DNA of 64,000 nt from Yponomeuta sedellus. Its lineage: Eukaryota > Arthropoda > Insecta > Lepidoptera > Yponomeutidae. The stretch is taken from positions 10,174,675 to 10,238,674 of the forward strand of contig OW203727.1 of the NCBI GenBank assembly GCA_934045075.1, in the 5' to 3' direction. The number at the start of each line of letters is the position of its first letter. The stretch's first letter is position 1. The position numbers were made by a program, and so were the translations under genes. Positions 1-64,000 of the stretch are shown here, piece after piece. Below the pieces are notes generated by a model. That model worked only from the letters and a program-made list of their open reading frames with translations, was not told where the DNA came from and did no database searches.

Positions 1-671
1 AAGCCTTTTTTATTGTATCTTCAATTAATACAAAGGATACTCAGAAATTGTGTAACAAACTGAAAAGTCGAAAAAACCCTCTTGGGAAATTTTGAATTTG
101 GCTTGTACTCGTAGATAGAGAGGGCTTTTACCAATAGGTAGCTGAATATTTTTTCTATTCTCTGAAGAGCTTGTCTAATAAGCATGTGTTTTATTTACGA
201 AACAATATCGTCATTCACGAGTTCACATAGTTTTTTCATGTAAAAACAAGATATCCAAACATGTATTTTACATTCGCCTAACGCCGTTAGTTCTGGATAA
301 CGTTTTCTCCCATGTACAGAAAGCGACATTAAGAAGTGTCTTTTGTTCGATACTTCAACTTGTATGGCGCTTGATAAGGGATGCCAAAGTTTACTTTGGT
401 ATACTGCTGAGGATACCTTTGCCTCGCTAGGACAGTCATCGGCACTCCATTTGCATTTTTATTGGAACCGTTTAAAGAAACAATTGATGCTCAGCTAAAG
501 CGGAACTAGCTCAGGAAAAAATAAAACTCTTTACTTATTTACAGCAACTCCTTTGGGAGAACCCTTGTAAACTCGTTTATCCTTCACTGTTTTAGATCTA
601 TAACACTCACAGGAAATGAATAATGGCATACAGTAGTGTACCACTACAAATTTGCTTACAAACTTAGCTAT
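1..671. other. Unassigned non-coding sequence
   Basis: AT-rich DNA with no recognisable coding exon, RNA gene or repeat family. All reading frames are short and none resembles a known protein. Confidence 0.5.
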
Positions 672-794
672 CTTGATTTGAATAAAATCTATAGCAATTG
701 TTCATAAAACACCTTGATTTGAATAAAATCTGTAGCAATTGTTCATAAAACACCTTGATTTAAATAAAGTTTGCAGCAATTATTCATAAAACTC
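672..794. repeat. 41-bp minisatellite, three copies
   Basis: Three head-to-tail copies of a 41-bp unit begin at 672, 713 and 754 with 'cttgattt'. The first two differ at one position. The third has several substitutions (for example aaagtttgcag in place of aaaatctgtag). The array runs into the retroelement tail that follows. Confidence 0.85.
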
Positions 795-804
795 TGTACA
801 CCTG

Positions 805-1015
805 AGTGTACAGACAACGGCCTTATCATCAAAAGTGATCTCTTCCAGACAACCTTTGGATAGACTGGACCAATACATTAGAGAAGGATGCACAAAAAAG
901 ACATACAAAATGATTATTTCAGAGGTATATACGTAAATATAATATGCTTAAATATCAGTGTCAATAAAGTAAATATCAACAGATACATACAAATAGTTTA
1001 TATAAATAAAACTTT
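805..1015 (-). mobile_element. Non-LTR retrotransposon 3'-end fragment
   Basis: This stretch matches the segment at about 33400-33600 over blocks such as 'cagacaacctttggatag', 'acaaaatgat.atttcagagg' and 'catacaa'. Two separated copies make it a dispersed repeat. It is of the type found at lepidopteran LINE 3' ends ('cttccagacaacc... cggcctta' read on the minus strand). No coding part remains. Confidence 0.55.
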
Positions 1016-2330
1016 ATATTAGTTTGTTTTTATGTGGACATAAAAACACCGTGTATAATTTTTTCGTCGCGTTATTCTTAGTGTTCCGACATCAGCACGT
1101 CCCATGTATAAATAAGTACCTACCTGAAACAGAGATGTATACGAAAAAGACGGTTAAGCATGCTCAGGGTGGCATGTAGGTACTGGAGCTCAAAGCAACA
1201 ATGGCGTGTGCACGAGCCAAGTATCATCATGGAGTACTCTTTTCGGCAACGGCATGACTCTTCAAAAGCTCTTTCATCTTAATATGCCTGTTTTAGTCTT
1301 ATTTCGCGTGACATTAGTAGGTCTGGGTGCTCGAGGCTGCATCACAAAGAGATAGCGCCTCCAAGGAATTTGCGACGTTTCAATTTTACTAGCGTCTCCA
1401 TAAAGGGGTATTTTATTTTTGGATGGAATATAAATGAACCTGCAAAGTTTTTGTGGCAAAAGAAAGTCTCGAAGTTGGTGTTTGAAAAAGCACTATTTTA
1501 GCAAATTACAAATTGAAGAGACTAAATGTAATTAATTCAGATGCATAATTAATTTTGTAGAACGACGAAGTTTCGGAGGACTGTTGACACGAGGCGTATT
1601 TAATCAACCGTGTTACAGTTTACTATTCAATTGCCAATTGAATAATTTCTATTAGTTAGTCAAACTTTTGTTTTAACAACGAAAGCAAACACTGTCCTTG
1701 TATAATCGGTGACCAAAACCATTTTGTTGACGATAACTGAAGATTGGATAAGTCCCACAGTGTTTTCGAAGAAATTTGTAAATACATTCCAATAGAAATG
1801 TTCACGCAATGAAACTGAATCAATACTGGGTAGCCGATCCAAAGCCACAGTAAACAAGTTTATTGAAAATAATTTTCCAGAAGCGGAGAGAGAGGCTGAT
1901 TCAACATAAAATAGGAATCTTATTTAATGTTGGGATTCTGCTAAGCGAGACATCTTAAGTCAATGCTAAGCGAATGTGAAGCGTTAAGGAAATGTAATTT
2001 TTATGTTGTAATGCACTCAGTCTTTTTAACACATCAAACGCTGAATCAAAAATTCGCTTGAGAAGCAGTTTGAATCTTGAAACTGTAAAACATTTCATTT
2101 TTCATCTTGCAAGCGGACGCATAATGATTCTATCTTTCCAAGCGCACCTTAAACATTTTACGAGCTTGCGAACATAGTGTGAACAATTTTATGGGTACAA
2201 GTAAAATCGAAAAAGAATACGTTTTCCTTGAAAGCCACCTCCATAGTTTCTATCCTTTAAAAAGTGGAATTCGTAGAAGGATTGAGAAGGATTTTATAAG
2301 AAGGCGCTCATAGCATGTTGCGGTCTGAGC
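1016..2330. other. Unassigned non-coding sequence
   Basis: No gene, RNA or repeat recognised. Reading frames stay under 70 codons and look random. Confidence 0.45.
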
Positions 2331-2475
2331 GGTCCGCGGGGGATGGGGCAAGGGGGAGACGGTTCCGGATCAAATTAAAGTGAAGACTAAGCTGAAATTG
2401 AGAGGAAATGACCACCACTCGTATCCTGCCGAGTATATAAAAGCCGGCCAAGTTCCAATCCACTCACTCGGGCTT
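2331..2475 (+). promoter_or_regulatory. Candidate TATA-type core promoter
   Basis: A canonical TATA element (tatataaaag) begins at 2434 and is flanked on its 3' side by a GC-rich stretch (ccggcc). A possible initiator in 'ccactcactcgg' lies about 28-30 bp downstream, which is correct spacing. The upstream 100 bp are unusually G-rich (gcggtccgcgggggatgggg). No open frame with a recognisable product follows within 1 kb, so a transcript would have to be non-coding or spliced. Inferred from motif and spacing only; an AT-rich genome gives chance TATA boxes. Confidence 0.3.
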
Positions 2476-2667
2476 ATAAATTGATATTTCTTGCGAACGC
2501 ATGTTTTATACGAGGTATTTTCTTTTCAATCCAAGCAAGGGAAAAGGTTATTTGCGGAGTAAGTTGTAGGGTGTATCGCACTAAAATAGGAATTTGTCGA
2601 ATCGTTAGAACAAAAGTTCATCTAATTAACGGAGTTAGTGTCTATTATTGGATATTCTGAGTGAATC

Positions 2668-2790
2668 GTTGGTCTCGCCGTTTAGGCGCTTGGGTACCAA
2701 GACAGAGGTCATGGGTTCGATTCCCAATACGGACTGTAGCCTCTACTATTTCTAGGTATCGTTATAAGAAATAAAACTATACAAGTGTTA
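2668..2790 (+). mobile_element. tRNA-derived SINE
   Basis: A pol III B box (gggttcgattccc, 2713-2725) sits about 45 bp after an A-box-like segment (ggtctcgccgtttaggcg), as in a tRNA-like head. It is followed by a short AT-rich body ending 'aagaaataaaac'. The tRNA fold is incomplete, so this is a SINE head and not a functional tRNA. Confidence 0.6.
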
Positions 2791-4000
2791 TACAAATCAC
2801 TTATTTATTTAATATACTACTTATGGGTCGTGGATTATAGTTGGCCCTACACACTGGTCAGTCACTTTGTGGTCAGCGGGATCTTGACCCGGAAGGTGGA
2901 GCCTGGGAATAAATCCTACGCCTTAGTACACAGCTATCGACATGGGTTCCGCGTACCGACACCAACTGCTAGAAGAAGAACCTAACCCAGTTTGATTGTG
3001 GCGGTAGCGGAAGCCAGGAACGGATTAGCACAAATGGATGAAAATGAACCTACATGAGCTAATAAAGGTTTTAGAAAATATCCGAAAGGGTTACAGCTAG
3101 CAGTATGATTTTAAAGATGATACAATGATAGATGATTTGAAGCAAGCTAGCTTAAGCTGTTAATTTTGAAGAAAGCTGATGGAAGAAAAATAAAAAGGGT
3201 GATGCAATCATGATCATGCAATTTTTGACAGCCGCCATTTTGGCATGACAACGGCAGCCGTTAGGTAAGCCAAGTGGAGTACGGCATTATGTGCACCTTT
3301 TAATATTAGCTTAGCGCGGCGAAAAATGCGAGCTAAGATTTAATAAATTAACAAACACACTTAATACTAAATAACTACTAATGAGCACCTAAAATAATAT
3401 AGCAATTCTGTTCACACTTACCCAATATCGGGGAAGGAAAGATTCACTATTTTAGACTTCGCAGTTTTAATAAAATATAATATTAATTGAGGAGCGCGTC
3501 GACTGCGCGCGCGGAGCTTGTAGTGAGCCCGTCCAAATTGGCGTGCGTCTTGCGCAAATAGAGGTCCGTGGCCGAGTGAGTGCGTTGGCAGGTTCGCAAT
3601 CGACGGCAGCGCGGCCTTACCAGTTTTTTCGAGAACAAAGGAGCCTCGGCGCCGTAAGGATGTAACGTAGTCGATATGGAAGCGTGGTCGATCTATTAAT
3701 AGATTTCTTTTATCGATAGGAAACAAGACTATCGACGAGAATAACTTATCGGTAGTTATCAATGTAACCGACACCACTTATCGAAATAGTGGATAGTATG
3801 ATGTTTTAAAATAGTTTAAGGTTTGTATATTTGTAAATAAAATCCAAAAGTTTAATTTTATTTTTATTTGTTTATTCTGTTTTAAATTATTGATAAGTTT
3901 TTATTTAAGTGACGATTTATTGAATAAAATTACTTAAATATTTCGGAGCCGTCCGAAATAACGCTACAGGACCGCCGTACATTTGTATAAGTGGCCGTCT
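2791..4000. other. Unassigned sequence with a GC-richer patch
   Basis: Nothing recognised. A GC-richer patch at about 3490-3670 stands out from its surroundings and contains several 'tcgata' motifs on its distal side (3670-3780). It could be a regulatory island or an LTR remnant. A 119-codon frame on the minus strand here begins at GTG, has no internal methionine and resembles nothing known. Confidence 0.35.
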
Positions 4001-4002
4001 GT

Positions 4003-4110
4003 GTGTATTTATATATTTGTAACGTTATCCTAGGTATCCTAGTTTCGGACCAGGTCAAGTGATTGTGTTGTGTGGACATTATTATTATTACTAATTATTC
4101 ACAATTGTGA
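4003..4110 (+). mobile_element. SINE 3'-body fragment
   Basis: The block 'ggaccaggtcaagtgattgt' recurs in similar form near 32190 (gggaccaggacaagtaattg) and 51630 (accagaacaagtgattgtgt), each followed by an AT-rich tail. It is the 3' half of a tRNA-headed SINE whose head is visible only in the 51.5-kb copy. Confidence 0.5.
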
Positions 4111-4319
4111 TGTTGTCACAGTACTAATTAATAAGTATTGAAATAAATCCATTTGTGACTTATGAATAGATGTGGTATGTAGGAATTTAGCTATAGTGTC
4201 AATTTCTACGTAATAAAAAACATTACTGAACACTTGACGTTTTACACTATTTTTATTTTTAATGCACTAACCCGTGCTAAGGAACAAATTTAAAAACCTA
4301 TTTAGAGGCTAAAAATTTC

Positions 4320-4390
4320 ACCCATGCCGGGATTCGAACCCGCAACCTCTGGCTATCCGTACCAGCGCTCTACCAATTGAGCCAATGGGC
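4320..4390 (-). pseudogene. tRNA-like unit (tRL copy 1, antisense)
   Basis: A 71-nt cloverleaf-like sequence. The A box (tggctcaattgg) and B box (ggttcgaatcc) are intact, and the D, anticodon and T stems pair. The 5' acceptor strand is one base short, and position 33 is C instead of the near-universal U, so decoding is unlikely. A T5 run begins four bases past its 3' end. Confidence 0.75.
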
Positions 4391-4718
4391 GACTCACGGC
4401 ATCAGTGAAATTTCGAACCTCTTTTTGGTAGAGCGCTGGTACGGATAGCCAGAGGTTGCGGGTTCGAATCCCGGCATGGGTGAAATTTTTAGCCTCCAAA
4501 TAGGTTTTTAAATTTGTTCCTTAGCACGGGTTAGTGCATTAAAAATAAAAATAGTGTAATCATGTGGGTACAGTGATATCGTTCCGATGTTAAACCTAAC
4601 TTCAAAGTAGGTAGTCGGGGCTGTAAGTAATGCAATTTGCTTAAGTCAGATGTCGCTGTCTGTACGTAATACAGAGAATATTGTAAAGAGGTTCGAAATT
4701 TCACTGATGCCGTGAGTC

Positions 4719-4789
4719 GCCCATTGGCTCAATTGGTAGAGCGCTGGTACGGATAGCCAGAGGTTGCGGGTTCGAATCCCGGCATGGGT
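4719..4789 (+). pseudogene. tRNA-like unit (tRL copy 1, sense)
   Basis: Identical in design to the antisense unit of the same insertion: 71 nt, intact A and B boxes, anticodon-loop sequence acggata, and the run gaaattttt directly after the 3' end acting as a probable pol III terminator. Confidence 0.75.
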
Positions 4790-4909
4790 GAAATTTTTAG
4801 CCTCTAAATAGGTTTTTAAACTTGACGTTTTATTAAAATTAAGGTTTAAATCATAAAATAAATATAAACAAATAAATCTTATAAAAACTCGCAAGAGGGA
4901 TTATAATTA

Positions 4910-5150
4910 TTGTATCTCGCATTTTTAAACCATATGCCTGAGTATAGGTGAGACTAGTTCTAAATCTAATATTGCATCAAAACTGTTTCGTAATTGGATA
5001 TAGTTAATTAAAGAAAAAGGCTGAATAGTACATTGTTACGCTAGAAGTAAAAGTAACTTATCCAGTCCCGAGACAGGTCTTGGCGCCCGTATCTACCATA
5101 GTAAGGGCGCCAATAGTCCGAGGGACAAAGTAAGCCTTTAACGGTATAGC
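4910..5150. other. Unassigned sequence
   Basis: No feature recognised. The segment 5062-5125 has a weak inverted relation (cttggcgcccgta / agggcgccaatag). Confidence 0.35.
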
Positions 5151-5306
5151 AAAGTATAAACAAAACTCTTCGCCTTAACCAAAGGTAAATACTGTGCATA
5201 GGAAATTATAAACAAAACTCTAAAATTTAACTTCAGGTAAATACTATGCATGGGAAAGTATAAACAAAACTTTACAACTCCAGAAAACAGATTTACAGAT
5301 GTAGAT
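5151..5306. repeat. 52-bp minisatellite, about 2.5 copies
   Basis: Unit starts 'aaa.tataaacaaaac' at 5151, 5203 and 5255. The units share 'aggtaaatact.tgcat.gga' and differ by scattered substitutions. Confidence 0.75.
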
Positions 5307-7080
5307 CTAATTGTCGCTTTCCCATATTTTTTTTTTGTGGCTGGCCAGCTATTTATCCATTATTTTTCATTTAAAAAGCTTTTTATTATTTTGCCAAAAT
5401 CTTATAAAAAAATTGTTGAAAGAAATTATACATATGAAATAGTCATATGAAACCAATGATAGACACCATTGCGTGAAAACAAACTACCTTGATGTTTACA
5501 CGATAGTAACAAACTGCTTTCAAATAATTATGCCCTCATTCGCATTACGCAATGAGAGGTTCATTTGGCTTTATTTTAGCAAAAGGTGCAGGTGTATATT
5601 CCCAATAAATCACAATGTAACTGAATTAAAATTTGTCTCGAGCAATTCAAATGCTTTACGATCTTAAGCGGCGGCAATTTATTTGAGTCGTTAGTAGTTA
5701 ATGAATAATTTTGTTAACGAGTGTAGTCGACCGGGGCCCGTTTTCTGTTATTGGGTGAATTATATCTACCTTTTCTACTTCAAATTGCATTTCTCGTTAA
5801 TTACTGTCTGCCTCGAACTCACTAATTGCTTAAGTTCTGGGATCTCTTGGCTCTCCAGTCTGAGTGGTCGACTACCATTAACGGAAAAATATCTTCAGAC
5901 TACCGTTCGAACTTCCGTGTGTTCATAATTTTTAACTGCTCCTCGGAAGGAGTTTGCGAGCAATGGATAGTGGTAAAAAAGTTCCAATGCGATAGGGAAT
6001 TTGGGTTAACCCATGTTTTCGCGGAGCTAGAATAAGAGTGCACACTTTATTCTTCAAATGAAAGTTTGGCATAAAAGAAGAAGATTAAAACGAGGCAGTG
6101 TGTGAGACAGTTGTAACAAAAAGCTTTTCATCGTGTACCGCATACGACGAATCGTCTCCCAAAATGTAGACTGCGAATACACGGACGAAGTGCCGAAGAA
6201 AAAAAGAGGGCATAGAATGAATAGGGCCGGGTGTCCTAGAGTCGCTAGTTGGTACGGTCCAGATGTTTAACATTTTATGCGGCGAGCCGCGTCTTCTTTA
6301 TTTCACTCCACCGGTTGGTCTCGGTGTCGTAAAACGTTTTCATAAAAATGCAAATCGTCCGACAACGTATTGCGAACCGGCGCGGTGCGATGTCTCGCCG
6401 CAACTCCGCTAAACTGGCTTCCTTCATCGAATTAAAATACTTTTTTAAGAAGACAATGTAATTTTGCGCGCCGTTGTTATTAGTCTTTGTGACGTCGCTA
6501 TGGAATTCCGCAGCGGTTCGTTCGACGTCCCGGAACTTTACTTCTTGCGGTTATTTTACAAACAATTTACAGTTCAAGTGCTTTCCGGGGTATTGCTGAA
6601 GTTTGAGTTACTTCATGACTTTAGCGTTCCGCCTTTGGCCTTTATGTCACTCAGGAGGGAATATTATTATACAACGCCCCATAAAACGCATGATATTTGC
6701 CATAATTAAATATGGAAATGTGTCCTTACCACGTAACAAAAAGGAAATAAATCCAACCAAAACAGCAACTGAATTCGTTTCGTTTGCAGTTAATTAAGTT
6801 TACGAGGCCATATTCGCGAATTGATGCCATAAAATGAGTATTTCGTGACTATACGACGGCATACGAGGGAACTCATCATAGGTACTAAGCTGTGGAGGAT
6901 TTTAATGACTTTCTTACTGGATGAAATGAATAAACGATGACAAAATATTGCACTCGCATGAAGCCAAGAGACATAAAGTGCCAAGAGGTGTCCCTTTCTT
7001 AATTTTATCGGGTCGAAAGTGAATTGAGAATTTCATTGAATGTAGTTCAATCAACAACCGAAACCGGCGTCCATTCATGC
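5307..7080. other. Unassigned non-coding sequence
   Basis: Several 60-80-codon frames occur but none has a recognisable domain and most begin at non-ATG codons. The part at 6280-6540 is GC-richer and free of the repeat families seen elsewhere. Confidence 0.4.
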
Positions 7081-7091
7081 AGGGATTTATG

Positions 7092-7190
7092 TTGATGAAG
7101 CGAAATAGGTTTGTCAGGGTTGTGGAAGGTGGCAAACTCTAGTCTCTACCTACCCCGCCAATACTGGCGTGTGTATATGTGTGTACTTAG
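7092..7190 (+). mobile_element. LINE 3'-end fragment
   Basis: Contains 'gttgatgaagcgaa...tgtcagg' and a downstream 'tctctacctacc...actggcgtgtg'. This matches the ORF2 terminus plus 3' end of the LINE seen better at 47428-48054, followed by a TGTGTA-rich tail. Confidence 0.6.
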
Positions 7191-7445
7191 TTCAACGATT
7201 TTAATGGAGAAGTATGTATTAGAGAGGACCTCTCTCACTATGCAGCGCTGTAATGCTTTTAGCTACAAGGGAACCTTTGGTCGGTTATGTCTCGGGGCAG
7301 TTAAATTAACTGACTTTATATAAAAAGATTATGAGTTTTTTTCTCATTCCATATCCGAAAGGACTTTGTATTAGTATATAAATCGTCAGGCCTACAATAG
7401 GCATTTTTTTTCAATCATGACAGAAAGCAATTGCAACTTGATCAA

Positions 7446-7472
7446 CCATAACAACAAATTTTGTTGTTATGG
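7446..7472. repeat. Short perfect palindrome
   Basis: The 27-bp sequence reads the same on both strands around a central base (ccataacaacaa / ttgttgttatgg) and extends imperfectly outward to 'gatcaa' and 'ttgatc'-like flanks. Confidence 0.75.
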
Positions 7473-7534
7473 TGGATCAACCAAGAAATAATGAAAAAAT
7501 AAGGACGGTCTTTGTCTATCGAAAAAAAAAATTT

Positions 7535-7605
7535 AAATGATGTTTATTTTTATGGTGGTACCGAATCCTCCGTGCGTGAGTCGAACTCGCACTTGACCTG
7601 TTTTA
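7535..7605 (+). mobile_element. Lepidopteran dispersed repeat, 3' terminus
   Basis: 'ggtaccgaatcctccgtgcg' followed by 'tgagtcgaactcgcacttga' matches the terminus of the element at 18797-19250. In moth and butterfly genomes this end is a familiar dispersed repeat with no coding capacity. Confidence 0.6.
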
Positions 7606-10510
7606 TTAAGTCTCCTAAACACGCTACTGTTATTTGAGGGCTAGTCAAATTATAAACGAACGCACGCCCTTTAATCATCTGGAGCACATAATATACAACA
7701 TGATATTCAAAATTTGAAATTCGGACAATGTATGAAGAGTAATTTGCGAATTTCAAGATTTTACTTATTCGATGTGGTTTAATCATCGCTACTGAAGGAA
7801 CGGTTTTCAGGTTATGCGTTATTTCAATCACATGTTGTTTAATGTTACAACTTAAATGTAACATAAATTGTAGCGAAATACATTGTATGCTGGCTGCCTT
7901 ATCGCGAGTAATTAACACAGCGATTGTGAAGCTGCGAACTTTGCAACAGACGTAAAGGCAGTTTATTTACGAATTAACGATTCGGTTCGTGATCAAGATA
8001 CTGCTTACAATGTTGATTTGTTTGACTTCAGACAATAGGGCGTGGGCCGGCAACCGTCAACCCTACGTCCTAAATTACATCGATGAGACCAATGTAGCGT
8101 AGTAAATGTTCAAAATATGAGTGTAATACTTTTTTTTCGCTCGCATTTGTCCATCCACGGTGGGCACGCTTGGAGATTAAGGTCTGTCTCTCTTTCTCTT
8201 TGTCTCTGTAAGAAGGCCTGTGCTCTATCAGTGACACGTATATGAGCTGCAATATATTTTATATTTATTTAGGTATGAATAGGTGAAATCGTTCATACGT
8301 ACATAGATTAGATATTAAAAAATATTTTATTCATCGTAGCGCACGAATTAAACATAGATATCCATTTAAACATCTAGATTATGGACACAATAAAATCATA
8401 AATCTCTTCTGAGTCTTAGTTCAATTCTATTCTAAGAAATTAGAACTCGTACATTGATCTGGTTTTAGTGCCACACAATTTGGTCACATAAATAATCTTT
8501 AATGTTTTAGTTGCCTTTATTGCACAAATTGTGCTTTACACATAATTTTAACCATTTTTTTAGTAAGCTTAGTAAATCTTCAGGGATTTTATTGCACAAC
8601 TTTAGAAAGTATACGTTAACCTTTGTCAGTCTAAATATTGGGAAAGAAAGTTTGTAGTTATTTCTTTTATTCACATCGTGTTGGGTACATCCATTTCAAA
8701 GCTAACGATATTTTTTCTCTGTGGTATGACGTAGGGTTACTGACGGCCGATTCACGACCTACAACGCTTAATGTTGCTGCCATTACTCAATCCATAATCT
8801 TAAGAGCGCTAAATATATCTGCTGTACGTTTCCTATTGTCTTCAGAGCTAAAGAAGCCCCTTTATAACATAGGACAATAAAGAAATGTGAGTGAATGTGC
8901 CATGACTTTAGTCAGATTGTAGAATCTTGTTAGCACTCAGAAGCTATTAACATGTAATTTAAGTTTTTCAACCTTTTTTTGGAAAATGAAATGTAACAAA
9001 AAAACTTCGGAATAATTTTTCCTGTGGCGGTTAGTGTTAGATTGTTTGTGACAGGCTATATCAAAACTGCGGTGGTTGCCCAGAGATCCCGAGTTTGGAA
9101 CATAACAATTTTGTATTTATTGTTTTTTTTTAATAATTTTTAAAAGGTTTATTTCATAGTAAAAAAGTACACAAAAGTTTTCTTGTTCTGGAGGCTAAAA
9201 ATCTTTCATATAAGATTATAATGCTTCCAGAGGTTGCTCTATATTAGAAAATAAATTTTACAAAGCAAAACAAAGTAAAAGTGCTGAAAATGCCAAAGAA
9301 TATTATACATACATGTGATTATATTATATTTTATATATGTAGTGAGGTATTAATATTCGGTAGATCTTCAAATCCGAAGAATTGTAAGTCAAAATATATG
9401 ATAATATCCAAAATCTGCGTCCTTCGCCAATGAGACCCGAAATACGTCCATGCGAAGCCAATCATTTGGTTGGGTTATTTGTCGAGCATTATGAGTCATA
9501 CATAACAGTAAAATACGGATATTGCTAGAAAAAGTTGTTTAAAAAATTACGGTTTTGGTCACCATACACCTCTCTGTGCACTAAGCGTGTATGCATCCGC
9601 GCGATACCAACCACATTATTATGTAAAATTCACTCATGCTTTATTTATCTAATAATCGGTATTTTAACATGTCGGACGGACAGAACACCTGGAGCAAAAG
9701 TCTTTGCCTCATCCCAAATTGGTCTTTTATCGTGAAATTCAAACTTAGAATAAAATTTTTTAGCGGGATTTTTATGGTAAAAAATAAAAAAATAATTTTG
9801 GCTGTGTTTAATACTCACTGTCGGATTATTATCTGTCACAACATGCCTTTGTTTGGATAGATTTTTGGCATGCAAGTGCTTGGATAGCCCATTAGGATAC
9901 CCCAAGAATATACGTATTTTCCTCTGGAACTTCTTAAATAAAGTACCTACATCAGGTTAATGTAATATTCTCCCGGCGAGGCCGCGGGTGCGCCAAGGCG
10001 TCATTGTCGGCGCGCGTTAGCAATTTTATGGCAATTTTTTATTTCCAGGGAGTCAGAGAATCCCGGATAAAATACGGCTCCAGGTAGCGGAGACGGCCGC
10101 CAGGACGTGCTGTAATACACGACAGCTTCCTTATTTATGTTCTCAATATTTTACAAACCATAAAACTTCCACTCGCTTTCGAAATAAAGGGGCCGCTTTT
10201 ATCTTAATAGATTTTAAAACGCGCCTTCTCTAAAAAACTCCAGCAATATTTGTTGTTACGTAAGTGACTAGAATGTTTTTACCATAAAGGTGTAATAAAG
10301 AAGTCAACGTTAGATTTTAAATAAAAATAAATAATGCAGCCTATATATATATACTAGTATTTCTTAATTCATAGTGAGTGTTGTGAGTCGGCCCGCTGCG
10401 AAAAACTAAAAGTGACTACCCACAATAATTGACTGTACTCGCCGCTTCAGTACACCCGTGACCACGGGAACTGCAACGCTGCCAAAACATCGGCAATTAA
10501 GTTATTTACG
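7606..10510. other. Unassigned, mostly AT-rich sequence
   Basis: No gene recognised. The segment at 8150-8230 (cacggtgggcacgc, CT-rich run, gcctgtgc) resembles the inverted complement of block Q of the repeat at 10.5-12.15 kb. A GC-rich, non-repetitive patch lies at 9975-10135. Confidence 0.35.
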
Positions 10511-10527
10511 TTTTACCTAATAAATAA

Positions 10528-12150
10528 TCGCGATTAGAACCGTTTAATATATAACTACAATTATATCCTGTTTGTAATTTATTTAAAGTTTTTTTTATTT
10601 ATTTAGAACAACAATAAATTCATAGAAAAAAGCACACTTAACATGGTAACTACTCAACCACTATGGTTGTCTCATCATGCATCTAAAACTTCAAAAACTG
10701 TCGTTATATGACAGCCCGCACCAACGGCTTAACGTGCCTTGCGAAGCACGGAAGCGCTCGGAAAAATGCCACTAGCGGTAGTCACGGGACGCTCACCCAT
10801 CCTGTACCTGACCACGCCTGATGTTGCTTAACCAAGTGATTGATTCCAATCACTCGGTTTGCCTAGGCCACGAGCGCTTCTGTGTAAAAAACTGTAATGA
10901 ACATTAATCTAATATACAGATATAAAGTATATAGTCTTATGAAGGCAAAATAAAGTAAAAAAATTGCTGCACGAAAACTGTAGGGCACAGATCGTCTCTC
11001 AGAGAGAGAGTGTAATCACCACTCGTGCCCACCGCGGCCTCATACACTCAGGTTTCCACACTTAATTATTAAGTAAAAAGCTAAACTGTATGGGTCCGAA
11101 AGAGAAAAGTCCGAAATCCCATTATGTCACACGAAATATTGCGCTGAAAATATAATGTGTGAATAACAGAGACCTTCTTTTCAATAAGGGTCGCGCCTTT
11201 ATCGGGTCTGTCGCACGGAAAATAGATACCTTTTTGCCAGATTAAATTATAGACCAGCTATATATTTTTGGGTCAACTTCCATATGCCGTAAAAGGTGCT
11301 TCTTAACAATGCTCTTCGCCTACCTGCCGATATATTTTTCCTAAGTGTCGAAGTAGAATCCCGTATGATTAAGGGAAAGTTGGTACCTTACAAAGGATGT
11401 TAAGGTCAGTGATAAACTGAGCTTTTGCGGAGGGTGATTGTAAAACAGTTTTTTTTATTATAAAACAAAAATAACCCGACTGCTTCATAGTCTTAAGTCG
11501 GGTACTGACCGAGGATACGAGGTGTAATGTAAATCATGTTACACAGCGAGCATTCATGCTGTCAGTACATAGTATTACGGCGAAACCAGCGAGTGTTCAG
11601 CAGATTGCGTGCTCCACGTAACATGGTAACTGCTCAACCACCTATAGGCTGACTAATCATGCGTCTAAAACTTAAAAAACTGTAATAAACATTAATCTAT
11701 GTAATATAAAGATATGAAGTATATAGTTTAATGGAGACGAAATATACTTAAATTGATGCACAAAAACTGTAGGGCATCTGTGCCCTTCTCTCAGAGAGAG
11801 AGAGAGAGAGAGATAGTATAACCACCACGCGTGCCCACCGCGGATTAGCACTTTCAAGCGCTGAGCGCAGCGCTTAGCCCCGTTTAATATATAACTACAG
11901 CTTATATACTGTTTGTAATTTATTTAATGATTTTTTTATTTATTTATGACAACAATACATTCACAGAAAAAAGCACGCGTAACATGGTAGGTAACTGCTC
12001 AACCACCTATAGGTTGTCTCATCATGCATCTAAGAGTGTCTGAGGTGTTCACTTAGTTAAGTGAACACTCAGGCTTCCCCACTTCATTCTGTCAGTACGT
12101 AGTGTTACGGCGAAACCAGCGAGTGTGCAGCAGATTGAGTGCTCCATCCG
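10528..12150. repeat. Decayed tandem block repeat (P-Q-R units)
   Basis: Three imperfect copies of a roughly 650-bp unit can be laid out. Block P starts 'gtttaatatataactaca', Q starts 'actgtaat.aacattaatct' and ends 'cgtgcccaccgcgg', and R contains 'ggcgaaaccagcgagtg'. The first copy (10528-11075) has P, Q and the start of R. The second (about 11545-11850) has the end of R, a partial P and Q. The third (11879-12140) has P and R without Q. Q contains a variable GA microsatellite (11793-11812 in copy two). No coding potential; probably an old transposon array or local duplication. Confidence 0.7.
10702..10886 (-). mobile_element. 5S rRNA-derived SINE, 3'-truncated
   Basis: On the minus strand it begins 'gaagcgctcgtggcc' and contains 'ggttaagcaaca' and 'ggatgggtgagcg', corresponding to the 3' half of 5S rRNA (gttaagcaac and ggatgggtgacc). 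It is flanked by the 9-bp duplication aaaaactgt (10693-10701 and 10887-10895). The related block at 11672-11690 lacks the insertion, so the empty site is visible in the same window. Confidence 0.75.
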
Positions 12151-13215
12151 GCCGTTGGCGAATGTAACATTATACCTCGTAACGTTGGTCAGTACCCAGC
12201 TTTAAACAACGCCTAAATGGGTACACTCAATTTATACCTCATCTTTGATAAACTGTTGAATTTCTAGTAGATATACCTATGAGTGTGGTTTTCAGAAATT
12301 TAGTTTTTATTTCGCAAAAAGTTTTTTAATCGATTGTTGCTTTTTACTATATCTACTTGTTACCAATTGACGTCCGTCATTTATTTATTTATTTTCGTGA
12401 CGTCATTCAGCCAGTGTCACTCGCATCACTCGCATCTCAAAACCTTTCGCTTGACACCTCATTTCTAAAAATTGGTCCAGACATTAATTGATCTCTGCGT
12501 GCTTAGAAAGAATGAAATTAATATTATACATACACGAGCTCAGAAAATATATTCCTCCCTCGCTTTCGAAGTCGGGCAAAAATAGCGCAGTAGGGGTATT
12601 AGATAAGCCTTGGGGCCGCCCGCGCTGTTCATTTCCGATCTCGAAGAGGATTGCGGTAGGTACTTGTACAAGCAAAAGGGCTCTGATGAACAGGCGAGCG
12701 TAAGAACAGTCTATGGGAATCTTGTTAACCCACTCTACCTACTTATACAGTTGGATTTTCGGGAGTCGCCAAAACAGGCGCTGTATAGTGGACAAATACA
12801 TTCAACCTTCAGATTTTCTAAGAAAAAGTTAACCCGAACTAAATCAGACGACTTACCCGAATGTTTACTCGACTGATCGTCCATTTTCTCTGTTGTTCAA
12901 CGATTACACGACATGGGACATAGTGAAAGATAACATAGAACAACGAAAAAAAAAACGTATAGCTTTTTGGCTCTTACTCATACATTTTGCCGTCCATACT
13001 ATCCGAGCTAGAGGTTAAGATTTGTAATAGATTTCTTCAATTCACTGTATTGTGTAATATGGGAGGCAAGACGACATAATCTGAATGTACGTTTAGTCAC
13101 TAATGAATTCATGAATTCAAAACGTCTTTCGATATTCACTTTATTAATGATCCCGATGAAAGGCAAATAAACCGTCTAATTTCTCCTCGACGTGACCGAG
13201 TAGGGAAGACCTGTT
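12151..13215. other. Unassigned sequence
   Basis: No gene recognised. Overlapping frames of 60-90 codons at 12484-12876 on both strands look random. Confidence 0.35.
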
Positions 13216-13219
13216 ACTA

Positions 13220-13790
13220 AAGGTTAACCTAGTGTTTCTCTCGATAAGCTCAGCAAGCTATGCAATAGAAGCCTGAGAGAACAACTACCCATTCAAAGCC
13301 TAAAGATGGTATACTATAGCTTGGTTGAATCAAAATTGAGATACAGTATTCAGTTCTGGGGGAAAAGTTAAGCGAAGAAAATAAATAGGGCATTTGTGCT
13401 ACAGAATCGTGCAATAAAGACATTGGTAGGTATATCGCAAAGGGAATCAGGTCTCGAGCATTTTAACAAATTAAAAATCTTGACACTTCCGGGGTTGTAC
13501 GCACTTGTCGTTATAGTTACCCTGGTAAAAAATCTCAGTGTACTAGAAACAGGTGAGGAAAGACAAGACCGCGAGGCTAAAAGAAGATTAGATAAAATTA
13601 GGAATCTAATTCCAAGACTTAAGGGTTGTAATGCATTCAACAAGTTTTCAATATAGGTATAAGACTGTTCAACGCGTTACCCACAGAGTTAAAAAAATAG
13701 CATATCATAAAAGCTTTAAAATGAAACTGAAATCGTACCTACTGCAAAAAAATATGCATAGAATTGATGAATTGTCTACAGGAACAAATT
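13220..13790 (+). mobile_element. LINE reverse transcriptase C-terminal fragment
   Basis: The translation carries the region downstream of the RT core typical of Jockey/CR1-type non-LTR retrotransposons: 'YYSLVESKLRYSIQFWGKS', then 'LQNRAIKTLVGISQRESG', then 'LKILTLPGLYALVVI'. The conserved order is the Y.S...S.L.YGI..WG motif, the Q.RA.R.I.G motif and the L.ILTLP.LY motif. Stops and frame changes near 13368 and 13655 break it, and the RT catalytic core is absent. A dead fragment that has lost its 5' part. Confidence 0.75.
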
Positions 13791-13794
13791 AAAT

Positions 13795-16290
13795 AGTGAA
13801 TTTGTACAAATCTACATACATCATTGAATTTGTATTAATATAAAAATAAGTTATAACTATTTTACTAATTTTATCATACAGTTCATTAAGTCAATTTAAG
13901 TTTTTTTTTTGTTTCAAATACGATTTAAATTAATACTGAATAAATGAAATTAAATGTTCATTGTACGATGTTCTAGGTCTGTATTTGTGTTGAAGTTACA
14001 AACAACGCAGATTTGCCTAATCATCCTTTCGTGTTATCTAACTTAGCTAAGTAAGCTCGTGTGTTACGTCAGAGGCGGCAAAACCTTAGTACCCGGACTG
14101 TACACAGTTCGATAGCAAGAAACTAGCGGCAGCGCTCGGAGCAAAGTTTTCGATTAGCATACGAGAGATAAAAACGGAACTGGAGTTTCGTTCTACTCCC
14201 TACATCCCATCGCGTGAAAGGCAATATCAGTTGAGCGGCGCTAAAGTATTTTCAGTTCGAGAGATTTTACTGCCATGATAATGTTGAGAAAATATTCCCA
14301 ACTTTGTGTTCTTGAATGTTTTAACACTATCCCGTTTGCCGTTTGTCCGGTGAAACGAATGAGTTCTACAATAAAAATGAACTCTCTAAATCCGAGTGGT
14401 TGAAATTACTACGAGCATAAAAGATAGATACGGTCAACTCATGTGATTATATTGAGTGATTTATTTCAATTGCTTTATGCCTTCCAAATACAGAGATATA
14501 GTTACGTCAAGTCGTAAGAATATTAGGTATTACACGTACGCATGGGTGATCCTGATCATAAGTTACTCATGTTATTGAATTATCCCCAGTTAAAGAAACT
14601 AGGAGTACTAATGTATTTTTAGAACAAATGGTTTCACTCGCCTTCCTGACTACATCTGTGTCACTTGGCTCCTTCGGTTAATACAAAAAGTTTCTAACAG
14701 ATCGCGACAAGAATCAGTGTATTTGCTATTATATAACTACTCTCGTCTTTCTTGGGCACTTCCTTTATCGACTTTTTGCGAGGCGCTTCTTAAGCGCCTG
14801 GTCTAGAAGTTATTGTATTTTTGAGGCAAGTAGTGGCAGGAAGTAACGTCGAAATCATACCTGCAAAATGGATTATTCAGTTCCAATTCATACAGGAAGT
14901 AACAAAACTCCCATTTACAGCTTCTGTCCAACCAATCTAATCTAAACAGTACGAAAAAACTTGATTGACTAGTAAGAATACTCCGTTTTCGGATATTGTG
15001 GTAGGTATATGGGAAATTCGTTGACCTAGCATTGGGATACTTAAAATATTTCACGTTATCTCAGCATACTCGTAATGTTTTCTATATCACAATTTCACTG
15101 TATACGTTGTCAAGTACTACACGGGAGTAGCGTACCTTCAACTATGTTCTAAGTTTTTTCAAATCAATCCTGCGACTTGTGACCGAGAACAGCAGTGCAG
15201 TGAATTTAATAGAGGAGCAAACAGATCGGGCCCGCTGCGGAGTTTTCGAGAACTTATCCAATGGACACGAATAAAGTTATCGAAAAAAATACACGACAAA
15301 GGGACATATTTGTCTCCCCGGGCTGTGGAATATGATAAGTGGCGTTACACGCGCTAACGTTGGACCTTTTTGCCGGGAAGGGAAGATCCCGGGGATTCCC
15401 GATAGCTCTCAAAAGGAATTCTCGTGGGTGAAAAATTAGATTTGTGAAACTGGTACGTGCTCGAGTTGCGGAGAGAGATGCGGCGCTGGCGATGGCGTAC
15501 CGTGTTACAAGTTATGCTGGCTACACTGGTTCTAAGGTTACATGGCTATTGATGATACTTGTTCTGCTACGTTCTATTAGCGCGGCTGAATATCTATGAT
15601 AGCAACATACGTAATTACCGTGCTTTATTCTTAACCAAAGGAGAATATCGTGGTGAAGAAACGCCCGGCTTGGTTGGCTCTGCACATACGTAACTGACTT
15701 GACTTTCCTGTGGGCTAAGCTGTTAATTAGGACAGTGTAGGTGCTGGGATAGCCAACTTAAACCAATATCCAGGTACTGTAGCGGCCGAATGGACCTTCA
15801 CCCATCTATTGTGACTGTGGATGCCTATCTCAAAGCATGGATGCATAGGCAAAAATGTTGTCACTCCATGGGTAGAACAGCGCTACTACAAAACAGAAAA
15901 AGCGCGGAATTAAATTTATGGTTCTCAAAACATTGGCCGAAATTGACCTTGAACGAAAAAAATCAAAAAGCGCAGAGCAAAAGTTGTAAATGACAAACAT
16001 TATACTCGTACATTTTATGAATAACTTTGTATATAACTTCAGCAGTTCCCCAGCAGTGGGGACACACATTGGGTTGACTTCAGTGTTTTTAATCAATTTT
16101 AGTGTATGAGGTCTTTCTTGAGAGTCTGGGGTGTTTTTATGACCTTTGGCATAATCGCTAGCCCTAAGTCACATTTATTGTAAGCATGGTCATGTTTGCG
16201 TGCTTGCTTGTGGTATACCTTACGAACGAAATAAAATACATGGAATAAGCAGCGTTTCCATAAACGAAGCAGACCAACCTTTTCTTTCTT
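13795..16290. other. Unassigned; GC-richer islands near 14100-14250 and 15180-15480
   Basis: No repeat family or protein recognised. The 15180-15480 stretch is GC-richer than its surroundings, lacks repeat signatures, and contains blocks such as 'cccgggctgtggaatatgat' that look constrained by eye. It could be a conserved non-coding element. Confidence 0.35.
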
Positions 16291-16304
16291 CTACAATGGA
16301 TTAG

Positions 16305-16400
16305 GTAATTCCCCTTATATGCCAATTTAAAGAGGAATTACCTATTACTTTACTATGTTTCTATAGATAGGGTTTCATTTATTAATGAAACCCTATCTAT
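16305..16400. repeat. Two adjacent hairpins
   Basis: The first pairs 'aggtaattcc' with 'ggaattacct' across a loop of about 20 nt. The second pairs 16363-16379 with 16384-16400 perfectly (17 bp, 4-nt loop). Both are non-coding. Confidence 0.8.
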
Positions 16401-16927
16401 GTTCTTAATAAAGAACTTCTAGTTCTATTAAAATTATCCTAGAGTTTTGATGAACTATCAATGAGTCAGCGCGCGCCGATTATTATGAGTTTGCACCTCC
16501 GTATCTTGGAAACTATACTAGCTGGATGAATGAACTTTGAAGCAAGAAACCAATCAAGTAATTGCAAAGTAAGCTAGATATATGAAACACTCGATGGAAG
16601 GCAACGAAAACCCAGTTGTTAATGCAAACCAAGCCAAGGAAAGAGGATTTCGGCCGCTCTGATTAAAAAGGTCCCTCCAAAGTGTATTACAAATTGGATT
16701 CGAGAGGATAAAAAAAAATACAAGTGCGAAACAAATTCGCAAGAAAGTGCGTGGGTTCTGAGGGATTTCGGTTTTAGTTTTTCCTTAATAAAAGTGACCA
16801 CTTAAGAAGTTCCTTGAGAAGAAACATATGATGCTAAACACTAACGTTTTTATATGGGACTTTAAATGGCTTCTTAGAAGAACATTTACACCATGAAACA
16901 ATATTATTTTACAGAATTGTTTTTATA

Positions 16928-17296
16928 TCATCATCATCATCATCATCAACACATTATGTCCCCACCGAGGGCTTCGGGTCTCTTCCCTGAGGAAGATATA
17001 GGTCATACTCCACCACGGGGGCCATGTCCGGATTGGTGGAGGCTTGCAAGACTAGTGGCTAGTCTGTCAGAAGTTTTGAAGCCGCTCTAATGCCTCTGAC
17101 TTGGCTTAAAACGACTGCCATCTATCGACGGTAGCCGGCACCAACTGCTAAACGTGTCTTGTGAAGCAAGGAGCCGCTCGGAAAAATGGCGTTAGAGTTA
17201 GGCATGGACGGTCACCCAACCATGCACTGAACGCGCCCTGTGTTGCTTACCCTTCGTGATCATTTAAGATCACTTCGGCAGCCGGGGTTACGAGCT
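16928..17296 (-). mobile_element. 5S rRNA-derived SINE, near full length
   Basis: On the minus strand the head has 'gggtaagcaaca' and 'tggttgggtgaccg', both matching the 5S 3' half. The body has 'tccgagcg', 'gctgccggctaccg'-like and 'ccaccacggggg' complement blocks, and the 3' end is an ATG/CAT trinucleotide run (atgatgatgatg). It is diverged, for example gtgatcttaaatgatcac in place of the usual gtgattggaatcaatc. Confidence 0.75.
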
Positions 17297-17458
17297 TTTT
17301 TTGTTTTCACATAATGTTAGTATAGTACTTACCTATTAATACAATCTCATATCTCTACGAAAAGACATAGGCAGGTAAGTTACTAAATACGATAGCAGCT
17401 TTGTGATTTCAGTTTACCAATCTTTTATTTACAATCTACACATATTCCTACACACATA

Positions 17459-17580
17459 GAGCGGTGGCAGCGTAGTCGGTAGGACACTTTCTCGCATTCA
17501 AGAGGTCGGTGGTTCGAAACCCGGTCAACCACAACAGCTTACAGCTTACCTTCTCTTAACAAGTTTTTTTGACAATGATT
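17459..17580 (+). mobile_element. tRNA-derived SINE head
   Basis: A-box-like 'tggcagcgtagtcgg' and B box 'ggttcgaaacc' (17511-17521) lie at tRNA spacing. The acceptor ends do not pair fully, and the sequence runs into an AT-rich body. A single copy in this window. Confidence 0.5.
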
Positions 17581-17924
17581 TACAAAAACTTGAGAATGTA
17601 TTTGAAATAATCGGGCAGTGTTGCCCTTAGCTACGTTTTCGTAAGCTTTCGAATATCAAGTCTATGACCGCTGAATCTCTAATCCTTACAATCTTTTCAG
17701 GAGTACTTAGCGCATTGCATGCAAGGCTCGCTTAGTGTACGACTTTAGAAAAAAATATTTTTGTAAAAATAACACACTGATGAACAAATACGAGTTAACA
17801 CTATTACACAATGTATTTGAATATAAAACTTCTTAAGCCGGTTATAGTAAACCTTACATATTTTACATAGCCTTTATGTTTGTGTAGCACTGCTGGGAGA
17901 AAGCCTCCCCAATTCAGTACAAAG

Positions 17925-18085
17925 TTATCTGTCCTGGGCCACCTTAGACCACTCCGGCAGATGTTGGTCGAGATCCGCCGGAGGGGGCCAAGTCCGGGTT
18001 GGTAGAGGATTGTAGAACAGTAGCGGGCTTTACTGTCAGAAGTTATCAAGCCGCCCGCAAGGCCACTGTCTTGGCTTAACGGCTT
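17925..18085 (-). mobile_element. Chimeric 5S-SINE body fragment
   Basis: 'aagtccgggttggtagagg' and 'gtcagaagttatcaagccgc' match the body of the 5S-derived SINE. The adjoining 'ctccggcagatgttggtc' instead matches the segment at 29828-29850, so two repeats are joined here. Confidence 0.6.
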
Positions 18086-18796
18086 AAAATATACTTACCC
18101 AATATATTTATCAATTGTATAAAGCACTTCTTGTTTGCTGTCTTCGTGTTACTAATCTTCAGTTAGTAAAACGAACACATACATTTATTAAACAAAGAGA
18201 AACATGCTACTTTACAATGTTTCTTTTATGTTTCACGTTGTCGGTTAAGAGAAGCTCAAATTTCTCTCAAAAGGAGCCTTAGCCACGAAGTATAGCAAGT
18301 ACGCGGTTGCAGTTCGGCCGAATTCACAGCACTGAATGCTTATTCAAAAAATGCAAGCTCTTTCTTTCCCTTTTAAAAGTTGGAAAGACGCGGAACTTAT
18401 TCCTTTTGAAAGTAGGAGTAATGTTTTTCACTGCTATTAATTTTTTCAGTCAAGAAGTCTGCAGTTCGGTTTTTCGGGTTGTTGAAACTGTTTTGCAGAC
18501 TTCCGGTGGGAAGTCAATTCAGCTGCATTACGGCGTGTGATAAATAAGTTCCTAGACCAAAGCCTAAGAATATTTGAAATATGTGAACACAGTTACAGTT
18601 GAGCTCTGTAATGTTTTATTTGTGGCTAAAGTGCGAGCTTTTATAAAAACATATTTTTTTTCAGGGAACTGATTGAACGTACTTTACCAGAGCTTGAGGA
18701 ATCGGTGGCATTATTTACCCTATTAGGGGCGTATGGGTGTTGTTTTTTTTTATTGTTTTTGTTTCACAAGAAGAAAATAACATCTTTTTTAGGGTT

Positions 18797-19250
18797 TTTT
18801 GTTAGGGTTACGTACCTCAAAAGTAAAAACGGAATCCTTGCACGACCACTTTGTTGTCCGTACGTCAGTTCTTCCGTCCGTCTGTATGTCAAGACCCTTT
18901 ATCTCTGAAACGCATGAATATATCGAGTTGAATTTGAAACCGTATATTAAGTCGGACTGTAGACTTAATATACTTGAAGTTGCGAAACACTGAAACTTCT
19001 AAGTTAAAGCAAAAAAATACAACTAGGTATGAAATTTGACAAGAAGTATTGAGTGAAAAATCAAAAACTGATTTTTATACGTACATTGGTAAATACAACA
19101 TGAGAAAATTGTCTTTCAATTTCGGGAAAAGCTCGGAAAAAACTGCATGACTCGATTCCTGCAATATTTCTAATATATATGAAAGTACCTACAAATTTGT
19201 ACTGAAACCTCGATGCGTGAGTCCAACTCACACTTAGCCGGTTTTTTTAT
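18797..19250 (+). mobile_element. Lepidopteran dispersed repeat, about 450 bp
   Basis: Starts 'agggttacgtacctcaaaag', includes a (TCCG)-(TCTG) rich segment ('tccgtccgtctgtatgtcaa', then 'gaccctttatctctgaaacg') and ends 'cgatgcgtgagtccaactca' plus 'cacttagccggttttttt'. Ends and internal order recur at 61225-61460 (5' part) and 7535-7605 (3' end). Non-coding and non-autonomous; its class is unclear to me. Confidence 0.65.
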
Positions 19251-19544
19251 TCTCTCGTACCGCTTCAAATTCTTCGCAACAGCTATCTCGAAGTATCGAT
19301 TGCCGCATTTACGGATCCCTACTCTATTAAACTTTGGCAATAAAAAGCTAAGGATTCTTTTAAATTCTCTTTATATCGCAACCATTTGCAGATGTAACTA
19401 CCAAAAGGTTTATGAAGTTTTTAACGACGACACGACAATAGAGAATAATGCACCGTAACTAGGGGAGGTGGCATATACTAGTTTATATTGACTACTTAAA
19501 TAACATTTTCACCACATTATGTATCAGATAATATCTTAGTTTAG

Positions 19545-19740
19545 GATAGGACCTCTCGCGGGTATCTTAGTTTAGGCAAAGACCAGCCAGGTTCTGCCAC
19601 TTGCAACGATCCTTACAGATCTCTTTCGCTTCATCAATGTTCATTTGTCGTCGCATGCACCACATGCCGCTTCCCGGTACTTGTTATCTAGCCCTTTGCT
19701 AATACATCCACTATTTAGAAGTGTATTTGTCTAAGACATC
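19545..19740 (-). mobile_element. LINE 3'-end fragment
   Basis: Matches the ORF2 terminus of the LINE at 47428-48054. Shared features are 'gatctctttcgcttcatcaa' with 'gttcat..gtcg', 'ttcccggtactt', and 'tttgctaatacatccactat'. Frame is lost. Confidence 0.65.
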
Positions 19741-19770
19741 CTAAATTGAATAGTATATTGCCATAAATTA

Positions 19771-19819
19771 CTCTGTCAAGCAGATCATTACAGTTGTAAT
19801 GATCTTCTTGACAGAGGAG
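19771..19819. repeat. Inverted repeat at the LINE 5' truncation point
   Basis: 'ctctgtcaagcagatcatta' pairs with 'taatgatcttcttgacagag' at the exact place where recognisable RT coding begins, with one mismatch. It is typical of a 5' inversion formed during retrotransposition. Confidence 0.75.
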
Positions 19820-20982
19820 AGAGATGTGTCGGTATCTTTCTCGACCTCGCTAAGGCCTTCGACACTGTGTCTATACCAGTCTTACTGAGCAAGCTCGAAG
19901 GTCTTGGCATTAGAGGAGTAGCTTTGAGCTGGTTTGAAAGCTATCTTAATAATAGAAATCAGTGCATCAAGATAGTTGGACACAAGAGTAACATGAAAAG
20001 GGTCCATTTTGGGGTACCTCAAGTAGCATCCTGGGACCCACACTCTTTCTAGCATACCTTAACGATATATCCAGTCTCGACGGGGATACTACCAACCTAT
20101 ACTGCTATGCAGATGATACGGCATTAATAATTCACGGAAAATCCTGGGAAGATGCTTTTGCAAGAGCTGAAGAGGAGAAGTCAAATGTTTCTCAATGGCT
20201 AAATAAAAATCTTTTGACATTAAATATAAACAAAACAAAATACATCTGCTTCCACAAAACTAAAGCCTCCAAACCAAACATATCACCGAACATCAAAATA
20301 CATAACGGAGCAATTCATAATCATTTTTCCAACTTTACAAGCAGTCTGCTCGTGCCCTACTATAAACATGACAACTTCAATAAAGTACTTGAGCACAACC
20401 ATAGATGAAAACTTAAATTTTAAAAGCCATATATACACACTATCAGCAAAAGTCAGAAAAGTTATAAACATAATGAAAATTCTTCGCAACTCCGCAGACA
20501 TCGAACTCCTGAAATACATTTACTACGTCATATGCCAATCCCTTATTAATTACTGCATTTCGGTTTGGGGCGGATCGTGCAAAACAATCCTGATCGAACT
20601 GGAGCGAGCCCAGAGATCAGTTCTTAAAATAATGTACAAAAAACCAAGAAGGTACAGCACCAATGACCTGTATAAAGAACTGAAGGTCCTAAATGTTAGA
20701 CAACTCTTTGTTCTTAGTGCAGCACTTAAAATTAAAAAAGCAACAAAGGCCCCTTCAAGCGACAAAAAATCCAAAAAGATTTTCAAAATTGTAGTACCTT
20801 ACGTAAAAACCACATTTGCCCAAAGATTCGGAATGTTTTTACATCCATTTCTATATGACCGTATTTTAAAATTCTGTGACATAAGAGACAAAACATACCA
20901 CGAGACAAAAACAATAATAAAGAGATGGTTACTCACACAAACATACCTAGACACTGAACAGCTAGTACACACATCAATATGA
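19812..20982 (+). pseudogene. Broken LINE ORF2: reverse transcriptase
   Basis: RT motifs appear in order. 'FLDLAKAFDTV' is RT motif A, with its catalytic Asp (19837-19869). 'GIRGVALSWFESYLNNR' follows. 'GVPQ' is at 20013-20024. 'YADDTAL' holds the catalytic Asp pair and starts at 20106. The downstream region carries 'ITSIKYL..TIDENLNFK'-type and 'ELERAQRSVLKIMYKKPRR' segments up to the stop at 20980. It is 5'-truncated: the endonuclease and N-terminal RT are missing. Single-base losses or gains break it at about 20024, right after GVPQ, and again between 20310 and 20380. The family looks like a CR1/Jockey-group LINE. Non-functional. Confidence 0.85.
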
Positions 20983-21059
20983 CACATCATTTACCTAAAC
21001 ATAAAAACCCACAATACTACATATAAACTACATACTACACCTTTATGCATACACCTAAG
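20983..21059 (+). mobile_element. Probable LINE 3' UTR, first part
   Basis: Non-coding sequence directly following the RT frame. The same AT-rich texture resumes at 23031-23176 and 23427-23610 after two tRL insertions, so the UTR is probably split in three. This is inference from order; no second copy is present in the window. Confidence 0.4.
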
Positions 21060-21104
21060 GTAACTGTATATAATTTAAAAACCTATTTAGAGGCTAAAAA
21101 TTTC

Positions 21105-21175
21105 ACCCATGCCGGGATTCGAACCCGCAACCTCTGGCTATCCGTACCAGCGCTCTACCAATTGAGCCAATGGGC
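21105..21175 (-). pseudogene. tRNA-like unit, array 1 of 6
   Basis: 71 nt, with A box tggctcaattgg, B box ggttcgaatcc and a T5 run four bases past the 3' end. C at position 33. Nearly identical to the other five units in the array. Confidence 0.75.
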
Positions 21176-21413
21176 GACTCACGACATCAGTGAAATTTCG
21201 AACCCCTTTACAATATTATCTGTATTACGTACAGGCAGCGACATCTGACTTAAGCAAATTGCATTACTTACAGCCCCGACTACCTACTTTGCAGTTAGGT
21301 TTTAACATCGGAACGATATCACTGTACCCACATGATTACACTATTTTTATTTTTAATGCACTAACCCGTGCTAAGGAACAAATTTAAAAACCTATTTAGA
21401 GGCTAAAAATTTC

Positions 21414-21484
21414 ACCCATGCCGGGATTCGAACCCGCAACCTCTGGCTATCCGTACCAGCGCTCTACCAATTGAGCCAATGGGC
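21414..21484 (-). pseudogene. tRNA-like unit, array 2 of 6
   Basis: Exactly 309 bp from the previous unit, with the same sequence. Confidence 0.75.
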
Positions 21485-21722
21485 GACTCACGACATCAGT
21501 GAAATTTCGAACCCCTTTACAATATTATCTGTATTACGTACAGGCAGCGACATCTGACTTAAGCAAATTGCATTACTTACAGCCCCGACTACCTACTTTG
21601 CAGTTAGGTTTTAACATCGGAACGATATCACTGTACCCACATGATTACACTATTTTTATTTTTAATGCACTAACCCGTGCTAAGGAACAAATTTAAAAAC
21701 CTATTTAGAGGCTAAAAATTTC

Positions 21723-21793
21723 ACCCATGCCGGGATTCGAACCCGCAACCTCTGGCTATCCGTACCAGCGCTCTACCAATTGAGCCAATGGGC
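21723..21793 (-). pseudogene. tRNA-like unit, array 3 of 6
   Basis: Third antisense unit, 309 bp on. It is the last before the palindrome centre. Confidence 0.75.
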
Positions 21794-22026
21794 GACTCAC
21801 GACATCAGTGAAATTTCGAACCCCTTTACAATATTATCTGTATTACGTACAGGCAGCGACATCTGACTTAAGCAAATTGCATTACTTACAGCCCCGACTA
21901 CCTACTTTGCAGTTAGGTTTTAACATCGGAACGATATCACTGTACCCACATGATTACACTATTTTTATTTTTAATGCACTAACCCGTGCTAAGGAACAAA
22001 TTTAAAAACCTATTTAGAGGCTAAAA

Positions 22027-22043
22027 TTTTTTTTTTTTTTTTT
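22027..22043. repeat. Homopolymer T run at the palindrome centre
   Basis: An uninterrupted T run separates the antisense and sense arrays and replaces about 15 bp expected from perfect symmetry. It marks the fold or template-switch point. Confidence 0.8.
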
Positions 22044-22253
22044 AAATTTGTTCCTTAGCACGGGTTAGTGCATTAAAAATAAAAATAGTGTAATCATGTG
22101 GGTACAGTGATATCGTTCCGATGTTAAAACCTAACTGCAAAGTAGGTAGTCGGGGCTGTAAGTAATGCAATTTGCTTAAGTCAGATGTCGCTGCCTGTAC
22201 GTAATACAGATAATATTGTAAAGGGGTTCGAAATTTCACTGATGTCGTGAGTC

Positions 22254-22324
22254 GCCCATTGGCTCAATTGGTAGAGCGCTGGTACGGATAGCCAGAGGTT
22301 GCGGGTTCGAATCCCGGCATGGGT
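22254..22324 (+). pseudogene. tRNA-like unit, array 4 of 6
   Basis: First sense unit. Mirror image of 21723-21793 about the centre. Confidence 0.75.
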
Positions 22325-22562
22325 GAAATTTTTAGCCTCTAAATAGGTTTTTAAATTTGTTCCTTAGCACGGGTTAGTGCATTAAAAATAAAAATAGTGT
22401 AATCATGTGGGTACAGTGATATCGTTCCGATGTTAAAACCTAACTGCAAAGTAGGTAGTCGGGGCTGTAAGTAATGCAATTTGCTTAAGTCAGATGTCGC
22501 TGCCTGTACGTAATACAGATAATATTGTAAAGGGGTTCGAAATTTCACTGATGTCGTGAGTC

Positions 22563-22633
22563 GCCCATTGGCTCAATTGGTAGAGCGCTGGTACGGATAG
22601 CCAGAGGTTGCGGGTTCGAATCCCGGCATGGGT
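22563..22633 (+). pseudogene. tRNA-like unit, array 5 of 6
   Basis: Second sense unit, 309 bp on. Confidence 0.75.
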
Positions 22634-22871
22634 GAAATTTTTAGCCTCTAAATAGGTTTTTAAATTTGTTCCTTAGCACGGGTTAGTGCATTAAAAATAA
22701 AAATAGTGTAATCATGTGGGTACAGTGATATCGTTCCGATGTTAAAACCTAACTGCAAAGTAGGTAGTCGGGGCTGTAAGTAATGCAATTTGCTTAAGTC
22801 AGATGTCGCTGCCTGTACGTAATACAGATAATATTGTAAAGGGGTTCGAAATTTCACTGATGTCCTGAGTC

Positions 22872-22942
22872 GCCCATTGGCTCAATTGGTAGAGCGCTGG
22901 TACGGATAGCCAGAGGTTGCGGGTTCGAATCCCGGCATGGGT
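22872..22942 (+). pseudogene. tRNA-like unit, array 6 of 6
   Basis: Third sense unit. Flanks differ from the others at 22865 (c for g) and 22945 (g for a), so the outermost unit has begun to diverge. Confidence 0.75.
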
Positions 22943-23188
22943 GAGATTTTTAGCCTCTAAATAGGTTTTTAAATTTGTTCCTTAGCACGGGTTAGTGCAT
23001 TAAAAATAAAAATAGTGTAACTGTATATAACTTTATATATTTATTCATATTCATATTTACGCACCTTTATTCATTTATCATCATTGTATATATTTAAGTA
23101 TCATCTTTACTATTTATACACAATGGCTTTTCTCAGTAACGAGGAAAATGCAATAATTTAGTTTTTTTAAGTTTATAGCTTTAGTTTA

Positions 23189-23414
23189 CACTATTTTTAT
23201 TTTTAATGCACTAACCCGTGCTAAGGAACAAATTTAAAAACCTATTTAGAGGCTAAAAATTTCACCCATGCCGGGATTCGAACCCGCAACCTCTGGCTAT
23301 CCGTACCAGCGCTCTACCAATTGAGCAATTGGTAGAGCGCTGGTACGGATAGCCAGAGGTTGCGGGTTCGAATCCCGGCATGGGTGAAATTTTTAGCCTC
23401 TAAATAGGTTTTTA
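23189..23414. mobile_element. tRL element, copy 3: minimal 226-bp hairpin
   Basis: Bounded by the 12-bp duplication agctttagttta (23177-23188 and 23415-23426). Both family termini are present (left cactattttta, right ggtttttaa). Arms 23235-23322 and 23327-23414 are perfect 88-bp reverse complements with a 4-nt loop, gagc. Each arm holds most of a tRNA-like unit lacking its 5' acceptor strand. The 309-bp spacer is absent. Confidence 0.88.
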
Positions 23415-23689
23415 AGCTTTAGTTTAACTAAAATATTAAAATTTCACCTAAATTTTTGTGCAACACCCTTCCTGCCTCAGTGGCACTTTCTACTATTAGA
23501 AATTCACAAACGGGAGCCCACGATATAGGATTTACCTAGTGTGGGGCCCACTAGACACTGTACACTGCCAATTACCTTTTACTAAATAAATAATTTTTAC
23601 TTTTTACTTTAATGATGGTATACTATACTATAGAAATATTGCACAGTGTAATTTTACTGTATAACAGCACAGCAAAATTAATTAGGCGA

Positions 23690-23885
23690 TTAAGTTATTA
23701 TATTAATTTGTGCCTTTCGGAGTCGAGACTCTGGGGCCATGGGGTCCGGAGGCTAGACTCCTCTTTAAGGAGATCTCGTCGCGCCTAGTCGACGCTTCAG
23801 GAGAACCGAGGGCTGGTGCTTACTTTGGCCAAAGAATAAGCCTAGCCATACAGCGAGGCAATGCCGCCAGCCTTCAAAAAAAAAT
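23690..23885 (+). mobile_element. LINE ORF2 C-terminal fragment
   Basis: The frame reads 'GVETLGPWGPEARLLFKEIS', then 'RLVDASGEPRAGAYFGQRIS', then 'LAIQRGNAASL', followed by an A run. The ETxGPW...IQRGNAAS signature is a conserved C-terminal segment of a widespread insect non-LTR family. A second, diverged copy is on the minus strand at 46487-46930. RT core absent. Confidence 0.65.
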
Positions 23886-24097
23886 CTGATATAAAATAAT
23901 ATGATTATTACATAATATTACCCGCATTAGCTCGTGATGTGTATCATTTATTATTTACATAGTAAACTTATATTGAGGTTTTGCAAGTCGGTTTACTTAG
24001 AGACCGGTAAAGGATGGACTCTCACTTCAATTACATGAATCGCCAAAAGGTTTATTCTATAGAATTACTTTAACTTACCCGAGTAAAATATAGTAAA

Positions 24098-24330
24098 TTA
24101 TATAATTTTTTAATGCACTAACCCGTGCTAAGGACAAATTTAAAAACCTATTTAGAGGCTAAAAATTTCAACCATGCCGGGATTCGAACCCGCAACCTCT
24201 GGCTATCCGTGCCAGCGCTCTTTCCAACTGAGCTAATGGGCGACTCACCGGCATCAGTGAAATTTCGAACCTCTTTACAATATTCTCTGTATTACGTATG
24301 GGTGGAATTTTTAGCCTCTAAATAGGTTTT
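24098..24330. mobile_element. tRL element, copy 4 (older subfamily)
   Basis: Bounded by the 14-bp duplication taaaatatagtaaa (24084-24097 and 24331-24344). The left end is a variant, 'ttatataattttttaatg', and the right end is 'aataggtttt'. It carries one antisense tRNA-like unit and a short inverted right arm of about 30 bp. The sequence differs from the array (tcaccggcatcag, ggacaaat), showing at least two subfamilies. Confidence 0.8.
24170..24241 (-). pseudogene. tRNA-like unit (tRL copy 4)
   Basis: 72 nt. The A box is tagctcagttgg and the D loop is one base longer than in the array units. The B box is intact. Confidence 0.65.
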
Positions 24331-24644
24331 TAAAATATAGTAAAGTAAAACATTTTTTCCTTTCACCTTTGCGACCGGGATGAGTTTTATTGATAATATG
24401 AGAGAATTTATATAGGTAAATAATTTAATCCGATGTATCACAAAAATAGAGATATTTACTTTTTCTCTATGTGTACCAAAGGAATTCCATAACAATTAGG
24501 GAAAATAACTACAAGGATATATATGTACTACAATAGATAAAGTACGTTTATTATTTCTCAGTTACCTGATAATGGATCCTTATAAGACTCATTGCAAAAA
24601 TAATTAATGATATAAATTTTAATGTGCTATAATATGTATTGCTT

Positions 24645-24790
24645 TAAAAACAATTTAATTAATTATACTTTATTGCACACGAGACATTTAACAGGACATT
24701 ACATAAGAAATAACATGTACAATGGCGAGCTTATCTCTGAAAGAGATTTCTTCCAGCAAACCTTAGAGAGTCGGAGAAGCAGTAAAAAGC
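24645..24790 (-). mobile_element. LINE 3'-end fragment
   Basis: 'atactttattgcaca', then 'gtacaatggcgagcttatct' and 'gagatttcttccagcaaacc' match the reverse complement of the tail at 25225-25375 and the copy at 46055-46175. Confidence 0.6.
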
Positions 24791-25224
24791 GGGTCTATAT
24801 ATGTGTACAAAATATACTACATAAACATTAAATAACCTACCTAACTACGAAAAAAATAATAACAAACTACATAAACTAAAAATAAATACATAAATATATA
24901 GCTCAATGTTATGACAGAGATAAACAATATTTTTTCTTTTTGTCTTCGTCTGACGCTAAGCCGCTATAAACATTTTCATTTTCATTCATTTCATTTCAAA
25001 CAAGCTTAGGACAAGATAATCTATCAAACGATGCCAAGTGAAATTCTCAAACCAAAAATCGGATATACCTAGTAAGCCAATAAGGCCCACGTCGGCGATT
25101 TCTGAATGAAGAGTTTAACTACTTCTCCATCTAATACCAATGGAATAAAAATCATAACTTCTATTATAAAAGGCTTTTTTCAAAAAGAAAACATCAAAGC
25201 TCAGTGAAAACATGAACGCTCTTA

Positions 25225-25375
25225 TTTCCTTCAGCAACTTTCCGTCGTAAGGTTGTCTGGAAAAATTGCTTTTAGCAATAAGGCCGCCGATGGTACTTTG
25301 TATCTTTACATGTTTTATAATATGTGCTCTGGTGTACAATAAAGAATATTCTTATCTTATCTTATCTTAGTGAGA
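25225..25375 (+). mobile_element. LINE 3' end with TTATC tail
   Basis: Reads 'aaggttgtctggaaaaattg', then 'gcaataaggccgccgatggt', then 'gtacaataaagaatattctt', and ends in tandem ttatc. This 3' end is very common in Lepidoptera. A short relative is at 54476-54508. Confidence 0.7.
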
Positions 25376-25789
25376 ATATCGGTGATTTTAGAACTTACCG
25401 CAATTTTTGGCTGAAATCGATTAAAGTCCTTGGTTGATGTTGATGACAGGTTCTAGACTGTAGGCTCTAGAAATAGTTGTGGTAGTGGTTAAGTAAATAT
25501 ATGATATTTACTTTTTGAATAAAGAGGCATTGTTAAAAAAGTTAATGTTTTTTTTCCATTGGTGGTGTAGTTCCCCAAAGCCCCTTAACTGTCGTTCTGT
25601 AGCGTTGATTTGTTTTTGTAAAAACTCTTATCTATGGGTTTTTAAGTGGAATCTTCAATTCATAAATTGGCAGTTAGAAATGTAAAAAACTGACGATATA
25701 CTCGTATATGCATGCAATGCACTTATAACGAGGTGACTTGCAAGCGTAAGGCTTAGCTCGCGTAGCGAAAAAACCTTCGATGCGTGAAC

Positions 25790-26250
25790 GACACCAACAG
25801 TTACATACAGGCACATATATCGCACCCTCAGAACGAAAGAGGCCTAAGTCAAAAAACAGTGAAATTGAGTTACAATCATAGTCATAAAAAGGTATGCCGT
25901 GGATGGAAGATTCGCTATGCTCTTTTTTTACAATAAGTGCCTTTGTTTTACTATTCATCGGATAGAGCATACCTTTTTATGTCTCTCTATGATTGTTAGG
26001 TACTCAATATTTTGAGATTTTTTTGAGTATTTAAACTATTTTTTGACTTAGGCCTCTTTCGTTCTGAGGGTGCGAATATTGCTTCTGGTACCATACTAGG
26101 ATACCATGTGTCGTGAGAACTAGAAACAGTGACATAACAAACATGTAAACACCCAGGACCTGGGGTTATTTTTTACCCAGCCGGGTTTCGAACCCAGGAC
26201 CTCTTGCATGATAGGCAGATGCGCTACCGTTGCACCACAGAGGTTTTCTC
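25790..26250 (-). mobile_element. tRNA-derived SINE, split by a MITE
   Basis: On the minus strand the head has 'ggtgcaacggtagcgc' (A box) and 'gggttcgaaaccc' (B box, near 26185). The body 'gttctcacgacacatggtat' and end 'gtgcctgtatgtaa' follow. The copy at 50455-50636 matches block for block but is uninterrupted, so the 256-bp MITE at 25820-26075 is a later insertion. Confidence 0.75.
25820..26075. mobile_element. MITE with perfect 37-bp terminal inverted repeats
   Basis: TIRs 25820-25856 and 26039-26075 match exactly (tcgcaccctcagaacg... and complement). Further inner pairs (acaatcatag/ctatgattgt, aaaaaggtatgc/gcatacctttt) make it almost fully foldable. Comparison with the uninterrupted SINE at 50455 gives a 3-bp target duplication, most simply 'ata'. 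A 3-bp duplication would suit a PIF/Harbinger-like or CACTA-like transposase, but the termini do not settle the family. No coding capacity. Confidence 0.8.
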
Positions 26251-26489
26251 AAGTGCTTGCGTCTTCATACATTTTATATATTACAGAGATTTATTTTCGG
26301 AAATAATCACGCGGTTAAATTGATATCGCTAAGTCATCCTTAGCAATGAAAAGTCGCAAATTTAGTCCAATTCAAGTGAATTAATCCTCTTTTTTTGTAC
26401 TTTTAGCGCAAAGTTATTATTATGTATTATGGTTATACACAATAAGGCATTGCAAGACTTTGAATGTACATTCTACAGTGATGACGTAT

Positions 26490-26690
26490 CACAGAAACGA
26501 TTCACGTCGCGGGAGAGTAATAAGTTTGTCTTACGAGTCGACAAATGAGTAGCAAGCTGGGTGGGCGAGATAAAGAAATTATGCGGGGTCCTTTGGCGAG
26601 GGTGTGGAGTTTTATTCCGGGGATTTATTATGTTTTAAGGACTATCCACATTACAATGGGCCGGCTACGTGCGAGCGCCACGTTACAAAT
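26490..26690. other. Non-repetitive GC-richer island
   Basis: Contains 'gtcgcgggagagtaataagt' and 'gagggtgtggagttttattc', unlike the surrounding repeats. No frame or family recognised. Candidate conserved non-coding element by composition only. Confidence 0.25.
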
Positions 26691-26853
26691 AAAAATAAGC
26701 CTTAAATACTTTTTAGGTTAGAACTACAATAGTGGAAATAAGCCAGGCCAATCGGCGACCGGTAACACGCGAACGGGTTTTTTGCACTTGTAGTAATAAT
26801 CATGAAAAGAATCAAAGTTATTTCTTAATTTAAATTTTCTACTTCTATGACGA

Positions 26854-27245
26854 TGAAGCGCTCGTGGCCTAGGCGAACCGAGTGATTGGAATCAATCGCT
26901 TGAGTTAAGCAACAACAGGCGCGGTCAGGTACGGGATAGGTGACCGTCCCGTGACTACCGCTAAAGGCATTTTTTCCGAGCGCTTCCGTGTTTCGCAAGG
27001 CACGTTAAGCCGTTGGTGCCGGCTACCATGTAATGGCAGTCGTTAAATAATGTCAGAGGCCTTATGGGCGGGTTGAAAACTTCTGACAGTAAGACCAGCT
27101 AGTGGCTGGTTTTACTGTCAGCCAAGTACTTGCAAGCCTCCACCGATCCGGACTTGGCCCCCGTGGTGGAGTATGGCCTATACCTTCCTCAGGGAAGAGA
27201 CCCGTGCCCCTCGGTGGGGACATAATGGGTTGGTGATGACTATGA
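26854..27245 (+). mobile_element. 5S rRNA-derived SINE, full-length reference copy
   Basis: The best-preserved copy. The head 'gaagcgctcgtggccta' leads into the 5S-like part: 'gagttaagcaac' at 26902-26913 (5S: aagttaagcaac), 'aggcgcggtcaggtac' (5S: gggcgtggtyagtac) and 'gggataggtgaccg' at 26933-26946 (5S: ggatgggtgaccg). A non-5S body follows with 'tccgagcgcttccgtg', 'gccggctaccatgtaatggc', 'ccccgtggtggagtatggcc' and 'gtggggacataatgggttg', ending in a TGATGAC tail. Pol III transcription from 5S-type internal elements is expected. Ten other copies or fragments occur in this window. Confidence 0.85.
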
Positions 27246-27265
27246 CTCTGAAGTAGATTTTGTGG

Positions 27266-27320
27266 CAAACACTGGTCTCTGCCAACGCCTCTAGATACAA
27301 GCGTGAGTTTATATATGTAC
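27266..27320 (+). mobile_element. LINE 3'-end fragment
   Basis: 'tggtctctgccaacgcctct' and 'caagcgtgagtttatatatg' match the terminal 50 bp of the LINE family at 47428-48054. Confidence 0.5.
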
Positions 27321-27636
27321 AGTACAATGTATTAGAAAACAAATTGGTCGGAAAGTCTAACAAACGAGTCAATTCAATTCTAACTTTACGTCCAGCGTTT
27401 TTGTTAAAACAAAAAAAACTTCGAAGTAAAAACAAAATGCTCAGACACAAAAGATACGTCTACTTAGTTGCCTAAGACCAACTTTGCAGGACTGTGTAGC
27501 GCTTAGTTAACTTAATTAGAGTTGGCTAACTTCTCACTGAGACTCTATAAACGTTCTCAGGTAATTATTATAGTGAGTATTATGGCTTTCAAGTACTGCA
27601 CACAATGACATTTTACTTAGAATCCTTACCAATTAC

Positions 27637-27800
27637 AAACGCGAAAGTTTGCGAATGTATAGATGTTTGTTACTTAATCACACTCGAACAGCTTAACCGA
27701 TCTGGATAAAATTTGGCACAGAGATAGATTATAGTCTGCAATAGCACGTTTAGATTTTTACGGCGTCAACAAAGATTGTTTTTATTTTCTTCCTTGAGCA
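27637..27800 (+). mobile_element. Fragment of a common lepidopteran repeat
   Basis: 'gcgaaagtttgcgaatgtat', 'ttgttacttaatcacactcg', 'ccgatctggataaaatttgg' and 'cacagagatagattatagtc' follow in the order of a repeat abundant in moths and butterflies. Only one copy is present in this window, so the call rests on recall. Confidence 0.45.
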
Positions 27801-28331
27801 CTGTACAATCACAACACCTTTTTCCGAATAATCCGGTGACTATAACTCACTTTCTGATCACTGCATCTCGTGTCGAGGTCATCATTAAGACACCCCGTAG
27901 CATTTCCCCTCTGGCACTGCAGCTTTAAAAACAGAAAGTCCGGTAACTTCAACTCACTTTGTAGGAACTTAGTACAATAACACACACAAATTAACTGCTA
28001 GTAATTTTTCTTAGATTACGTTTATTTCAATTTAAAAGTATATTTGTGGAAGAGCGGGCCTTGTAGGGAAGGCCTCTGTTATTTCTGTACTTAATAAGAG
28101 GACCCAGCCTATACCTATTTGTCGTCCCTATATTTTTGCACCGATTTTTCTTTGTCAATTTTCATTTTTTAGATTTGACGAATTTTTTGTAAATGAATTT
28201 TATTTCATTATTTAAAAATTGTATACTATTATTATTTTATTTTTATATTTGACGAAGCTTTATGGAAATTAATGTCATTCAAAATGTTGTATGGAATTTT
28301 TCATAAATACGTAGTTATATTCTTTTTATAT

Positions 28332-28550
28332 GATATCGCTGTACCCACATGATTATATTCTTTTTAATGCACTAACCCGTGCTAAGGACAATTTTAAAAC
28401 CCTATTTAGAGGCTAGGTCGCGCGGTCAAGTCCCGGCATGGGTGGAATTTTTAGCCTCTCTCCAATAGGTTTTTAAATATTGTCCTTAGCACGGGTTAGT
28501 GCATTAAAAAGAATATAATTATGTGGGTACAGCGATATCACTCCGATGTA
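28332..28550. mobile_element. tRL element, copy 5: fold-back variant
   Basis: Left 'gatatcgctgtacccacatg' and right 'catgtgggtacagcgatatc'-like (28527-28550) are inverted. The arms include 'aatgcactaacccgtgctaa' and its complement. The loop holds only the 3' third of the tRNA-like unit (B-box half, tcaagtcccggcatgggt). It differs from the others in that both arms extend into the inter-unit spacer. I found no clear target duplication. Confidence 0.7.
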
Positions 28551-29480
28551 AAACCTTACTGCAAAGAAGGTACTCGGGGCTGAAGTGATGCAAATTACTT
28601 CAATAATTAGCATTCAGTTTTGATATGAACATTATTAGTAATTTTATAGTCTTGAGGTTGCTGTTAGGTCTGGCATTTCTTTTCGTTTGTAGTTACCTAA
28701 AATGTTACATAATTGAAAAAAAGTGTACTACTAATATTGATAAATGTTGTCTGCAGCTTTGCTAGATACTAAAATTGCTATTTAGTAGATATATTTTAGC
28801 TATCATACACTTAATATTTGGAAATATTGCTATAAAAGTAAAAATTTTAGTTTCAACATTTATCTAGCAAAAACGATATGTCGAAAAACAAAAAGTAACT
28901 TAATTTAATAACTTAACTAGTCAATATTCCCACATTTCGAGTCAATATTCCCACGTTAATTTTTTTTACAATAAGAAAAAATTCTGAAAAGTGCGAGCGA
29001 TGCAGAATTCTAGACGTAACAGCAGATTTAATAAGCTAACCTTTGGTTTTCATCCAAAAGAAATAAACGAAAAAATTAGGACTAACATTTCCGTCAGACC
29101 TTCTGTATGTTGTATTCCTATCCGGACGATACGAGCATTCCCTCACTCATAAATCTTGTATCTATCTACACAGAAGTACTTTCACCCGTCATTTCGGACC
29201 CTCCTCAATTTTCACGCGGCAAATTGAATTTGATCTGTAGCTGCGTGTTTAGTTGTGCTCACCTATGTTTCTATTTGCACATTCATGTGAATAAGTATCG
29301 AGAACACTTGCGAACACATTTATTATTTTTTATAGAGCCCAAAATATTACGCAAAAAATTATAGAAGAAATATGGACTTCGCTTGTAAAGATAAAATTAT
29401 GGTTAGATAATTTATATAAAGGGGTACTTAGATACAAAGAGAAAGATCAAGAGCTAACAAGAGAGGGATTTTGTTCACTA
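28551..29480. other. Unassigned AT-rich sequence
   Basis: The first 60 bp are still tRL spacer (ctcggggctgaagtgatgca). Nothing else recognised. Confidence 0.4.
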
Positions 29481-29491
29481 ACTTGTAGGTA

Positions 29492-29715
29492 ATACTCTTT
29501 TTTTTAATGCACTAACCCGTGCAAAGGACAACTTTAAAAACCTATTTAGTTTTGTACGTAATACAGAGAATATTGTAAAGAAGTTCGAAATTTCACTGAT
29601 GCCGGTGAGTCGCCCATTAGCTCAGTTGGAAAGAGCGCTGGCACGAATAGCCAGAGGTCGCGGGTTCGAATCCCAGCGTGGGTGGAATTTTTAGCCTCTA
29701 AATAGGTTTTTTATC
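29492..29715. mobile_element. tRL element, copy 6
   Basis: Bounded by the 11-bp duplication acttgtaggta (29481-29491 and 29716-29726). The left arm (about 60 bp) stops after 'aaacctatttag' and joins the spacer directly. One sense tRNA-like unit precedes the right terminus 'aataggttttttatc'. Confidence 0.8.
29612..29683 (+). pseudogene. tRNA-like unit (tRL copy 6)
   Basis: 72 nt. A box tagctcagttgg, anticodon loop acgaata, B box ggttcgaatcc. U33 again replaced by C. Confidence 0.65.
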
Positions 29716-30414
29716 ACTTGTAGGTATGCAAAAGAAAACAAAAATGAATATATTTTTTTTACTTAACCTTTATGTCTATGTCCTATTTCAATTAAGTCAA
29801 GAATTGTCGGCACTGGGCCTAAGACCATTCCGGCAGATGTTGGTCAGGATCACCTCTCCCAGGCCAGCATTGACTTAGATATCCGTCTTGTGGCACCCAC
29901 TCGATGGCGAATATCGCCCACCTATCCGGGTGCATTTGTAAGAAAATAAATAGGTACTTACATTACCAAGTACAGGTAGCTGTAAAATAATTAAATTAAG
30001 CCTTAAGTTATAAGAGCGCAACGCCAAAACTGCACTGCAGTTTGGCGAAATTTGTAAAACCAAAAAAAGGTTATTTTTTTGCTATTAATAAAAAAAAATT
30101 TCACTGACCTGACCAGCCCAGCTGATCAAGGTCAAGATAAAAGTTTTACTCCACTATTGGGTAGCGATATTTCACTTTACGCGGTGAAATAAAGCGACAT
30201 GGCGATTGCTGATAGTTGAATACAACTTTTATAGTGACGTTGTGTTTTTCAATTAATATTATTAAGATATTCAACATTGTAATTTGTAAGATTTTTTCTT
30301 TTATAAGTTGACCGATTATTATTTATTATTACTTGTTAACGTGTAAAGTCATCATAGCTGGCAAAGTTTTATATTAAGATAAAAGTTTTAAAGACTAAAA
30401 ATTCAGGGAACTAG

Positions 30415-30480
30415 CACTATATTTAGTTTCTGTCCGTCTGTAGGTCTATCTATCTGTCCATCTGTCTGTCTCGCCTTCAC
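30415..30480 (+). mobile_element. Fragment of the 18.8-kb repeat family (TCTG-rich part)
   Basis: 'tctgtccgtctgtaggtcta' plus alternating ctatctgtc resembles the TCCG/TCTG segment of the element at 18797-19250. Low-complexity similarity only. Confidence 0.3.
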
Positions 30481-31086
30481 CATAATATGCCATATCATTG
30501 GATTGATAGTTTAAAAATATTGTGGTGTACGAAAACATTTCTTTGCTTTAGTGATCCGTTTGCGGAATTTTAAGCTTTAGAAAGCAAATATTCGTTAGAG
30601 TAGGGTGTACCTAGTAATGATTTTTGTGAGATTGTCACATTTAAAAATTTACAAGTTTCTAGTAGTAATCGCCTCTTCTAGTCCCATTATCTATTAATCT
30701 ATCTTTCCAAGTAACAAACAAATGGTTTACTCATACTTTTTTTTACTTTTTTTAACTCGACAGTGACGCGGAGCCCAAAAAGAGGGTAATGTACTTGACT
30801 CTCATGTCTTTATATAAAAGCACGATTCAAATTTCCTTTAACTCACAATTTGTATTAATTACGCAGATTTGAGAAAAGCCGTAACAGAAACAGTCTTACA
30901 AATAAGGCCGTAATAACAGTGTTATCTATAAAGAGTCGATCCCCCTTAAACATTCTTAAGATGTAGTTGAAGCCGGTTTATTAGAGGAAATTATGTTATT
31001 AACCGGTTTAACTGTAGGTACCTTAAGAGTGTTTTATTGGAATCGACTATTTATAATCGATTATGTAATGTTTAGGCATGTTATCA

Positions 31087-31270
31087 TGACAGTCGTTAAA
31101 CCATGTCAGAGGCCTTATGGGCGGCTTAATAACAAACAAATAGGCCAGCTACTGTTTTACGATCCTCCATCAACCCGGACTTGGCCCCCGTGGTGGAGTA
31201 CGGCCTAACCTTCCTGCGATACCGCCAGAGACACGTGCCTGAGCAGTGGGGACATACAAGGGTTGATATC
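31087..31270 (+). mobile_element. 5S-derived SINE, 5'-truncated
   Basis: Body only: 'catgtcagaggccttatggg', 'acccggacttggcccccgtg', 'gcagtggggacatacaaggg'. The 5S part is missing. Confidence 0.7.
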
Positions 31271-31480
31271 GTATCGTATCGACTATTTCTAAATAAGACC
31301 AGAACTATAAAATTCTTAATATATTTTGCAAGAAGTTGCTTTGTTAATCACTTGATGGTGCTTCTGATATATTAATCTTCATTGTTAGATAACACTGCTG
31401 CTATTGCTAAAACAAATAAAAAAATCGCTAAAAGACCAAAATTGTATATTCATTGAGTATCTTTGTACAGAGACCAGAGA

Positions 31481-31645
31481 CTGCCACTTGCCACACTTGA
31501 TCCTGACAGATCACCTTCGCTTCATCAACGTTCATAAGTCGTTACGTACACGCACGCCAGTTCCGGGTACTTTTTACAAGTACCGTTTTTGGCAAGTGGC
31601 AGTCCCTGGTTTCTTCCTACCCCTCTGGGATACGTGACGTTATGT
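31481..31645. mobile_element. LINE 3'-end fragments, head-to-head inverted
   Basis: A minus-strand copy (31481-31585: 'gatcaccttcgcttcatcaa', 'gttccgggtac') abuts a plus-strand copy (31590-31645: 'ggcaagtggcagtccctggt', 'cccctctgggatac'). The two form an inverted repeat. They probably arose by inversion during integration. Confidence 0.65.
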
Positions 31646-32129
31646 TATGTTGTGTTTTATCTTTGTACCTAGGTTGGTCTAGTCTGCTTATGATCAGCAG
31701 TCAAGATTTTTGTTATTGTTCATATCGGTTTTTATTAAAATATCCCCTCGTATTCTCGTTTGTTCCCCTTTAACGTTAGGATTTTTTGCTACCTATCTGT
31801 AACCGTAGGTACGGTTAATGGACTCCATCAGATGGGATCCAAAATTGCTGTGTAGCAATACACTTTTGAGATTACATGAAAGGGTGTCTGCGGCCTGGAG
31901 CGTGTGCTCAGCGAATACTTGAACAAAGTAAAGCAGAGATGAAAGAGCTAATGCATTGAATATTATGAATCGTATTTTTGGGCACGAAAATGCGCAGAGA
32001 TTATGGTAACAGCATTGAGGTTTTGGAATGACTAAATAACTTTTTATGCGAAATTCAAATCTATACGAGTACGTGTCGTCCCACGGCCAGGCGACACAAA
32101 CGGAATGGTACTTTAATATTTTAGAGTAT

Positions 32130-32240
32130 TTTGATTTTTACAGACTTTATTTTTTACAGTAAGCATGGTTATCCCAGCACCGGGTATGCTAGTTTGGGAC
32201 CAGGACAAGTAATTGAGTTCTGAAAAAGTTATGATTAAAT
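32130..32240 (+). mobile_element. SINE 3'-body fragment
   Basis: 'tagtttgggaccaggacaag' resembles the segments at 4003-4110 and 51510-51665. Confidence 0.45.
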
Positions 32241-33330
32241 TTTTAAGTTTTTCTTAATTGCTTGCCTCATTTGAAATCACCCACCCAAATTTTAAAACAT
32301 CCTGTGTTTTTATAATGCCTATCGATGGAGTAAATAATACAGAATAATAATCTCTCAAGTAACACAGTGTTTCAAATTGAAGGAACCCTGAGAAATAAAG
32401 TCTTCCATAACACAGAATATTGCCGTTTCTACGATATAAAAGTACTATTACGATATAAAAGTACTAGTACGTATACCCGTGGGACGCCGTGTATATAAAT
32501 AATATAAATGTAATCTAAATGAAGTAAGTTCTCAAGGATTAGGTCAAATAAAAATACCCTTATTAAATAGTAACAGGAGAATCTGAGGTAAAATGTACGT
32601 TATTACGAAACTAATTTAAAAGATAGGGTTGGCTATCTTTTTGAAATGAAAAATCACAGATCTTCCACACGATTCGGAGGTTCCTAAGAGAATTAAAAGA
32701 GGTTATTTGGAATATTGTGCAACATATATCGTCGTTGATATTGCAAAATGTCACGTTTGTACCTATATCTGAATGACAATTAAAAAATGAGAAAGATAGC
32801 GAGACATCAAATACTTACTTAACCAGGTTGAGGTTTATAATGTCTTACATTAGTCTTACGGAATCAAACTTTCTTCAGTTTAAATGAAAGACAAAAATAA
32901 TATTTTCTCTACGAATGACACTTTGCAAAATCCGTTGATATTGGCAATGTCATTATATATTACATTGGATTAGATTACATTAAAACTCTTTGTTGTACAC
33001 ACCAGAAAACCAAATACACGAAAGGCTTACATATCTAAGTTTTGCCGTATATAATTGCTACCAGTTTCAACTTGGTTTTTGATACTTGTAATATTAACAT
33101 AATTATGCTTTACTTTGTAATAAGTAGAACCTTTTATCAAATATTCACAAATTATTTAATTACTTGATTTGGTATAAAAAATAATAAAATAGCGAGAAGA
33201 AAAAAAAATCACTATTAAAAAAAAAACAAACCACTGAAATAAAAGTAACCAACAACCCGACAGCTGAGCATTATGGACCTACTAAGCAGGCGGGAACCAA
33301 ATTCACCGAGTTGTAATGAATCCGTAGTTT
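32241..33330. other. Unassigned AT-rich sequence
   Basis: Nothing recognised. A short duplication 'cgatataaaagtacta' occurs twice at about 32434-32470. Confidence 0.4.
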
Positions 33331-33339
33331 ATTGTAGAC

Positions 33340-33600
33340 ATATAGATAGATAATACTTTATTGTAGATAAAATGGAAATCACACACATATTTCTTAACCT
33401 AAGAGTGCAGACGGCGGTCTTATCACGAAAAGTGACCTCTTGCAGACAACCTTTGGATAGACCGGACTTATAGATTAGAGAAGGAAGTAGATGTGCAAAA
33501 AAAATACAAAATGATAATTTCAGAGGTAAATAAATATATGCCTAAATAACGGTGTGAATGAATCAAATTATCAGCAGATCCATACAAGTAATTGTATTTT
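33340..33600 (-). mobile_element. LINE 3'-end fragment
   Basis: 'agatagataatactttattg' is the complement of a LINE tail. The following 200 bp match 805-1015, sharing 'agacaacctttggatagac' and 'atttcagaggta'. Confidence 0.6.
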
Positions 33601-34190
33601 TTATTGTTTGAAGTAACTAGATTAGCCGGAAGAATTTTATTATTCTAACCATAATATGCCCCTGTAAGAAAGTGTATCCAAATATGCCTTGTTACGTCGA
33701 TACAAAGCAGACCTTCTGTAGCAAACTGGCCACTTCGTGCCCACCCTATCTGCGGGCGTCCCGTCAGACAATTGCTCCTCAAGATACCTCCCTTATCTCG
33801 TTCAAGGAAAAATCTTATTAAAACAACCATCTCGCGGTTTTGTTTAACGTTCCCCAAACTTTAATGGGAAACTGCTAAAGTTCAATGAGCAGGCTAAATT
33901 GGTAAAAGTTTCAGTCAAAGATAAAAGGCAGTGGGTTGGGAGCCACTTTCATTACATCAAACAGTGCCTGTCTATTTACATACTAGCTTCCCTTGCGATT
34001 TTATTAATTTTTGAACCTACATAGTTAAGATTACCCCGTCTTCTGACGGACGTCATATCCTATTCACTTAGGTGAACTCACATTGATGTAACAAATATAA
34101 AGTTCTGCAAGTTAATGTTACGATTGTAAGAGTTCTTGTTTTATGTGATAGATAATATATCGTATAATTTAGGCAGCTGCTTTAAAAGGG

Positions 34191-34290
34191 GCTATTCATC
34201 ATCACCTATTATGTTCCTACCAAGGGGCACGGGTCTCTTTCCTAAGGAAGGTATAGGCCATACTCCACCACGGTGGGCACGTCCGGATAG
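34191..34290 (-). mobile_element. 5S-derived SINE, 3' fragment
   Basis: 'aaggggcacgggtctctttc' and 'ggccatactccaccacggtg' match the 3' body. Truncated inside 'gtccggat'. Confidence 0.7.
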
Positions 34291-34613
34291 TGCGGAAAAG
34301 TTAATAAATGTTAATCTTAATGTTATTATTTGGTGTTGACTGCATCTACGCTTAGTATATTTGTAAACATTAAGGCATCTTAGGTATAAGTTAGCAAAAA
34401 TCGTGGACAGAGTGCCGTAGTCAACTTTTTGAACCTTTGACGGCTTAAAAAGGAGACAGGCAAGAGAAGATCGTTTCGGCCACGCGATTGATAAGTTGCT
34501 CCCTCTACTTTTTGCTCAATATTTCGTCATGTATACCTTGTAATTAAGGAGTGAACAAACATTTTTTTAAGGCTTACAAGTATAAATCTGTAAACCGATT
34601 TATGCTGACGGCC

Positions 34614-34800
34614 TCGGTGGTGCAGTAGTTTGGCACGCTGACTGTAAAACCGAAGGTCTCGGGTTCGATCCTCGGCAGGGTCAAACTAGGAAACGAACTT
34701 TTCTAGTTTGTCTCGGGTCTTGGATGTTATCTATGTATTTATTGTATTAAATCTATCGTCGAGCGACAGATTTAATACAATATCGTTACCTATGACACAA
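34614..34800 (+). mobile_element. tRNA-derived SINE with palindromic tail
   Basis: Head 'cggtggtgcagtagtttggc' (A box) and 'gggttcgatcctc' (B box), then a body 'gtctcgggtcttggatgtta'. The end contains a near-perfect inverted repeat at 34741-34781 (attgtattaaatct / agatttaatacaat). Confidence 0.65.
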
Positions 34801-34864
34801 GTCATTTAGTTGTACTTAGTATAGGGCTAACGAAATCTCTGTAATATGTCCATGAATATTTATC

Positions 34865-35189
34865 TATTCATTCATTCATTCATTCATTCATTCATTCATT
34901 CATTCATTCATTCATTCATTCATTCATTCATTCATTCATTCATTCATTCATTCATTCATTCATTCATTCATTCATTCATTCATTCATTCATTTATTCATT
35001 CATTCATTCATTCATTCATTCATTCATTCATTCATTCATTCATTCATTCATTCATTCATTCATTCATTCATTCATTCATTCATTCATTCATTCATTCATT
35101 CATTCATTCATTCATTCATTCATTCATTCATTCATTCGTTCGTTCGTTCGTTCGTTCGTTCGTTCGTTCGTTCGTTCGTTCATTCATTC
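34865..35189. repeat. (ATTC)n microsatellite with an internal (GTTC)n block
   Basis: About 325 bp of ATTC tetranucleotides with one t-for-c interruption near 34991, and a uniform CGTT block from 35137 to 35180. Its long frame (Phe-Ile-His-Ser repeats) is an artefact. It lies directly downstream of a SINE. Confidence 0.95.
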
Positions 35190-36985
35190 CAGTGAAATTA
35201 ACATTCGAAAAACTTGGCTAAAACTTGCCAAAAGAGACCCCGACTCTTTATCAATTGAAACTCGGGTGTATTTATGTGAAGATCACTTTGATGTAAGTCC
35301 TATAATAATCAATGTGCACTGGCTCTGACTGAAAGATGTTTGTTTACATACTTTAGATGGTTTCAAGATGGCGGAATGAGTTTTCGCCGTTACGAATTAA
35401 TCGAGGAAAAATTTTTTTTAGTTTGCATATTTTGCAGCCATCCTGAATACTTAGCAAAATCAATATATTTCGGTTTCTTACGTTAAATACTATAGGAAAT
35501 ATTCATTTATCGTGTCAAATTTGTTACGTGTCAAATAGCGGATTATGTAGAGCTCCAGTCATGGGTTGAACCCTTGACTGCATCTGCTGACTAATCCACA
35601 TTTGCATGCAAATTATTACGCAAATATGGTATATGTAGATAGTTATAATATATTATTAGACAGGACAAACGGGCATATAATGCAATTCTGTCTTCCGAAA
35701 AAAACGAAAAGGCTGACAATAAATAAGTAGTTCTGAGGGAGCCTGCAAACTTTGTTGTTACAGTTAGGTAAATTTGTAACGTAAAATTAACTCAGTAAGT
35801 GATTGAAAAATAAGAATAAGTTACTGAGGTTGGTAATGTTGGTTTTTACCAACTTAGGTAAGTAACTTTTTGTAACCTATTCGGTAGGTAATTGTGAGTA
35901 AAGTAACTGGTTAAAATTTTACCAAGCTTATTTTTATTATCAATCAATTTAATCGGTAACTGTAACAAACTTTCTCGGTTACGAAAATGCAAACACAACT
36001 TTAACCTCAATCAATGTGCGTTGTGCCTTGTGAAGCGATCGTTATTCAGCCGGCGGGCGGCGTGACTATCTTACCAGTCAGTCTTTATTCAAACAATATT
36101 TGCATTCGATTTATTTGATTTGACGCGCTGAACACTAAAATGTACCTAATTCAAAAAGTACGCAGCAAACATAATGGGCACACTTCTAAAGCGGATTAAA
36201 AACTCATTTCGGACCGCTAAAAGTTTCTTATAGAAAACACCACCTTTGGGTGCACTTAAAGATGAACAAAGTCCTCATTTTCGACTGGATGAGATGAAAA
36301 AGGCATTTCAGGAACAATTTCCGCATTATTAAAGTCTCAGCATTTCGTCATTTTTCTTTTTGAGATAAGACTCCTGCAGTGCGATTTAAGAAAGGGAAAA
36401 AAATGTTCGAACTTCAAATTTCATAAAATATCCTACAGATTCCTTTGTGTACCCAGCAGATCCAGAACGTAAGAGTGTGAAAAATTGCAGTATTGAAATA
36501 TTTGTCAGGCGAGCGCTGACTGCGTAGAATTCCTGCGTGAAATATTCCATGCTTTTAAACTTTATGACAATGTTTTCCCACGCCAAGTGTCCCTTGGGGG
36601 TTTTGCTCAGTATGTACCTATGATGATACGAAGAGAACAGTATCTTCCTTTCAAAGTAACTACTAGCTTACGTTTTATAACACAAAAATCTGTGAAATGA
36701 AGAACTTTCTAACCAGCCAGTTTTAGTTTGTAACTCTCTTTAATGTCTGAGTCTTATTTATAAAAACGCAACTCCTGAAAACACTAAACGGCAGTTTAAA
36801 CAATCTGTGGTAAAGTGGAAGACGTAACCACAAATTATTTTAACTGCCTCTAAGGAGTGTTTTAGAGGAATCTTATTCTTATAGAAGTGAAAATTAGGCT
36901 AGTTACAAAATCATGCATTTCACAGTTTTTTAAATGATAATATAATTTAGTGATCAGCAGTTTAGCATACCTACAGAACGTGATT
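35190..36985. other. Unassigned sequence
   Basis: No family recognised. The part at 35860-35960 shows repeated 'ggtaa' and 'aggtaagtaac' words that may be a decayed minisatellite. Confidence 0.35.
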
Positions 36986-37003
36986 TGATATATATATATA
37001 TAT
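36986..37003. repeat. (TA)n microsatellite
   Basis: Short run of alternating ta. A second short run is at 37370-37380. Confidence 0.8.
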
Positions 37004-37400
37004 GTCGGATTATGGTCAGGATCAGGTGGCGAGGGATCTTCACCTCTCTGCGGAGAATCTATCCATCGAACAAAGGCACGAAACGCGGTGATCCCTGTGG
37101 AAAAGCACTAGGTTTTCTCTAGCCTTTTTAAAAATGTTTTTTACTTTCCGCAATATTCTCGTTTTTTTCCTTTTTGTTTTTAATCATTCACAGAGTCACC
37201 ATCCAGTGCTATCCACAGATTTCACCCAAGCATTGACAGTTTACACAGTATAATCATCAGACCATTACACAGAACCATCTTTAACCAAAATAAAGCTTGA
37301 CGTTCCGTTGCACAGATTAGTAACTAAAGTAAACAAAACCAATTAGATTCTAAAATCCTTCATCTTCGATATATATATATAAAACTGAATTAAAATTTTG

Positions 37401-37475
37401 AGGTAATGTGATCTGGTGTACATAATAGTATATGTATACACCAGATCACATTACCTGTGTACATAATAGTAAAAG
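37401..37475. repeat. Inverted repeat plus adjacent direct repeat
   Basis: 'aggtaatgtgatctggtgta' (37401-37420) is perfectly complementary to 37437-37456, with a 16-nt loop. The word 'gtgtacataatagta' then appears a second time at 37457-37471. This is the footprint of a template switch. Confidence 0.8.
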
Positions 37476-38100
37476 AATATAAGCCGAGATTTTTTTTCTT
37501 CACCCATTCTAGTAGGCAACGGGAACTATGCCCATACAGCCAAGTCTTCAGTAGGTTTTTTTTTATATGAAATGAAAATTAAATTTAATGAAATGAAACC
37601 TAACCTAACTCATTCAATCAAATCATAAAATCTGATATTGAAACAAATTAGTAGCTTCTTTTTAGAAATATACGTCTTTGCATGAATCATAAAAACTTCT
37701 ATGAATTTTTTTAGTAAAAACTTCATGGTTGGTTTTTCTTTTTAATATTAATAGACAATACTCGTATTTTGACAGTTGGGAAAGAGAACGCACGAGTGCG
37801 GAAAAGGTAAAAAAAAGCACGAGTGTGTCCATCTGGTGTGCCCACATCCCGCACACTGTACGTCCCTGCAATACGCCACTTTTTGAGCAACTGTATTAAA
37901 AAGGATGTTTTTAAATCAAACCATTTTTTTTAAATTTCAAAGTAAAGAATTTACCTTCTGTTTGCTGAATGCCCATGTAAAGTAGACTGTGGCTTTTGGG
38001 CAGTGTATCTTTTCTCAAGTCATCTTATTATCTTATCTCCATTCCTGTATTGTTATCTTATTTCCATCAGGTAGTGGACTTCTAATTTTGACAGCTTAGT
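37476..38100. other. Unassigned sequence
   Basis: Nothing recognised. Confidence 0.4.
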
Positions 38101-38300
38101 GCCCCTGTCAATACGGGAGAATATTTGTATTTTTGTAAGTGAAGTGCAGCGACTGTGTCGTTTGTAGTGCGGCGCCTCGCGTCCCGGGACAGTTCATGCA
38201 ATATTCAGCACTATATAAAAGTCAGTATCCGCCGTTCGGGCCGGCTCCGTTTCAATGCGCGCCGTGTGCCCGTGACAAATACGCTGTTATGTTTTCTTTT
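38101..38300 (+). promoter_or_regulatory. GC-richer segment with a TATA box
   Basis: 'ctatataaaag' begins at 38210, inside a stretch much richer in GC than its surroundings (gcggcgcctcgcgtcccggg upstream, cgccgttcgggccggctcc downstream). A frame of 110 codons (38155-38487) overlaps it but resembles no known protein. A promoter or conserved element is possible; evidence is compositional. Confidence 0.25.
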
Positions 38301-39390
38301 GCATGTCAAAAGGCCCAGCTATGAAATTGATCTCGTCCAACAAACTCTGCAGCGATGCCCAAGGCCTACACACATCAACGCTACTGAACGTCCTATCAAT
38401 TCGTTGACAGTTTTCGATTGTATATTTTTCGCGTTTGTTTCTGAACTTTTGTCGCTGCAAACAAAGGTTGTTACTCGTTGTTACTAAGTACTTCATGCTC
38501 TCGAAATATTGATGCCTATTGTCTCTCAGTTATTGTTTTGTTCCGAATTGATTCCGTGTTTTCGCAACGTGCCTGACAATTTCTGAATATCGGAGCAGCG
38601 TAACGTTAGCGGAGATGATTACGTCTGTTGCAAAGTACCTAGCCGTTAACGTATCTAGGTAGAGTGCATACGTGTAAAGGCTCAAAAGTTGCCACATTAT
38701 ACCTAGAACACTTTACAAAAAGTATAAATTCCTTTCTTTTCTTCACAAAGAGACTAAAAACATAAGCTGCCGTGGACTTACGTGCGGCACCTTAATTAGT
38801 TTGATAGTTGGGGCTGGCGTACACCTGTGCGGACTTAAAGCCAGGATTTACGGCTCAAGGAACTGGATGCGAGTTAAGGCGCCCGAACACGTCGAGAATT
38901 CGGCGAAATGCCTTAGCTTAAACCAAGTTTTATACTGCACTTTCAAAAAGTAATTCAGGGAAACGTATTCAAGACGAGACAATATAACAATGCAATTAAA
39001 ACGGGGCTAACTAATCCAGCTTGTATAGTCGAATGAAATAATAAATTCCGAGTTTAAACTAAGATTAATCGCGTGAAAGTGCTCGAATAAATGCGCTAAT
39101 TCTGGAGTAACGTCGGCCAGAGCCGGCAAAAGACGGGGTGGATGCGAGCGCAATTTATTCTCATTACCCGCGAAAGGTCGTGGCCTTCTTCATAGCACGG
39201 TGAAATCCGGTTGTACGTTGAAACACTACGATTTTTACGCAACGAGCTACGCCCGGCTATTTAGCTACGCTCTACAGCGATGAATACGGTTGGCTTATGA
39301 AATCCTTAATAGTCGTATGAAGAGACTCACCAATGAAGAGTAGATAAATAGATAGATGATACTTTGTCGTACGTGTGCATAAAAAATTAA
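38301..39390. other. Unassigned; non-repetitive island 38880-39260
   Basis: The 38880-39260 part is moderately GC-rich, lacks any repeat family, and contains 'aatttattctcattacccgc'-like blocks of the sort often conserved near insect developmental genes. No frame is convincing. Confidence 0.3.
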
Positions 39391-39394
39391 GAAT

Positions 39395-39545
39395 AAGAAT
39401 AAAAATAATTTTATTGCCTCATTGGAAACAACCTAAACAGTAAAGTAAGACTTAAAACTAGAACTTAATTACAATAAATCACTTTCAGACAACCTGTCTA
39501 CTTAATACAATAAAAAGCAAAACAAAAAGCATTTACTAGCACAAA
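39395..39545 (-). mobile_element. Possible LINE 3'-end remnant
   Basis: 'ttttattgcctcattggaaa' and 'caacct' words resemble the complement of LINE tails elsewhere in the window. Highly diverged. Confidence 0.3.
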
Positions 39546-39671
39546 GGTGATACTTTTTTTGTTATTAAACAGTAATGATTTAAGTTATCAAAATTATATT
39601 TAACAAACACATGTCATGTCAGTTCTGTCGCAAAAATAAATGATCACTAAGTTTACATTACTAGAAACTTG

Positions 39672-39705
39672 TGACCCAGCAGTGGGGACATACAAGGATT
39701 GATAA
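39672..39705 (+). mobile_element. 5S-derived SINE 3'-terminal fragment
   Basis: 'cccagcagtggggacataca' followed by 'aggattgata' is the last 35 bp of the family. Confidence 0.5.
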
Positions 39706-42330
39706 CGATGAACTTTGTACAATTGGACATACTGCACACAATTGTTTTATTAGTCTACTTTAAACTCTTTATGGGTGAGCTATCAAGGGTTTTATAACTT
39801 AACCGCAGTTATGTCTATAGAGTTTATGTCGAGCCAAAACCTTTTGTCAGTAAGGTGAATATTATTTATTGTATACCAACACAATATAGAAGGTACACAT
39901 GGCTCTTGTCTCTGCTTGCTCAATACTGAAAAATCTCTGCGGCAGGAGCGACAAAACTCTTGCCTTTTTGGGCTGGCAGGAATTACATGAAGAAACTTAA
40001 TAATAATTTAGTATAGCTTAATGGACATTATTTCTAGGTCACGAATTGAGAATCTTCTAGGATTTGGATATGAACGGTCACTACAAAAATGAGAATATAT
40101 TTTTTGTTTATATTTATGTGTCGTAGTTTTGGAGAAAAATAATTTCTTTAATTAACTTAGCTCACTGATACAGGTCAGAAACATCATTAATTTTAATCTC
40201 TCAAACTTTATTAATTTGTTACACGTATTAAATCAAGTATTTTTGACTTCCTATCTACAAAAAAAGTAAATAGAGCCATACTTAAATTATGGAAGACGAT
40301 GAGGGTAGCTGGCGCATATTAGAACAGAATACTTGTATATTTGAGACCTGCGAAAATTCTAAACCAAAATGTCAAACGTCAAAGCAAAAATCACTGACAG
40401 AGCAGTGACAGTTATTTTTACAAGCTGCAATGTTGCCGATGATACACAACGACAATTCCGTTCGTTTACTTCTACGCCCTTTTATAATTCCGTTTGTTTA
40501 ATTATACGCCCTTTCAAAACGAAATTCATGAATGAAAATCTCCAAATCTCATCTGAGGTAAAAACTGAGAACGTAGGGCTATCCAGTCTAGCTTCCTTTT
40601 CATATACAGCAAAGGAAAAAAATGCGAATTAATGTCCATTGCGTCTGCGCTTCTGAATTTTTTTCATTTAACCTTTTCTATTGTTTGTTTTGACCTATAA
40701 CAGAAATATAAAATAGATGTTCTGGTATTTCAGCGCTTGAAATTGCCAATACTCTGATAGCGTGATGCTTTATCTGAGAGAAGTTCTATGCTCTGCAATA
40801 TGACGTACAGGCTTCTTATAAAAACATTTCTCTTTTGAGAAAAGGCACTGTAGCTCTTTCTCATCCTGATGTTATGCAGATGTAGAGCAACGGGGGAAGG
40901 CAGCTATTAGCTAATTTGATTAATTTAATGAACGCGTTAGACATTAATTTGATCGTACATGTTATGAAATATCATTTACGCATCGCCTCCGTAGAGGGTG
41001 TTTTACGTGGAGAGCAATTTATGTACGCTTTAGGCGGTATTTGTGTCGACATCAATTGCTTTACTGTCGTTTTCCCTATAAGGAATGTTACATCCTGTTT
41101 CTTATCGTTAGCCATGTTTTTAAGTGCTATAAACGTCCCACTGCAGGCTTCCTCTCAGATCAAGAGTATGGGCTTAATTATCACGCGTGCCCAGCGCGGG
41201 TGGGCAATTTTAGCGCTGAAGTATTTAAACATCTTAGACACTCTTTATCACGATGTTTTCCTTCCCGTGTGCTTGTTGCGTGTAAGTATGGCTGTATGTG
41301 GAAGTGTTAGTGCATGTTTGTTTCAATATAATCAGTGTTGTGGGTGCAGTGGTGCAAACCCTCAGCCTATACTGAGCACGACAGTATACAAATACCTGTA
41401 GCCTTGGAATCTGCTTTCGTTTTTTTTCACTTGTTTTCGTTTCTCTTTTCTTCTGCTTTTGTTTTAATCCTGACGTTTTGTTATGTTACTCGTATTGTTA
41501 TGTCCTACTTATTGTGTTTGAAACTATTAAAACCGCAACATATTGAAGTTAATGAATGCTTATGTTGTAATATGTAAGCAAGGGCTTCACGCGAAGTCAA
41601 GACGCCTCTCCCCTGTATCGCACACGTGTTTATCCAATTTGCCGGAGTCTGGAAAGTTGTGAGCTGCAACACTTGCGCCGCTCAAATTAGAGATTCATAT
41701 TAATTTAGGGATAACACTGACAACTCTCTGTTGAGGCTGCGTTGTCTCCCGAAAATGTTGCGCCAAGTTTCGGCCCCGTAGTCGCAAGTTGGGAATTCGG
41801 AATTAGTTGTTGTGTACATTTTCGAGATTGGTAATTGCAAATGGATTAGGCACCCAGGAATATGGTCCTCGGCTTTTATTAAATTGCGTTCTGCAGCCTC
41901 ATTTCGGATGCCGGGCACAAGATTTCACAAAATAAGTCATATTATTAGGTATATTCTTTCGCTGCGTCTCTCGAAAAAGGGGCCGGCACCCTTGACAGAA
42001 CTAAATAAATTGTCGCCTTTCAAGCGTTGGGGCAAAGATAATAGAATTATTCAGATATACACGAATATGTTGTTATTGTAAGGCACAATATGTTCAGTTT
42101 TGTTTTAGCGAATTGCTGTAAGCGAAAATGTCTCACTTCGTTTAAATAGTTTGTTATTTTCAACTATAGTTTGTGAATATTCATCCGCCATAGGAAGGCC
42201 ACACAGTATATTTCACATACCTACCCAGTGTTTTGGGGAGGCTCGTTGATGACTATATGCAAATACGGAACACTCAATTTGCAAAACCGAAACGTGCACA
42301 GGTAAACGGAAAAAGTAATACACCGAAAAA
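39706..42330. other. Unassigned; includes a 161-codon frame of doubtful meaning
   Basis: The longest non-repeat frame in the window (40916-41401, plus strand) begins at TTG with the first ATG at 40928, is hydrophobic in its middle and has a cysteine-rich end (QCCGCSGA). I recognise no domain and see no splice signals tying it to other exons. The segment 41580-41920 is GC-richer and non-repetitive. Confidence 0.3.
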
Positions 42331-42343
42331 ACATAGTCTAAAC

Positions 42344-42658
42344 CAGTGATGGTTAACCTTTTAGTAATGAGGGACCATTTTACCAAATTTCTTTATAACA
42401 ACAACAACAATTTTCTTTATTAACAAGAAAGAAATTTGGGTTTATGACATGAAACAGTTGTTTTAATTTCAATACACGGTACCCAAATGTGAATTTATAA
42501 ATGAAGGATTGTTTGATTTATCATAAATAAAACACGCATAATTTTGCAACTAACACTCACTTCATTATTATTTCGTAATAATAATTATTAATGGCTTTGC
42601 GGATCATTTGCCTCCAGGAACCACAAGTGGTCCGCGGGCCATCGGTTCAGAACCACTG
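42344..42658. mobile_element. hAT-type MITE
   Basis: Flanked by the 8-bp duplication gtctaaac (42336-42343 and 42659-42666), the hallmark length for hAT. The termini are 'cagtgatggttaacc' and the complement of 'cagtggttctgaacc', matching the hAT terminal consensus caGtGGTTctcAaCc. The interior is AT-rich, with 'tggtccgcgggccatcgg' near the right end. At 315 bp it encodes nothing and would need a transposase in trans. Confidence 0.88.
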
Positions 42659-42666
42659 GTCTAAAC

Positions 42667-43210
42667 GAATAATGCCACCTTTGAAGTTACTCATGTGGTG
42701 TATCTTAACTTACTCAATCACTTCTATGAGAATAGAAACTAGGAAGGCTGAACGGATTACTTATTTTGTGGTCAAAAAAATGTTACGGCACATTTATTTT
42801 GTCACCCGTCTGTACCACGTATCACAACAATTCTTGCGTAGCTACGTACGCTATATTGATGAAACAGTCATTAAAATTCGAATCAAGTTAGTAACTGGGC
42901 TCCGAGCCAATTTCAAGTAAACAACTTCTGTTTTGAAAAATAAAACGGCTTTATAATAAAAACCGGTAGGCAAAATTGGATTTATTGGATTTCACCTTTT
43001 TTGTGAGGATGAAAGTTTACTTCTTATATTTGGGATTGCACGCACCAATAGTCTTCTTGTTGCTCAATAGACGTTTGGGCCCAAAACAGCCTTTTATTAT
43101 CAAGACGGGAATAATAATTTATTTTGGATGGAATATGCAGCTAATGATTTTCTTTTGACTTTACACATGGTCAAACTTTGGACTTAGCTTCATAGAATGA
43201 CATGTTCACA
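42667..43210. other. Unassigned sequence
   Basis: Nothing recognised. Frames up to 109 codons begin from non-standard contexts and look random. Confidence 0.35.
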
Positions 43211-43332
43211 AAATGTTTTGTTGAAAAAAAGATAATAATAGGCAAAGGAAATTCCCATCAAATAAAAATCGAAGCTGAACTACACTACGTATTCACAAGT
43301 TTAGTACAAAAGACTTTGTTGGAAAAAATCGT

Positions 43333-43530
43333 TGCTGCCTGTACGTAATACAGAGAGTATTGTAAAGAGGTTCGACATTTCACTGATGCCGGTCAGTCGC
43401 CCATTAGCTCAGTTGGGAGAGCGCTGGCATGGTTAGAGGTCGCGGGTTCGAGTCCCGGCATGGGTGGAATTTTTAGCGTTTAAATAGGTTTTTAAAATAG
43501 TCACGGGTTAGAGCATTAAAAAAAAGAATA
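43333..43530 (+). mobile_element. tRL element, copy 7 (single sense unit)
   Basis: Begins inside the family spacer (gctgcctgtacgtaatac), runs through one tRNA-like unit and ends at the conserved terminus 'gcattaaaaaaaagaata'. It lacks an inverted arm, so it is a simple 5'-truncated copy. No long duplication is visible, but the minisatellite phase gives the insertion length exactly. Confidence 0.8.
43399..43465 (+). pseudogene. tRNA-like unit (tRL copy 7), anticodon arm deleted
   Basis: 67 nt. A box tagctcagttgg and B box ggttcgagtcc are intact, but the anticodon loop and one stem strand are partly missing (gcgctggcatggttagagg). Confidence 0.65.
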
Positions 43531-44121
43531 TAATAATAGCAAAGTGCATCACAAGCAATTAAAAATCGAAGCTGAACTTCCATACATATGCACAAGTTTA
43601 GTAAAAAAGATTTTGTTGAAAAAAAAAGGTAATAATAGCAAAATGAATCCATATCATTTAAAAATGGAAGCTGAACTTCATTACGTATTCACAAGTTTAG
43701 TACAAAACATTTTGTTGGAAAAAAAATGTAATAATAGCAAAGTGAATCCCAATAAATTAAAAATCGAAGCTGAACTTCACCACGTATTCACTCACGTAAT
43801 TTGACTGTGACAGAAACTCAGGGCGAGAATGTAAGTCCATTAATCATTCGTGGCCTACTTCAGTGTTGGTTTCTATTTGTTACTTTATTTCCCGCCCCGC
43901 AGCTTTGTGCGAGAGCCATCGTTTGTGCGGGCATTTTGTTGTTGGGGATGAAAAAGAAAAGTTCTGTGTGTTTAGGTACGTCCAATTAGAAATGCTATCC
44001 GAGTCTTTTAAGGTTCTTTTTTCAACAAATTGTGTGCCCACTACAGTCTTGAGGACTTTTCATGACGTAGTTGGACAGATGGGAAATTTTACCTTTTTTA
44101 AGCTAACTATTTTATCATATC

Positions 44122-44465
44122 AACCCTTGTATGTCCCCATTGCTGGGCACGGGTCTCTTCCTGCATCGCAGGAAGGTTAGGCAATACTCCACCACGGTGG
44201 CCAAGTACGGGTTGGTAGATGATTGTAAGACAGTGGCGAGCCTTACTGCCAGAAGTTATCAAGCCGCCCATAAGGCCTCTAACATGGCTTAACGACTGCC
44301 ATTACATGACAGCCGGCACCCAGGGCTTAACGTAACGTAGTCACGGGACGGTTACCCATCCTGCACCCGACCACGCCTGTTGCTTAACTCAAGTGATTGA
44401 TTCCAATCACTCGGTTCGACTAGGCCCCGAAAACTTCCTTCGACTAGGCCACGAGTGCTTACCTA
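44122..44465 (-). mobile_element. 5S-derived SINE, near full length
   Basis: On the minus strand: 'gagttaagcaacaggcgtgg' and 'gcaggatgggtaaccgtccc', then the usual body. A 25-bp stretch is missing between the 5S part and 'ccctgggtgccggctg'. The head carries a short duplication (cttcgactaggcc, 44415-44450). Confidence 0.8.
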
Positions 44466-45019
44466 ACTATCTTCCTTTACCTCCAGTCTATTTAATTTAT
44501 AACATAAACAACTTGAGATAGTAACTTCTCGCAACTATTGTACCTGCCTTGTGTTAAAACCGTGTAAAACTTAGTTCTTTACTTTATGGTTTAGCTAAGC
44601 TAGCTTTTTTATAAGCTTAACCGTAGCCACTAATCCTCTGCTGTAATTTAAAAGCATAAATACGTAATCTGCTTATCACGACAAAATAAATCTCACTCTC
44701 GTGAGCTTTTCTTTCCAACCACGGATTTATTATGAGATATGACACGAAAAATATTTTAACGAATACAATCCGACGGCGGCGCTCATACAGTATTTTAAAT
44801 TTAGCTTAATTAATACACCTTTGAGCTTGGATTCCAGTTGTGCGTGATATACAGTAGGCTAGATTTAAAGTAAAATTAGCACCTAGTTAATCCTTAATAA
44901 GGCAATGTCATTATAGCTCCCACATTTAATTGAACTTTATCAACTTCAAACAAAGTCTAAGTCCAATGAAAAATTGTTCCTACCCATGTCCGATTAAGGG
45001 TAAAAAACTATATTGTTTT

Positions 45020-45192
45020 AAACGCCAATTTAGAGGCTAAAAATTCCACCCATGCCGGGACTCGAACCCGCGACCTGTGGCTAACCGTGCCAGAGGTCGC
45101 GGGTTCGTGTCCCAGCATGGATGGAATTTTTAGCCTCTAAATAGTTGTTTAAAATTGTCCTTAGCACGGGTTAATGAATTAAAAAGAACATA
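45020..45192. mobile_element. tRL element, copy 8
   Basis: Bounded by the 10-bp duplication atattgtttt (45010-45019 and 45193-45202). An antisense partial tRNA-like unit is followed by a sense partial unit (aggtcgcgggttcgtgtccc), then the terminus 'aattaaaaagaacataat'. Fold-back with about 75-bp arms and a short loop around 'ctgtggctaaccgtgccag'. Confidence 0.78.
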
Positions 45193-45631
45193 ATATTGTT
45201 TTCACACCTCCTGCTCGACAATGCCTTATCACGTACCGTCAAATATCATCGTAAAGCATAGCCTTGTCTCTCGAGGGCAATAATAATGAAGAATTTCCCT
45301 AGGGAATAAAGTGATTTGAATTTAGAATGTCAAAATTCGCATGAAAACTATGAAGAAGCCCCGCATTGCAATTCGAAATTCGAATTGTTGTTCGAAACTC
45401 ACCCCTTTTTTCTTTTTTTTCTGAACTACTGTGTCGTGTGACCGCGCGAAACACCAATAAAAAAAAGAAAAAAAGGCGCGAATTGCAAGTACGAATTTAA
45501 AAGTTATATTCAATTTAAGTTGCTAAGCCGTAAAAGAGTGTGGACTTTATATTAATAAATATTTTTCAACTTATGCAGCCCTGTCTTTTTATTGTCTCCC
45601 AGATGGTGTGAAAAGTAGAGTATTCACCTCT

Positions 45632-45818
45632 GGAATAAAACATGTCTTAGTCTCGGGCGGTATGAACCCCTGGCTTCACTCAGGACTCTACATAACTCCC
45701 TCGCTTCGCTCAGGAGTTAAAATTTAACTCCCTCGCTGCGCTCGGGAGTTAACTCGGAGTCCTTCGCTCCGCTCAGGGTTCAATATACCGCCCATGACGT
45801 AATACATGGTTTTATTCC
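45632..45818. mobile_element. Fold-back repeat (about 93-bp arms)
   Basis: 'ggaataaaacatg' at the left pairs with 'catggttttattcc' at the right. 'gggcggtat' pairs with 'ataccgccc', and 'aactccctcgcttcgctcag' pairs with 'ctgcgctcgggagtt' around a centre near 45721. The arms have diverged by several substitutions. No clear target duplication. Resembles a fold-back or MITE-type element. Confidence 0.7.
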
Positions 45819-46054
45819 CTTAATGCATAATCTACTATTGTGTTAAATAGAATTTATGTGACGTAAAATACTGTAATACTAATGAACTTAGGTATTAGCG
45901 TCTAAATGTATGTATAGTATATCCGTATAGTGTAATGTCAGATGTGTGTGTATGTGTGTGTGTGTGCAGTATAGTAAGTATTTTATTTGTAGTAAAATAT
46001 ACAGCTATTGTTTACTAAGTTAACATTATTTGCATATTTGGATAGATATATAGA

Positions 46055-46175
46055 ATATTCTTTATTGTATACAGAAATTACAATAACAGAAATTATATAA
46101 AAAATACAGTACAAATGGCGGCCTTATTCCTAAAAGCAATTTCTTCCAGGCAACCGTAGACAGAGACAAGAGTGA
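46055..46175 (-). mobile_element. LINE 3'-end fragment
   Basis: 'atattctttattgtatacag' then 'gtacaaatggcggccttatt' and 'aagcaatttcttccaggcaa' are the complement of the tail at 25225-25375. Confidence 0.65.
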
Positions 46176-46486
46176 AATTAGAGACGGATAGTCGGTGCAT
46201 TACAGAAATATTGAAATTAGTAATTCAATGAAATTTATATAAACTTACTTAAACCACATACATAACACACTAATAAATAAATTATATATGGGAAGAGGAA
46301 ATAATATAATATACCTACGTAATATTTAATTAATTGCATTATTTAATTTATTGAAAGGTAGTATTCCTTCACTCTACACTTAAATATCGCAGATGAAGGA
46401 GACTGTCTTATTAGTAGTGGCAGTGCATTCCACAGTCGGAATATTTTAAGTACCTATTATATAAAAAAGTCTTGAACGCTACCATT

Positions 46487-46930
46487 AGAGTGAGTTTCAC
46501 GGACGCTGGCAGCATTCCCCCTGGCCAGGCTGAGGGAACTAGCAGCTTTTGAGTCGCCTGAGGAGTCGAAGAGGCTCGTCCATATTTCATTTAGGAGTTT
46601 ACGCTCTTTGGGCGCCCACGGACCCATCGTCTCGAGCCCAAACGGCGCGGCGCAAACGTAGCTGTTGCCAAAGACAGAGTATTTGCGCCGTATGAGGCCT
46701 GCTAGAACTGCCGCCGCGCCCTCGGCCGACCCTGCTAGTGTACGTCAACGCAGTTTGCGTAACACACTAGCGGCCTCCGGTTCCGCCACTGCACCAGTGA
46801 TATACCGTCGGGACTCCTTCCATAGGCTTTCATCGTTCCATGATATACTGTTGAGCTCAAGGATGGCCGCCACGGCGACGCTGGAAAGGGCCCTCCGGAA
46901 TATGTCATTTAGGGATGCATGACGCGACAG
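46487..46930 (-). mobile_element. LINE ORF2 C-terminal fragment
   Basis: Minus-strand frames read 'AVLAGLIRRKYSVFGNSYV', then 'AAPFGLETMGPWAPKERKL', then 'SLSLARGNAASV'. The GLETxGPW...RGNAAS signature matches the fragment at 23690-23885. Frame changes near 46730 and stops make it a pseudogene; a few residues are missing before the ARGNAAS end. Confidence 0.65.
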
Positions 46931-46984
46931 TCGGCCGATGCTGCATTTAAAATAGTTTTATTGTTGTTTAAAAAGCTAAATAGG

Positions 46985-47100
46985 TAGCTTTTTGCCCGAA
47001 TGGAAGAGGATTGCTAAGGCAGGGAGAAGTGAATGATTATGGAAGATTACCTTTGTCCAGCAGTGAGTCTCAAATATGGCTACCTAAAAGAAGCTGGATA
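46985..47100 (+). mobile_element. Possible LINE 3' fragment
   Basis: 'ctttgtccagcagtgagtct' resembles the end of the LINE at 52585-52850 (tatgtccagcagtggac). Weak. Confidence 0.35.
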
Positions 47101-47427
47101 AAAAAAAACGTTTCACACAGCATTTACGTGGTGAGATGATTTATACATCGTCCAGTGGTATCTTTACTCACACCAGATGGGTGAAAGGACCACTCGGATG
47201 CTACAGTGCCTGCGCATTTTTTCAGTAGGCATAAAAATAGCTTGATAAATACCGTCATTTGACGCCAGTTAAAAGATGACAACATTGTTGACCGAATCTC
47301 GAGTCTGAAATGGCGATGGGCAGGACATTTGGCGAGGCGGGAAGACGTCGTGGGAACCAGCAACACGACACAACACAGACTCATCTCGGATATTATGGAG
47401 TGAAAAATTGTACTAAGTATGGTAAAA

Positions 47428-47674
47428 TTACATACATACATAGATACATACATACATACATACATACAAACAAACAAACAAACATACATACATACATACA
47501 TACATACATACATACATACATACAAACAAACATACATACATACATACATACATACATACATACATACATACATACATACATACATACATACATACATACA
47601 TACATACATACATACATACATACATACATACATACATACATACATACATACATACATACATACATACATACATA
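47428..47674. repeat. (TACA)n microsatellite, about 245 bp
   Basis: Catata-type tetranucleotide array with caaa-variant interruptions at 47465-47485 and 47524-47530. Read on the minus strand it is the 3' tail of the adjoining LINE fragment. Cys-Met-Tyr-Val frames are artefacts. Confidence 0.95.
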
Positions 47675-48054
47675 ATCTAACGCCTGTATCCCAGAGGGGT
47701 AGGCAGAGACCAGGGACTCCTGGGGATCCTGACAAATCTCCTTAGCTTCATCAACGTTCATAAGTCGTTGCATGCACGCACGCCGGTTCCGGGTACTTTT
47801 TATCTTTCCCTTTGCTAATACATCCCCTATTTGGTCGATGTATGTCCGTCTGGGACGTCCCTTACCAGCCCTTCCACTATTCGCCTATTCGCAATATATA
47901 TTTGTTTCGTCAATCTTTCTGCCTTCATCCTCTCCACATGTCCAAACCAACGCAACATTCCTTTCTCAATTCTAGTCACTACATCCTCTTTCAGTCCACA
48001 ACGTTCTCTAATCAGACTATTGCGTATCCTGTCATTCAAAGTAACACTACACAA
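47428..48054 (-). mobile_element. LINE ORF2 terminus with a microsatellite tail
   Basis: On the minus strand it reads 'RERCGLKEDVVTRIEKGMLR', then 'WFGHVERMKAERLTKQIY', then, after frame changes, 'RLMNVDEAKEICQD' and 'VSAYPSGIQALD'. These are the conserved C-terminal motifs of an insect LINE ORF2 (downstream of RT, WFGHVERM). The element ends in a TATG run (47428-47674), which is probably its own 3' tail expanded. RT core and endonuclease are absent. Confidence 0.8.
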
Positions 48055-48089
48055 AAATTAAGTAAAAATGGTAAAATTAAAAAACTAAA

Positions 48090-50440
48090 ATAAAAAAAAG
48101 AAATAATACTTTATTTTTATTAAAAAAAATGTATTTTTCTTGTCAAATCTATCTCGAGGCCTTGTCTTCACCTGCGTGGGTACCGTATCGGTCCATATGT
48201 CAAAATTAGTGTCTAACTTGGCCGATATCACCTCGGCAATGCCGCCATTTTTCCGGTTATAGACAAGACTCGGTCGACTCATCTCCGTTGTGTTCGCTAT
48301 GTTAGTGTCAAGACATTTGAGAGAAATTGTCATTTTTGCACAGAGAAGGGCATTTCTCGAGCGGGGCATGCTAAGCGTAGCCCTTAAAAATAGTGTAACT
48401 TGAAATAAATAAAACATATCTCGTGAATGTGAATAATTCACTAGATGGCTAGTTCAAATGGTAGGACGCAATGAAGTGAAATAAAAGTCCCTATTTCGAA
48501 ATATTTTTTTATCGACATAACAGTCGTCTATCCAATCGCGTTTTAGCTTCTGAAAAGGTGTAGGTAATCTTATGCAGTATTAACATACTGTTGTAACATA
48601 CATATATATATTAAAAAGCACAACTTTCCAGTACATCGATTGTGAACTTATAGCCCCACAAAATTGCGCTACTCGCATCGTGCCTACTCGTATACTGACT
48701 TTTTTAAAACTGTTCGAAAATGCTTCTCTGCCTTGATACCTATCTCATATAGCTATTCTGTGCCGGCGCGGCATACCTTTGGTAGTCTGTGACAAAAATC
48801 ACGTTAACCGTGAGGCTAGAGGGGCATGGGAGGGGGGTAGGCAGTCTCAAGAGCCGTCTGCCGTAAAGTATCGCTTAATGACGTGTAACGAGTGCAGTCC
48901 ACGTCGAAATTGCTGGTGCATGTGCATGAAAAACGCTGGGTTGCGTTCATAAACGCACACAGAGTCCGCCAGTTGTTTTAGCATCGTAATATATCTTGTC
49001 TTAAATCACCTAGAAAAAAATATCTATCACTTAACGGGCAGGTAAAGAAAAACGTCCAAAGTAGATTTGTTTGATTTTTGTTCTGATCGATATTATCCGT
49101 AAAATAAGGGCCATATTAAAGGATTTTTATTAAATAAGCCGTTTTAGAAGACTAAAATTAAAAGTAACTCCGAGTTTAATGACTCCATAACGAGTATGAT
49201 GTGCTAAGTCGTGAGCATCGATTATTACTAGTTCAATGCCAATTTTTATTTAAACGTTGGTTGAACTCGTACAAACAGCCTGTATTGAAACTAGAGTTGA
49301 AATAAGTAATTCAATATTTACAAAAAATTTAGTAAACATTTTTAAGAAAATTGTGACAAGAATGTCAATCATTGTAGACGAAATATGATCATTTCGTGCT
49401 ACGAATATTTTGTCAAAACACAAGGTGTGTTGACACACACATTACGTCATTAATTCAACCCTGTAGTGTAAACATAGAACGTGTTGCTAGCTAGTGCGGG
49501 CGATACCATGCGCTCAGAGGCTGAAAGCCGAGAGGTACAGTAGGTGACACACTGAGATATCACTGTTTGTTTGAAACTAGCTCTTGTTCTGTACGCAATA
49601 AGAGCTACGACGGAGTAGGCTAGATTGTCATGGACTGCACTATCATGTTGCAAGTTTTCGGATTCAGCGAGACGTCCATACTCACGTACGCTTGTAAATG
49701 ACTTTTGCAGTTTGTGTTTTGCTTTAAGTTCTGCCTAAAATGCGCTTAAGATTTTTCGGCCGAGTTTCACACGCTTGAAAGCCCAACTCGTTTGAAGAAA
49801 ATTAAATTAATGCGACCGAGAAAATATAAGAACAAAAAAACGTAGAAAAGTTGAACTAAGAATTATATCCATCCAAAGTCAAGACAGTTGAACAAAGGAG
49901 GAAAGCTTAAAATATCGTTCTAGTAACGATATAAGAGAAAAAAAAGTTTTTTTTCGTTCGCAATAATTTAATCAAGAGCCGTCTACGTGCCGCGCACAAT
50001 CTCATTATCTCGTTCCGTACAACGCTCGTTCCGCGACGAATTTTTTTTTCGTGAATTTGCATACGTAATTAATTAACTTTTTTTTTAAAGAGACGGTGTA
50101 TTTTTTGTACTCGTTAAAGTCAGACGGGGCGGATAGTTGTTTCGCGAGTGCAAACGTAAACTATGTGTTGTCATTATACGTATACACACGTCTGAATCGA
50201 GATGATGAGAGACCGTGTTTAAGCGTATGTTTGAACACAATTTTTTTAGGCTTAGAAAGGTAAACCGGGGCAACACAGCCAGGTATTATTTAACAGATTT
50301 TTAGTAACTGATACAGTAAAGAAAACCCAGTTACCTATGTTTTTGATTTACATTTCAAACCAATGTAATTGAATCGAGTTCCTCAAATGCTGTTCATATA
50401 GGTCTTCTCGTTACACTACTTTACGAGATTATTTAAAAGT
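48090..50440. other. Unassigned sequence
   Basis: No gene or family recognised. A 118-codon minus-strand frame at 48085-48441 ends in a lysine/phenylalanine-rich stretch derived from low-complexity AT sequence. The segments 48760-48960 and 49960-50040 are GC-richer. Confidence 0.35.
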
Positions 50441-50454
50441 TTACTTTTACATAC

Positions 50455-50636
50455 GGGCACATACATTGCTTCTGGCCTCACACTAAGATACCCTGTATCG
50501 TGGGAACCAGAAACAACGACATCACAAACATGTAAACGTCCAAGACCTAGGTTTTTTTTGTCCCCAACCGGGGTTCAAACCCGGGACCTCTTGCATGGTA
50601 GGCAAATGCGCTACCGCTTCGCCACAGAGGTTAGGT
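50455..50636 (-). mobile_element. tRNA-derived SINE, uninterrupted copy
   Basis: Minus strand: A-box region 'tggcgaagcggtagcgcatt' and B box 'gggtttgaaccc', then body 'gtttctggttcccacgatac' and end 'gtgcccgtatgtaa'. Same family as 25790-26250, and it supplies the empty site for the MITE there. Confidence 0.75.
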
Positions 50637-51126
50637 CAAAACTTCGCCAAAAGTAATTAAAAGTAAATAAAACTAACAGATGACATATTGTGTGAAGTTT
50701 TAGAGATCGCTACGTTACCCCTTACACGGTACTATTTAACCTGCGTTTAAGGAGTGTTTTAGATTAATCGTACTTTATAAATGAGACCGTGAAAACTTAG
50801 TGAAATGGCTCCCTAAAACATCACACAATAAGCCACATAGGGATCGCAGCCCATGATTACTCCATTACCACGATTTGCGTTGTCAATAATGTGATGCACG
50901 CACCGGTTTAGCCAGGACAGCTGTGAGTTATGAGATCGGCCCTCGCTGTGGTTAATCGTACAATCAGCACCCGTCCAGAGCAGTAATTAGATCTCAATTT
51001 CGACCATGCAGCTTCGCACTATTTCGAGCTATTTCCACAGTGATCCCATAGCATCTAAGCTTAGTTAAGAGGCGTTCAAGATTGGTTGTGAATTCATTTG
51101 CATATTCAATCAGTCCTATCCAATCC

Positions 51127-51473
51127 ATCATCATCATCGACTCATTATGTCCCCACCGAGGGAGAAGGTATAGGCCATACTCCACCACGGGGGCCAAGTC
51201 CGGATTGGTAGAGGCTTGCAAGACTAGTGGCTGGTCTTACTGACAGAAGTTTTCAACCCACCCTAAGGCCTCTGAATTGGCTTAACGACTGCCATGTATC
51301 GACGACAGCCGGCACCAACTGCTTAATGTGCCTTGCAAAGCACGGAATCGCTCGGAAAAATGTCACTAGCGGTAGTCACGGGACGGTCGCCCATTCTGCA
51401 CCTGACCGCGCCTGTTGTTGCTTAACTCAAGCGATTGATTCCAATCACTCGGTTCGACTAGGCCACGAGGGCT
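51127..51473 (-). mobile_element. 5S-derived SINE, near full length
   Basis: Minus strand: 'gagttaagcaacaacaggcg' and 'cagaatgggcgaccgtcccg', full body, and a tgatgatgatgga tail. It is in opposite orientation to the copy at 51722-51937. Confidence 0.82.
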
Positions 51474-51509
51474 TCGTGGTTGGTTGGTTTGATTACTGAT
51501 AATTTTGTA

Positions 51510-51665
51510 CTGCCTTGTTGGATCTAGCAGTTATGGGTTCGATACCCACCGAGGGCCGTCGTATATTCATACACGTGGCCAAAGTATGGGTGGTTCTTTG
51601 TCCTTTGCCCAGAACCAGACCAGAACAAGTGATTGTGTTAAGTGAAAGTTATGAATTATTTATTT
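51510..51665 (+). mobile_element. tRNA-derived SINE
   Basis: B box 'gggttcgatacc' (near 51535), body 'aagtatgggtggttctttgt', and 3' block 'accagaacaagtgattgtgt' shared with 4003-4110 and 32130-32240. Confidence 0.6.
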
Positions 51666-51721
51666 TAATATAAAAACTTTATTTCCGCGCTTTGAAAGAT
51701 TTATCTGTACATTTTGTTTAT

Positions 51722-51937
51722 GCCGTTGGTACCGGCTGTCATCTAATGGCGTCGTTAGGCCATGTCAGAGGCCTTAAAGGCGGCTTGATAACTTCTGACA
51801 GTAAGGAGACTGCCACTGTCTTTTAATCCTCCACCAACCCGGACTTGGCCCACGTGGTGGAGTATGGCCTAACCTTTCTGTGATGCAGGAAGAGACCCGT
51901 GCCCCGGCAGTGGGGATGTACAAGGGTTGATATCGAT
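51722..51937 (+). mobile_element. 5S-derived SINE, 5'-truncated
   Basis: Starts within the body (ccgttggtaccggctgtcat), then 'ttgataacttctgacagtaa', 'acccggacttggcccacgtg', and 3' end 'ggatgtacaagggttgatat'. No 5S part. Confidence 0.78.
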
Positions 51938-52580
51938 AAAACCAATTCAAATTCAAACTGAACTTTTTGAATTAATCAGCATGTTACGATCTTACTTCAA
52001 GTCTGGCTTTATTAAATTCAATATGTGTACTTACACGTTGCTATACGCTTACCAGCTTGTTTCCTCTAGTGGTAAATGTTTAATGAATTGGTTTTCATGG
52101 AAAGTTTAGGGACTCATCGTCTGACCACATACCCTTTCAATGGCGGAAGCCTCTAAGAAGCTCTGCACGTATTTCAGTCCTCAGAGACCGTAATCCACAC
52201 TGCTATTCTCGTTATAGAAGGTAGATTTGACTCGACCAATACGTATCTCCGGGATTCAGGCAAAGATCATGTATGAATGTGTGTACCTATATGTAATTAG
52301 GTTTTTCCATTATCTCATTTGCCACGCGGTTGAGTGCTTGCGTATTTCACGTGTTATTAAAATTACAACGAATTTAAATAATTTTTAGCTCTCAATCAAC
52401 GGCCGGTGGATTATCTACCGCCAATCAAAAATAAATGTTGAGGTCAAAAAGCAAAATTTCATAAATTTTGTTGTCAATGCGTCATGTTTAAAGATTAAAC
52501 TAAATATTGAGTTGAGTATTATAATCATGTTTATAACAGTGGAGATCCGGTGTTAGATACCCACCCGACATTAATTTGTT
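51938..52580. other. Unassigned sequence
   Basis: Nothing recognised. Confidence 0.4.
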
Positions 52581-52584
52581 CTAA

Positions 52585-52855
52585 ACTCGATACAACTAAA
52601 TTCGAACCAAGCTGAAGTGGCAGTGGGCTGGCCATATGTCGCGAAAAACCGACAACCATTAGAGTTAACGTGTCCTTGAGTGGAGACCGTGACTTGGCAA
52701 ACGTAGGTAGTATAGGACCAGGTGGGATGACGATCTGCAAAAAACTGCAGACAATTGCTGGATGCGGCAAGCTGAAGACAGGGTGCTATGGCGCGCATCA
52801 GGGGAAGACTATGTCCAGCAGTGGACTAGTACAGCGTGATGATGATATTGTTAAT
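52585..52855 (+). mobile_element. LINE ORF2 terminus and 3' end (RTE-like)
   Basis: Frames read 'KLKWQWAGHMSRKTDNH', then 'RVLEWRP', 'RWDDDLQKT', 'WMRQAEDRVLWRASGEDYVQ', then 'QWTS', and end in a TGATGATGAT tail. The WQWAGH...W...W.R..ED..WR...E.YVQQWTS pattern is the conserved C-terminus of RTE-type endonuclease-reverse transcriptases of moths. Stops and frameshifts are present. Confidence 0.78.
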
Positions 52856-53169
52856 GATTAATTTGTACTGCCCACAGAGTCACTGTACTTTCTTTGTGTG
52901 ATTACTATAATAACTTACCTAAAACTTTGTTTAAGTTTGTTTGACATAATCGAGAGAGACCACAAAGTAAGAGGTACTTTGATACCGTTCGTAAAGATGT
53001 TTAGTAACATGCGGTTTCTTGAGTAAAATTACAACCACTACACTGAATTATTAAAAAGATGCAAGGAAGGGGGTTTCCTTCAAATAAGACTACACGCTTA
53101 ATGAATAATGTGCAAAGTTTAGGGTGCATACACATTTCGGTACATACAAACTGTCTAAAAACTTTTGCA

Positions 53170-53310
53170 CTGCACTATCATCATCATCATCCATTTAACA
53201 CCCACGTAGGCACCTGGTGGGATTTCAAGCTGGGTTTTCAGCGACTCCCCGTCACCGTGTCGGTGCCATCAGGTCGCCAGACCATCTGGTGGAGGACAGT
53301 GCACCAGCGT
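53170..53310. mobile_element. Possible repeat fragment with CAT run
   Basis: A 'catcatcatcat' run adjoins 'acccacgtaggcacctggtg'. The arrangement is like a SINE or LINE 3' end on the minus strand, but no second copy is in the window. Confidence 0.3.
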
Positions 53311-53499
53311 TCAATTATACCCAGCTAATAAATTGAATAAAACCTTATTTGAGGAAATTAATGATTCTATGGTTTTGAAGCTGCGGCTACGTAGCTTACA
53401 TGTGGAGCCACCCTAAGGTAGTAAAGTTCAACCAAATTTAGAGCTAAGCTTGCCAAAGGTCGGTAAGTAATTTACAAGGAAGCAGTCGTAATTAATTTC

Positions 53500-53740
53500 A
53501 CAAGGATTAGAGTGCAAATACCGGGCTAGAGTGGGGCCCGGAAGGAGACAAACAACAGAATTGGGGTTCCGTGAAAAAGCCGCACCTCGATTGCGAGCAC
53601 AAAGACGTTGGGCTTAAATAGAGCCCTCGTTTTGTGTTACAAGCGACGGGACAAATTTAATTGGAGGTGTTGAAAAAGACCTATCGAACCCTTAAATTGC
53701 TCGCGGGTCAAAACGGAACGGAATTTATTCAACGAGAACA
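53500..53740. other. Non-repetitive GC-richer island
   Basis: Contains 'gcccggaaggagacaaacaa' and 'gcgacgggacaaatttaatt', with no family recognised. Candidate conserved non-coding element. Confidence 0.25.
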
Positions 53741-53743
53741 ATC

Positions 53744-53850
53744 AATCAATCGGCCTGTACTCGACCACTGCTGGACACAGGCCTCCCCTTAGGGACACGA
53801 CTTTCTTCTATCCTCAGCCATACTCATCCAGTCCCTCAATGGGATATCCC
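53744..53850 (-). mobile_element. LINE 3'-end fragment
   Basis: 'gaccactgctggacacaggc', 'ctccccttagggacacgac' on the plus strand is the complement of the YVQQWTS-type 3' end region seen at 61455-61775, in diverged form. Confidence 0.55.
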
Positions 53851-53892
53851 ATTTAAATGTACTGCAAAATTGGGGTTTGCAACTATAGATAT

Positions 53893-54043
53893 AATTATAT
53901 TATTTCTAATGCACTAACTCGTGCTAAGGACAATTTTAAAAACCTGTTTAGAGGCTAAAAAATCCACCCATTCCGGAATTCGAACCCGCAACCTCTGGCT
54001 ATGCCAGCGCTCTTTCCAACTGAATATTTTTAGCCTCTAAAAT
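53893..54043. mobile_element. tRL element, copy 9 (eroded)
   Basis: Left 'ttatattatttctaatgcac', antisense partial tRNA-like unit (ccggaattcgaacccgcaac) with the anticodon arm deleted, then a short right remnant 'tttttagcctctaaaat'. No target duplication seen. Confidence 0.65.
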
Positions 54044-54049
54044 TTTACT

Positions 54050-56355
54050 GATTTTTATTAAACCCCTAATGTAACAATTTTTTTCAAACTATAAATCGAG
54101 GTTTAAAGCTATAAATGCATCTTTTCTTTTACAAATGTTGCTGATGTAAAAAATATCAAATGTTGCTGATATTTATTATGCTAGGGGTAGTGTAACAATT
54201 TTTTCACATTATGAATTAACATTGTATTTACGTTAGGAGCATTAAATTTTAAGTTGTTTCTATTACTCGCAAAACATTATTTCGGGTCCCTTTCTGACAA
54301 TTGAACAAGGAGTACTCTCCTTGAAGATATGTACTTAAGATATGTATGTACGGCAGTGGTGAATTTATTGGTGGAGGCTTTAGTTTTCAATTTATGTGCA
54401 TTTAAGGACGTGTTCTTTGTATTGTAGGGTAGTTTAAACTTACTACAAGCTTTCTATTTGTTGTTTTTCCAGTTTACAATAAAGAATATTCTTATCTTAT
54501 CTATCTTAACTTTTGAAGACAGTTTAAGTAGATTCCTTATTCAATTCAAATCTGAAAGGAACGAGCGAGGGCAGTATTTTATTCAGTCTCACAAACTTGA
54601 CGCCAAAAAGCGCGCGCCTCTAGTTCTTAGTACCCACTATACAAACAAGTGCGCCCACAAAAAACGTTTTCATGCAAATACGAGCAAATAAAGCTGCGCG
54701 GGTGAAGGCGGCGTCTTGCCTCCCGTTAGGTCGCATTTTCGGCAGCGGTTTTCCGGCTCGTTTCTATCCGATCACTTGATTGAAAACCTGTCTTTATGTT
54801 TTCTATGGTCTCTTGGTTTGGGCCTCTTGCGTTAGTCCCTTGATTCATGTTCTATTTACATAACGCGTTGACAAACAAGTGCAGTTCGTTTAAAGTAAAT
54901 TGTAATATATAGAAATTGCGTGTTTGTTGTGGAATTCCTCCAAAATCCCTGCTGCACCGGAATTTGATTTTTTTGTGTATATTTGGTAGGTCTAAGCATA
55001 GGAATTAGGCTAATTAATATGGTAAAATAATATTTGTGGGGTCAACTAGTCGTCGATATTCCATAAAATTCAGCAAGCTTTGCAGACCGTAAAGACAGAA
55101 CAAGAGACTGCTTAAATTTCAAGAAATGTGTATCGTTAAAATTTTGGTAATTCACAAAAATGTCACCGGGCAATTGTCAATGGCAAATAAAAAGTATTTT
55201 TTTATAATGGCTACCAACATTCATCAAGCCATCCTTCAGATAACTTTACAAGTTTTTCATCAATAAGTTAATAGTTGGTGTTAAGAACTTCCAAAGAATT
55301 AGCCCACGGGATAAAAGTTATAATAGATAAGTTAAGACTACCCCGTTTATACGAGAACGCATGCTTGTTTCCCACTATACATATTTATGATGCGGCTACG
55401 AGACGTAGCGTGAAAAGGGAAGAAATTTTATAGTCCTTCGGATAGCTAGTCGCCATATCTCTTCTTCGGGCTCTAAATAAAAGATGGGTACACCTTTAAG
55501 GAAATAAATTCTTAAGTGAATACGGAAATTACGAAAGTACTGTTAAAGAGGAAAGTACAATGTTAATTTTGTGCTTATGGTGTCCATAGATGCGATTTTT
55601 TTGTAAAAAGGCTTACTAAAAACTTCTAAAAACGACAATTACTACAATACCATATTGTTCTCTTTACGTACTGATGTAATTTTTGGTCGAAAATGCTCAC
55701 TGAAAACTTATAAAAACGTAAAGTTATTAGCGAACTTATTTAAAACACTGCAACAATACATGTTACGCTCTTGAGGTATTGATGTAGGTATATGATTTTT
55801 GGACGAATGTGTTTCCAAAAAAATCTAATAACGTTAATTTACTTTACCTAATTGTTTTTAATACAGAAAAGATCTTAAAACATAAACAAAACTATTTTTG
55901 TTCGAAAATGATTAAGAAAAACTTTTAAAAACATAAACTTACTATCATTAGTAATTAATACAGAAAAAAAATAAAACTGCGTAATATGCGTATTTGATTG
56001 CAGAAACTCAACATATTATGTTGCATTTCAGCATTCAAATGATCCTCGCAAACATTTTCTTGTTAGGTAAGTAAGAAGGATGCTAAGTCCAACAGTTAGC
56101 AAGTCGGAGGCAGCGGAGTTTGTTCAATCAATTGCGAGTTCGCTCGCAATGGATTGTATGCGCTGGCGGGAACTTGGGCGAAATTGAAATAAACAGAAAG
56201 TTCACGGTTACACATTCCCTACATTGCATAGCCCTGAACTACATGTTTATTAATCGACTTCAACAAAGGAGGAGGGGAAGGAATGTAGAGGTCACATTCG
56301 TTTAAATTATTTTTAGTGCCTTAGTTGTACTGAAGTCAGTTTTATTTTTTATTTT
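54050..56355. other. Unassigned sequence
   Basis: Holds a 33-bp LINE tail relic at 54476-54508 (caataaagaatattcttatc). The 54700-54780 part is GC-richer. Otherwise nothing recognised. Confidence 0.35.
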
Positions 56356-56361
56356 TATTTC

Positions 56362-56560
56362 GTTGGTGTCGGCTATAATGTAATGGCAGTCGATAAGCCA
56401 TGTCAGAGGCCTTATGAATGTCTTGATAACTTCTGATAGTAAGGCCTGCCACTGTCTTATAATCCCACACCAACTCTGGGCCGCCGCGGTGGAGTATGGG
56501 TTTAGTGGTTATATACTCTTTGGCCTAACCTTCCTACGACGCAGGAAAGAAACCCGTGCT
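56362..56560 (+). mobile_element. 5S-derived SINE, 5'-truncated
   Basis: Body blocks 'gttggtgtcggctataatgt', 'aacttctgatagtaaggcct', 'cgcggtggagtatggg'. An internal insertion of about 20 bp follows (tttagtggttatatactctt) before 'ggcctaaccttcctacgacg'. Confidence 0.72.
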
Positions 56561-56624
56561 TTTTTAAATTCAATCAATGCCTAATTCAATAAACCCGTGA
56601 TTTTAATTTCAATCAATGCCTAAT

Positions 56625-56725
56625 TGCAGTGAACGTTGATGAAGCGAAGGTGGCAAGTGGCAGTCCCTGGTCTCTGCCTACCCCTTTGGGATACAGGCGT
56701 GAGTTTATGTATGTACGTAAATACC
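56625..56725 (+). mobile_element. LINE 3'-end fragment
   Basis: 'gaacgttgatgaagcgaagg', 'ggcagtccctggtctctgcc', 'gggatacaggcgtgagttta' then tatgtatg. Same family as 47428-48054. Confidence 0.65.
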
Positions 56726-57494
56726 TAATTTCACTGTCATAACTGAATACAGTTTAATGTGTATAAAGCTACTGCGCCTCCACAGGCTATTAAATACCCC
56801 ATTAGTAACAAAAAAACAAGGGGTCCTACTCATCAGCGCGAACTTCATGAAACAGCTGAAGAAGAAAAATATCCGAAGAAAATCTCCCTGTGCAGCCGAA
56901 AACAACATATTTAGTTTCTTGTTTGACTATTGGAACAACTCCTGCGAAAGAATTTACAGCTTCGTCGTACATTCCAAAGTCGCGGGCGGTAACCATGGGA
57001 TGGAACAGTTGATAATATTTTTGTTATTATCCGACTACGGCGGTGTCCAAAAGAAGGGTAATGTGATTGGCTCGTACGTATGTATGTAAGTGTTTCCAAC
57101 TCTATTTTACCACACAACTTCTTAACGAATAACCAGATTTCAACAAATAAGATCTCAATCGTTCGTAGTATTTGTGGCAGTGTCATAGGTACCGAAATGA
57201 ATTAGATATCGTCAGTGGAAAGGAAAAAATGCTAAAGCGCCACTTTGGTCAAAATGAGTTATATATATTATATGGTTGGATAGCATTTTTTTCTGCATCG
57301 ATCTGTGTCAGTTTCGTAGTAATCAGAGTACTTTTTTGGCGCTTTGAGTATTTCAGGAATTTCTCCAATATTCTCCCTTGACGCTCCTAAAGCACCCTAT
57401 TTGTTGTGTTTTTCAAACTTATGTCACTTAAGATTTTTTCTCTATACACATCTTAATAACATTGTCACTTTAGCACTTTTGTCATGAAATATCG

Positions 57495-57564
57495 ATCCAT
57501 TATCGATATGTTAGAAATAATTAATTCACGGGAATTAATTATTTCTAACATATCGATAATGGAT
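57495..57564. repeat. Perfect hairpin, 33-bp arms, 4-nt loop
   Basis: 57495-57527 and 57532-57564 are exact reverse complements separated by acgg. No repeat family or target duplication is associated with it. Confidence 0.92.
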
Positions 57565-58370
57565 GAACTTGTAAATGTGAAGTACTCACTTTTGGGTTGT
57601 TACCGTATCAGATTCATTACTTGACACACTTCTAAGTGAGTACCTTCCTTTACACTGATGTCCAGACTTATTTGGTATTTGTATTATATGTATTTAGGTC
57701 TTATTTACGTTTGCTTCATTTTCTTGCTTTTTTGAAAAAGAATAGTGAAAGCAAACGAAATAAGCAGATAAAAAAAGTAAATAGATGACATGAAATGCTG
57801 GCAAAAGCACAGATATGTCTGATGTCGATCAACAGATCGAAGTTGAAGAATCATACTATCCAACAAAAATAGCTTAATGCACGGAAAAGACAAAACAAGT
57901 AGCTTGGGAGGTATAATCTGGGTTGGCCCTGCCTGCTCAGTAGTTAATGCTAAAAAATAACCAACAGTTTTATTGTTGATTAAATAAAATGAAAAGGTTT
58001 TATTCAAAGTAGCGCAGAAACTGCGGCTTCATTAACGTTACAAGTCAAACTAGGTGTCGATTTCAAAATCTAGATATTATGGAGAAAAATGGACAAAAAA
58101 TCTCCAAGTTTAGTCTTTTCAAAGTCCTTAATTAACAGATTATACATATTTTTTACAAAAGTCATGCACTTTACATGCTTTAATTCCAGACATCATTGTC
58201 ACCTAAATAATGCTTAATATTATAGTAGCCCTTTTGGTAACGTGTACTTGACACATTTTTTGAACCGTGTTTCAGTCAAAGTTAATAATAATATATCTAC
58301 AGGGATTTTATTATAGAAACGTATTATTTTTAATTTTATTAGTATAATTATTTTTACATCATTCATCGTC

Positions 58371-58432
58371 AACCCATTATGTCTTCACCAAGGGGCAAGG
58401 GTATTCCACCACGCGGGCCATTTGGGGGTAAT
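58371..58432 (-). mobile_element. 5S-derived SINE 3' fragment
   Basis: 'ccattatgtcttcaccaagg' and 'attccaccacgcgggccat' match the 3' body with a 25-bp internal gap. Confidence 0.6.
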
Positions 58433-58674
58433 TTTATATATATAATTTTTTTGGTTTGTTTTTGTTTTGGAGGTCGCGCCATGGTGAAGTTATTGAGGAG
58501 TAGACCCTTTTTATGGTCATAAGGATAAAGTTACGCTACAAATTGTTTTTTTTTTTGCGCCACTCCATGCTGCTTATAAGTTTAACTAAATATATGTTAC
58601 ACCATTTTTATTTTTAATGCACTAACCCGTGCTAAGGAACAAATTTAAAAACCTATTTAGAGGCTAAAAATTTC

Positions 58675-58745
58675 ACCCATGCCGGGATTCGAACCCGCAA
58701 CCTCTGGCTATCCGTACCAGCGCTCTACCAATTGAGCCAATGGGC
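58675..58745 (-). pseudogene. tRNA-like unit (tRL copy 10)
   Basis: 71 nt, same sequence as the copy 2 units, with A and B boxes intact. Confidence 0.75.
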
Positions 58746-59334
58746 GACTCACAACATCAGTGAAATTTCTAACCTCTTTACAATATTCTCTGTATTACGT
58801 ACAGGCAGCGACATCTGACTTAAGCAAATTGCATTACTTACAGCCCCGACTACCTACTTTGCAGTTAGGTTTAACATCGGAACGATATCACTGTACCCAC
58901 ATGATTACACCATTTTTATTTTTAATGCACTAACCCGTGCTAAGGAACAAATTTAAAAACCTATTAAGAGGCTAAAAATTTCACCCATGCCGGGATTCGA
59001 ACCCGCAACCTCTGGCTATCCGTACCAGCGCTCTACTCAATTGGTAGAGCGCTGGTACGGATAGCCAGAGGTTGCGGGTTCGAATCCCGGCATGGGTGAA
59101 ATTTTTAGCCTCTAAATAGGTTTTTAAATTTGTTCCTTAGCACGGGTTAGTGCATTAAAAATAAAAATGGTGTAATCATGTGGGTACAGTGATATCGTTC
59201 CGATGTTAAACCTAACTGCAAAGTAGGTAGTCGGGGCTGTAAGTAATGCAATTTGCTTAAGTCAGATGTCGCTGCCTGTACGTAATACAGAGAATATTGT
59301 AAAGAGGTTCGAAATTTCACTGATGTTGTGAGTC

Positions 59335-59405
59335 GCCCATTGGCTCAATTGGTAGAGCGCTGGTACGGATAGCCAGAGGTTGCGGGTTCGAATCCCGGCA
59401 TGGGT
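59335..59405 (+). pseudogene. tRNA-like unit (tRL copy 10)
   Basis: 71 nt, sense, followed by gaaattttt. Confidence 0.75.
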
Positions 59406-59642
59406 GAAATTTTTAGCCTCTTAATAGGTTTTTAAATTTGTTCCTTAGCACGGGTTAGTGCATTAAAAATAAAAATGGTGTAATCATGTGGGTACAGTGA
59501 TATCGTTCCGATGTTAAACCTAACTGCAAAGTAGGTAGTCGGGGCTGTAAGTAATGCAATTTGCTTAAGTCAGATGTCGCTGCCTGTACGTAATACAGAG
59601 AATATTGTAAAGAGGTTAGAAATTTCACTGATGTTGTGAGTC

Positions 59643-59713
59643 GCCCATTGGCTCAATTGGTAGAGCGCTGGTACGGATAGCCAGAGGTTGCGGGTTCGAA
59701 TCCCGGCATGGGT
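59643..59713 (+). pseudogene. tRNA-like unit (tRL copy 10)
   Basis: 71 nt, 308 bp after the previous unit, adjacent to the right terminus of the element. Confidence 0.75.
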
Positions 59714-59759
59714 GAAATTTTTAGCCTCTAAATAGGTTTTTAAATATATGTTTTGAATA

Positions 59760-60475
59760 TAATACATACGTGATTTTTCTAGTTTTACCACTATCACTTG
59801 GCTTACAATTTATTTACTAAATGCAGGATAAGAAAAAGGATAAGCATATTGTAAAAAATGGTGAGCCGAAAGTAAACTTCTGAACGTTCTTTCTTGTGGA
59901 ACTTTGGCGACCAAAGTTGCAAGTATTGATTGATCCATGGCCCCGGTTACGTGTCTATCTGCTGAACTAACTCGTTTTGCAGCCGATGCCAAGTTTGCAG
60001 ATGCTGGGAGCCGGGTTAAGTCATATTAGGCCACGATATCGGGTAACAGCGACTTCGTTTGCTCCTTTGTTTCTTTTGTGCTGCTCAGCTCTGAAGTAAA
60101 ATCTCTGCATTTTTGTGACGCGACCGTGTAAAGGATAAAACGCACCAACGTTGTGGTGGTGGTGGGCAGTTCAGCACACGCATCATTTATTGCAGTTGTA
60201 TTTATATGGACGTATATGTGGACATTCATGTTGTATGTTAGTGATATGAGTAGAAAGAGAAAGGTTAGAGTTTGTGTCAAAATATTTTTGAATTTGAAAC
60301 AGTTAATTTTAAGGCACGTTACAAATACAAATTATTTATTTACCCAAAAAGGTCAAAAGTGTTATACGTAATCTAATGAGTATACTAAATTACTATTAGG
60401 TACTTATAAAATACGCTTTCCAGTAGCCTCTGGACGGGGCGAACCTGTATGGCGGCGACTATTGCAAATGCCGAT
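59760..60475. other. Unassigned sequence
   Basis: No family recognised. 60150-60170 has a short gtggtggtgg run. Confidence 0.4.
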
Positions 60476-60491
60476 TGCCATGAACGATCAT

Positions 60492-60612
60492 TATATTCTT
60501 TTTAATGCACTAACACATGCTAAGGACAATTTTGAAAACCTGGCTAACCGAGGTCAGCGGGGTCGAGTCCCGGCATGGGTGGAATTGTTAGCCTCTAAAT
60601 AGGTTTTCAAAA
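60492..60612. mobile_element. tRL element, copy 11 (121 bp)
   Basis: Bounded by the 12-bp duplication atgaacgatcat (60480-60491 and 60613-60624). Left terminus 'tatattctttttaatgcact', right 'aaataggttttcaaa'. Only the 3' half of the tRNA-like unit is left (ggtcgagtcccggcatgggt). The smallest copy with both termini. Confidence 0.82.
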
Positions 60613-60624
60613 ATGAACGATCAT

Positions 60625-61220
60625 GTTGCTATGGAGATGAAATCACCCAAAATTCACGGTGAATAGGGGATTTTGTTACATATTGTATTGTCAATTTGTA
60701 GCCTTTTTATTTATGTCACCAATTGAACTGAACGCCGAACAAAAGATACAATTTAACTGAAAACTGCAGCGACCACTTCACCGTTAAAAGCGTTTCTATA
60801 CTCTTCACTTGACCGTCAACTTTATAAGAGTGGGTAAAAACAATGCCCGTCTATTGTAATGGCTGCTGCAAAATATCGAAACACATGCGGAAATAGTGGT
60901 GCACTTAGGACCTCAAATGTCTCAATTATAAGTTTTTTATGCATACAAAAGCACGTGCACACGTGTTTTTTTAATAACCAATTTATAAACTATTTTAAAA
61001 TTGGTATTCTTTATTTTACCAATAGTTATATTTTTAGAAATACGAGTATGAGTGTTTACAAAACTTGCGCTTATAGTATACGATACGTTACTGTTTTTTG
61101 TTTCTACCTGTTATAGAATATTATCCATCTGACTTAGTTTTAACATTATTTGTTGGATCATACCATACACGTAGAAATACAGTATAAAATAAAAGTATCC
61201 AAAAATGTTCCTATAAAGGA
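60625..61220. other. Unassigned sequence
   Basis: Nothing recognised. Confidence 0.4.
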
Positions 61221-61224
61221 TCCT

Positions 61225-61460
61225 TTATCGGGTTCCGTTACGAAACTCTTAGAGGATCACTTTTTTGTCCGTCTGTCCGTCCATCCTTTTGTCTGTAAAG
61301 ACCCTCTATCTCAAAAACGCGTAGCGGTATCGAGTTGCATATAGAACCGTATATTCAGGTCTACAGTCCATTGAATTTATAAAATTTGGGCCTGAATGCA
61401 ACCTATATTTGGACACTCAACAGAATCAAAATTCATAGGGTACTTAATACGCCTTAATCT
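61225..61460 (+). mobile_element. Lepidopteran dispersed repeat, 5' half
   Basis: 'cgggttccgttacgaaactc', 'tccgtctgtccgtccatcc', 'aagaccctctatctcaaaaa', 'gcggtatcgagttgcatata', and 'attcataggg' follow the order of the element at 18797-19250. The 3' half is missing. Confidence 0.65.
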
Positions 61461-61461
61461 T

Positions 61462-61775
61462 CTTCTTCTTCGGGCTATATTATGTAGTCCACTGCTGGAC
61501 AAAGTCCTCCCCTAATGAGCGCCATAGCGCCTTGTCTTCAGCTTGCCGCATCCAACATCTGCCTGCAGTTTTTCGCAGATCGTCATCCCACCTGGTCGAA
61601 GGGCGTCCTACACTACGTTTGCCGAGTTGCGGTCTCCACTCGAGAACACGCTTACCTACTCCAACGGTTGTCGGTTCTTCCCGAGATATGGCCAGCCCAC
61701 TGCCACTTCAGGTCGATTATTCTCTGAGCTATGTCGATAACTTTGGTTCTCTTTCGGATGCAGTCGTCACACAAT
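61462..61775 (-). mobile_element. LINE ORF2 terminus and 3' end (RTE-like)
   Basis: Minus strand reads 'CIRKRTKVIDIAQRIIDLKW', 'QWAGHISGRTDNRWS', 'RVLEWRPQLGKRS', 'RWDDDLRKTAGRCWMRQAED' and 'ALWRSLGEDFVQQWT', ending in GAAGAAGAAG. Better preserved than the copy at 52585; a few frame changes (near 61660 and 61600) remain. Confidence 0.8.
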
Positions 61776-62261
61776 TTCTACCAACACATTATTCTTTGTG
61801 TAAGAGCGAAACTTGGTCGGACTCGTCCGACAAGAAATCAAGCAGGTAAGTGATTCCGCAATTGAGTTAAGAATTATTTTACCGTTTGGGCACTTCGGGC
61901 CTTTTGACTGGAACTCGCAGTTGGCATGCTTAAAAAGAACTACCGCAAAGTAGACAGTTTAAATATAAATTGATGAAGGTTCTTAGGAAGGGACTACAAG
62001 CAAGGAAATCGTCTCCAAATAAACATCGGCTAAAGTAAAGAAGCGATATTGACTATACTTATTGTATACCGATAATACACTTATGTAGCTACTCGCATTC
62101 ACCTCTGAAACCCTGCAGCTCGTAAAAAAATAAAGTCGTAAAGATAAAATATATAATTTATGGAGAAGTTAAAAAGTGTCCCAGGCGGACATACTTCGAT
62201 TAAATAGGGGCAGGATAAAATGTACCCAAAACCGGCGTATGAGCAAGCAACGACTAATGAA

Positions 62262-62320
62262 CGTTGATGAAGCGAAGGTGATCTGTCAGGATCGTGGCAA
62301 AGTAGCAGTCTCTGGGGGGT
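62262..62320 (+). mobile_element. LINE 3'-end fragment
   Basis: 'aatgaacgttgatgaagcga', 'aggtgatctgtcaggatcgt' matches the LINE at 47428-48054. The rest of its 3' end follows separately at 62607. Confidence 0.65.
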
Positions 62321-62606
62321 GAGTCTCTAAAATGCATAGTTGTTCAATAGAGTCACATTAGGTAATAGTAGTTTCATTCACACTATCGGTAGTCTGGTAA
62401 CCAATCGCATTACAATGGTTTAACCCATGCTACTTAACTCGGCGCCTAGCGCGATTCGATCTTCTTCGCGTGAGATGCCTATTTAATTTGCGCGGGTTAT
62501 TCCCCTGAAATGACATTGTACTGCTATTGCTTTGTAGACTACCAAATTAAGGCAAATAACAACCATTGTCGTGCTCATTTCATTCTATTCAAAAATGATG
62601 TAAGAA

Positions 62607-62655
62607 GGCTTGGTCTCTGCCCGCCCCTCTGGGATACAGGCGTGAATTTATGTTA
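62607..62655 (+). mobile_element. LINE 3'-terminal fragment
   Basis: 'cttggtctctgcccgcccct' and 'ctgggatacaggcgtgaatt' continue the 62262-62320 fragment after about 290 bp of unrelated DNA, so one insertion may be interrupted by another. Confidence 0.6.
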
Positions 62656-64000
62656 CGTTTATTAAAAAGTATTTATCTGATGACACTTTTTCAGAAACCT
62701 AACGATTTTTATGGTTGATTTATGCCAAAATGAACAATATCAAAAAATTAACATATTTAAGTCAAGGAGACGTGGAAACGTACATTCAATTACTTATTGA
62801 ACTGTTGATAACAAGCTTTTCCGAATGTCATAGCTGCTTTGAATATCCGTTGGTCGGTACAATAATGGTAATAGCAAAAAGTAGGTCCACTGGCTGAAAG
62901 ATTAAATTCAATTTCACCGGGTCCCACTGAGCGCGGAGCAAGTAAACACGAAGGAAGCTTATAAAATGTTAAGTCCGCACTTTGGTCCGTAAAAACCTTT
63001 TATGCTGGGCGAAGACAATGTTCGGAAGTGCACATTTGGGCGGGGACCTCGCTCTATGGACGGTACCATTTGCATTCGGAGAGCTTCGGCCGATACGAAG
63101 GTATGAATTTGCTTACTAGGTGCGAGTTAGCTATGAAATAACCTCTTGTATTATTCTAGGTCCCAAAACCTTACAAATAGAAGCAATCACGTTTCCGTCA
63201 TGTATAGTACATTTAGTGTGCGAATGTTTCTCGGGCTCAGCGCCTTGATTATGTAACTTTTCACGTACATATGTGTGCAAAAACATAATATCTACTGGAC
63301 TTGGTCGTACCATTATGTAATTCAATATCACTGTCACGTATCAGAAATCCACTAAATGCGGTATCCATTACGTATTACGTCTCATATCCGCACGGCAGAG
63401 CTAAGCAGACATTCCGCTTACACACACAGATGTCTACGAGAAAAGTTACATAATCAAGCCGCTGGTCTGACTTTTACTTTTTAGACTAGTTTTAGGAGTC
63501 GATTTACATTTTCCTAACATTTTCTTTTGTTACTGCAACCGTTTTTTTGTCCGAAATGTAAATTAAATTCTCACGAGCGAGTGCTCTGCAAGGAGCCAAC
63601 ATTACGGAAACAGTTATGGTCCATTTGGTTAAATCGTAACCGCTTTATTTAGAGAACTCGCGGGTTTTTGGCACAACAAAGGGTTCTTTAGATAAAACAA
63701 ATAAATTCCCTCTTCTCGGACGTTTGAACGAAGAAATAAGTACGAATGGCTTCTAATTAAAACTGAGAGTAGCGTGAATTTACCCTCTTAAGTTGTTTGC
63801 TTGTGTTCCATTTAGTTAGGTTCAGAGAAATTGGTAAATACCAAGATCAAATAAAATCTGACTTCACTTCAAACGTTAATTAAAGGTACGTACACTTTGA
63901 CCGCTTTGTAGATAACAAAAAGTGAATTTCCTACCAACGTCAAATATCTGTCAATTGAGTGCCATATATTAGGGGTTAAAGTATGAAACCTCTCCAAACG
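62656..64000. other. Unassigned; non-repetitive 62930-63110
   Basis: No family or gene recognised. 62930-63110 is GC-richer ('tttgggcggggacctcgctc') with no relative in the window. Candidate conserved non-coding element. Confidence 0.3.

Follow-up and report, generated by a model that had tools for sequence, protein, structure and literature searches.

Penelope-like elements (PLEs) of the Penelope/Poseidon type are described as leaving tandem or partial-tandem copies with an inverted terminal copy and a tail at one end only (PMC3846280, PMC11167929). In the account of rotifer PLEs, copies carry direct and inverted pseudo-LTRs (pLTRs), a 31-bp tail that is optional on one of them, and target duplications (TSDs) of 8-10 bp or none; one host gene is reported to have been mobilised in trans between pLTRs (PMC3846280). 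A purified anole PLE is described as cleaving AT-rich DNA on both strands and extending each, with reverse transcription (RT) starting within the RNA at two adjacent sites and the tail being the sequence between them. The start site in vitro is given as the same for both strands, and the later steps of PLE integration are said to be still awaiting validation (PMC11167929). A hammerhead motif is reported as common in pLTRs and is often carried by the PLEs described.

Short, non-autonomous Penelope elements have been reported from Heliconius butterflies, in a description whose accessible text gives no structure and mentions no tRNA part (PMC6685494). Animal (non-LTR) retrozymes, with noncoding tandem units of ~150-400 bp and TSDs of more than 4 bp (PMC7229834, PMC8969392), are the nearest non-autonomous relatives suspected of using PLEs (PMC7229834, PMC8969392, PMC7761336). 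They are defined by hammerhead ribozymes, and the word 'inverted' is absent from PMC7229834. The tRNA SINEs of Lepidoptera (PxSE1, MsSE1, SfSE1, Metulj) are described as having a tRNA-derived Pol III promoter, thousands of copies and short-repeat 3′ tails, with LINE partners reported or expected for some; PxSE1, MsSE1 and SfSE1 measure ~260-300 bp, and a TSD of 13 bp is given for a moth LINE (PMC8010984). A tRNA-derived Pol III promoter also occurs in a non-SINE retroelement, the TRIM Helenus, which has a tRNA-derived LTR and is recognized by its LTRs, PBS/PPT and 4-5 bp TSDs (PMC10886601). Among the matches listed in the open full-text literature, a body that does not extend to subscription papers and Repbase reports, we found none that describes a PLE moving a tRNA-headed element.

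Here we analyse a repeat family in a 64-kb stretch of Yponomeuta sedellus DNA (hereafter, the window) and in the rest of its host genome. The family is short, as are the Heliconius elements; it shares noncoding tandem units with retrozymes, and a similar unit length and high copy number with lepidopteran tRNA SINEs. Unlike PLEs, it has no ORF and contains a tRNA-like sequence; unlike both PLEs and retrozymes, it lacks a hammerhead. It differs from lepidopteran SINEs in its two fixed ends and tandem inverted arms, and its TSDs of 9-15 bp are longer than those of Helenus. We consider it likely that this is a tRNA-headed, non-autonomous, SINE-like retroelement family moved by PLE machinery.

The repeat unit and its copies in the window

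The repeat unit is 309 bp long, noncoding, and includes a tRNA-like part; the arms of the copies are built from such units or pieces of them. Positions within it are numbered by phase, phase 1 being the first base 3′ of AATAGGTTTTTAA, which places site B, one of two types of outer end, at phase 309. The other, site A, falls near phase 45 of the next unit, ~45 nt past site B on the same strand. The stretch from B to A, which we call the tail, contains a small GCAC..GTGC hairpin that is among the best-conserved stretches in an alignment of the 11 window copies. In a covariance-model search, the Rfam tRNA model scores 38 bits on young units, and the tRNA-like head contains predicted Pol III A and B boxes, as the head of a tRNA SINE would. 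ARAGORN labels 12 of its 15 window hits tRNA-Ser(GGA), a label that we take as nominal because the hits lack a long variable arm.

No hammerhead was found in the unit, either with Rfam models, applied to the whole window with gathering cut-offs and to 21030-24400 with relaxed ones, or in a scan for the core motif. A loose form of that motif occurs nine times in the window and never inside the 11 copies.

Table 1. Copies of the family in the window (E1-E11) and features of the unit. Positions count from the first base of the window; phases refer to the 309-bp unit.
Feature	Position	Strand	Description
E1	4232..4832		TSD 4232-4244 / 4820-4832 (13 bp); A-arm 4242-4424 (-), B-arm 4425-4819 (+)
E2	21060..23030		TSD 21060-21073 / 23017-23030 (14 bp)
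E2 arms			B-arm 21072-22030 (-, 3.1 units); T-run join 22031-22038; A-arm 22039-23017 (+, 3.2 units)
E3	23177..23426		TSD 23177-23188 / 23415-23426 (12 bp); near-perfect hairpin, both arms stop within the tRNA-like part
E4	24084..24344		TSD 24084-24097 / 24331-24344 (14 bp); left A-arm, right B-arm
E5	28316..28600		Old, two arms, without TSD; A motif at left end (by eye), right end at phase 132, neither A nor B
E6	29481..29726		TSD 29481-29491 / 29716-29726 (11 bp); left A-arm, right B-arm
E7	43331..43537	+	One arm, ends at A, without TSD
E8	45010..45202		TSD 45010-45019 / 45193-45202 (10 bp); left B-arm, right A-arm
E9	53890..54041		Decayed, two arms, without TSD; left end A, right end stops at phase 298
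E10	58587..59752		TSD 58587-58598 / 59741-59752 (12 bp); A-arm 58597-59043 (-), B-arm 59036-59743 (+)
E11	60480..60624		TSD 60480-60491 / 60613-60624 (12 bp); old; left A-arm, right B-arm
One 309-bp unit	22355..22663	+	Phase 1-309; within E2
tRNA-like part of this unit	22563..22635	+	Phase 209-281
A box			Phase 215-226
B box			Phase 259-269; intact, GGTTCGAATCC
T5 runs			Phase 284 and 303; two per unit
Site B	22342..22354	+	Phase 297-309; AATAGGTTTTTAA; internal occurrence in E2
Tail of E2	22973..23017	+	Phase 1-45, site B to site A; conserved GCAC..GTGC hairpin

A seeded search with the unit finds 11 copies in the window (Table 1). Copies of the family, in the window and elsewhere, range from ~83% to 100% identity to the reference unit; E4 is an older copy, with an A-arm 92% identical. 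No further window copy falls below E = 0.01 with a sequence model of the tail region, and tail-like DNA outside the copies amounts to matches of 12-14 bases. The unit search also returned a weak tRNA-only match at 26171-26207, part of another tRNA-like sequence. Two copies of a different tRNA-like family (ACCTCTGTGGYG...) are present in the window, at 26174-26244 and 50560-50631 (minus strand); these may be either relatives of a tRNA gene or a SINE.

Where a copy has two arms, these face outward and meet at a variable inner join. One arm is 45 bp longer than the other at its outer end, and the ends thus do not form a symmetric terminal inverted repeat. All eight TSD-bearing copies pair one A end with one B end, and E5, E7 and E9 show no clean A+B pair. 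E7 is inserted in a 99-bp minisatellite (43520-43791), other repeats of which carry the uninterrupted sequence.

The original prediction had listed eight loci with direct repeats at two precise termini and an interior of 309-bp units. All eight repeat pairs are real, exact and 10-14 bp long, at the coordinates listed, the seventh to within one base (58587/59741). The list of loci was correct as far as it went and missed three copies (28332-28600, 43331-43537 and 53900-54041), none with an abutting duplication. Its termini are indeed precise, and the alternative end sequences that it gave reduce to the same two sites ~45 nt apart, one of each per TSD-bearing copy; end sequences at A and B vary by subfamily, and the sites do not. 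The described interior applies to three of the 11 loci, the only ones with complete units (4242-4824, 21072-23020 and 58597-59745); the remaining loci hold shorter pieces, two-armed except for one.

Outer ends and target duplications across the genome

Repeats of this length are rare in the window by chance. When flanks of different window loci were paired (110 pairs), 86 pairs had no repeat of at least 6 bp, 22 had one of 6-7 bp, one had 8 bp and one had 12 bp; among 3,000 random position pairs, five had a repeat of at least 10 bp. The eight window TSDs are AT-rich (78% vs 62%, P 0.002 by random placement).

The host genome (657.5 Mb, 57 contigs) was then searched with the unit, and 40 of 1,408 candidates, with at least 143 matches, were scored. 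The held-out set comprises 36 places outside the window, with 40 clusters, and leans to young, long copies rather than being random, since the places were chosen for near-complete units. Seven clusters cut by the ends of the fetched DNA were dropped, leaving 33 complete ones. Twenty-five of these pair A with B at their outer ends, none pairs A with A or B with B, and arms range from less than one to about seven units. Every A+B cluster has an exact TSD: 10 bp in one, 12 bp in five, 13 bp in 13, 14 bp in four and 15 bp in two. The longest repeat among 600 mismatched flank pairs was 9 bp, reached six times.

At site A, most cDNAs begin at or shortly before CACTATTTTTA, often preceded by T, TA or TTA, which may derive from the target or from the template. 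At site B, most of the 25 begin with TTAAAAACC or a few bases from it; in two (L028 and L029), the B start lies further in, at CTATT. The remaining eight complete clusters include three one-armed copies with duplications of 9-12 bp (L012, L021, L042), two irregular copies with duplications of 11 and 14 bp (L018, L022), two in which no duplication was found (L016, L037) and a 22-bp fragment (L023). Across complete clusters, TSDs thus span 9-15 bp.

Two insertions outside the window have empty paralogous sites that carry the target once, as expected if the duplications mark insertion. Once joined, the flanks of L019 give a 279-column alignment with L039 at 82% identity, with the duplicated word once at the joint. 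Those of L033 match L038 and window positions 47660-47833, again with the word once, here with one substitution. These come from a comparison of 38 joined flanks with the fetched DNA and the window, in which three (L019, L033 and L044) had a spanning match; the L044 match, to L021, aligned too poorly at the joint to be used. The sequence at 47660-47833 belongs to one repeat family with 31476-31576 and 62205-62313, and L033 is inserted in a member of this family.

The family is abundant. An exact 27-nt tail core occurs 49,543 times in the 657.5 Mb (24,906 + 24,637; reversed control, 0), a count in which multi-unit copies figure more than once. A sample not chosen for the element (200 kb, taken as one 10-kb stretch from a common position on each of 20 contigs) contains 26 clusters, or ~130 per Mb, many of them old or fragmentary; the 120-bp cluster threshold may divide one old copy of L054 in two. 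Sixteen of the 26 have one arm only and ten have two, seven of these being A+B within about ten bases, as read from printed phases. The original prediction expected duplications at most genomic copies. This is true of complete clusters of near-intact units, with repeats in 25 of 25 A+B clusters and five of the eight others, and holds only in part in the 200-kb sample, where a repeat of at least 9 bp, a tolerance with no matched control, flanks nine of 26. Beyond the host, viral contigs contained no match to any of three patterns, of which two were exact and the third had a single two-letter position, and genome contigs contained none to two of the three, in a search from which the window genome's own or near records were possibly excluded.

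Source of the two arms and their inner joins

We compared the two arms of elements with exactly two arms (22 of the 25 A+B clusters, E1, E2 and E10). Seventeen own-arm pairs overlap by at least 100 nt (14 held-out, three from the window) and have 54 variants shared and 24 discordant. Discordance is 3.1 per kb in own-arm pairs vs 13.9 per kb in 423 mismatched comparisons. An arm's own partner is its unique best match in eight of the 17 pairs; in the other nine it is tied with or behind one to eight of 21 others. In E10, a change at phase 184 is found in the last unit only and one at phase 296 in the last-but-one unit only, in the same register in both arms when counted from the outer ends. Because the arms share variants and the unit order of E10 matches, both cDNAs of a copy were probably made from one tandem source and, judging from the variants of E10, both of its cDNAs would have begun in the last unit of that source.

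E10 also bears on how such arms could otherwise arise. A snap-back origin, with one arm templated by its partner, is rejected for this copy, in which the arms are in register from the outer ends rather than from the inner join and end differently. A circular RNA template of one unit is likewise rejected, as the units of E10 differ in fixed order; a two-unit circle remains compatible.

The inner joins give a less regular picture. Six of 21 window inner ends fall within 13 nt, for which P is 0.018 if ends are taken as spread evenly over the unit and 0.19 if over phase 142-303. Transcription starting at the tRNA-like 5′ end was considered as a cause and dropped, as the signal is absent in held-out copies: two of 44 inner ends lie at phase 205-226, with 3.1 expected. 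Phase 1-141 holds none of the 21 inner ends in the window vs 14 of 44 in the held-out set. The latter (L009-L044) are concentrated at phase 258-309, a stretch that takes in the 3′ end of the tRNA-like part and the bases shortly past it (19 of 44 vs 7.4 expected, P 4e-05), a post hoc observation; tRNA 3′-end processing or RT pausing are our guesses at its cause. In E2, a homopolymer T run sits exactly at the head-to-head join, as if cDNA ends had met there via A/T slippage.

The excess at phase 258-309 would suit a retrozyme-like element copied from circular RNA, in which the tRNA-like part replaces the ribozyme as processing signal. Tandem units of ~300 bp, TSDs of more than 4 bp and suspected dependence on PLEs are likewise traits of animal retrozymes as described (PMC7229834, PMC8969392). 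The family nevertheless has no hammerhead, and the fixed order of the E10 units excludes a one-unit circle, though not a two-unit one; we regard this explanation as improbable.

A proposed route of insertion and its alternatives

We return to movement by PLE machinery. The family has the tandem units of PLEs, as 309-bp tandems in its longer copies, and an inverted terminal copy with a tail of ~45 nt on one end, in eight of eight TSD-bearing window copies and 25 of 33 complete clusters elsewhere. Its TSDs lie within ~8-15 bp at AT-rich sites, those of described PLEs being ~8-10 bp or absent. This pattern matches the inverted pseudo-LTR and tail of PLEs, and not LINE-driven SINEs or MITEs; A and B correspond to the two neighbouring RT start sites described for the anole PLE in vitro (PMC11167929). 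The original prediction of a Penelope-driven non-autonomous retroelement distinct from a standard SINE or MITE is partly supported, fitting the TSDs, empty sites, tandem and inverted arms, tail and two precise ends. Against the reading stand the lack of a hammerhead in the unit, the eight of 33 complete clusters that are not A+B, the window copies E5, E7 and E9, and the 16 one-armed clusters of the 200-kb sample.

In the route that we propose, tandem units would be transcribed, probably by Pol III from the A and B boxes of the tRNA-like head, and a PLE RT-endonuclease would recognize the B-to-A tail with its conserved hairpin. Both strands of an AT-rich target would be nicked 10-15 bp apart, a spacing read from the TSDs and empty sites, presumably by the same enzyme. 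Each target strand would then prime DNA synthesis on RNA of shared origin, one at A and the other at B, in keeping with the pattern of ends and shared variants. As the arms show, the two cDNAs extend back across anything from under one to about seven units and meet head to head at a join whose position varies; fill-in would complete the duplication. The constant pairing of A with B points to a single RT dimer that makes two copies of one RNA, one onto each target strand. More specifically, we lean towards a SINE that has switched its helper from a LINE to a PLE, each full insertion being made by reverse-transcribing RNA of a single source locus twice, and the PLE dimer using A and B as obligate partners on opposite target strands.

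Two points sit uneasily with this route. The two T5 runs of each unit should stop Pol III, yet arms reach seven units, requiring read-through or another polymerase. Strict A+B pairing also goes beyond the in vitro result, since the purified PLE is described without a strand difference in start site; in the PLE copies described the tail is called optional, while A+B pairing is the rule in complete copies here.

An ordinary tRNA-SINE moved by a LINE, its inverted arms being made by twin priming, would account for the tRNA head, and TSDs of 10-15 bp are within the LINE range. Twin priming, however, leaves one fixed end, the RNA 3′ end, and one random end, while most complete clusters here have two fixed outer ends, one at each of two sites. 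Instead of the single fixed 3′ end of a tRNA SINE, with its poly(A) or short-repeat tail, the 25 A+B copies outside the window have two fixed ends, with no poly(A), microsatellite or other short-repeat tail at either, and longer copies consist of tandem units. Given the A/B rule, this explanation is disfavoured, and we think it unlikely. A transposase-driven DNA element of foldback or MITE-like type, also disfavoured, could have inverted arms and TSDs, but the variable TSD length (9-15 bp), asymmetric ends (one arm 45 bp longer outside) and freely varying arm length and join make it very hard to credit. Palindromes and tandem repeats, both present here, assemble badly, but an assembly artefact or tandem-array noise is highly implausible given an architecture that recurs at tens of places whose TSDs differ, the empty sites and the spread of identity among copies.

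If the PLE reading is true, the definition of SINEs would widen beyond LINE-dependent elements, and in such genomes part of what is annotated as SINE-like or as 'tRNA gene' may derive from PLEs. PLE insertion is poorly known, and the copies would record their helper's mechanism: with A+B pairing, source-matched arms and countable joins, models of PLE integration become testable by computation. The family appears to offer very many short noncoding insertions in one genome, young ones included.

No PLE partner was found among 156 open frames of at least 110 aa, of which a motif filter kept 13, in a scan of less than 0.1% of the genome; the RT-like frames among the 13 are LINE-like in appearance, as judged by eye. 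LINE reverse-transcriptase remains in the window, at 19750-20982 (+), end ~80 bp before E2. They match Pfam RVT_1 just below the curated cut-off. Of 16 protein relatives, the single one that carries an organism name, at 35% identity, comes from the winter moth Operophtera brumata, in keeping with DNA of a moth or butterfly. Long (ATTC)n and (TACA)n microsatellites also open long ORFs in the window, at 34866-35189 and 47429-47674.
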